A stretch of 64,000 bases of DNA from Onchidella celtica (taxonomy: Eukaryota; Mollusca; Gastropoda; Systellommatophora; Onchidiidae), in contig OZ007570.1 of assembly GCA_963931925.1 (NCBI GenBank), positions 40,530,468-40,594,467 on the forward strand, in the 5' to 3' direction. The translations under genes and the position numbers were made by a program. The notes below the pieces were generated by a model. That model was not told the origin of the DNA and searched no databases. It saw nothing but the letters and a program-made list of their open reading frames with translations. Below, in pieces: positions 1 through 64,000 of this stretch; the stretch's first letter is position 1, and the number at the start of each line of letters is the position of its first letter.

Positions 1-43
1 GACAGAACATTGTGCAATGCACTGGCTGCAACAAGACAGCTCC
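1..43 (-). CDS. PATL1: possible partial PAT1 exon at window edge
   Basis: After an acceptor-like AGTTGTCAG the frame needed (phase 0) is open to the window edge and reads [14 protein letters not shown]. It would follow ...LLLHNS, loosely like QNKFGLSLLLILLS of PATL1. Too short to be sure. Confidence 0.4.
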
Positions 44-3000
44 CTGACAACTTGTAATTCAAAGAACACCCAAAAGAGTAAGTTCTTGGGAAAGGTCCCC
101 AGCCTAAAGAACAACAAAAATTTTCCCTTAAAAATGGCTCGAAATCTAAAAAAAAGTGTTTGCGTCACGTCTTGTTTTGAAGGTAAGATCGAGCTAATAA
201 TCTAGCAATGGGAGATTTTCCATGAAGACTGGTTTTTCAGTTAATGCAAATAATTATCATCCACATCTAGGTGAATGAGATAAGACAACAACTCCACAAT
301 GATGCAGGATATTTCCAGCGGATGAGTGGCTAAAACTGAGTGGATACAAAAACAACAATATTGTAAGATGTCAGATACTTACTGAGTTATGGAGTAACAA
401 GGACAGGCCTTCCTCATTTTGTTTTGGATGTTTTTGTAAAATCGTGGCAAAGTGAACCAGGCATTCCAAATCACATTGTGCAAGATATCGAGAAAGAGGC
501 GGCATCAACACTTGCAGCCCCTAAGTTTCAGGAAAAAAAAAAGTCTACAGTAATAAGGTCCACACACACACTTAAAAATGCCTAATTTAAGGCAGGATAA
601 AACATGTTTAGCTATGCAAGTGTTTGGTAACTTTGACAGATATGTTACAATCTGTCAGACACAGTCCATAACATCAAGAGTGAAAGATATAATATAATAT
701 TTTATGAGCTGTGTTTACCTTCATTAATATCAAGTGCCATGAGATAAGTACATTACCTATGTTTGCCCTTTAAGGTTCATATACTTTGATTTACCCCCTG
801 CCTGAAAATCTATATTTTTCACACTGAGTAAGAATTCCGACTAAACGACTTACTTCATCATCTTGGTCCTTTTTGATCAATTTAGGCAAATGAGACAATA
901 ATACTGTCACAATTGACAACCACTGGACCTGAAAGGAGACATATTAGACTACATTATTTGCAATCCCCAATGACACAATCAGTATTCACTGAATGCACCA
1001 GTGATGGGTGTAAAGTTGGTAAAATTTAACAGAAAAGTTTAAAAAAAAAAACAAAAAAAACTTCCCAATGCTGCTTTGCAGTCTTGAACTTTGTCCACAT
1101 CTTTTACCATGTAATGAAAATAAATGATCATGACCTACAACAAATTTAACCCAAGTCCTGCAGGGGGCCACTATATTGGCCTCCCCGCGCAACACGCGAG
1201 GCCATTATTTTGTCCGACACGCTTAACCGCGGGTCTGGCGGGAGGCCATTATTTTGTCCGACACGCTTAACCGCGGGTCTTGCGGGAGGCCACATTTTTG
1301 TATAGCAACGGTGCGCCTCGCGCTTTGTTTATTCGGTTGCCAAGGCTGTCGTTGTTGGGTTTTTTTTCACGTTTTTTTTTTCCACACTATTTTCGCATGT
1401 TTATCTATCCTGTCACCCCTACTATATCTAACAAAATGGTATCGTCCGAATGCATTTATCACGATGCAACTATTCGCAACTATTCGTCATACTCGTGTAA
1501 TAGTACTGACGGTCTGAAGTTTGAACTGGGGAAAATCTTGGGGAAACTTTTACTTTGATGCTGGTTGTCGTCTACATGTGAAATGAGAAGAAAGGGGCCA
1601 TGTCCGTATTTGAGACGCCGTTCTATGTCTGTAATTATGCTTTCCAATGTAATATTAGGGCATGCTGCATAAGGGCGTCTGTCAGTAGGTTTTTCATCAA
1701 GGAAAACTCGGAGAAAATGACCGACTTTGCTGTTGGCTGTTGTCTTTATTTGATGTGGTAATTAGAGAGATATTGTGTTCCTTTGGTTAAACCGCTTTTC
1801 AGTACATGTATGTGCTCTACGACCTGGAACTGGAAATTAAATCTCTCGCTAAAACTAACATTACAGTAAGTGGACGCTTTACATTGTAGAGGAGGGAGAA
1901 GGCAATGTCACGATACATGTGGTTAGTAAATTAAGCGTACGGCTTAAAAAATAATTTGTTCACCTGCATGGCCTGACTTAGGGACAGAAAAAGCGCAGAG
2001 GTCTTGGGAAAATGATAAAACGTTTGTTAAACGGCATGTAAATGCAGAAAATTCTTGATTTGGGCCTTCCATTTCACAATAAAACCTACTGCTTATCATC
2101 AAAAGTACTTTATCCAAATATCATAGGGGTCCCTTATGATTTATCCACCACTATTGTTGTTATTGCCTCGTGAAGTATACGCGATACATGTGTTAACAAG
2201 GACCCGATTGACCCGACCTCCGAGGTTATTGGCAACACATGAACGATCGGCTGACTGGCCGCTGGCTATCCCCGCATGGGGCGTTACGTGGACGAGTTCA
2301 CTCAACGCGGGACGAGGGTTAAAGTTACATGTATTATCAGCAGCTGTTTAAGGGAAGATAACTTACCTTGTCAAGAAGGGGCATGAGCCTAGCCAGCAGC
2401 TTACGTCCCTTTCTTACACCAAGTGTTGGCAGGAAGTTTTTCAAACTGTCATCTTGCATAAAGTAGTCGTACACTGTCTGAATCTTTTCCAATCTTTCTT
2501 CAAACAATGGCAGTCTGTTGAAAGTAAGTTTGAATAAAACTATCAGTTAAGTCATCCCAACGAGCTTCCATTCACACCATGAATAACTTCAAAAACGTTT
2601 GTTGTTTAATCACATCAACACTGCAATAAAAATGCTGAACCTGTTTCACAAGCATAGACAACAAGGTGCATACAAAATAGATGGCCTCATTCACATATCC
2701 TGGGAAGCTCTTCCAAATAGAAGAAATCCTCAACACATAACAAAAAGGTATTGCGATACAAACACCATTCTGATCCTATGGTCAGAAACTATGATAGGTA
2801 TCTTCTAGAAATGAAAAAAAAAAAAAAATGGCTGCTGTAGAACCTCTTTTCCACATACAGTGGAGTCTGCTTCAAATGAACTCCAAGGGACCAGAGATAA
2901 CTGTTCACTTTGAGAGAGGTTCACTTTAACCATTTTCACGCTAGGCCTGTTAGTCATTATGACAGAAATAACAATAGTGATTGTTTCCCTCATTCATAAA

Positions 3001-6000
3001 TGTCATAGAATTCTTTCATCCACTAGTATTTAGGACCAGTGGGCTCAATCAAGTGTTGGTTTGTAGGTATGTTGTTTTTTCCCCTTAATTTAGTGTGCTT
3101 GTTCATGGTGTTAATTTCCATTCAGCTTACATGAAACTGACATTGTGAACGGCTCGCCAATCTATGTTCAACAGCTGAATCATGTCAGCACAGTCTGCAA
3201 AATGTATGTCCATGGTATGGGAACTGAAAGAAGTGTGTGTAGGTCCAATGCAGTGCCAGTTCTCTAAGTAGAGTAAAGGGATGCTAGTGAGACTGCGAGT
3301 AATATAGTGATATGCCTAGCCTGCTTTGCGTTGCATCATGCCATACACCTATGTGTGTGTGTGGCCTAGTGCCAAGGCAATTTGAAAGACGGAGGAAGTG
3401 CAACTTTGCCTATTGCCTTCCATTTGTGAGCACTGTCCCTTGACCTCTTACATGTAGCAAATCCCAATGCAGCATTGCTGAATTCATTTTATGCGTTATT
3501 AGTTCGTTTAATCTAGTAGGCCTATTTATCACTGATGGTAAAAAAGGGAATAAATTGGGACCAAGGAATATGTTCATTTAAACTGAGTTTTCAAGTTAAG
3601 CGAGTTCACTTTAGATGGACTCCATTGAACTCTAACAGTCAAAGTATCCAAAACATTCCCCTTTCATGAAACAGACTGGTTAGCATATTAAACAAGTCAA
3701 TGAAGACTTCCTTGTATTGAATATTATTTCCAACTGACATTTAGTAACACTTTGGTACTGCCTGCACTGAAATTAAATATTGACTACATGGCATTAACTA
3801 ATAGTAAAAACTAATAAGATAGTGACCTGTTTTCATCAGGTAAAGCCAAAACTTTTTTCTCGATGTCATCCACATCCAGGATCACATTAAAACCCTGTTA
3901 AAAAAAAAAAAGTTCTGATATAGTGTTTTGAGTTAAAGACAATACTGGTTATTCAAACAGCAAAAATTACTCAAACTCTGACATCAGCACAAAAACCTAG
4001 AGAAGAATATATGCAAACTCCTCTATTATGGCATTTTATCGTCACAAACCAGCGTGCTATCAGTCCATTTCCATAATAAACAAAATATTATGGAGATTAG
4101 AAGTACATAAATTTATATAGTAAACTCAAAATGTGGCAAAAAGAAAGAGTTGTATATTGCGTATGTTGCAATGGCTTAAAGTCTCATGTAAGATATGAAA
4201 CAGAAATGATACAATAACACGCAAAGAAAGAAAGCATGACCTCCCCAGTATAAGGCAGTTTCCACAGTATAACTATTCAGAACTTCCCTGTTTTTTAATA
4301 TTCCGTCAAATTTTTCACTAGATCAAGCCTGAGCATGTAATATATGGTTGGATTCATCTTTCTGAAACCAACTCAGTTATGACAATTTTAGAGTCAGCCA
4401 AGTCCCTGGTTATGCAATAAACCCAATTTTTTCATGATTATTCCCCTTGTTGAGGGTTAAAATTTCAAAGTGGTAATTATAAAGTGCCTAGATTGACATT
4501 AAAAAAGTAAATGCAGCTAGATAAATTGAATTTTTATTAGCTAACGTTCTCTCCTCACGATCTGAGTGGGATGTCTGTCATCATTCTAACGATCTAATCG
4601 AGACCAGATCTTAATCTGTCACTCTTTTCTACGATCTGAATTTACACTAAATGTAGATTTTCGAATCGAGAGCTATGTGAACATACTTCGAATGCACATA
4701 GGAAGAGCCTATGCTTCCATCTCTGCCCAGGCTTCAGCTTTCAGACTGAAATTCGAAGCTAAAACCCAGATTTTCTTGAAATTGAATCTTTATTCAGATC
4801 GTTAGAAAAGTGTCCGACAAAGTTTGGAAAGTGACAAAGGCACGATGAATTAAATTTCTTCCCTTTAGAATATTTCAAAAGAAAGTATTTTCAAGGAAGA
4901 ATGTCTCTCGAAAGCATTCAATCTTGCCCTAAAGCTACTCAAATTGTGGCATTCCCTTGAAAGGGAGCATGGAACATATTTTTGATTTAAAAAAAACAAC
5001 ATTCGAGAGATTTAAAACAACAGTTGAGATATGTGCTAATTTTAGCACAGAGCGTTGGACTGGCCATCATATTCTGGGTCGTATTCAGAACGTCATTTCG
5101 TGGCGACAAACAAGACAGATAAAACAAAGGATGATAATGTATGCGTTAGAGTCTTGGACAGCATGTCTAAATAGGTTTTATTAAAAAAAAAGAATAAATT
5201 CCACACAAAACATTTAATTTAACTGGGCATTTTCGGTCAGGAACTTTCATCGGTCGTTTTTCTCACGATCAGAATGCATTTTGTATTGATAATTCATATT
5301 ATTCCCATACTAAAAGCCATGATATTGATTTTAGTGTTTCCTTATCGCCTTTCAATTTGAACTGAAGTCAAAAGAGAGCATTTTCGCCTGCATTTTTTTC
5401 ATAATACTAGTTAGAATTTCGGGGTTGACTTTTGACCTAATTACCGTGGAAACTGCCATAACATTTGATAAAACTAAGACATTTTTGGGGACTTTATTGA
5501 AAAAAAAGTACATTATAGAAGTGTATATATATTAATAATATGCTGTTGCAGACTATTGAAAAACACACCCAAACTATACTCACATTCATTTTCAGGAAGT
5601 ATTGGGATTTACCTTGCCAATTTAAAAAAGGGAGTGTTTATTGGGGCTACATGTAGCCTTCATAACAATTTGGGCTACCCTGAGAACAATATTACTGTAG
5701 CGAGAAACGGATAGCCCAAATAATGTTTCAGGGGTGGGGTTTGGTTATGAAGGCTACATGCAGCGCCAATAAACACTCCCTTATATATCGAGTGACCTTA
5801 TACAGTTTGATTATTAAGGGGAGTGTTTATTGGGGCTACATATATATGTAGCCTAGTGACAATGAAATCAAAAGATCCATAAGAAATAATAAAAAATAAA
5901 ATAAAATGATGATCTCCAACCAAAGTGGTCTGTGTTCATAAACACATTCAGGAATTTAACATTCACAAACCCAAAAAACTGTGCTCCTAATGCAAACCTT

Positions 6001-9000
6001 TTCAATGTCCATAAGGAGCTGTCTGTACCGTCTCAGCTCCTTGCTAACATTCTTCTGACCTGAGTCTTCGTTGGTGGGGGATACATTGCGACAAACATCA
6101 ATGATCTGGCGTGGGTTGTGTACACTGGCTGCAGTTAATCGCCCAAGAGATCCCTCAAATTGGGCTGAAAGTAGTATCACAAATACAGTGTCTATGACTA
6201 GTGAATGAAGAGTTAGCGAGTTGTAAAACACGTTTTAATGTGACTTTTAATATGTTGCCAAGTTCAGAAAAGGCCTTAATTGTGAGTGCATAAGTAACCT
6301 TACACTTACACAGAAGCTCCATGAAATGATATGGCTACAAAAAGTGTTAACATATAGTATTAAAGTATCCACATTCCATAAATAGTTTATAATAACAGAA
6401 TAATAAAGAATTTAAAAAAAAAAAAAAAAAAGGTGAAAAATTGCACATTCTCTGCACTTTTGAACTTCAACATGTTTAGACCTTAGGGTACTTCTGAAAA
6501 AGACTTGCCTGGTGTGTAAGTTCGAGGTTCCACCTTGATCATGTTTGGTAAGAGTAGCTCTGGTTCGTTGTTTTTCCTATCAGAAGAGCTTTCCTGCTGT
6601 TTATCCCGGTCTGCCGCTTTTTTCTTCATAGTGTGATACTAGAATAAGAAAATAAATGGCTACAGCACCATTTTAGCATACCTTCAGGCAAGTCATAATT
6701 GGTTACTTGCACTTGTAATTGTAAATTAATTGTAAGATGATTACGGGGCATTTTCAAGCATTGCAAACTCATCCTCACAGCAATCGGTGAAATTTCTTTT
6801 CCTATATTTCAGGAAGCTGCAAAGGGTAAAAATACACATTTGAAACAACAGTCACTAGCGAGATGTCAATTGTGATGAGAAAACCCATTTTTAAACTCTT
6901 ATGGCTGTAAAATTAAAAGGTATAAGGAGATTGCTTTATGGTAGGCTTTAAAGATACATTAATTTGATAATGATGACTTTGAAAGATATAAACAAAAATC
7001 AAGAAATACCATACACTTACTGTGTAGTAATAATCATCCAAATATGGGTTATCTGTCTGAAGCTGTATAAGTTGTATCTTAATGATCCAATCTTTCTCCT
7101 TTTTCGTCATCAGGCCTGCATATTCATCCTCAGATTCACGGTCTGGGTAGTCCGAGGTATTAAGTTCATGAGGTTGTCTGTAAAGTAACATGCAAAATGT
7201 AAACAAATAATTTGGACAAAAACACAGAAGATTCACAACACAAACCCTATCATGACCCATTCTTGCAGCTACTGTTTACAATCTAACATACTTAAAAACA
7301 TTATGAACTAAATGAAATAAATTTCTTGTACTACAAGCGGTCACTTTAATTGTTATCTCTACCAAGAAAACATTTCTTAATATTGACAAGTTTCATAATT
7401 TTTTTAGCCTGATAACTAGTTGCAAACAAAATGGCAAACAAGCCTCAAGTTTCCTGGAACACAAAGCCTGCAGCTTATGTGCATTTGACAGGCATTTTGT
7501 TTAATTTTATTTGTTTCTCACACATAATCAAACCAATATTTTGGTTTTAAGGCAGTCAAGGTTTCAAGGCATAACCAAAATACCACCACATAAAAGTGTT
7601 AAAAAATGCTAACCACGCCATGAAATAATTCATTAACACTTCCATACAATAAATCTCAGTCTGATCAGATCTGATGCATTGTTGTAAGGACCTTGAGCTC
7701 CACAATGGAATACATGATTTACGAAAGAGATTCATGTCAAGGAATAACATAACATGGTGAAAGACTGCACAAAAAAACCCCAAAAAAACTGATGCAAATA
7801 ATTTACAAAGTTAAGTTTCATCACCTGTAGAAATGTCCATGCTGTCCTGGACCCCTGTGAGCACTATGGAAATCCCGTCGGTCACTATAGTACTGACCAC
7901 TGTAGTTACTGCTATGTCTGTGGTCAAAAGGCTGGTTACGATCTCCACTAACAGAACTACGCCCAAGATGCTGGTGGTATGGATGGTGCTGCTGTTGCCT
8001 GAGATGACCAAAAAAAAAAATGATTTAAAACACGGTCAAGCAACCAGAAACCGTTCTCACAATGCACTGAAAATTCTTTTGTCATTTGAAATTCCTCACG
8101 AGTAGGAAAAAATTTGAATACACCTAAGCCAAATAAGCTACCTCTACCAATACAAACAAATCATCCAATTTTTTTTTATTAGGTGCCTATGTGAAATGAG
8201 ATGAGAAGTAAAACACCAACACAACTTTTTCCACTGCATGAAGTACGGTTGACTATGTCCCACAGATTTCATTTTTTATGGAGTGTAATTTTATGTCTAA
8301 AGTGTGCTGATTAACTTGAAATTATTTGCCAGCACTAAATAACATTCAATGCTGCATGGTCTTTTTCTCACAAGTAATCAGCATTTCTTTCAGTAGCACT
8401 AGCAGGTAATGAACATTGCCAGACTAGATAAATGTCCATTAGCACATTTTCTTCACAATAATATCAGACAATGGCACTGAATGGTTAAGATGTCCCAACT
8501 GCATGCTGAGAAAGACAAGCAATATATGATGGTTCGCATAAAAATTACCACCCCACCAATACAAGACGATTGGAAACAAAATGACCTAAGATGGCAATAA
8601 CTCAAAAATTCAGTTTCTTGACCCCCAGCCACCAGTTTCCTTGAGTTCTGAACTTCAATGGCCATGACTGATTCTGTGCCACTGCCTCACACATATAAAC
8701 AATGAAAATTCAGTGCAAAGCAAGACATACATTTGATGCCCTGAGTAAGGATGGCCTGATGGATATGTCATTCTGGGTCTATTAGGTGGTGACTGTTGCT
8801 CCAAAATAGCAGAACCTGGTGTTCTGTAAAATGTCATTTACAATCCAACAGTAAACCCCTTTTGAATGGACTACTAGATAAAATGTTCTCAATCATAAAG
8901 TGATAAGAAAAGGATATATGGTTGGTGGGATAAAACTGGACAATCATTATTACCCAAACTGTAGCAGTTGTTTCTTTGTCTAAATTTTGTTCTATAAAAA

Positions 9001-12000
9001 TTTCTGAGTTTGGCACAATGATCTCCCAATCAGTAGTGGAAAGGCCAACTGGACCACTGTTCACAGATACTGATCAGTTAAAATGACAAGACTTTATTGA
9101 AAAATTTACTCACAGAATGTGGCCACTGCATGACAAATATAGCATATGAAAATGCTAAACTGTACTGACAGAACTGGTATGAATACTAGTCTTAATTTTC
9201 TTTACAACTTAAGAAAAATTTCCACATTTGTATCTAGACAAAACAATTGTATCTTTCAAAGATTCAACATTTTTAATATTGGAGATTGTTCCTAACAGCA
9301 ACCTACTTCTGCTGGAAAACAGTGCATCACCAGAGTGGACCAGAGATACACTTCAAGAGGTGCAAACAGAATACCTTCACACTGCCAATGGTAATTTACC
9401 TGGGTGGAATCACAGCTGCAGATGGACTTCCATAGGGACTGTTGACATTTGGCGGGGGCACATGTGTTGGAGGAGGAGGTCTTGACATAGCATTTCCAAA
9501 CATACGGTTTGCTGAAAGCAAAACAAAAAAAATGACAGCACAATGTAGCAACAAACTTGAACGCAAGATTTGATACTTCACTCTCTTGCATGATAAAAAA
9601 TTAAATGGCATATAAGAAAATGAAATTGACTGATGTAGCAAAAGGCGTCCTGCAAGCCAAACAAAACTTGATTCATGAATGGCACAGTTAGCGAGAAGTA
9701 ATACTAAATATAATCACATAATTAATATTTTTTTCTTTGCTCTCCAAAATTGATCATGTCAATTCACAACTCACCCATAAACATGGCTGCCGGGCCATAT
9801 GGTGACATAAGTCTTGGAGACTGGGCCATCAAACCAGGCGGTGGAGGCATGTTATGAGGATACTGAGATGGTGAAGGGGATGGAGAGGAGGAGCCACCAT
9901 GTACCACAGGGGAATCTGGTCATGTATGGAAAAACAGCACAATTGTTTCTCAAACGTATTAGCTCTATATCATAAAATGACCCACAACCCATGGTACTTA
10001 TGGCAGAATTCACTAATGCCAAATCTTCCAACTTGCAGAATCATCATTGTGACAAATGTGAAGAAATTTCAAAAATGAATATAAATTGAGTGTTATACAT
10101 ATAAGCCATTGCAATGTACCATGCAATGGTAAAAGACAAAACTCTTTAAAACATAATAGCTTGACAGTAATTTTTCATACCCAGGTCTTAGTTTTGACCA
10201 TCTGCTACTGATCTGATATACAAAAAGGACATTGTATGGAAAGTGCACTAGCCTCAAACATTAGACAGGTGCAAAATTTTTAAAACCTCTACCACAATGC
10301 AATTTTTTAAAGCAGCACACTGCCATTCCCTACTCATCCATAAATGATAGTGGTTTTACCATTACTTTGTTTACTTTTACTGATCATAGCCTTCAGCACA
10401 CCATTATATAAAGTGTTTCCAGACTTTAGAACTATCTGACATTCCTTTCAATTAAAGTCATATCCCACTTTTAACACCCCAAATTTGACAAGATCTTGGC
10501 AAGGGTATTCCATATCAATTTTCATTACAAGAATCATGCAGCCCTGCTAGAGTTCCCAAATCCTGAAAATTAACAGATCTTAATTCACTCATAATTAATG
10601 ACTAAAACTTGATGCAAGCACCCCGGGCAGCTTTAAGGGGATATGCGGCCAAATAATATCAAAATTCTGAATTTTTGGTAAAATTTGAAAAACTTTGATT
10701 TTGGCTTCCATTTTTGTATTTGGCAAAGTGTGCAAAAGTCACGAACTTGGCGCTTTTAGGGTTCAAATTGGTATTGGTATATCATTTTCTTTGGACTGTT
10801 GTAATAGGAATTTTGTGAACTCTTCAGTGGTTTTCTCAAAATTGATATTTTCAGCAGGAAAATCCCTATAACTTTTTTATTTTCTGTCCAAATAAGCTGA
10901 AATTTGCACAGATGTTTTGTCAATGTATATCACACATTTGTGCAGAGCAAAACTGCAACATCTCTATCTATTTTTGTTTTACTAGCGTGGGAAAGATCAA
11001 TGTTTTTACAAAATCGGCTGTCGAGAGTACGCTCGGCAGGTGGGTTTGGACTACCTATTTAAAGTCGAAACAAAACAAAGGCAGGAGGGAGGCAACCATT
11101 GTTGAGAAGAAAGTATTATTCGATGACGTACTCTCTCTCTCTTACAATAAAAGTAGCAATCTGCAGTCCTGCTTCAGAACTCACGCACGCCAGGACACTG
11201 CGCACGAAGCTTGATATAGTTACTTTTTATGACATGCACAGTCGAAACAAAACAAAGGCAGGAGGGAGGCCATCATTGTTGAGGAGAAAGCATTATTCGA
11301 TATTTTTAAGGCCTATTTTCATTTATTACAAAATGATGATACTTCGCTTTCATGTCAAAGGAATAGACATAGTAGCAAAAAGAACTATCTTTCACATGTA
11401 ATTTTTTCAGGTCTGGGCATTTCTTCATCGCAGCAGTGAATTTTTTTTCCTTGCTGTTTTTTTATATAGATTATTATTTGAATGAAGGAAAATTTTTAAA
11501 AATGAATCATAAAGGATCAGAAGTGAATTAAGAGAGACAGAATGAATGGATTTCAAAACCCTTCTGTACAAAGATTTATGTATGTCCCAAGCTACCACAT
11601 GCCAAATTTCAGAACAAAATATACAGAAATTATAAGAAAAATTGAAATGTTTGATAAAAATCCAAGATGGCTGCCACTATTGTTACATAATTTTAACATT
11701 AAAAAGAAAATAGTGGCGGAGATCATTCATTGTGGTCCAGTTTTGACCCTTTTTTGCTCAACACTACAGCTTAAAGGACAGATTCAACAATGATAAAGTT
11801 AACTTTCCAAAGTGTCAACTAATCCAGCCCAATCGCTTTTGTATTGACCCATTGTGTTGATTCAAGTTTCAGGTATTTTGAGGTATTAAGAGTTGTAAAA
11901 ATGTAAAATAAAATGATCTTTGGTTTGGCTTCCTGTAGTAAGCCCACTGCACTGTATTAATACGCATTCAGTTCGGTGCTTGCAATTTCCCTACCAGAAA

Positions 12001-15000
12001 TGAGTGCGTAGTGCTCTGGTATACATGAAGTCTGTAGCAAGAATGCAGAATATGGGAAGCTTTCTAGACCAAAAAGAGAGAGATGGAGCGGTGCCTTCAC
12101 AGGTTTATCCTGGATAATGCCTGGAACTTCGCATAATAGTAAATGAAAAAAAATGCTGTCCATTTATCATGTCCTAGGAACCCAATGGACAGATCTATGA
12201 GGTGAATTATGTTATATATGAAGAAATAGTGAAATTGGTTTACTTGGCAGCTCATGCCCTTAATCTGTATTTTTACGGAAGGAATTTTAACAATCCTTTT
12301 GTTGCTCCTAGTAAACTGCATATTAATATCAATTTGGACAATTTTGTATTTTGATATTAATTCCTCATTTACAATTTAAAAATTAAACAAACTTACCAAG
12401 TGATGTTTAATTCTGACTAAGTCGAGTTCCTCTGGAATAGATAGGGGATCAAATGCCCGACCCTACACATTTCTTTTACCCTTCCTCTATCTGTCTTGCA
12501 ATACATGGTACATTAAACCCTGGAGTTCCGATCACGTGATCTCATCTTGACCAACAATGATAGAATGCACAGTGAAGCAAGGTAAAAGAATGAATAAGTA
12601 ACCTGAACTTCTGGAGACTATTTGAAAGCAGTGAATGTGGATGCACCACTGTACAATCAACATGGTAAGAAACAAACCTGGATAATTCTGTAGGGTTCTT
12701 CCTTGAGGTCTGATAATATTAATGGGTGAACTCTCTCCATTTGGCATCCCTGGGCTCATTGGACTCATGCCATGCAGACCCTGACCTGCCTAAAATCAAC
12801 ATAATTTTTTTTAATTAAAATGAAACTGAACTGTAAATGTTGGAGATGAGAGGAAAGAATGACCATTCCCACTCCACAAAGGAGAAACTAAACAACTGTA
12901 TCTCACACCAATATTAAAACGGCCTCTTGAATCACACTCTAGTATTCCCTCAGTCTATGTAGTTTTTAGGTCTTTATTTTAGGAGGTTCACTGCCATTGG
13001 CATTCACACCTCACTTTTCTGGTTCCTGTGTGTTTTTGTGGTAGGGAATTGTTTTTTTGTTTTTTTTTTCAGAATTTTGCCCGAGCAGCAGCCTTGTTTG
13101 GCCTGCCTTCTCCACTTTTAACTGCCTAAGTATCTTTAATGCATGTAACATGCTCATAGGCAATTAGAGGTTTTTGTCATCCGAGAAGACTGGGTGCTCG
13201 ACCCTTCTGACCATAGGATCAGGGACAGGAATTTTTTCCCAGTAAAAAAAAAATTCCAACATGCCTGCACCAACTGGAGATCAAACCTGGTATGTTCGGC
13301 ATGAGAGACAGGCACCATGTCTCCCTCTAAGTCTATGTACAAAGTTATCTCCTTCTAAGTCTATGTACAAAGTTAAAGTTTATAATATATATTTTTGCAG
13401 TTGAAAAAAAAATGTACATTATCAGTCAGAAAATATGTCCATCATGAAACATATACATAGTTGATGAGGCAAACTGTATAATGATACACCCAAATACATG
13501 TATATGAAGTGATATTACAACCTATAATTTACCTGCTGTTTTCTGAATGCCACAGCTGTACCCGCAGGAGGGATCTGTACTGGCATAGAAAACGGAGTCT
13601 TTTGCTCTGCTGGCAAGGGAGGTTCCCCTCTTAGCTGACGTTCTAGCTCTTCTGCAGTAAGCACCCGGGGCTTTTGGTGTTCACGGGCCAGCATGCTGTG
13701 CTCAATTTCTGCCAGTGTGGGAGTTTCAGCTGGTAAAGGCAAGGTAGGTGGTTGGACTGGTGTAGTTCTAGCATCTTGAAAGACCTGTCATGACAGACAT
13801 TCATGAAAGAAAGAAAGAAAGTTTACAATAAAGCAAAGAATGACAATGGAAGGAACAAAGTTTCCTGACCTGAAGTAAAGGCTGCAAATTGGATTTTGTT
13901 TGAAAAATTGGAAACACAGAACAACACAGACTTCTGTTACTCCCTGCAGAATATATAATTTCGTTTGACAGGTGAGGGACGAAGCTGAAATTCTTGGCAT
14001 ACTGAATCACATATTAAGATCAGTGCATCTTTTTTTTTAACCCAGCCAAAAAAAAAAAAAAAAAATTGAAACAATGTGCAAAGTGAGGGAAACTGTGCCT
14101 ATTATTCTCCACTCCTCCATCATGTGAAACATCTTACCCCTGGGATATCACGAGCCACAGCTTGTTTTGCTGAAGCAAACAAGGCCTGAAGTGTGTTATG
14201 CACTGGTTTCTGGAAAGGGCTGTCTCCTGATGGTGAACCCCAGATATTTTTGCCAGGGGAGGTCTGTGAACAAGAGCAAAAAAGCACCATCAATAGAGAT
14301 GTTCAGGCGTAAAAAAAAACTTGAAAAATAAAATACAGCATTTTAGCTGAAAATCCTAAATAACAGCAAGGCAGCAATACGAACATAACCAATTTTCATC
14401 CACATTTTTTTTTTTTTTCAATTTGGCACTGCAGCTTTCTGTTCCATTCTTTTTCATTTCTTAGTGTCACCGAAGGTGAAAGCATCTGTCATAAATCAGG
14501 CGTATAGCTGCCGAAGTGCTCAATGATTATACCTTTCTTTTACTTATCTCAAGAAACGGAAATTAGTCATTTCCTCAAAGGTCTGATGATTCAACCTGGA
14601 TACAAATTTATGCAATTTAGTTTGCCTATTTAATAATCTACCAATATTTATTTCATCATAGTGTACTTTTATATTGTCATCTTTAGTCTTGACTTACAAA
14701 TGGCACCAAACCTTATTCATTTTGAATTAGCTGATATGTACTTTAAGTACCTGTGCATTTAAGTTTCTACACCTCCTTGAGAATGTTTTTCTGGGGCCTT
14801 CCCAGGCCTAAAATGTCAAATTCTAGCACAGCTTAGATGCAAGAAAATTGGAGGAAATTTACTTATCTATTTTTGTTTAGATTTTTTTCCACTTTACTAA
14901 TGCTTTGCTAATGTTTTTTTTTTAATTTTTAAATGAAACCCCATGGTTCAGGGCTATTCCAGGGCTGACCCTCCATTTCCAGAGCTTTTTCTCGAAATTT

Positions 15001-18000
15001 TAAATTCCAAGGCATTTTCCGGGATCTTTGGAATTCCAGAGCTGACCGGGAACCCTGATTTATGCGGCATTTTCTGTTTAGTATCAGAAAAATAACATTT
15101 TACCCTATTTTTACCCACTATACATATATTCAAGTAATAAATTTGATTACAGGACTATGAGATATAATCCATGTGCTATTTAAAAACTGCAGTATTAGTA
15201 TATGTAATCCTCCCGGTACCAAAAGTAAAACAAATGGAATATTGAATGATATTTCCGCTTATTTACAATTTAATATGTAAACTTGGGTTAAAATTTCTAT
15301 ACAATATCAAAGTTGGCTTCAGAATTAATATTAGAATTAATTTCTGAAACATCTTTGTTTTAATTTTTAGATCAAAAACATGTTCCTTAATTTTCTAGTT
15401 GAGTCATGTTTCTTCGTGTGCACACAGTATAGGATAATAAAGTAAATTTCCATAAAAGGGTATTCAGTTCACCTTACAGAACTTTTAATGCTCCCGGTTA
15501 CCTAACATCCTACAGGGTTTGATGCAAGAGACATTTGCTCCAAAACATTGCCTTAACAGGGGGAAGAATGAAAGTTATGGTCCTCTTTTATCAGTTTCTA
15601 TGGCCTGTAACATGTCAAAGAAATAAGTGCCCAAATTAGTCCACAGGCAACAGTATAGCTGATGATTTAAAACACACATAAAGCACACACCAGTGTTTCC
15701 AGATCCATATAACCAGGAGGCGAGTTGGGACCAAATAGTTCATCCAGGTGAGACCTACGAATTACCTGAAATTAAGGGTAAGGAGGTTACTGAATTATCA
15801 GAATTTGATGTTAGATGTTATTAAGAAACGAAAGAACCAAGAAACACACAGTACATACAAATTATCAGCTTGAAGTTCTGCACTTATCTGACTCATGTGG
15901 CATTTCCTATCACAATATCAAAATCTGTTTCAGCTTGAATTTGATAAGAAGTGGTTATTGTTTTTGTTGGAACGAATTAATGAGTTAAATCTAAATACAT
16001 CATATATAATATGCAAGCAAATTTTGAACAAAGCATAAAATGAGAAGCATATGCAAAATTCTGGTACACATATCAAGGTCTTCTGGCTGTGTGTCCATTT
16101 ATGAGACAGTCCTCTCTGTTATTACCCTTCCCAACTACATAAAACAAAACGATAAAAAAGGAAAGTGCTGCAATATTCGGTTCCCCTCAATTTTGAATTA
16201 TTTTACAACTGATTGTTATAAATGACGAACAATTTTTCTGAATTCCTCCATGCCATTTCTCCCACAATGAGCTTTAGCAAGGCATGCTTTTTAATAATAA
16301 TCAAGGAATCAGTGTGTTTATTATTAAGACAAAACACTTTTGTGAATAAAACTGGAAATCTGATGGTTAATTGCACATGCTACAAAAATGGTTAATATTC
16401 AAATGTCAGAGAAAACTGAAAGGATGCAAAGTTAGACTATGGTGAGAAGACAGCAGAAATAATCTGATGAAAGAATTAATATGTATGAGCAAACCTAAAG
16501 ATGTACAACCAAATTTTTATTTGCTTAAAATGCAATACATGCAGGTCTTGCAAAGACATTAAAACAAAATACCTACCCCTGGAATGGGCTGACCATTGAC
16601 ATTGAAAGCTTTGCCATCACCATCATCAACCACCAGGCGACTGATTGACTGCTCCAGTTCATCCTGGTGAAACAAAATTGATAATTACATATGTTACTAA
16701 TATTCTAATTAATGAAATTGCTTCCTGGCAGCTATTACCCTGGAAAGCATTGACATTCTGGAACAAAATCTAACTGTTCCCAATAACGATGTCAGGAACA
16801 GACCAATGAAGAATTTTCTTCTAACAGCAATCAACTTTTAGCAAACAAAATACCAAAAAACCAGTGACCTCACAACAACAACCCTGGGTCATTTTGAGAT
16901 TCCATGTGCGTGGAGTTAAATTACCAGAAGCAAAGATTCCTCCACTGACCAAAAAAATGTGTAAACATCCATGCCACAAGCCTTAATTAAATATTTGGCT
17001 ATTGTTCGGGGACAGTAGTATTTTACACAGTAAACTGAACTGAACAGGGAACACAAGTCAATATTTCCTCTCTTCGGCTTTGTAATTAGATTACAGACCC
17101 TTGTCAGTCTAAAAATAATAAAATAAAATTCTTAATAATAATAATAATAATAATATATTGCATTTATATAGCGCCCAACCCCGTCGATGACAAGCTCTGG
17201 GCGCTTTAACAAACTCTTACACACACACACACACACGCATACACAAAAGAAATTCAAAAATATTTACTATTGTTGCTGCCGAAAAACACCTAGCCTAGTT
17301 TGTCTGAAAGAAATGGGTCTTCAGATGGCGTTTGAAAGAACCAATGTCATTAATTTCCCTGGTTGTCTTTGGAAGAGTGTTCCAGATGAGAAACACAGTC
17401 ATGTGCCCGTGTCTATAGTCCCATTACGAATGACATCACAGAGCGTTTTTGTTTTGTTCTTCCGACACCCACAATGGCAGGTGGGTCAGTGATGAGTGTA
17501 ACTTCGAGATATGTCTAAGCGGTTAAAATGCCTGCTGGTTGCATTGCAGTTGACTGTTATGACAGGGGTGGAAAGGATGGATTCAAACTGGTCAGATTCC
17601 CTACCATCCATGTAAACAAGGGAAAGGAAGTGAAAGAATTGACAGAACGTCTCCCATATGCGTGTACACACATGCCACTGTTTACTGCAGTGAACTACTT
17701 TTAGCTCGCCACCTGTTGGTTCGCGACGCCTGAAGTGCTCGCAGTGCAAATCAGCTAACAAATCAAAATCAATGCTACAATCGCCATGGTGATTACGTCA
17801 AAGATGGCCGATATATATGCGCAATGGGCCTATAGGAATGTACACATGTAATGAAATTTCAACAGATATTGTAGTATTAATAGCAGCTTAAAGTGGAGGA
17901 GAATTTTTTTAATGTTCAAGAATCCTCATATTCTAACAAAAGGAACAAATATAATATACAACTCACTTCTTGTGTTGCTGTAGAGTAACCTCTGTCAATT

Positions 18001-21000
18001 GTGACAAACCCAGAGTCTCTAGTCTTATTTCCTCCTTCAGGCATGTCAAAGAATGAGCCCTCAAGTTCTTCTGCCATCCGTTTGTGTTCATTTTCCCAAT
18101 CATAGTTGGCTGCACAAGTTAAAGTAAAACAGGATAAGTAACACAAAACTTGAATCTCTATGCCCTTATAATGATACATACTATCATACTGCAGCCAGGT
18201 CTCACATTATATATGCACTTCATAATCAAATCATAAAGGACACGAGTTTCATTCCAATAAAGTTATGATTGAGTTTATGGTAGAAAACACTCAAATCTAA
18301 GGCAAAAAACACATTTTTTGCATGCACTGAATGTTTACAATAAAATATGTGACTACTGGGTTGGTTGGTTTGTGTTTATTCTGTTTATTTACTAGTCCTT
18401 TGGCTGCTATAGCAGTATCACGATGAATTCTTTGTTTTGTATGTTTTATGTCACGTCAAACTGTCATTCCCCTAAAAAAAAAAAAAGAACAGGGCCGTTT
18501 GCCTTTTCAGGGGAGGCTCCAAAAGACTGGAGATTTTTGTTCTTTATGTTATTCTGTTGTGTGGTTTTTTGGATTACTTTCATTCAAAAGGTGAGTAGTA
18601 ATTGTGGCGAGTAGTTGCTGGGTCGCTTGTGTTCACTAGTTTGTGAGCGATGTGGAAACTAGATCTGGACTGTAAACCCCTTACTTGGAGCCTTTGAGCA
18701 AATAAATAGGCTTTTTTATCTCCACAGGACAACATATTACTGTGAATGGATTTCACTGTTATTTATGTGTAAATCAGTCAAATCATTCCAAGGGATAATT
18801 TATCACATTTTGATGGAAAAGAAAAATACAAAGTCATACAGGGCTCGCTAATTGGTCACTTGCACTCCTGACATAATCATCATCTGGAAAATGCCAAATT
18901 TGGGGGTGGAAAAGGAAATCTTTGAAAACCTTGAGTGTTTACTGCCTTAGACAAATGCACGACAGCACACAGGAAATGCAAGATTATATCTGAAAAAATG
19001 CATTATTGTACACTTTGTGGAGGCCTACACTCAACTTTGATTTCCATACATGTAAGTATTAGCATATTAACAGTAACAGTTCAAACTCGCCAGCATTTTT
19101 TTATGCTTGGGTAATCCTCCACAATTAAGCTAACATACATAATTATACTGCACAACAATAGTTCCAACATAATTAAGATTGAAGCATCCACTTTTCCATT
19201 TAACCACCACAGAATTCTGCTTTCTATGCCACCAGCATCCCACCATCCTTTCCCCATATAAATCTAAATCTTGTCTAAGTTTCGTTCTTCTTCTGGTAGA
19301 GTGGTAGACAATTCTTTCTTATACTATGTGGTTTCTTTGGTCATCTCAGAGAATAGCCTTAGACAATTCATTCATTGTGCACTGTTTTAGTGCTTACGAC
19401 AAATTTCATCAAAATAATTCCACAATTTAGTTGGTAAAACTGAAAGCACTGAACTTCACTTGTAATGGCTTTGTATGAAAAGTAGTGAATATATCTGATT
19501 ATATATTATATATGCAGACTAGGTTTATCTACTTTCCTGTCATAAATGTACCATTTGAAGAAATGGTTTTTGAAAAATAAGTCTGTAGTATTACCATCTC
19601 CCAGATCACCAAAAGTTTCATCATTTAAAATGTCAAAATCCTCCTCCCCCTCTGGTGCCTGCATGAGCTCATTTTCGTCATAACCAGGTTGCGTTCCTGC
19701 TCCAAGAGCCTGTAAAAGAGTGAAAAAAAACCAAACAAATGTATTCAGGGTTTCCCTTAATAGCAGACATTGTGGATCTGGATATATCTCCAGAAATTCT
19801 GCTGGTTAAAAGGACCAGCATCAATCATTAGCACTGAAACATATGTACTCACTGTACTCAATTCAATGCCACAGATCCTCAGATACAGTATCATATGTTA
19901 GCAAGGTTAATCAGGAGGCCTTCCGGCCTGACAAAATGGCATTCAGCAGCCACTAGTCTAGTTCTTCACTTCCAAATAATTGTAACTCCCTTACTCTGTA
20001 TGCACCATCGTATACGTAATAAAATAACCAGAAATAGACACTGCTGTCAGTTTCATATAATATATATGTTTGTTTTGTTGTGATATGTGTAATAGATACC
20101 TAATGCCTGTCGAGTGAAGTGAAATTTTCTATTCTGGCGCAATTCGTCCCGCGAAGTCGAGCTGATAATAGGTTTTGGGGGAACCCATATTTCACGTTTA
20201 ATTTTACCCTCTAATTGACGCGGTACAACAAAGTAAATTACATGGCAGGAAAGATAAGGATTCCCCTTTGATCCGTGCAGCTTTTGATCGGCATACACTC
20301 AGGGAGAGCTGAAGCACAATGGGGGGAAAGTGAAAGCTAAATTCTGGGATGGGAACCAGAGATATGTTTTTCATTTTTTGAGCTGTGCGGAATGATCTAG
20401 ACATGATAAACTTTCTTCTCATATGTAATTTATGCAGTGCGTATTTCTAATTTTTTTAAGTACGTAAAAAAAAAAAAACACTTTTCCATGCAGCCAGGCA
20501 AAAGCGTGCATTGCCAATCTCTTGAAGTAGGTTATAGCCCCTAATTCTATCGATCAAACCGACTCATGACATTTCATTGGCTCTTAGGTTATTCTAATAC
20601 TTTAAATAGAAAACGTCACTGAGGAATCCTTATTTCCCGTGTTCATTCACCAGCTCGTACTGTCATTGCTATTGCTGTTTGTAACCATCGATCTAGATCC
20701 AGGCATTACTAACGCCTAGATCTAGATCTAGAGATAAACTCTGTCACATGATAGGCCTTACCACAAGTACAAGATAATTCTCGTTTTTTCTGTACTATTC
20801 TTCAAAATGTTAATGAACTGAATCTCTCTCTCTTTCTCCCTCTGCCGTTCCATCTCATCACTCAGTCATGGCCTTTTTCTCTTATTACCCATTGTAAAAT
20901 AACACGATGAGAAGTGACACATGTCACTGTGACTGTCAGCACAATCAAAAGTGTAAATAAGTGGAGTTCTTTTTTTTTTTAAATTATTTATAAGCACTTT

Positions 21001-24000
21001 TAACTTAGAGCGCCTGCATGCGGTAGGTAAATATCTTATTAACTGATATTGTTAAACACAGTCTCCACTATTATATTGTTAGTCTTCTTTCTTTCATGCT
21101 GTTCCTGGTTTATTTTATATCTAGTGCAGATTGTGCTGATCACAGTGGTTTTTGAATTTTTAAAATCGGATGATAAATGCAAAAGTTATGACTCTTTCAA
21201 GGTTTCGTAATTGCGCATTTTGTGGCTAGTGTTGTGCGACATTATACACTATCGACATTTTCCATCACTCTGATTGCGATTTTGACTTCTCCTTGGTATT
21301 ATTTGCCATAAACTTTCCCTTCAGAGTGCAAAGATTCATAACCATAAATGTGCTATTAATTTTTTAAAGCAAAATTCTGCAACAAGATCCAGATTTTATC
21401 AGCAGACGTATGCAAATAAGTGTGGCCATACTTTTAATAGATGAGGTACCCAGCATTATCCGGGATAAACCTGTGAACCCAACGATCTATCTCTCTCTCT
21501 TTTTGATCTTCAAAGCTTCCCATATTCTATAGCCTTACAGGCTTACTACAGATTTCATGCACATCAGAGCTCTACGCACTTATTTCTGGTAGGTAAATTA
21601 CCGACACAGAATTGAACACGTAGCCTATTAATATTGTTTCCAGTGCAGTGGGCTTACAAAATGGGGCCAAAACAAAGATCACTGCATTTTAAATTCTTAC
21701 AACTTCTAATTTAAAAATAGGCCTAGGCCTACCTGAAACTTGAATCAACACAGTGGATTGATACAAAAGCAACTGGGCTGGATTAGCCGACACCTATTTT
21801 AATATTTAAGAAAATTTAACTTTAGGCCTACAATTTTTGAAACTCATTTTGGCGGGAGGTCCTCCGCCCGTCCACGCCAGTCAAGAAAACACACTAAAGA
21901 GGGGACTTTTGAGCGTGCATATCAAAAGGTTGGGTTTAGTATTTGTTTGGGACAAACGGGGGGTAGAAATATTTTGGCTGTAGCGTCGAGCAAAAAAAAG
22001 GGCCAAAATTACACTACAATGAATTATTCCCGCCACTATTTTCTTTTATAACAGGATTAGGTCTATGATCTAGAATTTACCTCTTTTATATTTTAGTATA
22101 CTAGAGCCTGCCTCCCATAAGCCCAACCCTGGGTCCTTGTCCCGGGAGGTGGAAACAGGACAAAGTAGGGGATTGCTGGGTTCGGGCGAAGTACGGTGTG
22201 ACCTTGTGTCACTTAGGCGCTACGCTAGCCGTGAAGGCCATCCCGGGTCACCCCGAAACGTCGCTGGCTAACAGGGCTCTGGTGAAATCCTGGCAGCAGG
22301 GGATGGATGAGGACGGAAGGCGACAGAAGGATCTTTGGGCACGGCTTTTGTCTCTCGTGGTTGCGGGCAGAGGATTCCGTTTTTGAAACAATGGCCGGGA
22401 CCAATGCACAGTATGTGCACTGCGCTTTCAGAAAGCAATGGCAGACCACTGGAAGAATTTCTTGCCAAAAACTACAATGAAATGTCACACAAAAGGAAAG
22501 AAAGTTATAGTTCTGTGTCCTCTGAGTCCCCCAGGGAGGGTCGGGACTCAAAAACGACTGGGGAGGGAGAATCCACAACTGCAGAAGGCACCCGTGATGA
22601 CGATACTGGCGTATCTGACGGTGAGTGCAAGAAACAGAGGTGTAGATACTCCTATTCAAAGAAAAGAAAAAGCAAAAGTGTCATCAACATCGGCACCTGG
22701 AATGTTAGGACCATGAAACAAATGGGAAAACTTACACTCCTGTTAGAGGAGCTGAAGGAACTCAGCACGAACATCACTGGACTGAGTGAAGTACGATGGG
22801 ACAAACAGGGCCTATTCAGGACAGAAGATCACACCATCGTATACAGCGGAAACAAACGCGGCATGAATGGTGTTGCAATTATACTGGACAGACGCTTACG
22901 AGACAACATTAGCAGCCATGACGCTATAAGTGATAGAATTGTCACTGTGAAACTTGACACCCAACCCGTGCCCCTGAACATCACACAAGTATACGCCCCC
23001 ACATCTGCGAGCACAGAAGAAGAAATAGAGCTGTTCTATAATGACCTACAATCAGTAACAGACAAAATCCCAAGCAGAGAAATATGCATAATCATGGGAG
23101 ATTTCAATGCCAAAGTGGGAGAGGGTGAGGATCTGGAATGTGGGATAGGACCCTATGGATTAGGAGAACGAAACGACCGAGGAGACATGTTAGCATCTTT
23201 CTGCCATGCAAATGAAATGAGCATCACGAACACTCTCTTTAAACACCCGATGCGAAGAAGATACACATGGATAAACCCTGGAGGCAATCTCCGAAACCAG
23301 ATTGATTACATCCTGATTGACAAAAACTGGAAAACAACTGTGCTCAACCCAAAGACAAGGCCAGGGGCAGACTGTGACACTGACCACATTTTAGTGACAG
23401 CAAAGCTGAGATTGAAAGCCTATAGGAAGAGCAAGCCAAAACCCACCACCAGATTTGACACGGACAAACTGAAAGACCCTGAAATCAGCAATGCTTTTCA
23501 GATCGAAACAGAAAACCGTTTCTCAGCATTACTCAAGGAGTGGTCAGCTGAAGAAAGACACCCAGATACACTGTGGAAAGACATGAAAAGAATTTGGAGT
23601 GAAACAGCTGAATCGAAACTCGGGAAAAGAACGAGGAAAACTCCCAAACCATACATCAGTGAAGAGGTGATAGAGCTTGCAAAAAGAAAGAGCAAAGCCA
23701 GAAAACTTAGTAAACAAGATGAATATCATGCACTGAAGAAGGAAATCCAAACAAAGATCAGAAGAGACAAGAATGCATGGTTAGAAAGAGAGTGTGCAAA
23801 CATAACAGAATGTAATACACAAAGAAAGTCAAAAGAAATGTTTGAACAAATAAGAAAAGTAAAAAAGAGGGATTTCCAACCACAGAACTTGAGTCTGAAC
23901 AACAAAGAAGGCACAACACTGACAAACACAAAAGATGTGCTCTCAAGATGGCACGAATACGGCAAGATGCTGTTTGCGGACAACATCAGACCAGACCCGA

Positions 24001-26128
24001 GGGACCTCCAACAACCAGACTCACAACAGATAGATAAAGAACCAGAACCTCTCTTGGAGGAAGTACAGGCTGCAATAAAACAAATAAAGAATGGAAAATC
24101 CCCTGGATTAGACAACATACCAGGTGAACTCCTGAAACATACCAGCGAATCAGGAATAAAAGCACTCCACCAAATGATATGCAAAATTTGGCAGACAAAT
24201 GAATGGCCAACAGACTGGAAGCTACAAGAATTCGTCATGCTATACAAAAGCGGCAATGTCAAAGACTGTGGAAATTATAGAACCATCGCCCTCATCAGTC
24301 ACACCAGCAAAATCCTGCTCATCATCATACTCAACAGAATGAAATCTAAGGTAGAAGAGGAACTATCAGAATGTCAAGCTGGTTACAGGACCAACAGAGG
24401 AACCGCTGACATGCTCTTCATACTACAAATAATGATTGAACAGATAAGAAGCAATGGAAACGAAGCCTTCATCACGTTCATAGACTACAGCAAAGCGTTC
24501 GACAGCGTTAGGCACCATCACCTGTTCGATATAATGATTAAGATGGGATTCCCGAAACACCTTATGACCCTCATCGCTGCACTATACCACGAACAAAAGG
24601 CAACGATTAGATGGAACAATGAGAACTGTCCATATTTCAACATTGAGAAAGGAGTCAGACAGGGTTGCATACTTTCACCTCATCTTTTCAATATTTATAC
24701 TGAGCAGATCATGAGAAACGCAGACATAGAAGATATGGGAATAAAGATCGGAGGCCGAAACATCACAAACCTTCGCTACGCTGATGACACAGCTCTTATG
24801 TCAGATAACATCACCAGCATGAAAAGAGTGTTGCACAGAGTGGATGAAGCGGGCAAGACAGCAGGCCTACACCTAAATGCTAAGAAAACGAAAGTCATGC
24901 ATACTGGAACAGGGCACCATGAACACCAGGAGATACTAGTAAACAAAACAGCACTAGAAAAAGTGACTGATTTCAAATACCTAGGATCACATAAATCGCA
25001 AGATGGAAGCTGCTCAAAGGACATAAAAACAAGGATAGGAATGGCAAAACACAAAATGGTTCAACTAAACAACATTTGGAAGGATAGAGGCACACCAACG
25101 GACCTCAAAGTGAACATACTTGTGCTTGATCTGGCCAGTCCTACTATATGGTTGTGAAGCCTGGACACTCAAAAAGGCAGACATAACAAGATTGGAGGCA
25201 GCTGACATGTGGCTTTACAGAAGGCTACTCAGAATAAGTTGGACAGAAAGGAGAACAAATACAAGCATCTTAGAACAGCTTGGCACCACCAGAAGAATAA
25301 CACCTGAAATAAATAAAAGAAGACTTGCATACATCGGCCACGCGGCCCGAAACAAAAGCACGGCCCTTATAAGATAAGATAAGATAAGATAAGATAAATT
25401 ATGATATCAATCCTTTAAGGAAAGACAGAAACAAAGAGAAAACAAGGAAGACCACCCATTACATATCACGATAACATCAAGAAAGTCAGCCAGCTGGAAA
25501 TAAGTGAACTAACTAGGAAAGCTAAGGACAGGATTGGGTGGAGGAGATTTTGTCGTGACATCCACTGTAGCAGCTAACATCGATGACGATGAAGCTGACA
25601 GGTGACTAGAGCCTAGTCTATAGGCCTACTTTAAACTATATTCTAGATCTAGATCTAGATCTAGATCTAGATATCTAGGTCTTGACTAGATCTAAGTTCT
25701 AACTTTGCCGGATCACACTAATCACAGTGGGACCACTAGACTAGATCTAGATCTAGATCTAGATTTAGGTCTACATTTCATACTTTTACTATTACGATTC
25801 AGCGGTCATCTGAGCTTGAGCCTTTCGGCATGTTGATATAGCACAGAATTTACATTTGCTACAATATTCAATATTAGCATAGATCTAGATCACGCTAAAT
25901 TTAATGTTTTCACGGAGTGCTTGCACTATCGAAAATAGGTGCACTCGAATATCAACTACGTTTACTTAGAAATAGAGACAACCAGTCAAGTTCACAACAT
26001 GATCTCAGACATGAAGTATAAATTTGATCCTATCACGGTACCAAATAAGCAGGTAATACTGCTGCATTAAATTAACACAAGTGAGAACCTACAGGAAACA
26101 TCCTATCTGCATCCCGAGATAATGCCAT
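1..26128 (-). CDS. PATL1: PAT1 homologue (PATL1/Patr-1), mRNA decapping scaffold; multi-exon gene span, 3' end outside window
   Basis: PAT1 proteins bind the DDX6 helicase, the Lsm1-7 ring and decapping factors in P-bodies and promote mRNA decapping after deadenylation (family knowledge). Here 18 internal exons join in consistent phase (771 codons). In order they encode an acidic N-terminus with the conserved NDETFG motif (19595-19709), a Pro/Gln/His-rich low-complexity middle (14263 to 7825), the hallmark [15 protein letters not shown] ... NPYLDDYYY block (7021-7177), the [10 protein letters not shown] block (5998-6164), then the helical C-terminal domain with [16 protein letters not shown] (2367-2514) and [12 protein letters not shown] (854-928). 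These blocks match the recalled order in human PATL1. The last roughly 80 residues and the stop lie left of the window. The start is the least certain part: see the exon at 26093. DEAF1 begins about 430 bp upstream on the other strand. Confidence 0.93.
383..520 (-). CDS. PATL1: PAT1 exon, C-terminal helical domain
   Basis: 46 codons, phase 0 to 0, acceptor GAAACTTAG, donor TCA|GTAAGT. Starts [17 protein letters not shown] and ends LSLLLHNS, in the place of the PCLLSPFSLLLYHLP segment of PATL1. Confidence 0.88.
854..928 (-). CDS. PATL1: PAT1 exon, [12 protein letters not shown]
   Basis: 25 codons, phase 0 to 0, acceptor TCCTTTCAG, donor GAA|GTAAGT. Ends [16 protein letters not shown], like NLPFLIKKDAQDE of PATL1. 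Confidence 0.94.
929..2366. other. PAT1 intron
   Basis: 1.4 kb. Holds the 44-bp tandem repeat and a locally CpG-rich stretch (1180-1330). Nothing else recognised. Confidence 0.7.
1198..1300 (+). repeat. 44-bp GC-rich tandem repeat
   Basis: GGCCATTATTTTGTCCGACA starts near 1200 and 1244, and a partial third unit starts near 1288. Each is followed by CGCTTAACCGCGGGTCT. CpG-rich, in a PAT1 intron. Confidence 0.85.
2367..2514 (-). CDS. PATL1: PAT1 exon, [16 protein letters not shown]
   Basis: 148 bases, phase 2 to 0, acceptor TTTCAACAG, donor AAG|GTAAGT. Ends in [17 protein letters not shown], equivalent to IRKGKRMVARILPFLS in PATL1, a basic helix of the C-terminal domain. Confidence 0.95.
2858..3627. 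mobile_element. non-autonomous TIR element (CAGTGGAGTC family), degenerate
   Basis: Left end CAGTGGAGTCTGCTTCAAAT after a TA. Right end in reverse complement is CAATGGAGTCCATCTAAAGT. The arms share the motif ...GTGAAC/ATGAACT... and CCTTGGTCCC/CCAAGGGACC. 770 bp inside a PAT1 intron, no coding capacity seen. A pogo/Tigger-like origin is inferred from the CAGTGGA ends. Confidence 0.7.
3827..3894 (-). CDS. PATL1: PAT1 exon, [16 protein letters not shown]
   Basis: 68 bases, phase 0 to 2, acceptor TTTTTTAACAG, donor AACAG|GTCACT. Matches LLLDVEDYERRYLLSLEEE of PATL1, the start of the helical C-terminal domain. Confidence 0.93.
5630..5780. mobile_element. palindromic MITE starting GGGAGTGTTTATT
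   Basis: Arms GGGAGTGTTTATTGGGGCTA and its near-inverse TAGCCTTCATAAC... extend about 38 bases each side of a short loop. It sits in a PAT1 intron. No clear target-site duplication. Confidence 0.75.
5819..5853 (+). repeat. solo arm of the same MITE
   Basis: GGGGAGTGTTTATTGGGGCT followed by ACATATATATGTAGCC, a second partial copy 39 bases after the complete one. Confidence 0.7.
5998..6164 (-). CDS. PATL1: PAT1 exon, [10 protein letters not shown] block
   Basis: 167 bases, phase 1 to 0, acceptor CTACTTTCAG, donor AAAAG|GTTTGC. Contains [20 protein letters not shown] and ends [15 protein letters not shown]1 has [20 protein letters not shown] here. Confidence 0.97.
6509..6638 (-). CDS. PATL1: PAT1 exon ending at a GC donor
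   Basis: 130 bases, phase 0 to 1, acceptor TTATTCTAG. Encodes [15 protein letters not shown] and [14 protein letters not shown]. The donor reads CCAG|GCAAGT. Only this GC donor keeps frame with the next exon (TP-A-QFEG), because the nearby GTCTTT would introduce a stop. Confidence 0.9.
7021..7177 (-). CDS. PATL1: PAT1 exon, conserved KEKDWI...NPYLDDYYY block
   Basis: 157 bases, phase 2 to 0, acceptor CTTTACAG, donor ACA|GTAAGT. Contains [19 protein letters not shown] and [14 protein letters not shown]. The vertebrate counterpart reads ANLMLQREKDWVSKIQ and STDPYLDDFYY. This is the most diagnostic PAT1 segment in the window. Confidence 0.97.
7825..7998 (-). CDS. PATL1: PAT1 exon, Gln/His/Tyr/Arg-rich segment
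   Basis: 174 bases, phase 2 to 2, acceptor GTCATCTCAG, donor CTACAG|GTGATG. Encodes [15 protein letters not shown] and [16 protein letters not shown]. The His/Gln/Arg composition matches the HLHPQHRRLLHQ region just before the conserved block of PATL1. Confidence 0.87.
8731..8823 (-). CDS. PATL1: PAT1 exon, Pro/Gln linker
   Basis: 93 bases, phase 2 to 2, acceptor TTTTACAG, donor AAAT|GTATGT. Encodes [20 protein letters not shown]. Confidence 0.82.
9400..9511 (-). CDS. PATL1: PAT1 exon, proline-rich linker
   Basis: 112 bases, phase 1 to 2, acceptor TGCTTTCAG, donor CCAG|GTAAAT. Encodes [20 protein letters not shown] and [14 protein letters not shown]. Confidence 0.84.
9775..9915 (-). CDS. 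PATL1: PAT1 exon, Ser/Pro-rich linker
   Basis: 141 bases, phase 1 to 1, acceptor CATGACCAG, donor ATGG|GTGAGT. Encodes [20 protein letters not shown] and [13 protein letters not shown], like the PATL1 region rich in SPxQxxR motifs. Confidence 0.85.
11065..11301 (+). repeat. pair of 60-base direct repeats
   Basis: GTCGAAACAAAACAAAGGCA ... GGAGGGAGGC ... AGTATTATTCGATG at 11065-11125 recurs at 11240-11301 with a few changes. Spacing about 174 bases. Confidence 0.8.
11798..12142 (+). repeat. interspersed repeat, copy 1 (inverted relative to 21432)
   Basis: About 345 bases, including GTAAGCCCACTGCACTG, TACCAGAAATGAGTGCGTAG, ATATGGGAAGCTTT and CAGGTTTATCCTGGATAATG. The same blocks occur in reverse complement at 21432-21825. 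Family unknown. In a PAT1 intron. Confidence 0.75.
12678..12789 (-). CDS. PATL1: PAT1 exon, Met/Pro/Gly-rich linker
   Basis: 37 codons plus one base, phase 0 to 1, acceptor GATTTTAG, donor CCAG|GTTTGT. Encodes [15 protein letters not shown] and [13 protein letters not shown]. Low complexity, assigned by phase and linkage. Confidence 0.8.
12985..13329 (-). mobile_element. tRNA-derived SINE, copy 1
   Basis: Read on the minus strand: a tRNA-like head with B-box-like CAGGTTTGATCTCC, then an A-rich/T-rich junction, TTCCTGTCCCTGATCCTATGG, a central CTTAGGCAGTTAAAAGTG-type block and a T-rich tail. Lies in a PAT1 intron, same strand as the gene. Related copies at 49985 and 62020. Confidence 0.75.
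13533..13784 (-). CDS. PATL1: PAT1 exon, [12 protein letters not shown] segment
   Basis: Largest exon, 84 codons, phase 0 to 0, acceptor CATGACAG, donor CAG|GTAAAT. It contains [11 protein letters not shown] and [13 protein letters not shown], short amphipathic motifs typical of the PAT1 proline-rich middle region, then a proline-rich tail. Confidence 0.88.
14138..14263 (-). CDS. PATL1: PAT1 exon, [12 protein letters not shown] segment
   Basis: 42 codons, phase 0 to 0, acceptor TTCACAG, donor GGG|GTAAGA. The [12 protein letters not shown] motif resembles SSIWDGS in PATL1. It is followed by an alanine-rich helix ([19 protein letters not shown]). Confidence 0.85.
15691..15765 (-). CDS. PATL1: PAT1 exon, [15 protein letters not shown]
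   Basis: 25 codons, phase 0 to 0, acceptor AATTTCAG, donor CTG|GTGTGT. Open and in phase with both neighbours. Low sequence complexity, so identity rests on linkage. Confidence 0.8.
16577..16663 (-). CDS. PATL1: PAT1 exon, [13 protein letters not shown]
   Basis: 29 codons, phase 0 to 0, acceptor TTTCACCAG and donor GGG|GTAGGT. It fits the position of the short 'LSKMVIEN' helix of PATL1. Confidence 0.85.
17141..17480 (+). repeat. interspersed repeat with TTTATATAGCGCCC / GGGCGCTTT motif and microsatellites
   Basis: An (AAT)n run, then TGCATTTATATAGCGCCC ... CTCTGGGCGCTTTAAC and (AC)n at 17219-17236, then GGTCTTCAGATGGCGTTTGA and AGAGTGTTCCAGA. This combination is common in marine invertebrate repeats from memory. 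The exact family is not identified. Confidence 0.5.
17967..18109 (-). CDS. PATL1: PAT1 exon, [14 protein letters not shown] segment
   Basis: Phase 1 to 0, donor GAA|GTGAGT. The segment [17 protein letters not shown] lines up with the DDWQEAHERLAELEE region of vertebrate PATL1. The rest is acidic and glycine-rich, ending GYSTATQE. Confidence 0.88.
18110..19594. other. PAT1 intron
   Basis: 1.5 kb, AT-rich, with an A13 run near 18474. No element or gene recognised. Confidence 0.65.
19595..19709 (-). CDS. PATL1: PAT1 exon, acidic NDETFG segment
   Basis: Acceptor TTTTACAG, donor GATG|GTAATA, phase 0 to 1. Encodes 38 residues, starting [15 protein letters not shown] and including [13 protein letters not shown]. 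The acidic 'NDxTFG' motif is the conserved N-terminal signature of PAT1 proteins, in the region known to recruit the DDX6 helicase. Confidence 0.88.
20715..20732 (+). repeat. (CTAGAT)n short array
   Basis: Three CTAGAT units inside a locally palindromic stretch around ATCGATCTAGATCC and CGCCTAGATCTAG. Confidence 0.8.
21432..21825 (-). repeat. interspersed repeat, copy 2
   Basis: Inverted partner of 11798-12142, about 9.3 kb away, in the first PAT1 intron. It contains CAGCATTATCCGGGATAAAC and GTGCAGTGGGCTTAC. Confidence 0.75.
22110..22334 (+). other. LINE 5' untranslated region
   Basis: GC-richer leader between the target-site duplication and the long ORF. It presumably carries the internal promoter, which is inference. 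Confidence 0.6.
22335..25157 (+). CDS. RTE LINE endonuclease-reverse transcriptase ORF, truncated by frameshift
   Basis: 940 codons. The N-terminal ~115 residues are basic and Ser-rich and may start later (the Met at about residue 24 or 27 is possible). The endonuclease and RT catalytic motifs are present. The C-terminus after VNIL is lost to a 2-base deletion relative to the other copy, and the missing [15 protein letters not shown] tail continues in another frame from 25120. The protein is expected to lose its C-terminal domain. Confidence 0.9.
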   Translation: MGTAFVSRGCGQRIPFLKQWPGPMHSMCTALSESNGRPLEEFLAKNYNEMSHKRKESYSSVSSESPREGRDSKTTGEGESTTAEGTRDDDTGVSDGECKKQRCRYSYSKKRKSKSVINIGTWNVRTMKQMGKLTLLLEELKELSTNITGLSEVRWDKQGLFRTEDHTIVYSGNKRGMNGVAIILDRRLRDNISSHDAISDRIVTVKLDTQPVPLNITQVYAPTSASTEEEIELFYNDLQSVTDKIPSREICIIMGDFNAKVGEGEDLECGIGPYGLGERNDRGDMLASFCHANEMSITNTLFKHPMRRRYTWINPGGNLRNQIDYILIDKNWKTTVLNPKTRPGADCDTDHILVTAKLRLKAYRKSKPKPTTRFDTDKLKDPEISNAFQIETENRFSALLKEWSAEERHPDTLWKDMKRIWSETAESKLGKRTRKTPKPYISEEVIELAKRKSKARKLSKQDEYHALKKEIQTKIRRDKNAWLERECANITECNTQRKSKEMFEQIRKVKKRDFQPQNLSLNNKEGTTLTNTKDVLSRWHEYGKMLFADNIRPDPRDLQQPDSQQIDKEPEPLLEEVQAAIKQIKNGKSPGLDNIPGELLKHTSESGIKALHQMICKIWQTNEWPTDWKLQEFVMLYKSGNVKDCGNYRTIALISHTSKILLIIILNRMKSKVEEELSECQAGYRTNRGTADMLFILQIMIEQIRSNGNEAFITFIDYSKAFDSVRHHHLFDIMIKMGFPKHLMTLIAALYHEQKATIRWNNENCPYFNIEKGVRQGCILSPHLFNIYTEQIMRNADIEDMGIKIGGRNITNLRYADDTALMSDNITSMKRVLHRVDEAGKTAGLHLNAKKTKVMHTGTGHHEHQEILVNKTALEKVTDFKYLGSHKSQDGSCSKDIKTRIGMAKHKMVQLNNIWKDRGTPTDLKVNILVLDLASPTIWL
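25120..25577 (+). pseudogene. out-of-frame C-terminal part of the LINE ORF
   Basis: Encodes [20 protein letters not shown] ... [17 protein letters not shown] up to about 25370. It is then broken by five GATAA-like repeats and an in-frame stop, and resumes [20 protein letters not shown] to a TAA at 25575-25577. Confidence 0.85.
25371..25397 (+). repeat. (ATAAG)n insertion inside the LINE
   Basis: About five pentanucleotide units interrupt the sequence CTTATGATATCAATCC seen intact in the second LINE copy. TTAT appears on both sides, so either microsatellite birth or a very short insertion is possible. Confidence 0.8.
25642..25672 (+). repeat. (CTAGAT)n array
   Basis: Five units, just after the LINE target site. 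A second array of four units lies at 25741-25764. Confidence 0.9.
25741..25764 (+). repeat. (CTAGAT)n array
   Basis: Four units of the self-complementary hexamer, about 70 bases after the previous array. Confidence 0.9.
26093..26128 (-). CDS. PATL1: PAT1 candidate first coding exon ([12 protein letters not shown])
   Basis: Twelve codons from ATG to a CCT|GTAGGT donor, ending in phase 0 as required by the exon at 19709. A two-codon out-of-frame uORF (ATGGCGTAA) overlaps just upstream. The SFFGFDTSLP-type N-terminus that I recall for some invertebrate PAT1 proteins is not seen here or elsewhere in the first intron, so this is a best guess. RNA evidence would decide. Confidence 0.35.
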
Positions 26129-26560
26129 GTTTACGCCATTTTGGTTGTGTAGTAAAAATCCTCTAATAAAACACATTTCCGTGCCATCGTTAAAAAATAT
26201 ATAAAAAAACACATAAAATCCCTCTCAGATCACAGAAATATCTGAACAATGTAGTTTAAAATAAATGGATCAATTTCCCATCTAACTCATCAAATATTTC
26301 TCATCTGCTAAAGAGAGGTCAGATTTAGTGGGGTTAAAGAGTTTTGATTCCCCTTCGGTCGATTTTTCCGCCATGCTCCGTGAAAGGCCGGATGTTTCCG
26401 TGATAGACTCAATGAAGGAGTGGAAAATGGTAATTTGTTCCCCAGCCGCAGAAAATATTCACAGTTTGGACTGATGGCATGAGAGTTTTTGATCTACTGA
26501 CCACATGTAACTATCAGTATGTGAGATAGTCGCAAAACAAATGGTTCAAGTGCCCCTGCG
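26129..26560. promoter_or_regulatory. probable divergent PAT1/DEAF1 promoter
   Basis: About 430 bp between the inferred PAT1 ATG (minus) and the DEAF1 ATG (plus). It is not strongly GC-rich and I see no clear TATA box in either direction. Divergent transcription is inferred from gene layout only. An out-of-frame ATG with good context (ACAAATGG, 26541) precedes the DEAF1 start. Confidence 0.5.
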
Positions 26561-26837
26561 ATGTCTGAAGTCGATATCGCCGGAGATCTACCGAATGGTG
26601 ACGATTCCGCCTTCGCCGACGAGCATCAGCATGGTTCGGAAACTCCGCCAGAGACATCAACAGTTGCCGTTTCTTCTCCTGCCAGTGCAATATCAGCTGA
26701 TCATGTTTTTGTTGCAACATCTCAAGGACTTATCAGCGCTCAGCAATTTCAGGAGGCAGCAGCAGGAGGAATTAAAACCACTCATATCGTTATACATAAT
26801 CAAACCCTTGATCAGTTGGCAGAGGCAGGAGGGTTGA
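26541..26837 (+). promoter_or_regulatory. overlapping uORF at the DEAF1 start
   Basis: ATG at 26541 in good context (A at -3, G at +4), 98 codons in another frame, overlapping the DEAF1 ATG by 20 bases upstream and ending inside exon 1. If the transcript includes it, it would compete with the main start. Confidence 0.4.
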
Positions 26838-26996
26838 AAACGCCGACCACTCCCCTTCCACCCCCAACTCCAGCAACCCCTTTGAGTAAGGAGAAGGGAT
26901 TTCGCTATCAATGGGACGATTCCGTCCACCATGAACTTCTGCCTGTGAGATGCAAGCACACGAATGGAGAGCTGTACAAATCAAAATTTGGATCAG
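26561..26996 (+). CDS. DEAF1: DEAF1 exon 1, N-terminus and start of SAND
   Basis: 145 codons plus one base, donor TCAG|GTATGA. Starts [15 protein letters not shown]. Ends with the first SAND strand: [18 protein letters not shown] then [10 protein letters not shown], like YNWDPSVYDSELPVRC of human DEAF1. The ATG at 26561 has G at -3. The upstream ATG at 26541 is in another frame. Confidence 0.94.
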
Positions 26997-29900
26997 GTAT
27001 GAGTGCAGTAGGCTAACTGGTAAGGGTAGTACGGACATGCACATAATTTATGGTGGGACAGAATCTTTACAGTTGAACAAGATTCTAAAAACAATAATAG
27101 TTTTAAACACTTTTCCCTCATTTTACTTAAGTTTCTTTCTACAAGTGCAATGACCATGGCTTTCAGAAATTATATTATAGAGAAGTTTTTCGGAATGGGT
27201 CTCATGGCTAGTTTTGGGAAGAGTGTTTATTTTTCTGGAAAACACTAGGAAACACTCGACGCGAGTAATGCAAATAGTAAAGAGACACATCGCGGATACC
27301 CGCGGGTAATGCAGATGCAAATCCAAAATAACCAATAATAACAAAAGACACTTCGCCAAATTCACAAATTCCTTTAATCGCAAATACTAAATAGACACAT
27401 TCCTGAAAAATCAGGATCAATTATTGTACAAGATGTACAAAAAGCCAGAAAACATAACACGTACAAAATATGTATTCAAAATAATGTCAATAAATACAAT
27501 TACAATATGCAAAAAAAGACAGATATTTATATGGACAGATTGAATTTTTACAATCGACATACTACTGCATGGTAGGATTTGTCCTGACGAGTACCAGAAA
27601 GTTTTGAAAACTAAACAGTAAACACTGAAGTATTTAAACAAAATCTGAAAATTCATCTGATGAATCGAAATCGTGTGTAGGTCTTACTTTCTTGACAATA
27701 GATGTTGTTTTTTCTGCCTGTTTTCGTTTTCTCTGACCAGGTTTTTTCCATTTGGGTTTGGGTTCCACCGCAACCTTCTGTGAGTTGGTGCTCCTTGATA
27801 CAGACTCATTTATTGAAAAAGCATACTTCTGCATGTGTCTGGCCTTCTGCTTTTTGTCTTTTGTAAACCAAATATCTCGCGGCACCCCAAATTTTTTTAA
27901 CTCGTCTGTCAGGACAAATCCCCCCATGCCGCTGATGGCCCTTTGGACTTCCCTGTACTGTGATTCCACCACCATGTGCAGCTTGAGTATTAAGTCCACA
28001 AGTTTCAAAGAACGCCATGAGCATGCCTGCTTTAGCACATGGTTGATGGACTCACAGTTGTTGTTTGTCCATAGGGCGTTATCCAAGCACAACCCGGGGC
28101 GGTCCAATGCCTTGGCATTCTCGATCATCAAAGGAGACAATCTTTCCAATAGCAGTTTAATTTGAGCATTGTCAATGCTATCAATCAGAGACAGAAACTT
28201 ATCCTCTACCTCCACATAGTTGTTAGATGTGGCAACAATACCAGAAGGTGAAAAAATATGCTTGATAAGTTTCTGTCTCTGATCTCGGGGCATGCCGATC
28301 TTATCGACCAAAGCATGCTTAAAGTTTTTCTTGAGATGTTGTGTGCATGCCAGTCTTGGTGACGTGGGAAATGCCAAGGACATGGCCTGACGAAGAGCTT
28401 TCTCTTCGTCACTGCCAAGAACTGGGCACTGCGCACAGCCACCAAGCTTTCCTGACAGGTGGTGCAGGAATAGAAAAAAAGTTTCTCTGTCGCTGTTGCC
28501 GTGGAGAAACATTGGCCCACAGAAAACACAATACATGGCACTTTCTGACTCTGCCTTATTATCAACTGTATGAATGGCATGGTATGTTGCAGTTCTTCGA
28601 CTGCTGCCACTTAGTCAGCAAAAGTGGCTTTGTGGACATCTTGTGGACCCTGTTTTGCTCTAGCCTTGGCATTGTATATTTGCCTTTTGTTGGTTAAAAT
28701 GTTTGACTGCTTCCACCCCCCTTCCATGCCCCCCGATCATCCCAAAGTTGAGAAATTTTACCTTGCACCCTCTTTTTTATGTTGTCTTCGTTATTGACAA
28801 CGAAGTATACATTGTCCTTGGGCCCAATGGGTACCTTTTCCAAACTAATGGAGAGTGAGGCTGAGCTCAACAAATCTAGAAGCACATCCGCGTCCAAAAA
28901 AGCATCACAGGGCAGAGGTTTCCTGCCATCGTCCAGATTTGCTCCACTGCCATCATCACCAACGTCTGCATCATCCGAACTACTAACAACACCAACACCA
29001 TCACCAGCATCACCACAACCACCATTATCAAAAACACTACCATCATCATCATCATCCAGATTTGCTCCACTGCCATCATCACCAACGTCTGCATCATCCG
29101 AACTACTAACAACACCAACACCACCACCAGCATCACCACAACCACCATTATCAAAAACACTACCATCATCATCCAGATTTGCACCACTACCAACACCAAC
29201 AATGTCTGCATCATCCGAACTACTGACAACACCAACACCACCACCTGCGTCTGCATCATCCGAACTACTAACAACACCAGCACCAGCATCACCACAACCA
29301 CCATTACCAAAAACACTACCATCATCATCCAGATTTGCTCCACTACCTTCATCACCAACGTCTGCATCATCCGAACTACAACCAACACCACCACCACCAG
29401 CATCACCACAAACACTACCATCATCAACACCTTCATTGGTTAAGTCAACCATTACAACATCAGGCTGTATTTTTTTCAACACAACAAAGTGGTTTGGTCT
29501 GAACTGAGATGGCGTTTTCGGAACAAATGTGGTGGTCCACATTAAAATGACATCTGATTTTTTTCTTTCAGACACACCTCGCCCAAGCACCACACGGGAC
29601 AAAGGCTCGCTTAAAAAATATGCAGCCTGTGTGGGCGGACAGTAGGACTGGATAGATATATTGAGGGCAGCGCTTATAGCACTGAGAATCATCAAGTCAC
29701 TAAAGCTGCCCAACTTAGTGACATCCTTCATCAGGTCAGCGTACTTGTCGAAAACTAACCTTCGATCATTGAAATGATCAACAAACCGTTCATGTTCATA
29801 ATCGTAATGTCTCCGGTTCTCAATCAATTCAATGGCAGCTAATGTGCGTATAGTGACGTGATAGTTCTCAGTGCTATACAGGGCTAAAGACACGGCCCTG

Positions 29901-32900
29901 AAAAGACAGTTGCCATCTCCAGTCACACATAACGGTGCATGAGTCTCTTTTATAATGGGATGATACTTGGTCAGTATGTCTGAGGCCACGGCATCAACTC
30001 GAGCACTCTGGTGACTTTTCGCGGCGCTTAGTTCTGTGTCTGGTAGCTTCACGTCGTACGTCTCCATGAGGAGCTTCTCAGACCGTGGCATCATGGAATT
30101 TTCTGAATGCTCTGTGGTCAGATCTGCAGATTCTGCGAAAATGAACACTTTTTAACCTTACCTGTAAAGAGATCATTTTTATCAAAGGGAGCTCACTCTC
30201 GAGTGTTTTTGAGTGTTTCCTAGCGTTTTCGAGAAAAATAAACACCCTCTGGGAAAGGCTTTTGATTGCTCTCAGTCTCATGCCTGATGGCACCTTTAAG
30301 TTTAATTGTACTAGTCTTAGTGGTTAATCTCTGAGCCACACATTAACTATAATAATATTCCTATAGAGGATTAAAATCCGGGAGGGAGGGGGGCTGCGAC
30401 CCCGTAACAGCTGCTTCTAAAGTCAGATGCTTTAAGTGAAGATCTTTAAAACCGTACAGTTTGGAATACAGTGGAAACACAATTTCTGCTAAATCAAGGT
30501 CATTTTTTAAAATTAGTTTTTCTTCCTTCTTTATTTCTAGTAAATTTACTGCTAATTCAAGTTCGAACCGCCCCAATTCTGGTAAATTGAACTGATCGTG
30601 CACGCTCATCCTCAGTGTAACTTCTGACTTCCAGTTCCAGCTGCGTCACCATAAAAATCAATTTCCGCAAACACAGTGACATGGGACTGTTCAACAACTC
30701 TTCACTCTTACACTTAGCAGCGATCGACGGGGAGGGTGGAGGTGCAAAAAAAAAAATGATGCAATGGGTAGGCTGCAGGGCCTTCATCTTGTGTGTCTGT
30801 CCCACGAAGTGAGAAACATGCCGCGGAGGGTGGCAGTGGTGCAGGTGGGGCCAATGCATGCAGCGTGATTCTGCCCCAAGCCAATGACCCATGATATCAG
30901 CCAACAACATGCATATGCGTGATGGTGCTTGCATTATGACCAGTAATGAGTAAATTTATTGATATGGTGGGTAACCACAGAGTATACCGTACAACATAAA
31001 TTACACACAGTAAAACCACGAGCCTCTTAGTGTGTCCATCATGCTCATCTAGAGCCATTCTACTCCACACTTAAGTAATGCTTGCTAAGCTAAACAACAT
31101 CACATGACTTTATTAAGCGTAAAAATTGTGGTAAGGCTAAGGTCCTGCAATTTGAACATCATACGAAGCAGAATGTCTTTTAATTAATCGGTTGATGACA
31201 TCACAGTCACACACAATACCTGCTGTCACTGATAAAGACAAGGAACAGAGTTCACTGGCCAGAACAGTTCTAGAAGCCTAGGTCATTCAATTGGCAATGC
31301 TTTTTTGTTTTACTGCTACAGTACGGTCACTTCTAATGAAAAAATAATCAAAAGATGTCATGACTCATACAGGTTCCTGTGTGGCTTTTTTTATGTGTGT
31401 ATCATATTGGGGAGGGGGAAGGGGTTCCGCAAGGGGATGTAATTACATGTATGGTATGGGGCAAACAGCATGGTTATTCTCTGCTCAGAGGTAAATTGAA
31501 CTATAATCCAATTCCCGACGAATTTGAATTGTGTGGACTCCACTGTATGTCATTAATTTTACTGTAATTGAAAGTGAGATGCATTCAGAAGTCTCAAAGA
31601 TTTTTTTTACAGTAATGAAATATTCCAACTGGGGGGTAAGGTCCCCATAAGGACATGACTGAAGGAGAAGCCATGTGCAGGGGATTGCAAGAGGTCAGAG
31701 ACCCCCCTCCCGGTGAGAGTTGGTCTCCTCTTTTTTAAAAATTAAATTGAAATTTTGTTAAAGAGCAGCGATTAACTGCAGTGTACAGTGCACACCTGAT
31801 ATAATATCAACATGTAAGGGTCCAGACATTTTGTGTTGATATAAGAGAAACCTCTTTAAGATGGTGTTCTTTCATTGCAAAGGTGGGTTACAACAATAAT
31901 AGCAAGTAATAGTGCTGTATTTTGATGTAAGGGGAAGCAGCCATGCCCTGGTCAAAATATTGATAGTTATTTCCCTTGGTCAGACTAGGTTTAGACAGCA
32001 TGTGGGTGTATGCGTAAACGCATCACATGTATACAAAGACGCACACAACACCCCTCCTCCCCTCGCTGACCGTAGTCCAAACTAGACACAAGCCTCTTTG
32101 TTTCCCTTTCAGCGGAGACACCAGGTTACATGTGGTTTCTTAAGTTTGTTGTGCCCACCACTCCTCTCCTTACCTGCTACCCAGTGTGTGACACACAAAG
32201 GGCAAGTGGCTCGCCTCTTACTTCTAGTTCGAACAAGCGGGGAGGGACGAGGCCATTTCTTGTGCACAAAAATAGGGCCTGCACTGCCTAGCGAGTTTGA
32301 TCGACAAGTCAAAAGGAGAGGATGTCGATATAGAGGAATCTATTTTTTACTAACAAATAAAGATTTTAAAAAACACGTACTTAGTAAATCATGTCGATAA
32401 AAGAGAAATGTCTACATAAGCGATGTTGATATAAGTGGTGCGCACTGTATATGAAAAGATGCAATATTGCATGAGTCACATGTGGAAGTGTGTACTTTAA
32501 AAATAGGATGATAAAAATGTCATAGTAAACATTACTTTACAAATTACATGCCTGTAGTGTATCAGGCTATATAGTTGCTATTTTCTTGTCTTTCTGAAAC
32601 CAACAGGAGGCAGGGGTAAATGTATCAAAGGCCCAAACAGCATTTGGTATACACCTAATGAATTTGAGGCGTTTGCTGGAAGAGCAAGTAGCAAAGACTG
32701 GAAACGCAGTATCCGATATGGTGGACGAACTCTGCAGTGTTTGATAGAAGACAACATTTTACAACCACATGCCACTTCATGTACATGTGCATCATGCTGT
32801 GATGATGAGGCAGTGGTAAGTTAATTTAATATAACTTGTATTTGTCACATTCCTATGACCTGCTTGTAAAGCAGTTTTCAACTTCCAGTTCCATCAACTG

Positions 32901-35900
32901 TTGTGGTTGGCCTCCTTCTGTCTCAAGAGACATTAGATTGGTTGCTGCAGTGACCACTGAGACTGCACTGTCCAATCCTTGAGCTGCAGACAAATTTCAA
33001 CTAGCATTTAAGAAAAAGAAGGTAACTGTGGATTATTGTGATTTGTGGGCAGAAAATGATTTTCACCTTGAAAAGTAACCATAGTCTAATAGAAAGAAAT
33101 TTCTTGATGCCAGCCTGATATATTATGTGAAAAGAAATGTATGTTCTTTACAACAGTGGCAGAGTATGGCACTCAGATGAATTCTGCCGTCTTATTTGGA
33201 CATGTGGTTTAACATATACAGTGGAGAACGGTTAAACTGAAAATGGCTAAAACCGAAACTAGCGCTAAATCGAAAGAAAATAAGAATCCCCGATTTTTTC
33301 CCTCTTTATCTTTGTTATCAAACTAGTGCTAAACCGAAATAACCTTTTGGTTAAACCGAAAAGAAAATTGCTGGATTCAGTGACCAGTCCACTGTGATTT
33401 GCTGTATATCGAGTCAAGTCACTGTATCACCCCAGTACACTCCCCCCCCCCCCCCCCCCCCCAAACAAAGAGCAAAGCATGCCTCGTTCTGCCCGGTAGT
33501 TAGGCCTACGTGGAAGCGGCAGCATTACAGGGATAGGGGGAGAGGGAGGGAGGCCCATAAATTCACAGGTACGAAGTCAGACGGCAGCAGACGTTATGTT
33601 TGGCGCAACGCGACTGACCTTTCATGTAAAATGTGTGGCATCAGAGTGTTTCGTAGTGTGATGCATCAGAGAGACAACACTAGTTATCACGGACAGCGCA
33701 TTTCACGGCACTGTGTACGGTAACGGTAACGAGATCGGCAGGACGGCGGTTTTGTACTGCCAGTTCACACGCATGTCTCCCTGTTCTGAGAGTTAGTCCA
33801 CATTAACCCCATATCCATGCTTTGAGTGTGCCTAGGCCTGAGCAATCGCCCACCCTCATTCTCAGTCAAAAACACAGCAAGTGAGGACGTGTTGAGTCTT
33901 TTTAGCCTGTGCACTTACATTATTAATTTGCCCTCTGTGATAGTGATTTGGGCTCCTCTCTTGAAACTGGCGTTTTTCAAGCCTCCTATTGTTAAACTGA
34001 AACTCTGTCTAAACCAAAAAAAAACCCGTGGTCCCGTCGATTTCGGTTTAACCGTTGTCTACTGTATATGCATACACTATTTAGCTTTAAAAAAAAAAAA
34101 AGTTTTTTTTCTTTTATCTTTTTTAAAATTTTAAAAGATCTCTTTAATTACACATCCAGTAAAATATAACTTATTTTCTCCTGATGTGAGAAATTTTTTA
34201 CTCAACTCTTGATTTCCATGGTTATCTCCCTTTGCAAATTGCAAGAGACTGGTTCATGGTTGCTTTTTTTTTTTTTAAGTTTTGTTTTAGAATAAAATTA
34301 TTTCAAAGTTCAGCAGACTTAAATGCAAATTTCAGTGCATTTTCTCAACTTACTCATTAAATATTGTAATGAATAATGTGCCCTAATAATGTTCATGTGC
34401 CTTTGAATGAATGGCAGACGTGTTGTCACCAAGAAGGGCTTAGAGAGGGTGAAATGACCCTTGCTTGTTTATGGATATTTTGTTTGAAACTGTTAGTTGA
34501 TATCTATTTCCAGCTTTGGCTGCTCTTGCATTTTACTTTTAAAATAGATAGAAATTATTGGGCTTTGAAACTGTTAAAAATTACAATTTCTGTTTAGCTT
34601 TTTTCTTTTCATGCCTACTCACTTGTGTTTGTTGCATTGTTTTAGACTGGACCAGTGAGATTATTTGTGCCTTACAAACGACGAAAGAAGGATTTGGAAC
34701 CTGAACCTGTCTTGTCTCCAAGTAAAAAACCTCGCTTGCAACCTGTTGCAGTCAAGTCACCCATTGCTCCTCAGATAGGAATGGCTGTGCCCAAAATGGA
34801 GGTTGATCAGAGTGAGTCACATTTTTAGCTGCTTGGCTTTCGTTCGTATAATGTTAAACGACACCGTGGAAACTTTTTGAACTGAGAATGTTGTTAGTTT
34901 TTCACTATGGTCATGAAGTTTCTGAAAAGACTATACATGATTAATCAATTTAAGTTTACTGGTATCAAGGAACCAAGGAACAGGCAGTGGACAATGGTGA
35001 CAATATAAAGGATATTGTTGAATTTTACTTTGAAAACAAATGGCCCATTTTACTATTCATATTATTCAAATAACTATATAGTACTATGGCTGAAAAATGT
35101 TTTGACATAATTTTGTCTCTAACACAAAGTATTGGCAAGCCCGCCACACACTTTGGCAACTCCCACCCAGGTGATGGTACCTGTTGTGTCAGGACCTGGA
35201 ACCATTACCAGCACAGCCTCTGTACAAAGTGTATCTCTCCATCATCCAGCAGAGACTAAGGGGGAAATGGTGCACATCGTGGCCACTGATGCTCAAGGGA
35301 ATCTAGTCACTGGAGGTAAATGAGACTGTGTAATTTGTGGACTCAAATTTATATCGGGATTTCCTTAGACTTAGAGAAAGAGTTGCATCCTATTTCAATC
35401 CTGCCAAAGGAAAGAATTAACTTAAACAGATTCAAGTCAGAAGATAGACCTGTAAGTTTTCCTACAATCAACGAAATTCTGACAATTCACAGGTGAATCA
35501 ATTTTCCGACCCAAAATTCCGACCGTCAGCAGACCCAACACGTTTCCGACACCAAATAAACGAATTGAAAGTCGGAGATCAGAAGCGAGGTGCAAAAACT
35601 GCGAATGCTAGAAACGATGACTTGACAGTATGCTATGGGGCATGCGCAAACACAACTGTCAACTAGAGAGATAGATCTATGCACTTCTGCTTTGGCTCTT
35701 TGAATTTCATATCGACACTGTGCAAGATAGGGCCTAACGTTTTAGATTTTACTGTGTGAGAAGTAGATTAGACCTTTTGCCTTGTTGCTAAAAAAGGTCA
35801 TTAGAAACTCAGACCTAAAGAAAATCAAGTATGGTGTGAAGATTAAGTTCAGATTACAGCAGACACGTTGGCCTGTGTCTGCGCGCTTCGGATGTTCACA

Positions 35901-38900
35901 TGGGCTCGAGTACGCAAGCACATGTAGGTTGGGTCTTGCTCGCGCATTGTATCATAAACAAAGGCAGAACGGGGACACAGTTTGTGAAGTGGTTTCATTT
36001 TACACTGTATTTGGCAGTATTTTGCTTTTGGTTTTTTGCATTTTTACACACGTACAATTACCTTTGGTGGTTTCAACTACAGGTAGATCTAGGTCTAGAT
36101 TGGAGCTCTTAAGAATCATCTAACTCTAAACGTAATTTGCAATCATGAATGAACTAGCTAAGCCCTAAAGTGATGTCAAAAATCGAAATCGAGAGCCCAT
36201 GAGCCGCTAAACAATAGAATTAGGCCTATGAGAACAAGGTGGACATGGCCTGTGAAGTTGCTTCAGTTCTAGATCTGCTACAACTGTTATTTTTTATGCC
36301 TAACAATAACATGATTAGTGATCATGGATAGATAATCTGTAGCCTTCACAATCCAAACCATGAGGCCATAAGTAGACATTCACGGCAAAATATTGAAAGG
36401 AATTTACATTTACATAAATTATTGAACTTTTGCAACAAATATGCATTTTGGAAGTTAAGAGACATGTCATAGTGACTTACATATTTCACAATCACATGAA
36501 GGCAAATCTGACATTGTTCAGCACTGCAAGGACAATATGAAAGAGTTATGAATTCTCAAAACAACTTTCAGGCTAGTCAATGAGGTCTAACCTTTGGAAA
36601 CAGAAATAGTGGTCATGAACATAGTAATGTTTGTTGCCTGCTTTTTTATACCTTAGAGAGAATAATATTCTATATTGTGACTAGGTAAGGAAATAGTGCT
36701 TTTTCATTTGGGGGGTGGGTGGGGGTCAGTAACAGGAGCCTGTTTTTTGGATTTTGGAAAGTTGGCGCTATGAAGTAAGTTACTCTGTCAGTCATGTGGA
36801 ATTTACTTGCTCTCCCAGTACTCTAGGGCAGGCTTGGTCAGTAAATATCATTAATTTCAAGATTTTAATTTGCAAGGCCCCACAGCATGTTTTTTTTGCA
36901 AAATTATCTGGATCTAATCTGGATGTAAATTCAATGCATATTTTCAGAATTATAGTTTAAATATTTTGACACTTTAAAGTGAATGCTGGCAATCTTTTCC
37001 TCTTTTCCTTTCTTTAAATAGGCAAAGCTTAAAATTCCTACCCACCCAGTGCATGTGTGTGTGGGGGGGGATATGAAAACACCAATACCGCGTTTGGCGA
37101 AAAAAGTTCAGAAAATTTTGTCAGTGGTTACTTACAGGTCTAAGAAGAGTATTATACATATTCGTTGTTGAAAAATTCTCGGCCGAGAAAATGTGTTTTA
37201 GTGTTGTTTTATTTTTAACAAATTATGGAGAGAGAAAAAAAAAAAGAAAATGACAATATGATGTAGGGCATTTTGAAGTAAAAATAATGATGAATTTATA
37301 TTTTCAATTTCAATCAGACGCTGTGGTAATGACACCTATTGCTCTTGCTCAAGGCAGTCAGAAACCAGCAGGTCAGCTTATTACAATGGATGTGATGGAG
37401 CAAAAGAATTGGTGGCAGCTGGAAGAGGTGATGTGCCTATCAAAAATATTTTTTATATGGTAAAAGGCTTAAACTAGGACAAGGAGCTTGAAGTCTTCAC
37501 ACTTGATACTTGTAAACTCGCTAAGAGAATTAGTTCACAGAATATGCGAAAGATGAATGGTTGTATATTTGTGTTTTTTTTTCCACAAAGCCAGCTTAAA
37601 TCATATCTAGATTCATATTATTGCATTTCAGTATACCAACCATTTCTGCTATTGGCAGATTTTTGGAAAGTGGGACATTGCCGTTGGGTTGTGTCCCCCC
37701 TTTGCCCATTATCAGAATTTGGATGTAGCATGTAGCTCAGTCATGACTAACACTTGTTTCTTGCATAAACAGAACATATTTTATGTTGTTCAGATGGCCA
37801 ACAACCTCTTGCAGCAAGCCCAGCAACTGAAAATCATGATAGAACAAGTCAAACAACAGAGCTTGATTGCAAAAGACAATGCTCTTCAGCAGCAGAGGGC
37901 TCAGTTTGAAAAAGAGAAACAAGAGGTTTGTATCAGTGGTTCAGATTCATACTTAAATTCATAGATCTTCTGTTTATATCTTTGAAGGATTGTTTTTTGT
38001 CTGAGAGATCGAGAAGAAACCATTGTGGTTTTATCTTTTAAAAAAAATAATTTTTTTTTCTTTTAAGCCCATATTCATTCATCAGGAAGGAGATTTCTAC
38101 TTTAAAATTTGGATAACAGTTTTACCATATAGTCAGCAAAGGGACTTTGTCCAACTAACAATAGAACATTTACACCAGAAGGAAAAAGTGTTTATTGTTG
38201 AATACAGACTGTTAAATGAGGAGCAGTGAGAATTGAAATGATTTGGTAGTAATTGTGAAAGTTGTGGTAAAGTGATCATGTTCTAGGCTTTATGGTTGCT
38301 AGCCTTTAACATTAAATTTACAGTTTCATGAGGTAAAATAATCCTCCATATATATATTACTCCCACAGAATTCGAAAACAAAAACATCTGAAGTTAAGTA
38401 AATGTTCAAGATCTCACAAAAATTACTGGTAATTCACAAAGTTGGAATGCTCTCTTATATTTAGCAAAATCTTGTCCTGGAGTCCACAAAAAACAAACAA
38501 AATGAGGATGGTTCTTATAGAAATTCAAGTTGAATCATTATATATAGGTTTCATTCTGCAGCTCAGCTGTAAACGTCACCTCACCTGTCACCTGTCGGCT
38601 TCATCGTCATCGATGTTAGCTGCTACAGTGGATGTCACGACAAAATCTCCTCCACCCAATCCTGTCCTTAGCTTTCCTAGTTAGTTCACTTATTTCCAGC
38701 TGGCTGACTTTCTTGATGTTATCGTGATATGTAATGGGTGGTCTTCCTTGTTTTCTCTTTGTTTCTGTCTTTCCTTGGATTGATATCATAAGGGCCGTGC
38801 TTTTGTTTCGGGCCGCGTGGCCGATGTATGCAAGTCTTCTTTTATTTATTTCAGGTGTTATTCTTCTGGTGGTGCCAAGCTGTTCTAAGATGCTTGTATT

Positions 38901-41900
38901 TGTTCTCCTTTCTGTCCAACTTATTCTGAGTAGCCTTCTGTAAAGCCACATGTCAGCTGCCTCCAATCTTGTTATGTCTGCCTTTTTGAGTGTCCAGGCT
39001 TCACAACCATATAGTAGGACTGGCCAGATCAAGCACTTAAGTATGTTCACTTTGAGGTCCGTTGGTGTGCCTCTATCCTTCCAAATGTTGTTTAGTTGAA
39101 CCATTTTGTGTTTTGCCATTCCTATCCTTGTTTTTATGTCCTTTGAGCAGCTTCCATCTTGCGATTTATGTGATCCTAGGTATTTGAAATCAGTCACTTT
39201 TTCTAGTGCTGTTTTGTTTACTAGTATCTCCTGGTGTTCATGGTGCCATGTTCCAGTATGCATGACTTTCGTTTTCTTAGCATTTAGGTGTAGGCCTGCT
39301 GTCTTGCCCGCTTCATCCACTCTGTGCAACACTCTTTTCATGCTGGTGATGTTATCTGACATAAGAGCTGTGTCATCAGCGTAGCGAAGGTTTGTGATGT
39401 TTCGGCCTCCGATCTTTATTCCCATATCTTCTATGTCTGCGTTTCTCATGATCTGCTCAGTATAAATTTTGAAAAGATGAGGTGAAAGTATGCAACCCTG
39501 TCTGACTCCTTTCTCGATGTTGAAATATGGACAGTTCTCATTGTTCCATCTAATCGTTGCCTTTTGTTCGTGGTATAGTGCAGCGATGAGGGTCACAAGG
39601 TGTTTCGGGAATCCCATCTTAATCATTATATCGAACAGGTGATGGTGCCTAACGCTGTCGAACGCTTTGGTGTAGTCTATGAACGTGATGAAGGCTTCGT
39701 TTCCATTGCTTCTTATCTGTTCAATCATTATTTGTAGTATGAAGAGCATGTCAGCGGTTCCTCTGTTGGTCCTGTAACCAGCTTGACATTCTGATAGTTC
39801 CTCTTCTACCTTAGATTTCATTCTGTTGAGTATGATGATGAGCAGGATTTTGCTGGTGTGACTGATGAGGGCGATGGTTCTATAATTTCCACAGTCTTTG
39901 ACATTGCCGCTTTTGTATAGCATGACGAATTCTTGTAGCTTCAAGTCTGTTGGCCATTCATTTGTCTGCCAAATTTTGCAGATCATTTGGTGGATTGCTT
40001 TTATTCCTGATTCGCTGGTATGTTTCAGGAGTTCACCTGGTATGTTGTCTAATCCAGGGGATTTTCCATTCTTTATTTGTTTTATTGCAGCCTGTACTTC
40101 CTCCAAGAGAGGTTCTGGTTCTTTATCTATCTGTTGTGAGTCTGGTTGTTGGAGGTCCCTCGGGTCTGGTCTGATGTTGTCCGCAAACAGCATCTTGCCG
40201 TATTCGTGCCATCTTGAGAGCACATCTTTTGTGTTTGTCAGTGTTGTGCCTTCTTTGTTGTTCAGACTCAAGTTCTGTGGTTGGAAATCCCTCTTTTTTA
40301 CTTTTCTTATTTGTTCAAACATTTCTTTTGACTTTCTTTGTGTATTACATTCTGTTATGTTTGCACACTCTCTTTCTAACCATGCATTCTTGTCTCTTCT
40401 GATCTTTGTTTGGATTTCGTTCTTCAGTGCATGATATTCATCTTGTTTACTAAGTTTTCTGGCTTTGCTCTTTCTTTTTGCAAGCTCTATCACTTCTTCA
40501 CTGATGTATGGTTTGGGAGTTTTCCTCGTTCTTTTCCCGAGTTTCGATTCAGCTGTTTCACTCCAAATTCTTTTCATGTCTTTCCACAGTGTATCTGGGT
40601 GTCTTTCTTCAGCTGACCACTCCTTGAGTAATGCTGAGAAACGGTTTTCTGTTTCGATCTGAAAAGCATTGCTGATTTCAGGGTCTTTCAGTAAACATAC
40701 AGGACTTAAAAGGTTAATTGTTTCTTTCATCTACGTCACCCAAACTTGTGATGTTGCATCTCTGCCACATGGTGTGCAATAGCTGAGCATGTGCACTCTT
40801 AAAGATAAGCTGTACCGGTAATCTGAAAAGAAGACTTATCACTCCCGATAAAACAAAACATATGGCCTTGGAACTTCTGATGAAAAATGATATTGATAGT
40901 TGTCATAATGCAATATGTAATAATAACTGATAATCAGTGACCAGGTTCCACTGGTTTGATAAGTGATAGGCAGTAAGTTTTAAATATATAATTATGAACT
41001 TCATCATTTCCAAGAAGATTAACAGCCTTAAAGTAGCAAGGCTGTGATAGAAGAAGTCGTTGTTCAAGTCTAGCCTTCCGAGTGAAGTTTTGTCCGCTGG
41101 AGTTTGGTAGATAGTGTAACAAATACTGTTACACTGACTGACCGAAAAAGAGGTTTGGGAACTGGTTGCAGTGGCTAAGTGACAATATTTTGTGGGTGTA
41201 GATTACTGTTCAACACACATTATGCAAATAAACAGCTTGAAGCTTGTACAATGTTAATATTTTCAGTTGCCAATGCACTGAATTATGATAATTAAGAAAC
41301 TATACCGAATAAAGAATCTGCATTTGTAAAAAGGTAGATTTTGCGGATGTTTTTGCATTCCCCAAATATTGACAGTTATGTTTCATAATTCCACTTTTTA
41401 ATGTCCTGCTTAATTTCTTTGCCCTCTCCTTCTGTTACATTTCACGTTTTTTATTTCATTTCACAGGCCCTCAATGCCACACGTATTGAAGCACAGATGA
41501 ATTTGTCACGGGTATTAATGGAGGAAAGATCTCAAAGAGACATTATGGTTCAGCAAGCATACTCACAAGCTAGAACTGAACTGCAAGAGAAGATGGATTC
41601 AGTCACCGTCATTTCTGATGACAAGGTTGACATTTAATTTGTTTATTTGCCGAGGTACCCAATGTTGCCCTAGACTGACCTACTTCAGGGCATCTTTCTC
41701 TTTTCTGACTACTTTTCTTAATTAATATTCATTTTGCATTGTCACGGTTTACAAAGAATGGCCTGAAAGTGTATAGAGAAATTAAAACATCATACTTTGA
41801 AGAGCTGAATTCTCCTAGAATGGTTTATCAGTGCAATTAATCATTCAGTCAATCGCAAGTCACAATAAAAAAAAAAATAGTGGGCTTTCTTCCTCACACT

Positions 41901-44126
41901 TGACTTTTACAGATCTGACAGTTTAGGGGCTGCCACTACACAGTCATGACATGCTATGGTTCAACTGGTGACAGCAAGTTTTTGCAAGTAAAACAGTGTG
42001 AAATTTGAATGGTACCAAACCCTTTAGAGTCATTAGTTAAAGGCCATTTTTATCCGTCAATATTATGGCAGAGATGCCACCCATTCCGACTGAATCGGAA
42101 TCATTCCAATTTTTCTTGAAAAATGGGCGGTTTTCCGATTAGTTAGGCTCATGTTCCAGTTTTCATTACCTCCTGCAATCGTTTCTTCATCTTCCAGAAG
42201 TATAGCTTTTACAAAATGCACTAAGTTGGAATATCGCGGTCATTTCAGGAATAAACCGGAAATTAGTCCTCCTTCCTTATTGCTTCTTTTGCACTGTTTG
42301 GTGATTTGTTCACTCACCACACGCATTTGTTGGCATTTTTCATACAGATTCACATGGCGGCGATTCTGAACCTTACTAGACCTATTTGCCTAGGTCCAAG
42401 TGATGCATGTGCATTTGGCGGCGACTTTGCCGGAAGGAGGGATCATTTCTAAAGCTACCTACATCTATATCTGTTTAATAAATTCTAAACCTAGCTGGAT
42501 ATTGTCCAGGTGTAAAAGTGTTGTATTTGGTAGCAACAATGACACAAGGAAGAATCAATCGAGAATGTAAGCATAGCAAGATTTATAGACGGCGATTGTG
42601 ATTTATGGAGAATCAGTTAAACTTATCTAGACCAAGATTTCTCAGGTCTAAGCCATGGAAGAGGTTGATGTTGCGGGGGCACAAATTGCCAAATTATATT
42701 ATGAAAGTGGGAAAACACTAAAGCGGCGCACAGAATGGGCAAAAATCATGCAGGGAATTTGTGCATCTTCACAGTCCAGCATATCAAGGCTGCTCTTATC
42801 TGACAAAGATCAAGTTTGATACTGTTCATTTGGGCAGGGCTGTTTTCCGGTTTTGGCTAAGGCCAATACAAAGAGGTTGAATTAAGACAAGGTTGAATTG
42901 AACTGAAAGCAGTGTATTTTATGATTATTCCCATACCCATGTGACCAGGAGGAAAACGTAGAATAAGTACTGGCACAGTTTTAATTTCTGTTGTTGTTCG
43001 GTCTGATTCAGATTTTTTCTTGGCTTGATTCAGATTTTTGTTTTTATGCGTTGGCATCTCTGTTATCGGTGGATACAATCTGGGTTTATCGGCTAACAAT
43101 ATCGGAGGATAAAATGTGGGTCTATATGCCAGTATTGGTGTTGACTGATTACAAAAAAAACAAAAACCCTGGATTTATTCCCTATTATTGTCGTCGGATA
43201 ATAAAAAATTAAACAGATCGATTCCTGATGAAAAGACTTTCATGGGAAAAAAAAAAAAAGAAACACTATCTGGCTGAGAATCGACCCACTGTCTCTTGAT
43301 TGACAAGCGAAGGCGCTACCCTCCTAAGTTGTAATGGAATTTTTCCACAAGAAACCCATATCTACGGATAAGACCAGAAGCTTTTATTTGCATATATGTC
43401 TGCGAATAAACACTTCGTATCCATTTAATCAATGAAATTCCATTTTTATTTATAAAACTCCCTCCAATTTCAAATCATGCCATTGTTTTCAACATATGTG
43501 CAGCATAGGCCTGCAAATGTTGATCAGGAACAAGGGATAATGACGGAGAAGGGTTCAAATCAAGGGAGATCATTAGTACAAAATTTATGCTGACGAATAA
43601 AAAAAAAACTCCTATATTTTATTCAATAGTATTTGTGGATAAACACTCCATTAGTTAAAACTGACTAGATGTTTCACCCACAGAATACAGTTATCAACTG
43701 AAAATATGATCAAACAGAAATATTAAAATATATAAATGATGCCTTGAGAAAGTCTTAATGAATAGGCTTATTTATGTTACTTTCACAGCTGTGTGATAAC
43801 TCCCAGTATCATGCATGGGTGAATTATAAAGTATGTTATTGTAATGCGCACACTCACTTCTGAAAGCTGGATATATACCCGCACCTTTTCATCATCGCGG
43901 AACGAGGGTTAACATACAGGATACATAGGAAAAAAGATTTTCATACTGAGCTACGGTTTGTCTTTCCTTCATTGTAAATTTCAAATTTGACAGTGAATAT
44001 TTTTTTAATTTTCAGGTCACATACAATGTCACTTGGCCAACAACTAGTTCTGGAGCAGGAAGTATAACAATGGTGATTCCCCCAGAGGATGAAGAGGAAG
44101 ATAAAGATGGAAAAGACCGATTATGA
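26561..44126 (+). CDS. DEAF1: DEAF1-like SAND-domain transcription factor, eight coding exons, 502 aa, no MYND finger
   Basis: DEAF1 proteins are nuclear DNA-binding regulators that bind TTCG-type sites through a SAND domain (family knowledge). The eight exons sum to 1509 bases in consistent phase. The protein has an acidic, Ala/Thr-rich N-terminus, a SAND domain at about residues 120-215 with the KDWK DNA-contact motif at 175-178 and the [11 protein letters not shown] cysteine cluster at 200-209, a basic KRRKK stretch at 226-230 (likely nuclear localisation), a Pro/Thr/Val-rich middle, and a Gln/Glu-rich coiled coil from about 363 to 460. It ends in an acidic tail. The SAND sequence is DEAF1-type, not GMEB-type. 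Vertebrate and fly DEAF1 carry a C-terminal MYND zinc finger after the NWWQLEE...AQQLK-like helix. None is found here. Confidence 0.93.
27634..28536 (-). pseudogene. MULE transposase, C-terminal part, first catalytic Asp region deleted
   Basis: About 300 aa with [35 protein letters not shown] (second catalytic Asp) and [16 protein letters not shown] (catalytic Glu), all typical of the MULE domain. It ends in a basic, then acidic, tail ([23 protein letters not shown]). Upstream, 28537-28690 holds [15 protein letters not shown] and [19 protein letters not shown] in a second frame with one stop. The segment that normally carries the first Asp (DxTF motif) is missing at the junction near 28540. 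The enzyme is expected to be inactive. Confidence 0.87.
28537..28690 (-). pseudogene. frame-broken linker between OTU and transposase parts
   Basis: In one frame it reads [24 protein letters not shown], a stop, then [14 protein letters not shown] and KVPCIVF, matching the segment that precedes the MULE domain in related proteins as I recall them. It is out of frame with both flanking ORFs: two frameshifts and one stop. Confidence 0.75.
28694..30148 (-). CDS. OTU-domain cysteine protease-like ORF of the MULE, with acidic tandem repeats
   Basis: 484 aa. The OTU fold is supported by [17 protein letters not shown] with catalytic Asp78 and Cys81, and by FRPNHFVVL with His220, so the full Asp/Cys/His set is present. 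OTU enzymes cleave ubiquitin-like modifiers. What such a domain does in a transposon is unknown. Residues about 240-430 are Asp/Gly/Ser-rich repeats ([19 protein letters not shown]). After GAWKGGG the frame ends, while the homologous sequence continues in another frame, so this ORF was probably once fused to the transposase. The true start is uncertain: an acceptor-like TTTTCGCAG lies just after the ATG. Confidence 0.85.
   Translation of the reverse strand: MFIFAESADLTTEHSENSMMPRSEKLLMETYDVKLPDTELSAAKSHQSARVDAVASDILTKYHPIIKETHAPLCVTGDGNCLFRAVSLALYSTENYHVTIRTLAAIELIENRRHYDYEHERFVDHFNDRRLVFDKYADLMKDVTKLGSFSDLMILSAISAALNISIQSYCPPTQAAYFLSEPLSRVVLGRGVSERKKSDVILMWTTTFVPKTPSQFRPNHFVVLKKIQPDVVMVDLTNEGVDDGSVCGDAGGGGVGCSSDDADVGDEGSGANLDDDGSVFGNGGCGDAGAGVVSSSDDADAGGGVGVVSSSDDADIVGVGSGANLDDDGSVFDNGGCGDAGGGVGVVSSSDDADVGDDGSGANLDDDDDGSVFDNGGCGDAGDGVGVVSSSDDADVGDDGSGANLDDGRKPLPCDAFLDADVLLDLLSSASLSISLEKVPIGPKDNVYFVVNNEDNIKKRVQGKISQLWDDRGAWKGGGSSQTF
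28933..29440 (-). repeat. in-frame minisatellite in the OTU ORF
   Basis: Copies of CCAGATTTGC (plus strand) begin at 28933, 29056, 29173 and 29329. The spacings of 123, 117 and 156 bases are all multiples of three, keeping the acidic repeat protein in frame. CAT-triplet runs within units vary in length. Confidence 0.85.
30469..31545. mobile_element. non-autonomous TA-flanked TIR element, copy A
   Basis: TA|CAGTGGAAACAC at left, TGGACTCCACTG|TA at right (TSD TA at 30467-30468 and 31546-31547). 1.08 kb. Shares ends and internal blocks (for example GCAGCC/CATTGCATCATTTT) with the element at 45035-46059, in opposite orientation. Tigger/pogo-like by ends and TA duplication. Confidence 0.82.
31786..32447. 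mobile_element. non-autonomous TA-flanked TIR element (CAGTGCRCACC family)
   Basis: TA|CAGTGCACACC at left and GGTGCGCACTG|TA at right, with ATATCAACA in both arms just inside. 662 bp in DEAF1 intron 1. Confidence 0.82.
32607..32815 (+). CDS. DEAF1: DEAF1 exon 2, SAND core with KDWK
   Basis: 209 bases, phase 1 to 0, acceptor ACCAACAG, donor GTG|GTAAGT. Contains [39 protein letters not shown] and [16 protein letters not shown], nearly the DEAF1 consensus. Confidence 0.97.
33219..34064. mobile_element. non-autonomous TA-flanked TIR element (CAGTRGASAACGGTTAAA family)
   Basis: TA|CAGTGGAGAACGGTTAAACTG at left. The right end in reverse complement is TA|CAGTAGACAACGGTTAAAC. Sub-terminal arms repeat the 'AAACCGAAA' motif several times. 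846 bp in DEAF1 intron 2. It contains a 21-base poly-C run at 33442-33462. Confidence 0.84.
33442..33462 (+). repeat. poly-C tract (21 C)
   Basis: Uninterrupted C run inside the TIR element at 33219-34064. Comparable runs of G or C occur at 48018, 51583, 51778, 55866, 62303 and 63123. Confidence 0.9.
34646..34811 (+). CDS. DEAF1: DEAF1 exon 3, nuclear localisation region
   Basis: 166 bases, phase 0 to 1, acceptor TTTTAG, donor CAGA|GTGAGT. Starts [20 protein letters not shown], matching [18 protein letters not shown] of human DEAF1. A second basic patch is SPSKKPRL. Confidence 0.97.
35130..35315 (+). CDS. DEAF1: DEAF1 exon 4, low-complexity linker
   Basis: 186 bases, phase 1 to 1, acceptor AACACAAAG, donor GGAG|GTAAAT. 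Pro/Thr/Val/Ser-rich, ending [19 protein letters not shown]. Confidence 0.88.
35316..37317. other. DEAF1 intron 4
   Basis: 2.0 kb. The 35450-36120 part is richer in CpG and differs from its surroundings, suggesting an unclassified insertion. No TIRs or coding motifs found. Confidence 0.5.
37318..37427 (+). CDS. DEAF1: DEAF1 exon 5, KNWWQLEE
   Basis: 110 bases, phase 1 to 0, acceptor TTTCAATCAG, donor GAG|GTGATG. Ends [12 protein letters not shown], the counterpart of RSWLYLEE, which opens the C-terminal helix in human DEAF1. Confidence 0.92.
37794..37925 (+). CDS. DEAF1: DEAF1 exon 6, coiled coil
   Basis: 44 codons, phase 0 to 0, acceptor TTGTTCAG, donor [27 protein letters not shown] resembles MVNSLLNTAQQLKTLFEQ of human DEAF1. 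Ends FEKEKQE, the point where human DEAF1 runs into its MYND finger (RKEQSCVNCG). Confidence 0.93.
37926..41466. other. DEAF1 intron 6
   Basis: 3.5 kb, mostly the truncated LINE. I searched the remaining 1.4 kb on both strands for a CxxC...C MYND exon and saw none. An open stretch at 38069-38229 ([20 protein letters not shown]) is not recognised. Confidence 0.7.
38575..40692 (-). mobile_element. 5'-truncated copy of the same RTE LINE, open reading frame intact
   Basis: Starts at [15 protein letters not shown], just after the endonuclease domain, and stays open to TAA at 38616-38618. Differs from the full copy at only a handful of residues (such as DYTKAF for DYSKAF and TGTWHHEH for TGTGHHEH). 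The 3' end carries two ACAGGTG units, a tail typical of RTE elements. Short GTAAAC motifs sit at both junctions (38569-38574, 40691-40696), a possible target-site duplication. It lies antisense in DEAF1 intron 6. Without an endonuclease it cannot be autonomous. Confidence 0.92.
41467..41625 (+). CDS. DEAF1: DEAF1 exon 7, extended coiled coil
   Basis: 53 codons, phase 0 to 0, acceptor ATTTCACAG, donor AAG|GTTGAC (weak). Encodes [20 protein letters not shown] and [20 protein letters not shown], a Glu/Gln/Arg-rich helix. No Cys or His pairs. Reading through the donor gives VDI then a stop, so retention would truncate the protein by about 33 residues. Confidence 0.88.
41626..44015. other. DEAF1 intron 7
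   Basis: 2.4 kb with the degenerate MITE at 43332. No MYND-like or other coding block seen. Confidence 0.65.
43332..43653. mobile_element. degenerate MITE-like element, TAATGGARTGTTTATCCACAA ends
   Basis: Left TAATGGAATTTTTCCACAAG and right (reverse complement) TAATGGAGTGTTTATCCACA. An internal ATAAACACTTCG repeats the terminal motif. In DEAF1 intron 7. Arms are imperfect, so this is tentative. Confidence 0.5.
44016..44126 (+). CDS. DEAF1: DEAF1 exon 8, acidic C-terminus and stop
   Basis: 36 codons plus TGA, acceptor TTAATTTTCAG after a T-rich tract. Starts [15 protein letters not shown] and ends [11 protein letters not shown]. In phase with exon 7. Confidence 0.87.
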   Translation, partial: VTYNVTWPTTSSGAGSITMVIPPEDEEEDKDGKDRL

Positions 44127-45034
44127 TATTTTGTGAATGTATTATTATGTTTTCTGCCTCTCTGTACATTACTCCTCCTTATCCATGAATTTTCATCATT
44201 TGCCAAATTTCCTGAAATTTTGAGTTTTCTCAGTGAGAAAGGAAAGAACTGATGTGAGAGAAAAATAATGAAATCTTCAAAGTGCAGTGCCCAGCTATTG
44301 TTGGATTTTGTCATAAACAGGATTCTGTAGAGAAAGATGAATGAGAGACAGTGGGAGAGAAGAGTTAAGTTTTAATTATTTCTATACAAGTAAAGGAGAT
44401 TGGAATGTAAGACATTTCTGACACTTTGAAAATGGAAGGTGCACTCTGTGTATGAGAAGGGATATTTATGGATATATTTTCAGAAGTGTTACATGCTGAG
44501 ATATATCAGTGTTGAACACATTCAGGTCTGGAAAAATCACACACTAATGATAAGATTCTTAAGGAAGTGTTGAATACAGCACCTCCTTCCCAAGCAGTTA
44601 TATGTCGCATCAGTGTCCACTGGCTTTCCTCTTCATTTCATATCTCCTCAAGCACAACCTTTCAATTCTTGCCTAAAACATTGTCTTACTCTTTACAGTA
44701 GTCAGTACACTTCTATTTTCCACATGATTATTGCTCATGTAATTCTTATGAATGCATGTGTACATGACTGCGTGGTGAGTAAAATTCTTTGAAAGTATGT
44801 CCTTTCAAAAGGATAGGTACTCAGAACAGCATGATATTAGTACTAGGTTCCACTGCACGAATTAGGAGGAGAAAAACATTTTGCTTTAGCTAGAGCACGT
44901 ATCTCAGGTTAAAATCTGCAATGTTATTCGTATTATTTATTATTGTTATCCATTTGATTTATCCTCATTGTTTTTTTGTTTTTTTTTTTTTTTTTGTTCC
45001 CCGAGGCAAGTCTAGACAATGTCAATTTCAGATA

Positions 45035-46059
45035 CAGTGGAGCCCGTATAATTCGAAGTCACTGGGAAATGGATTATACTTCGATTTATGAAAGTTCGGT
45101 TTACTTCTGGGCAGAGAAATAACCATTATTTTGCATTCTGCCCCATACCATACGTATAATTAAAAAAACACAAAGGAACCTGTATGAGTCTGTATGAGAT
45201 CTTTCAATTATTTTTTTTCTTTAGAGGTGAAGTGACCCTACGGTAGCGGTAAAACAAAAAAGCAACATTGAATGGCTTAGACCTGGTAGTTGCTGGTCAG
45301 CAAACTGTCTTTATCTTGGCCGCATGCCTTGTGTGTGACGTCACCAATCAGTAAAGACATTCTCCCGTGTACGATGTTCAAATGTGAGACTGTAGGCCTA
45401 CTGCGTTATCCCACCTTGCTATCAGTGGTGTGGAATTACTATACTCCTCTTTGGGTACACCGTACAGCTGAACTGTGTGTAATTTATGTTCTACGGCGTA
45501 CCGTGTCTTGGCTGTAGATAATAGATCTACCTGTTGTAGTTACGTCAGCAATTGATGAATTCACTGGCCATAAATTAAAAATGCGAGCACTGTCTCGCGT
45601 ACTGTATTGTTGGCTGATGTCATTGGGGCAGAATCACGCAGCGTGCAGGGACCCCGACCCGAAACACAGTCACCCCTGCGGCATGTTTCTCGCTTGGTCG
45701 GGACAGACATGCAAGAGGAAGGCTCTGCAGCCTACCCATTGCATCATTTTCGGCACCTCTACCCTCCCCCTGGATGGCTGTGAAGAGTGGAGTTGTTGGA
45801 CAGGCCTGTGTTAGCGTGTTTATGGAAACTGGTTTTCACAGCCACGGGGCTGGAAATCAAAAGTTACATTAACTTAAATTGAGTTGATTGAGGATGAGAG
45901 CCCTTGATCAACTCTATTTATCAGAATTGGAGCAGTTCAAACTCGAGTTAGCAGTAAATATTTAATAGAGATAGAGAAAGAAAAAAAAACTCATTTCAAA
46001 ATCACCTCTATTTAGCAGAAACTCGAATTACCAAAGTTCGGTTTACCTGGGCTCCACTG
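45035..46059. mobile_element. non-autonomous TA-flanked TIR element, copy B
   Basis: TA|CAGTGGAGCCCGTATAATTCG at left and GGGCTCCACTG|TA at right (TSD TA at 45033-45034 and 46060-46061). 1.03 kb. Related to copy A at 30469-31545 but inverted. Both contain the block encoding [11 protein letters not shown] in one frame. A perfect TGACGTCA lies at 45336-45343. Confidence 0.84.
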
Positions 46060-48017
46060 TAGTGATACAGCTGGTTGTCTTCAGAATTTATTGTTTTATC
46101 TGTGGAATATAGTGTCCCATATTTGAAAGGCAGATATGAAAATTCTGAAGAGCATGCATTTGTGTTACATTTTGGCAGTCAATTTTCAGTAAATTTCTTC
46201 AAGTTCCAGTTTCAGACTCAGTGGTCTTATTCCTAAAAGCTTTATTTGTCAGCTTTCTGAAGCAGCTGGTCATAGTTACTGTAGCATACAAGTTTCCATT
46301 GACTGCTTCAGGCCTCCAGTTCGTAATAATGTTAGTCTAAGAAATGATAAGTCTACAACCTAGGATTTGTCTAACCACTGTAATATCATAATGATAATCA
46401 TTAATGAATTTGCATGATGAGAGTTATTAGTAATCAGTTACATTCATAATATTCGTATTAATATTATTATTTTAAAATGTGCCAATGTACAGATACCATT
46501 TTGTAAATGTAAGAAAGTGCTAATTTATGAGTGTGATGCCTTTGTGCAGTGTGTGCTTGTGATCCTTCTGTTATGATAATTATATTTATGAGAGAGTATG
46601 TGCACCAAAAGTTGCTTGTGTTTGTTGTACTTTTTGTCAGACATCATGCAAGCTCTTTGTGAAATGCAGTGGAAATTAACAATGAAATGTCACTTCATCA
46701 TGCTCAGTTATTCAAAATTTTTGCATCAGTATTTGTAATCAATTATTGTCTTTTTTTTTTTGTTTTGATGCAGTAGATATAAATGGGGAATACTCGCCTC
46801 TGTGTGCTTGTAATGATTAAACAGAAGAGCATAGCTGCACAGTGTGTGAGTAACTGTGAGCTAATTATCAGATGTTTCAGACATCAATGTGTAGAGGATT
46901 TGAAATTTGTTTTTTTATTGAAAAATATGTGGGCATAAATGTGCTTTCTTCGTCGGCACATTCTTTCATCAAGTGGAAGACAAGCTGTAGCAATGATATA
47001 ATTACTACTACTGTGAGGAGATAGAAGGGTGATAACCTCCACTGAATCTGAATGTTCTTTAATGTCAATGAACAACTGAGAAGCCTTGTGACAAAAATGT
47101 AATTAAACTTGATGTTGACACGATGTTGATTAATTTATTTTAGCCTTAATCACACTTCTAACATTGTGATCTGTAGGTCAGCCCAGGTAGTCATGCTTGC
47201 AACAAGTCTTTTTACTTTGTTTTTATTATGGCCTCTGATGACATTTATAGTTTCAGCTTTGCAGGATTATTAAAATTTTATGTAAATATTTCTCCTAATG
47301 TGGATTTTTATCAGTCCTGAATATTTTTTTTTTTTTGCTGTTATTGTTGTTGGTGATGCAAATAGCTGTTAAAGCGTAACTGAATCTGGCAATACAGGAT
47401 GAGTGTTTGAGGTGGAAAGAGTGGTTCCAATATGATTGCAATGAAATATTACTGTTGCAGAATATTTATTTTACTTTTGGTCTCCCTTTTCCCTATACAT
47501 GTACCAGACCTGCCAATTCTCCCTTATTTTACAGGATTGTCCTGTGGTATTCATAAAAATGTGACCTATGAAGTGTGTTCTAGTATTTGGTATTTTGTCT
47601 TCTCCTGTGGAAATCACAATTAAATGACAGTTTCAGTTTGCTTTTTTGTCTTTCTTGGTCAGCTGCTCTGATTTTGCTGAACTATGGCATTCTGTCATCA
47701 AGATCTTCATCACTTCCAGACAGAGAAAGCAGTGGAAATAACAATATAAAACACTCTTTGTGAAACACTTTTTCATGGCAGATCTAGTGTTGAATATTAT
47801 ATGTGTCCTATGAAAATCCGTAGAGCCAATATTAAATACATGTACATGTACTGTTATGTGCTGAGACATCCCAACAACAGATCTGGTGAGAGTGGTTCAT
47901 TCAGTGTAATTAAATTGGATCAGTTTTATGGTGATCTTAATTAACCATAAGCAGGGCCTACTGTAAAGATGCTAATTACGTGGCAAGATTTTGATTAATT
48001 TATTGTAGCTGTAAATC

Positions 48018-48034
48018 GGGGGGGGGGGGGGGGG
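48018..48034 (+). repeat. poly-G tract (17 G)
   Basis: Uninterrupted G run downstream of DEAF1. Confidence 0.9.
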
Positions 48035-49984
48035 TTGGTTGTTGTTTTTTTTTGGTGTTGAAGAAAGAAGATTGTCTGTAACCCTTTTGCATATCCTGGG
48101 GGGTGCATATGCTTTATGTATGGACTAGCTGTGAATTTGAATATGTGTCCATGCTCTTGCCTTGAAGAAGGAAGGTTGGAATTGGCAGTTTGACAGGCCC
48201 AGACTTAGCTTACTCAAGAATTTGCTTGCATTGGAGGTGTAAAATGAACTATGTGTACATTATACACAGTGTGTACAATGAGGCATGATAATATGTGTGT
48301 GTGTGCGTGGATGCAAATTCAGCCTTTTTTTGCCATGTTTAAAGATTGAGGTTTATTGCGCTGTTTTCTGTCATTTTGCTTCAAATTTCATGATTATGAA
48401 TAAATTTCATGGTATTAAAATATATTCTATTCTAATCTCAAAGGTATTTATCTTTTATAAGTATGTTTCAAATTAGTGTTGACCACTTGTATAGATTGTT
48501 CATTGACAGAAATCTCCCCTTGTGGAGAGAAGAACAAACAAACAAAATGTTCAATTATGCAGACATGTAGGCCTAGTGGCAGCTGATTCAGACACTGGTA
48601 GTGGTAAGTCTTTCCAGTCCATCAAGGCAATCAGGTGAATGTGATTCACATGGGTAGTTTGTGACCGGCTTTCCACCCTGGGCCATAACTTGAGTGTTCC
48701 AACAGCCTTAATTTGCTCAGTAGTTTGTTTGTTGTTGCTTTTCAATGTAAAATGCATCATCCAATTCACATTTTATCAACTTCAGACGGTAAAACAATGA
48801 ATTCAAAGTTTCATTATTACTCAATTATTAGAGGAAGAGTGTAAAAAAAATCGACTCACTGACCAATGCAAGTCTGGTACTTACAAAATGAGTGACCTAA
48901 GTTTTTCCTATTTCCCACTACGTGCCAAGCACAAAGTAAAGGGGCAAACGGGAGAGAAAGATGGGTTCGGACTTGCAGAGGATTTGTAATTTCCTTTGTG
49001 GGGTTTAACGAGGTCTTTTTTTTTGGTGTTGTTATTGTTACTGGCACCAATGATGAAAGGATGTGCTCCTATTGTGTACGTTGTTCCTTCATTTTTCACA
49101 GTTCTTTAACCTTGCAGTTTCCGTCAAATTTAAATCGATTGCCGCCTACTGAAGATGTAGCCCAACCATTGGCGTCACTAGCTCTCATCCCATTAGTTGC
49201 ACTATAATTTTCACATCACGGACAGAAACAAAAATGCTGTGGACACTACAAATTACATGTATGTTGTCCACACTACAGGCTAAACGGCACCATTTCCTTG
49301 TTCTCCGGTGTTGTGATGTCCATTGAGTTTCCCACCTTACAGTCCACTAATTAAACCACCGACAGCCCAGCTAAAGTTCTTTCTGCATTCCGCGTTGTCG
49401 CCGGCCAAATTAATAAATTATCCAGTTATCGCCCTTGCACTAGGCAATGTCTTCGTTTACGTTCTTTTTTTTTTTTTTTTCACAAACTTCTTTCCTGCCT
49501 CGATCCAGTCTAATCCCCAACCTTTGCACCCCAAGAAAGAACTTCCATAAATAAACAGAAATACGAAATAATATCTATGGAACAGTGTATGTTAAGCAAA
49601 CCTCTTTTAATTTGACCTGGGCAAACAGGCCAACAAAAAATACTGGAGGCTGATCTATGCTGAGCAGTTTTCGCTCATGTGGTCCTGAGGAAATGTCTGT
49701 ATTGCTATCAATTTGTTTGTCACGGACATTTAAATGCCAGTAAGCCTAAAAAGTAATTCCACGTTCGTGCAGAAAAACCGTTGATCGCGACCTGCTCAGA
49801 TTTACTAAGACATACACGTAGTTCTGAGCTCACCGCCAGGCCAGGTAGGCCAATTGTTTCAAATTAAAGAAAATCAATAGAGGCGAGTTAGTTTGTGACT
49901 CTTTTTGTTTTCAGGCATATTTTTGGGTAGTTGTTTGTTTTTCCCAACTGAAGAGGATATGCGTTTAGGTTTTCATATTAGCAG

Positions 49985-50288
49985 ATTCCTTGCCCTTGGC
50001 ATTCTAACCTCACCTTTCTTATTTTTATTTGTCTTGTTTTTGTGGTGGGGATTTGTGGGTTTTTTTTAAATAGAATTTTACGCGGGCAGCGGCTTTTTTC
50101 TGCCTGTTCTTTTCGACTTTTAACTGCCAGCGTATCTTTCACGTGCACAAGGGCCCTCCGAGTTTTTCGTCCTTATTCGAGAAGACCATGTGCTCGATCC
50201 TACCTACCATAGGATCAGAGACAGGAATTTTTTTTCCCCCGAAGAAAATTCCAGCAAGCGAGCACCTTGCCTCTAGACCACCGTGTCC
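49985..50288 (-). mobile_element. tRNA-derived SINE, copy 2
   Basis: Same order of blocks as the copy at 12985: CCTGTCTCTGATCCTATGGT, CTTCTCGAATAAGGACGAAA, CACGTGAAAGATACGCTGGC, TTAAAAGTCG on the minus strand. The tRNA head is partly shortened. Confidence 0.75.
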
Positions 50289-50572
50289 TTCGTGGTGAAT
50301 AATATATCCGCCTGTGGATTACGCAATAGCTACAGAAAATCAGAAGTACAAACATGAAAAAAAAATTGAAAATGGAAGCCATTATCACTACATGTACAAT
50401 TACTACACAAACATCAGTATATTTCCTTGAAGATATAAAACAAACAAAACCAAATCAGAGGTGGTGGTATGTACCCGTGCATGTGTTCAGGTTGGTTTTT
50501 TTTTTCAAACTGTCCATCCGCTATCGCACGATTTCCTGCCATTACCGTAGCCATAAGGCTAAGTTAATACAA

Positions 50573-50835
50573 GTACATACGTCCCCCAAGGGTTTTGTTT
50601 TTTTTTTGCGCTAGGGGTACGTACACTGTATTTTAAAGCCTTTTGTGGCTCCAGAGCTAGAGAGCTTTACCCGAAATACTCCTGACAACAGCCTCAATTA
50701 ATTATCCTTTCAGATTTTCTTTTTCTTTTCCTCCTGTTTTTTGGTTGAAAGAGTAGGGTTAGGGATGAGGTTTTAGAGATAGGTACGTATACGTACGCGC
50801 CCCTAGCGCAAAACGCTTGAGGTGCGTACGTATAC
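50573..50835. repeat. hairpin-forming inverted repeat
   Basis: Two arms of about 55 bases (50573-50630 and 50781-50835) share GTACGTAxAC ends and the inner TTTTGCGCTAGGGG motif in opposite orientation, around a 150-base centre. Probably a MITE; no target-site duplication identified. Confidence 0.6.
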
Positions 50836-53800
50836 TTATAACAACAGCCGCTAATGCTACCGTGTCGCTACTGGACAAATAGATTTCCAGTAAGCTGGTG
50901 CTCATTCCTAAATTTACGTTCATTCACACCCTTAACTTTGACTGTCACTATCTATGACAATATCAGTGTCAGAATACGTGCATACGTCTCAGTTGTTCTC
51001 CCTGGCATGAGCAGATTGTTACTTACAGGACTGTATTTCTGGTGCTGCGTCTCTGACTCTGAGTCGGTCAATGAGTCTTGAATGCGTTACATTAAGATTT
51101 AAACCTTGTGTATGTATCATGTTTGCTTTTTTGGGTTTTTTTTCGTTTTTTTTTAAAGAAGTCATGTAACTTGCTCATGATTTTTGTCTTGTCTGTCTGT
51201 TAGACTTTCTGCTATTTAATCATGGGCGAACAGAAAGAGAGCTACCAATTTTGCACAGGAACCTTTTCGGGATTCACGAGAATGGTCAGCTCAGGGTCGA
51301 CATCTTTTGTTTGTTTGTTTGTTTTTGTTTTCAAAATACAAATACATCATCCAACACACAGCTGCACAAACTGAAATACCTGACCTACCTATATTCTTCA
51401 CGTACTTGTATATTGACCATGTACTGCAGTTTCCTACTCAAGAAAGAAACGCGTGTGTCAAATCGAAAATCATCTGCCATTTAAATCGGGTTGTTCGAAC
51501 AGATTCATTCGGGCTTTCGTAGTTTTGTTTGTTTGTTTGTTTGTTTTTGGATGTGTGCTTGTATGTTTATTGTGTGTGTGTTGGGGGGGGGGGGTACGGT
51601 TCCCTACGTACATCAAGGTTTAAATAATATACGAAAACATACTCATTATCTTCTTCATCAACATTTTGGAACCATTTGCGATTCTAAAAATACTTCACTC
51701 GGGAGATTCCACAATTCACTTCACACCAATATTTTCCATCACTTTGACATCTTTTCTAATGCTCTTCCTCTTCCAGACCCCCCCCCCCCCCTTTTCATTC
51801 ATCCTTTCCTGACACCGTAAACACTAAACTTGTTGGAAATGGCGTTAAGATAACTAAAAATTAGACTCACAACTGTCATGTGTAGTGTGACCAAGATCTA
51901 CTGTATTTAGAATCATAAAATAAATAGCTTTTCTCAACAGCTGTAGTTCCGCCTACATATATTATATGCCAGTAATTTGATTCCAGCTATTTTGCTATAT
52001 GATTAATGTTTTACCGGATTCCGTGCACTCTACATAACACGGCATATGTATATATCTTTTCTACGCTCAACATGTCTGAAGGGCTATTTGTTTTTCGAGA
52101 CGTGCGCTTTCCGCCGGGAAACTCAGAGAAACATAATATGTGCAGCAGCAACAATAGTAGAGATCCTTCATATCTCATTCATTTCTGTCATAAGGGTAAC
52201 ATGAGCCTAGAGTCATGCAAAGGCATTAGGGCTCGTATGCATGAACCTAACTCGGTGTTCAGCAGAATTTACGATGAACGATGAGGGAGTCTCAAAATGA
52301 TGCACTAGGCGTTTTGTTTTGTTTGTTGTTGTTTTTGTTTGAAAGTTGTTGTTTTTGACACTTGTTAAATGAGGATAATAGTGCTGTTTCAAGATGGTCG
52401 GTGAGGATAGGGTGATGAACTGAAACAGAATGGATGCATAGAAAAATGTTTGAAATTGAATGAATTATTCATATCGGTAGTCATGGTTATTTTGTTTTTA
52501 TAAATAAATAATAGAATATCAGAGAGAGCCTTAGGGTGCCAGTATGAAAATGAAACAGAAAATAGACCGAAAAAGTTAACTTCACTGTTTTAATTTACGT
52601 AACATGTACACAGTGTAGATGTATTCCTATTCTTTATGATTGTCGTAATCCATAATAATTTATGTAGATCTACATTAAAATGTGGGTACTTTCCATGTGA
52701 CCAGACGAATTAATAAGGACATTTTTAGATCGATTTGATCCCAACTTAACTTGGGTCGGAGGACTAATTCTGAAGAGGTAGGGTAGAATTTGGAGAGGAT
52801 GCGGATAAGGGTGCTTGTCCATGGGGGTGTAGGTTTTCAATACAATCAAGCTGCACATCAAATCATGCATTACAATTTGAGATCGACGATGCCGGGAATA
52901 GTGTATAGCTTGTTGCAGTGCACAAAATCTGCATCAAGAGAGCATTTGAAGAGCCTCGATTTGGTTCAGTTCCAAATTTTAAACACCACCTTCCCAGAAT
53001 TTCCTTCCGAAAATCAGGGCCGTTATCACGTACCTTACTAATGTCACTAGTTTGAGTACCGTAGCCACAGTTCTAGCACACCAACAACACCAGTCACAAA
53101 GAGGGCGCAACGGTTGATACTACAGTTAATGTGGTTCTTGAAAGCCCCAACTTTTTCATATTATCAGCTAGCGCATGGACAGGAGCCGGAAACAAGTTTA
53201 TCTCCGGCAACGCCAGGTCCATCAACCACTGTAGTTGTGCGTATTTTCTCATGGCCCTCTGCACATTCCTTCTTTCTTTATTTAATGACCTTAGTTCATC
53301 ACACTTTGAATCTTGAAACTAATTGAACTCGTTTTCGTTCGTTGCTAAGCACCTGAACCCGTAAGCAATAACAAATTTTTGTGATCTTTTCAAAACCACC
53401 TGTTAAGGGCTTTTATAACAAAGTAATGCATCAAATGAAGTCCACTATTCTAGTGAACCGCCTGCGTCCAATTTGTAAGAATCGCCGACACACCTAGAAT
53501 AAATCTGGTAAATACTGTGTTTGCCTGTTTGTTTAGATTAAATATTTACCCACACAGAATTTCGCAGTTGTCCTCTAAAATACCCAGCGCGGGTCAAAAG
53601 TTTATTCAAGTGTGACCGGGGCAAGGTGGTGTAGTCACAAACGGTACCGCTGTGATTTCCCAATCCCTTTTCCACCTCAGAACTAGAGACAACGCATGAT
53701 TTATGGATCTGTACACATCCATGATATCATTGCCAAAGTCCACAGCATTTAGAAATGACTGTTTCGCAAAACTAAACTCGCATTTTGAAAACCTTGGAAA

Positions 53801-56800
53801 CCGAAACACAAAACCAGCAAGGACTAAACCCTCGCCGATTTCCGACTGTTCCTCGGAGTGCTCGGCAAATTCCCAGAACTTTATTTCATGGTTCATACTA
53901 TCTAGAATAAGTTCGTGAAAATAAAGGCTGATGCTAGGGAATCGTGGTATTTTACATTACATGCTATAGATGACCAGTGAACGCAACTCAGTATTTTCTG
54001 TGCTTGGCTTTGTAATTCGAATACACTAATAATTGCCTCTTTTCTTCGCCGCCTCTTTAGTGTCTCGCTCGTCTTTATTTCTTTAAAACTCACAAATTCC
54101 AAAAAATATATATACGTGTATCTCAATGAGCAAACGTTTAAACATAAAAAGTCACATAGGACTAAGATGAAAAGACGGCACATTGTTTGTTAATGTTATT
54201 AGATCTAAATGAAAATGTATAATAAGAAAAGTTTTGTAGCCCTCCTCAAGCCTTGTTCAAAGAACATTGCTGTATTTTGGGGTCTTTTATTTTCTCATGT
54301 TTGTGATAATCGAACACCAACTTAATGTCTTGCCCTTTTACATTCTGCAACGAGTCTGTTCCAATCTCGTCCAGGTCGGATGGAGTCCTCCCACGGGAAC
54401 TGTGCAGTAGAAACTGGTTGTTTGTTGTTACTGTTAAAGTGTTATTGTTGTTGTTGTTGTTATTATTGTTGGTGATTTTTATTTCATGTCATTAGACTCA
54501 TCTTCTCATGTCCCATATCTTAAGTCCGATTGCAAGGAAAGTATTCGAGAGAACCATAATAAATTAAAACTATCTACATTTTGGACATCTTTTTTTTTTT
54601 CTGAAATTTAACCATAGACTTTTAGTTTTGATTCCTTATTTTAAGTCTAACCCTGAAGCTGACAAAGAATTGGAAGCTAAGGCAGTGGGCCCCAAGATGT
54701 GTTGGCAACATTCTCGAACTATTGAAATAAATTACATGTAATGTCATTTTTTTTCATTTAGCTTCCATAGTTTCTCAGACCCGACTTCTATTAATAATTC
54801 AGTACATATAGTAACGTTACTGTACTGCACCTATCGATATCCCCATGTTGTACATGTACAGTGGGTGACTTACTAGATCAAAACGAAAATGACAGTGCTA
54901 AAAATGACCCTGTGAGTTTTGACGATTTTTAACTTACTGCTCTACCACAAATTCCCACCAGTTGCTTCTCAATCCTTCATCGAATGTATCGCTTTTTTCT
55001 CACACCAATAGCTTAGCAGCCACCAGTAAAGCAACAGGGACCAGAAAGAAAAGAGAAGAAAAAAAAAAAAACTGCTCACTTGACCCGGAGCTTCGGGTCA
55101 CTTTCAACGAGCTTTTTCGAGCACCTGGGGTTTGTTTCGTTTCCATTGTTGTCGATCACAGATTTTGTTGCGCCTCATTTCCTATTACTGGCATGGGCGT
55201 CGTTATTCCGACAATCAAGGAGATGCGTCTGGGGGAAAAAAAAAAGCATAAATAAATAAAAGGCTTGCTTCCGGTTGCGATCCGTTTTTAATGAGCAGTT
55301 TTGTGCGGAAACCCTGCCTGACCGTGGACTGTGACCGCCGGATAAGAGGTTTGCTTGTAAGGGCTGCAAAGAGCCGTCCATCTCTTCCCCAGATTTCTGT
55401 TCGGAGCGCTTCATCCGTCTTTCCCTCAGAGTATTTTCCTCACCCTTGTGCACAATTAAAACCCTCCAAGTACAAAAATAAGATTCGAAGTTAATTTGTC
55501 AAATTGTCTGTCTATTGTTGCGGATAGAATTGCCTCTCAAGAGAAGACTAACGGACTGGGGTGAGCTTGAAGGCAGTGAACGAACTTGCATTCTATAGCT
55601 CGTATTCAGGAAGCATCAGAAGGCTCAAGGGCCCTTTTTGTGCCAGGTTGATCAGATGTCCACAAAGGGTCCTGTGGTCAAAGACCCCCTTTTGAAGGGA
55701 CAGTCGTGTAGGCTGAAGGAGTGGGTAAACACGGATGGAGAGCCCTAGAATTAAGGCCAGGCGGGTAGCCGAATATTAAACGGAAATAAATTGGGTCGTA
55801 GACGGCCGGATGATTGGGAGGATGCACGGATAGACAGACGAGTGGAAAATAGGAGAGGAGTACGTGGGGGGGGGGGTGTCTGTGGAAACTGAAGAATTTG
55901 AATCAATAGTTGATGACCAAGTGGACAGTCAGAAAGACAAAAGAACATACCGTACCTGCTACCGAGGAAGGCAACAAACATGTAGATAATTCTGTACACG
56001 TGGGGGAGAGAATTACCCTGTTGTATTGCCAGTTGATCCGACAGGTACAAAATATTGTTCCTGGGCTATTGTAGCCGTATTCCAAATACATGCATATTTA
56101 TGACAAGAACATTTTGCTCACTCAATTTCAGGAACAACAACTTCCACAACACAATGCCCACCCCCTTAATCACATTTGACTCAGTTTTAATTCTTAGTCT
56201 CATGTCCATCAACATTTGTGGATAGAAAAATTGACAGTTTCTTCATGACAGTGATGGGATTTCAAGCTGATTCATTTATTTCCCTATGATTCTTTACGGA
56301 CATAACAGATCCTCGACAAAAACTGAACACTTTGTGTAAGTAAGAGGCTGAAATTACTTCATAATGTAGGAGTCAACTTTCAAAATTCCCAGTCGCTACT
56401 GTTGGTCTCATGTTAACATTGTCCTCGACCCATTCTGCACTGCAAAACTTTCAACTGTTTAAAACTAACAGTGTCACGAGTTGAAATGCTTTTGAGAAAT
56501 TGCACTCCAGATTCAAAGTAAAATAGGTCAAGTGAAAGCTGGTGTATAAGAGGGTTTGGGAGAACCACATCATAATGGAACTTTTTTTTTTTTAATAGCA
56601 AAATAATGGCACCCTTTACCCCGTTTCTTCTCCCTGTATTCTTCCCTTCTATGTGACTACGGGAGGGGGCCTCTCACCGACTTTTGTGAAAATTAGCAAA
56701 AAGTTTTTTGTTTTTTTTTTCACCTTAAAACCTGTAAAATGCAATGGCTTGAGAAAAATTCATGAGATAATGTATTCACAGCCTTTATTCTCCAGGGTTG

Positions 56801-59800
56801 AAGATCTGCCGTAAACTGAACATAAATTTGCGGTTTCCTGAGAGGTTTCATTCAACTGGCTTGATGCAAGTTGCTAACGATCTGATGGCAACAGGACGAG
56901 GGTTTGGATGAATGGGACTGGAAGCAAAAAGATGCTAATGACCTCATTTAATGCACCATTAAGGATTTTCAGATTGTCAAACAAATCGTCGTTTTCTGCA
57001 AAGCTTTTATCTGTAAATGAAGGGTGAGATATAGAATAACAAGATGATCTACATATTAATATCGTATACATTTGTCCCGGGGACATGATTTACTTAACAC
57101 AACAAAGGTTCTGATACAGTGGTCCAAAGCCCTTCTAAATTGCAGTTAAGCCCAGGCATCGCTTTGCTGTAGAATTCAACCCCATCCGAACAAATAGGGC
57201 GTCAGTACAAATTGTAGTAAATGGATATTTACCACTATCTCTAGCAAACACACTACCCCTGCCATTAGCTTCTAACATTTGACCCCTGGCTCTAATGACG
57301 ACTATGGCATGTTTTCAGAGTATTGGACCCCAAACCAAATCGAAAAACAGAAACAACAATGGCCAAGAGGGCTTATAATCACAGGGCGCCAGTCCAGAAT
57401 CTAAGCAAACCTCTCTACCAACTGCGGGTCTTTTGTTGGTCTCTGCGGACCGTTGTCTCTTGGTATTTAAAGTCCATTACTATCAAAAATTGACCCTGTC
57501 GTGATATCCAGAGATATACTCGCTGGTAAAGTCTGTTCTGGTCATCTTTCACTGGACTCTCCTGTAACCCTGATAACCTCTGGGGGTCTAGCAGGTCAGA
57601 TCTGAACTAATCCTGGGTTCACAGGGGTGATAGAGAAAGTGTGCTCAACCCTCCAAAGGCCTGAAAGAAAAGGCATCCTCCCATGCAGGTTGACACAGAA
57701 AGGGACGTAAAGGTGCTTGAAAGAGATGTAAAAGAGCTTGAAAAGAGACAGTACTGCCGAAATATGGCGGCCTGTCATAGTCGATTTCACCCCGAGATAA
57801 TCTGTGCATAGCACTTTGTCCAGAAAAATAGAAGCTTTGTTCACCACCAACAGTCACCCGTGATGCCTTTGATAATAACGATGGTAATTTAGACACAGAA
57901 GGAAATATAAAGGCGAATGAGAGAAATTTAAGGGCGGAAGAGGAAACGGGGTGAAAAGAAGATGTAGACGAAGCTCTCTTGTCGTTCATGCCTTCTGACG
58001 TGCCTAGACGGGCGTGTTAGAATTATAGAAAATGCCTACGTGTACCGCGGAGTAAGAATCCAGTGGATACGAGTTTGTTTAGTTGGAAAAATAGCGAAAC
58101 GAGTTTGCGAAAAAAAACAACAACATTTTATCTTCCCTAGGGTTTCTTGTACAATTCTATGTATTAATCATTCATCAATGTTACATAATGTACGAATTAG
58201 ATGGGAATTTGTGCGTTTCATTGTCTTTCCAGAATTGTGATGTTGACCGTTATGCAGTGCTCTACCGCCATTGTGAGTACATAATTATAAATGAGAAACT
58301 TGGAAAAGTCAGGGTCTGTAGGGTCAAGGGAAACCGACCCATGGCAACCAACCATTACAATGCCTGTACACATGAAAGGGAAAGAAATAAAATTTAATAC
58401 ATCCCACTCTCTCCATCATTTAAGAATGAAAAAAAAAATCTCGTGCATCGTTCAATCTAAAGTTTAGGTCTGTATCCAATAAAAGTAAAGTCTTTAGTGA
58501 AGGGAAATGAAGACAAGACGAGGGTTATGCGAACACTGAGACAGAGGTTTCACTGTCAAAACAGAAGCTACTTCGAAACAAGGGCAGAGAGCTCGTTTAA
58601 TGTCCTCTCACAATGTCCGCCTGCCGAGACTTTGATACCAAAGGAGCGGCGGAAAAACAGTTTCTTCAAAATTGTTCCTTTCAGTCTTTCAGTCATTGTC
58701 AGCATGGGAAAGAGATCTTTTCATAACATCAACTTGGAAAGTGAGAGCAGGCGAGAATATGCATGTCATGAAGGCGGACCATATCGAATTAAATCTAAAC
58801 GCAGATGAAGTGAGAAGATGCAGGCGATGGTTCATTGATAGTCTGGCTTATCTGAATGGGTCTCCGGCTTCCAAAAAGAAGGTGCCTTATTTTGTTGACA
58901 GAGACAACAAAACATGTCTTTCGTTTGATTGACATTGGCTCAAAATTTATCAAGACCGTTCGAGGACCAATTCTGCACACTTCTTGGATATTGAGATATG
59001 AGCTTGAAATGAAAATATAATTTAATTTTTGCACTCGCAGTCCATTTAATTTTGGTTCAGGTTGCTCTAGGAGGGATCTGAGAAGGACGACTTGGATTAC
59101 TGAGAATTCTTTCGCCATTGATAAGACAAATATTACAATAATTATGTGCTTATCCTGTGAAAAATGATGAAAAGGAAAACTTAAAATATAATTTATTTTC
59201 ATCAAACGAAACTGAGATGGCTATAGTTGAACTGCATGGGCGTGCTGGGTACAGTTCTTCAGAGATGGCAAGGCTGTGAACAAATATTTATTACGTGGTC
59301 TGAAAGGCGTTAAATCTGTAAAAACCGTATAAATTAGCCTCTTTATTGTACACCGACTGTTGACTTCGCGCATTCCACCACAGTCAAGGGTTAAATTCGT
59401 TTTCTTATTTTAATCATAAAAGTCAGGGGACATTGTCATATTTTTAGGGAAATATATCGTGTCATTTCTTCTCCTTTTTCGAGAAGAAAGAAAGAAAGAA
59501 CATTTAGGTGAAATTTTTTTTTTTAATCATTTATATATATGCACAATTTCATGAAATGAAACCTATTGTTTTCTTGCTGACTTGCTGACATATAGCGTGC
59601 TTATTTCAGTGACAATGAACAGAAAAGCAGGGTTTTTGCCCAAAAATCAGATAAACGTTAAGATGAAATCAAACAAATGTAATACACACAAGTTAGCCAG
59701 TGTTAATTATCCAGCAACAACTGTCATCAACTGTAATTGTTCGCTACCCTCAGCTGGCACACTGATACATTTTACTAGATTGGCCTCCTGGGGTCAAATT

Positions 59801-62019
59801 CCAGAGTCTTGGTTGTTCAGAATAATTGTCCGTAGGCGAATGTGGGACATTGTTTAAAAGGGATTGGCAAGTTAGTCTTGTGGGTCCTGTCTGTCATGTC
59901 ACGATAAAGCCGTGAAGTATTTACATGTTTGGAAATTCAAGTGAATTCTGGTACGTTCAATCCACCAACTGGGGGCTAGGGTATTTGAAAATTTGTGTTT
60001 CTGTGGTCCTTTCGATTGAAGCACACTGGGAAAATCTCTCTGGATTTTGAAGTGTCTGACAAAATCTGTGGAGGACATCGAACTTAGTTTCCATCCGGCT
60101 GAGTGTATAATGGGTCAATGGGTGCACCAGTCTCAAGATATTAAAATGAAAGTTTAACGTGGAAAAAAAAAATCCAGGAAGTTCCTCGGTGAAACTCATC
60201 ACAAATGGGTAGCCTTTGTTATAGTGGTTAGTTCGTATAACCTCGGCACAAGACAAGGAGAAGAGGGGAAAAAAACTAATAAATAATATTTGTTTACGAT
60301 AAAAGGATTTAAATCACCGTTGCCCTGCATGTCGTTTCATTCACAGGATAATGAATATTATCTCAAGCAGGTTACAATGTTTTCCTGAATATTTAACGGT
60401 CGGCCGGTTGAATGAATGACAATGCAATTTTCCGCTTGTAACAACTGGTGGGTGTATAGAGGTTGTGGAGTACAAAGTCCTGTCACACATTTAATTTAGT
60501 AACCAAAAAGAAGTAGACGGTAATAAACAATGGATTTATACCTCGTTTTTGCATGCAGTGAGCCCAGGTATTTAAAATTCCTCGGCCCATGCTTAAGCTT
60601 GGCGGTAGATGATCTTAATCAGAAACGTTGAAGATTCTTCTCCACATTAGTAAGTAATAAATTGTTTCCTTAGTTGTGGGCACACTGGTCAGTAGGCCTA
60701 ATCATCACCTTACTATAATGGAGCTAAAGGGTGAACACTTAAGCACCTAAAATTTCCCGACTACCTGATGAAAAATAAATGGTGAAACTGGGTGTACTGC
60801 TTCAATTTTTGATGATAAGTCACGTGGACATCCCCGCACAACGTAACGATTTGGCCAAATTTCAGTCCTTGATACTATTGATTCACCATTCTCTGAACAG
60901 CAAAATAAGAGACGCATTTTCCTCGAGCAGAATGAAAAATGACACCGGAAATTGCGTTTTACACCTGTCTTTACACATTGCCGGTCGAAATTCAATTTTG
61001 TCACAATCATCGTATCCAAGCTGCGTTATTAAGATATAGAGTTTTGTGTTTGGTATGAAGAATTTGTAAGATTTCATCTTAATCGAGTTAGCCAGTAGAT
61101 ATAATTGACCTAGTATAATGTGTAGGACTTAACAGATTCACATAAAATTACCAGAATCCTCTTTGTTATGGTTGTTTGTGCGTCTTTTCTTTTCCCCCCT
61201 TTCTTTAATTTTTGGCATGTTCGGATTTATTACTATTATCAGTACATTGAATCTTTTTCCAAAATAACCCTCATGAACCCTGCCTCTAATGTACTCGTAA
61301 TTATTCGCTAATATTCTTCACTAAGCGTGTGCGATCTCTTGGTCTGAAAGTATCCTTGTATAGAATATTTTCTCCCATTTACTATCGAGAACAGGTGTCC
61401 ATTAAAACGTCCCGATACTGAAAAAAAAGCGCATGCCAAAAGCAACATTTTACATGGCACGCAAAAAAAACATTTCGAGTTTTGCGACTCTTGAAATTTG
61501 TTTAAATTTTCCCATTTCATAACTGCAGAAAGAAACAATCTTACAATTTATAACCCAAATGGAAAGCCAGTGCACATTTCATTCTATCATGTAAAATGAT
61601 GTTAATAAGTGAGTTTGACCTATATTTGTGGTACGAGGATAAGGTCCTTGTCTGTAAAACGACAGAATGGGTGTGTGGTACTCATTCCATAATATGTAGA
61701 ACAAAGGAACCAGCTAGTCGGTATTATGATAAATGTGATTGTATCACAGCATGACATATTTATAACTTGTGTCTTTTCAAATGGAAGGACATGAACTTGG
61801 GATCTTCACAGAAGAATGTATGTTATGTGGCACTGTTTTGAACATTTGTAGTCCCGCTTCTTCTTATAGCTGTTCTGGTAGAGGGGAAGTCATTGGTAGC
61901 TGAATTGAAAGTTTGTTAGTTGTCTAGGGGTTACAGACTTTATCCTGGTTGCCAGAGCACTGAGATTTGAATTCCACCAGGTATTGGGATCAATTTAACT
62001 GTGTTGAGGTTTTTGTTTT
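50836..62019. other. intergenic DNA without recognised genes
   Basis: Over 11 kb with only short open frames, none with recognisable motifs or splice-linked partners. Holds G/C homopolymers (51583, 51778, 55866), TTTG repeats (51309, 51525) and a GC-richer patch at 55260-55450. A distant regulatory region or uncharacterised non-coding exons cannot be excluded. Confidence 0.55.
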
Positions 62020-62059
62020 ACGAGAACCTCTGCCTTTGGCAGTACCTCTCTTCTTTTTC

Positions 62060-62095
<36 letters not shown>

Positions 62096-62414
62096 GTATG
62101 TGCACGCGTGCGTTTTGTGGTAGGGATTTAAAAAAAAAGATTTGCCCGGGCAGCCGGCCTTGTTAGACCTGCTCTTCTCGACTTTCAGCTGCCAAGGTAT
62201 CTTTAACGTGCGGAACGTGCTCATGTGTCCTCCGAGTGTTTCATCCTTATCCCAGAAGACTAGGTGCTCTATCCTACCTTCCATAAGATCAAGGACAGGA
62301 ATCCCCCCCCCCCCCCCAAAAAAAAATTCCAACATTCCTGCATCGACCGGGAATCAAAATCGGTACCTTCTGCATGAGAGGCCAGCACCTTGCTTCTAGC
62401 CCAACGTGTCACCA
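62020..62414 (-). mobile_element. tRNA-derived SINE, copy 3, best-preserved head
   Basis: Minus strand: A-box-like TTGGGCTAGAAGCAAGGTGC, B-box-like GATTTTGATTCCCGG, then CCTGTCCTTGATCTTATGGA, GTTAAAGATACCTTGGCAGC and a tail with a (CA)n run (62061-62090 on plus as TG). A 15-base C run lies at the head-body junction. Confidence 0.78.
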
Positions 62415-62642
62415 CTCAATTTAACCAGTCTCTCACTGGGTTTTTAGGATACACTCACGCTGGTGGCCTCACTGGGCTTTGGCGCTTGTGATGACTTTCT
62501 GAGGGCATATGGCAGTTCACTGAGGAAGTTTGGACTCCCGTCTGGCCACGATGCTGAGATCTTCAAAAATCCCCCCAAAACAAAGACCTCAACGTCGCGA
62601 CCTGGCGGGAGTCCAAGCCTCCTCTGTGAAATTGTCTCGCAA

Positions 62643-62704
62643 TGACGTCACCACAAATGTCAAATCCCCAACAAAGCAATCCGGGAGTGCTCTTGTTGAC
62701 GTCA
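62643..62704. promoter_or_regulatory. pair of perfect TGACGTCA (CRE) palindromes
   Basis: TGACGTCA at 62643-62650 and again at 62697-62704. This is the consensus CREB/ATF site (established). The surrounding 300 bases are relatively CpG-rich. Whether a promoter lies here is inference, because no first exon is recognised. Confidence 0.45.
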
Positions 62705-63122
62705 GCCAGCCAAATGATAGCTCATGCAAGATCTCAGAATTTGTCACAGGTTTGACGCGCGTCGGGTCATTCGAAATATCGTCAGGTTGTCTTATTTGCT
62801 GAGTAGACAATATGTGGTCTTGCTTACACTTTGACTGCTGATAATATTGGTTTAAGTTGACGACCTGATCCGGAGTTTAAGCAATTACTTAACCCTCTGA
62901 GGCCCAGTGTGCCATATTTGAAATATCTCCCTCGGTGCCTGATGTTATACATTTTGGACAAATCTAATCTCTCCATGAATTATTTACCCTGGTGATATTA
63001 AATATTATGGTCTTTCCTTCCTTCGTAGTTTCTTTCTTTTCATTCATTTTAATTAAATTTTGTAGGTTTCAAATATTTTAGACAATTCTGGGCACAAGAG
63101 GGTTAATTGGTGATATGCGCCT

Positions 63123-63139
63123 CCCCCCCCCCCCCCCCC
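63123..63139 (+). repeat. poly-C tract (17 C)
   Basis: Followed within 160 bases by (GAA)n and (GA)n microsatellites. Confidence 0.9.
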
Positions 63140-63256
63140 GACCACGTTCTCCCTCCGGTGAGCACGACATTGCACAGTACAGTAGTCGCAGAAAGGACAT
63201 GCAGCGAACACCGAAACTGATTTTTGACTGCACGTGCCGTGCCGGCTGAAAAAAAA

Positions 63257-63350
63257 AGAAGAAGAAGAAGAAGAAAATAATTATGTTGCTCAGAGAGAGG
63301 GAGAGAGAGAGAAAGAGAGATGAGTAAGTGAGAGAGAGAGAGAGAGAGAG
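63257..63350 (+). repeat. (GAA)n and (GA)n microsatellites
   Basis: GAA triplets from 63257, then two GA-dinucleotide runs (63292-63320 and 63330-63350) separated by TGAGTAAGT. Confidence 0.9.
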
Positions 63351-64000
63351 TTATATTCTTCCCCGGTTCTAATCAAGACAATGCGGAGAATGAAACCAAC
63401 CATTTGAGACTTCTATTTCTTACTCAATAGCTCTACTGGTGGGGAGGTGAAAAAAGAAACGGAAGAAGGCACAGAAAGATTTGCACACAATCATCAGCTT
63501 TAGCCCAGCTGCTTTTGTGCGCCATTACAAAAGAAGGGGCTCTAAATTTGGGCTTTTGCAATATGTTACTTAACAATATCTCAACGTGATTCTATACAAC
63601 GTATTCATTCGTGTTGTGTCAGATAAGAATGCGTCACTGGTCATTAAGTCGTTTTCGCGGTGTGGGATGAAGTCCCGACAAATCTGACATTATAATTAAA
63701 TTCTCTCTAAACACGTAAGACGGCAGCTTTGCCATGCCTTTCTGACATAATGACCTATTGATTTTCCTAAGTTTTTTTTTTTCTTTTTTAACTTCTTTAT
63801 TAACTGGTGCAGATGTCAGAGCAGTAGCTCACAGAATAGCGAGGAATTTACACAGAGTGTCAAGGAGCCAGTTTCAGAGAAAAATATGCATAGATATAAA
63901 CAACAACATAAATAAGAAACAAAAATAAGTACGAAAAATAATTATGAAACAAACATTTTTTTTGTGTGGCAGTCACAACGAAATGGATGAGTGAAGGAAA

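Follow-up and report, generated by a model that had tools for sequence, protein, structure and literature searches.

Transposases of the MULE superfamily carry a D-D-E triad with a CxxH motif between the second D and the E, the elements have inverted ends and duplicate 8-11 bp of their target, and Phantom and related Mutator elements have a foldback structure. The nearest described counterpart of the element analyzed here is MuDR-6_HM, a Mutator-like element assigned to group 14 and to Cnidaria in Table 1 of Dupeyron et al. (2019; PMC6446971), HM standing for Hydra magnipapillata (PMC2836005). Its single table row, with which comparison is by description only, gives one ORF and, alongside the transposase, an 'Ovarian Tumour Gene' motif, and indicates neither a terminal inverted repeat (TIR) nor a target duplication (PMC6446971). 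The animal Ginger1 elements likewise fuse a DDE transposase to an OTU cysteine protease, but PMC2836005 describes a Gypsy-integrase-like transposase with a C-terminal OTU domain, whereas the family reported here combines a Mutator-type transposase with an N-terminal one. Helitrons and Helentrons also carry a deubiquitinase-type domain, either OTU or viral-tegument-like, but are rolling-circle elements without the DDE transposase of the present family (PMC6431247; PMC9741609). Mutator elements with Ulp1 resemble the present family in carrying a cysteine protease from the ubiquitin/SUMO pathway (PMC2836005); Ulp1, however, acts on SUMO and belongs to a different protease family than OTU. Phantom and foldback-like Mutator elements resemble the present family in their tandem-repeat ends and 8-bp duplications, but Phantom appears in Table 1 of PMC6446971 with FLYWCH, SWIM or no zinc finger, and with no OTU.

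In the literature searched, to which Repbase Reports did not belong, we met no OTU-MULE beyond MuDR-6_HM and no OTU-piggyBac fusion, and such reports may exist. The passages found in PMC10294476 mention no OTU, and PMC6875170 was discarded as a source on OTU transposons, 'OTU' there denoting operational taxonomic unit. With an OTU motif in MuDR-6_HM and OTU domains in Ginger1 and Helitrons already known, the novelty of our findings is limited; what is new is the anatomy of OTU-MULE elements, the diversity of their lineages and an OTU-piggyBac fusion, all in one genome.

The window, a 64,000-nucleotide stretch of the Onchidella celtica genome, contains one copy (family A; Table 1) of elements that, unlike the MuDR-6_HM listing, have TIRs and 8-bp duplications and include short derivatives as well as several lineages. 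The window copy is an internally deleted, non-autonomous Mutator-type transposon. The initial annotation had described a Mutator-like transposon with inverted ends of about 37 bp and near-identical 8-bp flanks. Its ends (27220-27257 and 30211-30248) are indeed 92% complementary over 38 nt and its flanks agree in 7 of 8 bases, and the TIRs, the 8-bp duplication and the MULE motifs together support the Mutator assignment. The exact end sequence forms ten convergent pairs genome-wide, one of them being the window element, whose inverted ends are therefore not due to chance. The insertion site is unique in the Onchidella celtica assembly, no empty site being shown for this copy, and the element apparently lies antisense within an intron of a SAND-domain gene, whose sequence suggests a splice donor after 26996.

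Table 1. Features of the OTU-MULE element and its immediate surroundings, in window positions.
Feature	Position	Strand	Basis or remark
Whole element, internally deleted OTU-MULE transposon, family A	27221..30247	- (coding strand)	3,027 bp; inverted ends, C13 similarity
TIR, 3' (transposase) end	27221..27257	+	End comparison, genome-wide pairs
TIR, 5' (OTU) end	30211..30247	-	End comparison, genome-wide pairs
Target-site duplication TTTGGGAA	27213..27220	.	Flank comparison
Target-site duplication TCTGGGAA	30248..30255	.	7/8 bases as in TTTGGGAA
Host open frame, partial SAND domain (26927-27004) at its end	26525..27016	+	5' of the apparent intron with the element
Candidate 5' splice donor ACAG/GTAAGG, common to C13 copy	30160..30161	-	Sequence
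ORF1, 485 codons: OTU domain, acidic repeat linker, ~75 residues beyond (transposase start)	28694..30151	-
OTU region (genome-search query; encloses Pfam OTU match)	29432..30088	-
OTU catalytic Cys box DGNC	29917-29906	-	Sequence motif
OTU His box PNHFV (NHF)	29497-29483	-	Sequence motif
Asp/Gly/Ser-rich linker, tandem repeats, unit about 123 bp	28922..29434	-
ORF2, 326 codons: MULE transposase C-terminal part, second D, CxxH, E	27634..28614	-
GSDEE (second D)	28416-28402	-	Sequence motif
CTQH (CxxH)	28347-28336	-	Sequence motif
WTNNNCES (E)	28071-28048	-	Sequence motif
Deletion junction, 1,388 bp of C13 absent: most of apparent 5' intron and some exon bases behind	30084..30089	-
Deletion junction, 361 bp of transposase N-part absent; frame stops just beyond	28695..28695	-
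Deletion junction, 172 bp absent, incl. the motif with the first catalytic Asp, which reads GVDKTLNLG in C13	28525..28528	-
End of C13 similarity; C13's 3' non-coding stretch before TIR absent from window copy	27257..27260	-

The internal deletions emerge from comparison with a second copy at C13:50.53M (the C13 copy), to which the window copy is 94-99% identical by segment (about 98% in the main segments), with lower identity in the repeat linker. Judged by its position, the 361-bp deletion presumably covers the DNA-binding part of the transposase. Having lost this piece of the N-part and the first catalytic Asp, the window copy's own transposase should not work, and movement of the element would require a transposase acting in trans. 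The initial annotation considered the transposase less well kept than the OTU part, which holds for this copy; the transposase is, however, more than worn, since it lacks the 361-bp and 172-bp pieces present in the C13 copy.

Both domains named in the initial annotation, an OTU domain with a D-G-N-C box and an N-H-F histidine and, on the same strand, a MULE domain with GSDEE and NNCES motifs, were recovered. The OTU profile PF02338 matches the window copy above its cut-off (E 4.7e-6; 27.6 bits against 23.3) over profile positions 2-85 of 128, the His box lying outside the match, and both catalytic boxes are present in ORF1, which has an in-frame ATG ATG from 30094. The MULE motifs are located in ORF2, whose Pfam matches to MULE (PF10551, E 0.001) and Transposase_mut (PF00872, E 7.6e-4) fall under the cut-off. 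In the C13 copy, which is flanked by a perfect target duplication, OTU, acidic repeat linker and transposase form one 981-codon frame with all motifs present; its OTU part scores 25.2 bits against PF02338, above the 23.3 cut-off, and the Pfam MULE and Mutator models fall under theirs. Single-frame fusions with the OTU Cys, OTU His, D, D and E boxes were found in 4 of 38 stretches, representing four lineages (C13:50.53M, C10:4.95M, C1:101.17M and C7:37.69M). The 981-codon frame, the fusions in three further lineages and the linkage of the two domains at 34 of 51 loci bear out the proposal that OTU and MULE parts were once one polyprotein. In the long protein of the family, an OTU cysteine protease at the N-terminus is followed by the acidic repeat linker and then by the D-D-E transposase with its CxxH motif.

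The first in-frame ATG of the C13 frame is codon 34, behind residues with similar counterparts in other lineages, so that translation probably starts in an upstream exon; none of the candidate splice junctions read by eye in the C13 copy joins in frame. A reading of the 14.4-kb C13 element as a composite transposon with two transposase genes was dropped because inverted arms (44/51) and the 9-bp repeat TATTGGAAA surround an inner block of 9,223 bp, identifying a nested ZSWIM-type MULE. The OTU match in a '1972-aa frame' at C5:12.17M, considered as a giant fusion, is an artefact of a stretch that is mostly N.

Of 51 transposase loci across the genome, 34 have an OTU match at most 6 kb upstream in the same orientation, with a chance expectation of about 2e-4 per locus, and no OTU was seen in any other order relative to the transposase at these 51 loci. 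The initial annotation had raised the possibility that other copies lack the OTU part; most coding loci have it, and 17 of the 51 show no OTU match in a search that scored 150 of 278 candidates and may thus have missed some. Among seven such loci examined, two (C18:25.62M and C4:72.15M) extend roughly to the end of the linker and show no OTU. OTU domains are also joined to unrelated transposase-type proteins in the Onchidella celtica genome, being N-terminal to a piggyBac transposase in one fusion and C-terminal on a third transposase-like protein. Its OTU domains comprise those of the MULE and piggyBac fusions, a 1014-codon type, a 650-codon type and those of host genes.

Eight derivatives of about 430-460 bp share the family ends and contain no coding sequence, in keeping with a non-autonomous nature, and each of the eight is flanked by a perfect duplication, 8 bp long in seven cases and 9 bp in one. 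For one of them, empty sites were found in 40 of 40 scored repeats, drawn from 428 candidate places. These common ends, perfect duplications and empty sites show that units with the family TIRs moved, leaving 8-bp (once 9-bp) target duplications. In family B, two of three target duplications are perfect and the third matches in 7 of 8 bases, and 13 of 15 further stretches are 98-99% alike to the C10 copy, which suggests that this young family was recently mobile. Tandem repeats accompany the element ends, with 20-bp units in family B and units of about 30 bp in the C13 copy.

The catalytic residues are widely retained. The OTU Cys is present in 22 of 24 aligned rows (lost at C16:8.20M and C10:1.10M) and the His in 19 of the 20 rows reaching it, at a protein identity of 33-56% between lineages. 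The first transposase D (GxDKTFNLG type), missing from the window copy, occurs in 17 of the 18 rows that reach it, and GSD[DE]E, CxxH and WTNNxxE in all nine aligned members, which all match MULE at E <= 0.1 (best 2.4e-6), six of them also matching Transposase_mut. Between seven lineages, synonymous sites are saturated (pS 0.73-0.93), and no dN/dS ratio is therefore given; replacement differences (0.28-0.50) are similar in OTU and both transposase parts. Within families, substitutions are too few for dN/dS of OTU versus transposase to show selection: the window and C13 copies differ by 4 synonymous and 6 replacement changes in OTU and by 4 and 9 in the transposase C-part, and the pooled family B ratios against the C10 copy (13 pairs each), which count that copy's own changes 13 times, are 1.50 for OTU, 1.03 for the transposase N-part and 0.60 for the C-part. 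Better preservation of the OTU part thus holds for the window copy and does not extend, as a general rule, to the seven lineages, in which the parts fare alike, or to family B, where the OTU ratio is if anything higher. Broadly read, the trees of OTU and both transposase parts all group C7:37.69M with C1:101.17M. Sequence matches of the OTU part to OTU chains in the PDB are weak (E 0.055 and up), and a structure predicted from the single sequence of the window copy's OTU domain was discarded (mean pLDDT 35, pTM 0.28). A scan of viral contigs with the transposase alignment gave 26 pattern matches, with no relative confirmed.

We regard it as probable that the window element is an internally deleted OTU-MULE copy of a family that has moved, and that the family's OTU part acts in cis at the transposase. 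By analogy with other Mutator elements, transposition would be cut-and-paste. The OTU part, a putative active deubiquitinase by its sequence, may work on the transposase or its complex, so that the transposase, or proteins repairing the break, would escape ubiquitin-dependent removal; such cis protection would explain why the fusion was kept through diversification of the clade. The domain might instead counter a ubiquitin-based host defence in trans, for instance by deubiquitinating silencing or germline factors. A related idea has been put forward for Helitron-encoded deubiquitinases (PMC9741609), and the presence of OTU on unrelated transposase-type proteins here is what a general counter-defence module would lead one to expect; fusion in a single polypeptide, however, favours action at the transposase complex and no host target is known, so that we hold this unlikely. 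Cleavage of the polyprotein by OTU, freeing a mature transposase, would suit the long and variable acidic repeat linker, but the window and C13 copies do not have the same linker, and no fixed site is evident. OTU enzymes are known to act on ubiquitin linkages and are not known to act on linkers of the acidic-repeat kind; such processing appears quite improbable.

Mutator elements elsewhere pick up gene pieces (PMC6431247), and the genome holds at least 53 OTU frame matches (150 of 171 candidates scored), from which a fragment could have been captured and carried passively as in Pack-MULEs. The constant N-terminal position and order across lineages, the conserved catalytic boxes and OTU replacement differences as low as those of the transposase nevertheless make passive carriage very improbable. 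It is hardly credible that the window copy is a domesticated host gene made from the OTU part, with selection maintaining its intact 485-codon frame. That frame is indeed uninterrupted in the OTU part, and through the deletion at 30084-30089 an in-frame ATG stands directly before it, yet the OTU protein is just 3% diverged from that of the C13 copy, the element is antisense in its apparent intron, and no second copy of the deletion derivative was found by an end-pair search and among 40 scored of 771 candidates; the two-copy substitution counts say nothing on this point.

Our results turn a one-line table entry on a cnidarian element into a defined clade for which ends, target duplications and short derivatives are described together with four open fusions in a single frame, and why animal transposons carry deubiquitinases is now a question open to test. 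We tentatively propose, as a reading somewhat less likely than not, that unrelated animal transposases have repeatedly come to carry OTU deubiquitinase domains as an accessory favoured by selection. If so, their occurrence on a Mutator clade, on piggyBac and on a third protein would mean that several transposition systems gain by ubiquitin removal. The finding of OTU fused to piggyBac as well, within one genome, suggests a importance of the protease for transposition generally, beyond one lineage.

The element at window 27221-30247, read on the minus strand, is bounded by inverted arms of 38 nt that are 92% complementary in an inverted-repeat comparison, and by target flanks (TTTGGGAA and TCTGGGAA) alike at 7 of 8 bases. 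Its first open frame, ORF1, encodes an OTU (cysteine protease) domain that passes the cut-off of the Pfam profile search (4.7e-6) and includes both the DGNC and PNHFV boxes, followed by an Asp/Gly/Ser-rich repeat linker, while ORF2 matches the Pfam MULE and Transposase_mut models, both under cut-off. The element lies antisense to a plus-strand open frame ending in a partial SAND domain, and apparently sits in an intron behind that frame, which may belong to DEAF1. Within the transposase coding region, two 20-nt arms (window 28184-28203 and 28264-28283) form an exact inverted repeat around a 60-nt loop, and this repeat is also perfect in the C13 copy described below. Elsewhere in the window, near-identical long reverse-transcriptase-like frames in opposite orientation (22311-25157, plus; 38616-40730, minus) are probably LINE copies.

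The genome comprises 1.14 Gb in 43 contigs and, judging from the genes it contains, appears to be that of an animal. A DNA search of it (40 of 771 candidates scored) identified one further long copy, on contig C13, whose segments are 94-99% identical to those of the window copy (98% for the longest two, lower in the repeat linker). The C13 copy encodes the OTU domain, linker, WDDRGAW region, first catalytic Asp motif (GVDKTLNLG), GSDEE, CxxH and WTNNNCES in one frame of 981 codons. Compared with it, the window copy is defective, having undergone three internal deletions and also lacking a 3' non-coding stretch. The single C13 frame, together with these deletions, indicates that ORF1 and ORF2 were once one protein, bearing out the OTU-MULE polyprotein proposed in the initial annotation. 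With these losses, which take in the first catalytic Asp, the window copy should, judging from its sequence, be unable to make a working transposase. End to end, the C13 copy measures 14,377 bp, since its 3' part has been invaded by a 9,223-bp block whose inverted arms match at 44 of 51 positions and which is flanked by a 9-bp duplication (TATTGGAAA). This block encodes a ZSWIM1-3-type MULE of 887 codons (Pfam MULE 1.4e-12, above cut-off); without it, the outer element, which is flanked by a perfect 8-bp target duplication (GCTTTTTT), would measure about 5.1 kb.

Features of the window element, its relatives and other OTU fusions in the genome
Feature	Location	Strand	Size	Description
ORF1	window 28694-30151	minus	485 codons	OTU domain, then repeat linker
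ORF2	window 27634-28614	minus	326 codons	MULE and Transposase_mut matches
Deletion relative to C13 copy	window 30084-30089		1,388 bp	most of a presumed 5' intron and part of the exon behind it
Deletion relative to C13 copy	window 28695		361 bp	
Deletion relative to C13 copy	window 28525-28528		172 bp	includes first catalytic Asp
Single-frame fusion	C13		981 codons	
Single-frame fusion	C10:4.95M		934 codons	
Single-frame fusion	C1:101.17M		990 codons	
Single-frame fusion	C7:37.69M		1253 codons	
Nested MULE (L009/L081)	about C13:50539657-50548879		9,223 bp	inside OTU-MULE element
L084	C13:41473500-41477800	minus		OTU N-terminal to piggyBac transposase, one open frame
L083	C4:65430500-65435000	plus		OTU C-terminal on transposase-like protein

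Protein searches of the genome returned 67 matches to ORF2 (77 of 77 candidates scored) and 86 to the OTU region (150 of 278 candidates scored), which merged by place into 51 transposase and 79 OTU loci. At 34 of the 51 transposase loci, an OTU match precedes the transposase by at most 6 kb in the same orientation, against an expectation of ~2e-4 per locus; up to 13 kb from the 51, no OTU was seen in any other order or orientation. The expectation that other copies carry the OTU part thus holds for these 34, but no OTU match was found at the remaining 17 among the candidates scored; in seven of these that were examined, five sequences stop before the linker end, and two (C18:25.62M and C4:72.15M) extend to it. 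Domain order and catalytic boxes are conserved in this clade. The OTU Cys and His and the D, D and E boxes all fall in one frame in four of 38 stretches, the others being broken or incomplete as examined. One of the four, the C10 copy, forms a second family (family B) with 15 further stretches, whose longest pieces align to it at 95-99%, and at 98-99% in 13 of the 15; two of these stretches, near 50.67M on C14, could together make up a single copy. Family B ends contain 20-base tandem units, and in the three copies examined with a left flank the 8-bp duplications are perfect (C10, C2) or match at 7 of 8 bases (C5).

The initial annotation also held the OTU part to be better preserved than the transposase, which stands only as a description of damage in the window copy. 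Seven representative lineages were compared, giving 21 pairs for each part. Per-site replacement differences amounted to 0.29-0.49 in OTU, 0.28-0.50 in the N-part of the transposase and 0.28-0.47 in its C-part, and OTU and transposase are therefore conserved to a similar degree; synonymous differences (0.73-0.93) were saturated. Within families, the dN/dS comparison involved small substitution counts and gave no advantage to OTU.

The ends of the window element's family have been mobile. A 21-base end pattern allowing up to 2 mismatches matched the genome 36 times, versus 11 for a reversed control, and the 20 exact matches delimit ten elements, each by a convergent pair: eight are units of ~430-460 bp (L073-L080), and the other two are the C13 and window copies. 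These short units have their ends in common, and the two compared with the C13 copy share pieces of its non-coding sequence. Their target duplications are perfect, of 8 bp in seven and 9 bp in the other. One unit, L079, is inserted in an abundant repeat, and a 139-nt query built from its left and right flanks plus a single copy of the target (junction at 74) matched at 100% identity over 1-119 or 1-120, spanning the junction, at all 40 scored places (428 candidates). These 40 matches are empty sites, and the ends and duplication were therefore correctly read at L079. The predicted agreement of ends with empty-site junctions is hence established for this derivative; the insertion site of the window copy is unique in the assembly, so an empty site within the assembly cannot be shown for it. 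Another short derivative, L080 (C17:38804630-38805210), is inserted in coding-like sequence, presumably of a THAP-domain gene.

OTU domains also accompany another transposase and a transposase-like protein in this genome. The L084 protein matches piggyBac transposase PF13843 (2.7e-68) and, under cut-off, the OTU model (0.0012); OTU-matching frames of 941-942 codons occur at three places, including L084. The L083 protein matches the OTU model under cut-off (0.016) and no transposase model, and its frame length, 1014 codons with an OTU match, occurs at four places (150 of 278 candidates scored in both cases). The OTU identity of L084 and L083 rests also on their matches to the C13 OTU region in a small comparison set (2.3e-10 and 1.3e-7, respectively). 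In a genome-wide census with the OTU model, which scored 150 of 171 candidates, 53 matches reached E <= 1e-4; eight of the 53 lie in 650-codon frames that look like another multi-copy OTU-bearing element.

Among known systems, Table 1 of PMC6446971 lists a cnidarian MULE with one ORF and "Ovarian Tumour Gene" as other motif (group 14, MuDR-6_HM), and PMC2836005 mentions Ginger1 transposases with C-terminal OTU or Ulp1, Helitrons with OTU and Mutator elements with Ulp1. The words OTU, protease and peptidase are absent from an arthropod MULE survey (PMC13359780). PMC9741609 describes deubiquitinases of Helitrons, states the activity of transposon OTU domains to be untested, and proposes that the deubiquitinase protects proteins required in transposition or helps overcome a limit on male-germline transposon inheritance. 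OTU-MULE elements would transpose by cut-and-paste, with the OTU domain acting on ubiquitin, probably in cis on the transposase complex, and intact family members may mobilise the short derivatives in trans. Since OTU is already listed for a cnidarian MULE, Ginger1 and Helitrons, what is new in the well-defined OTU-MULE family is its anatomy and spread.
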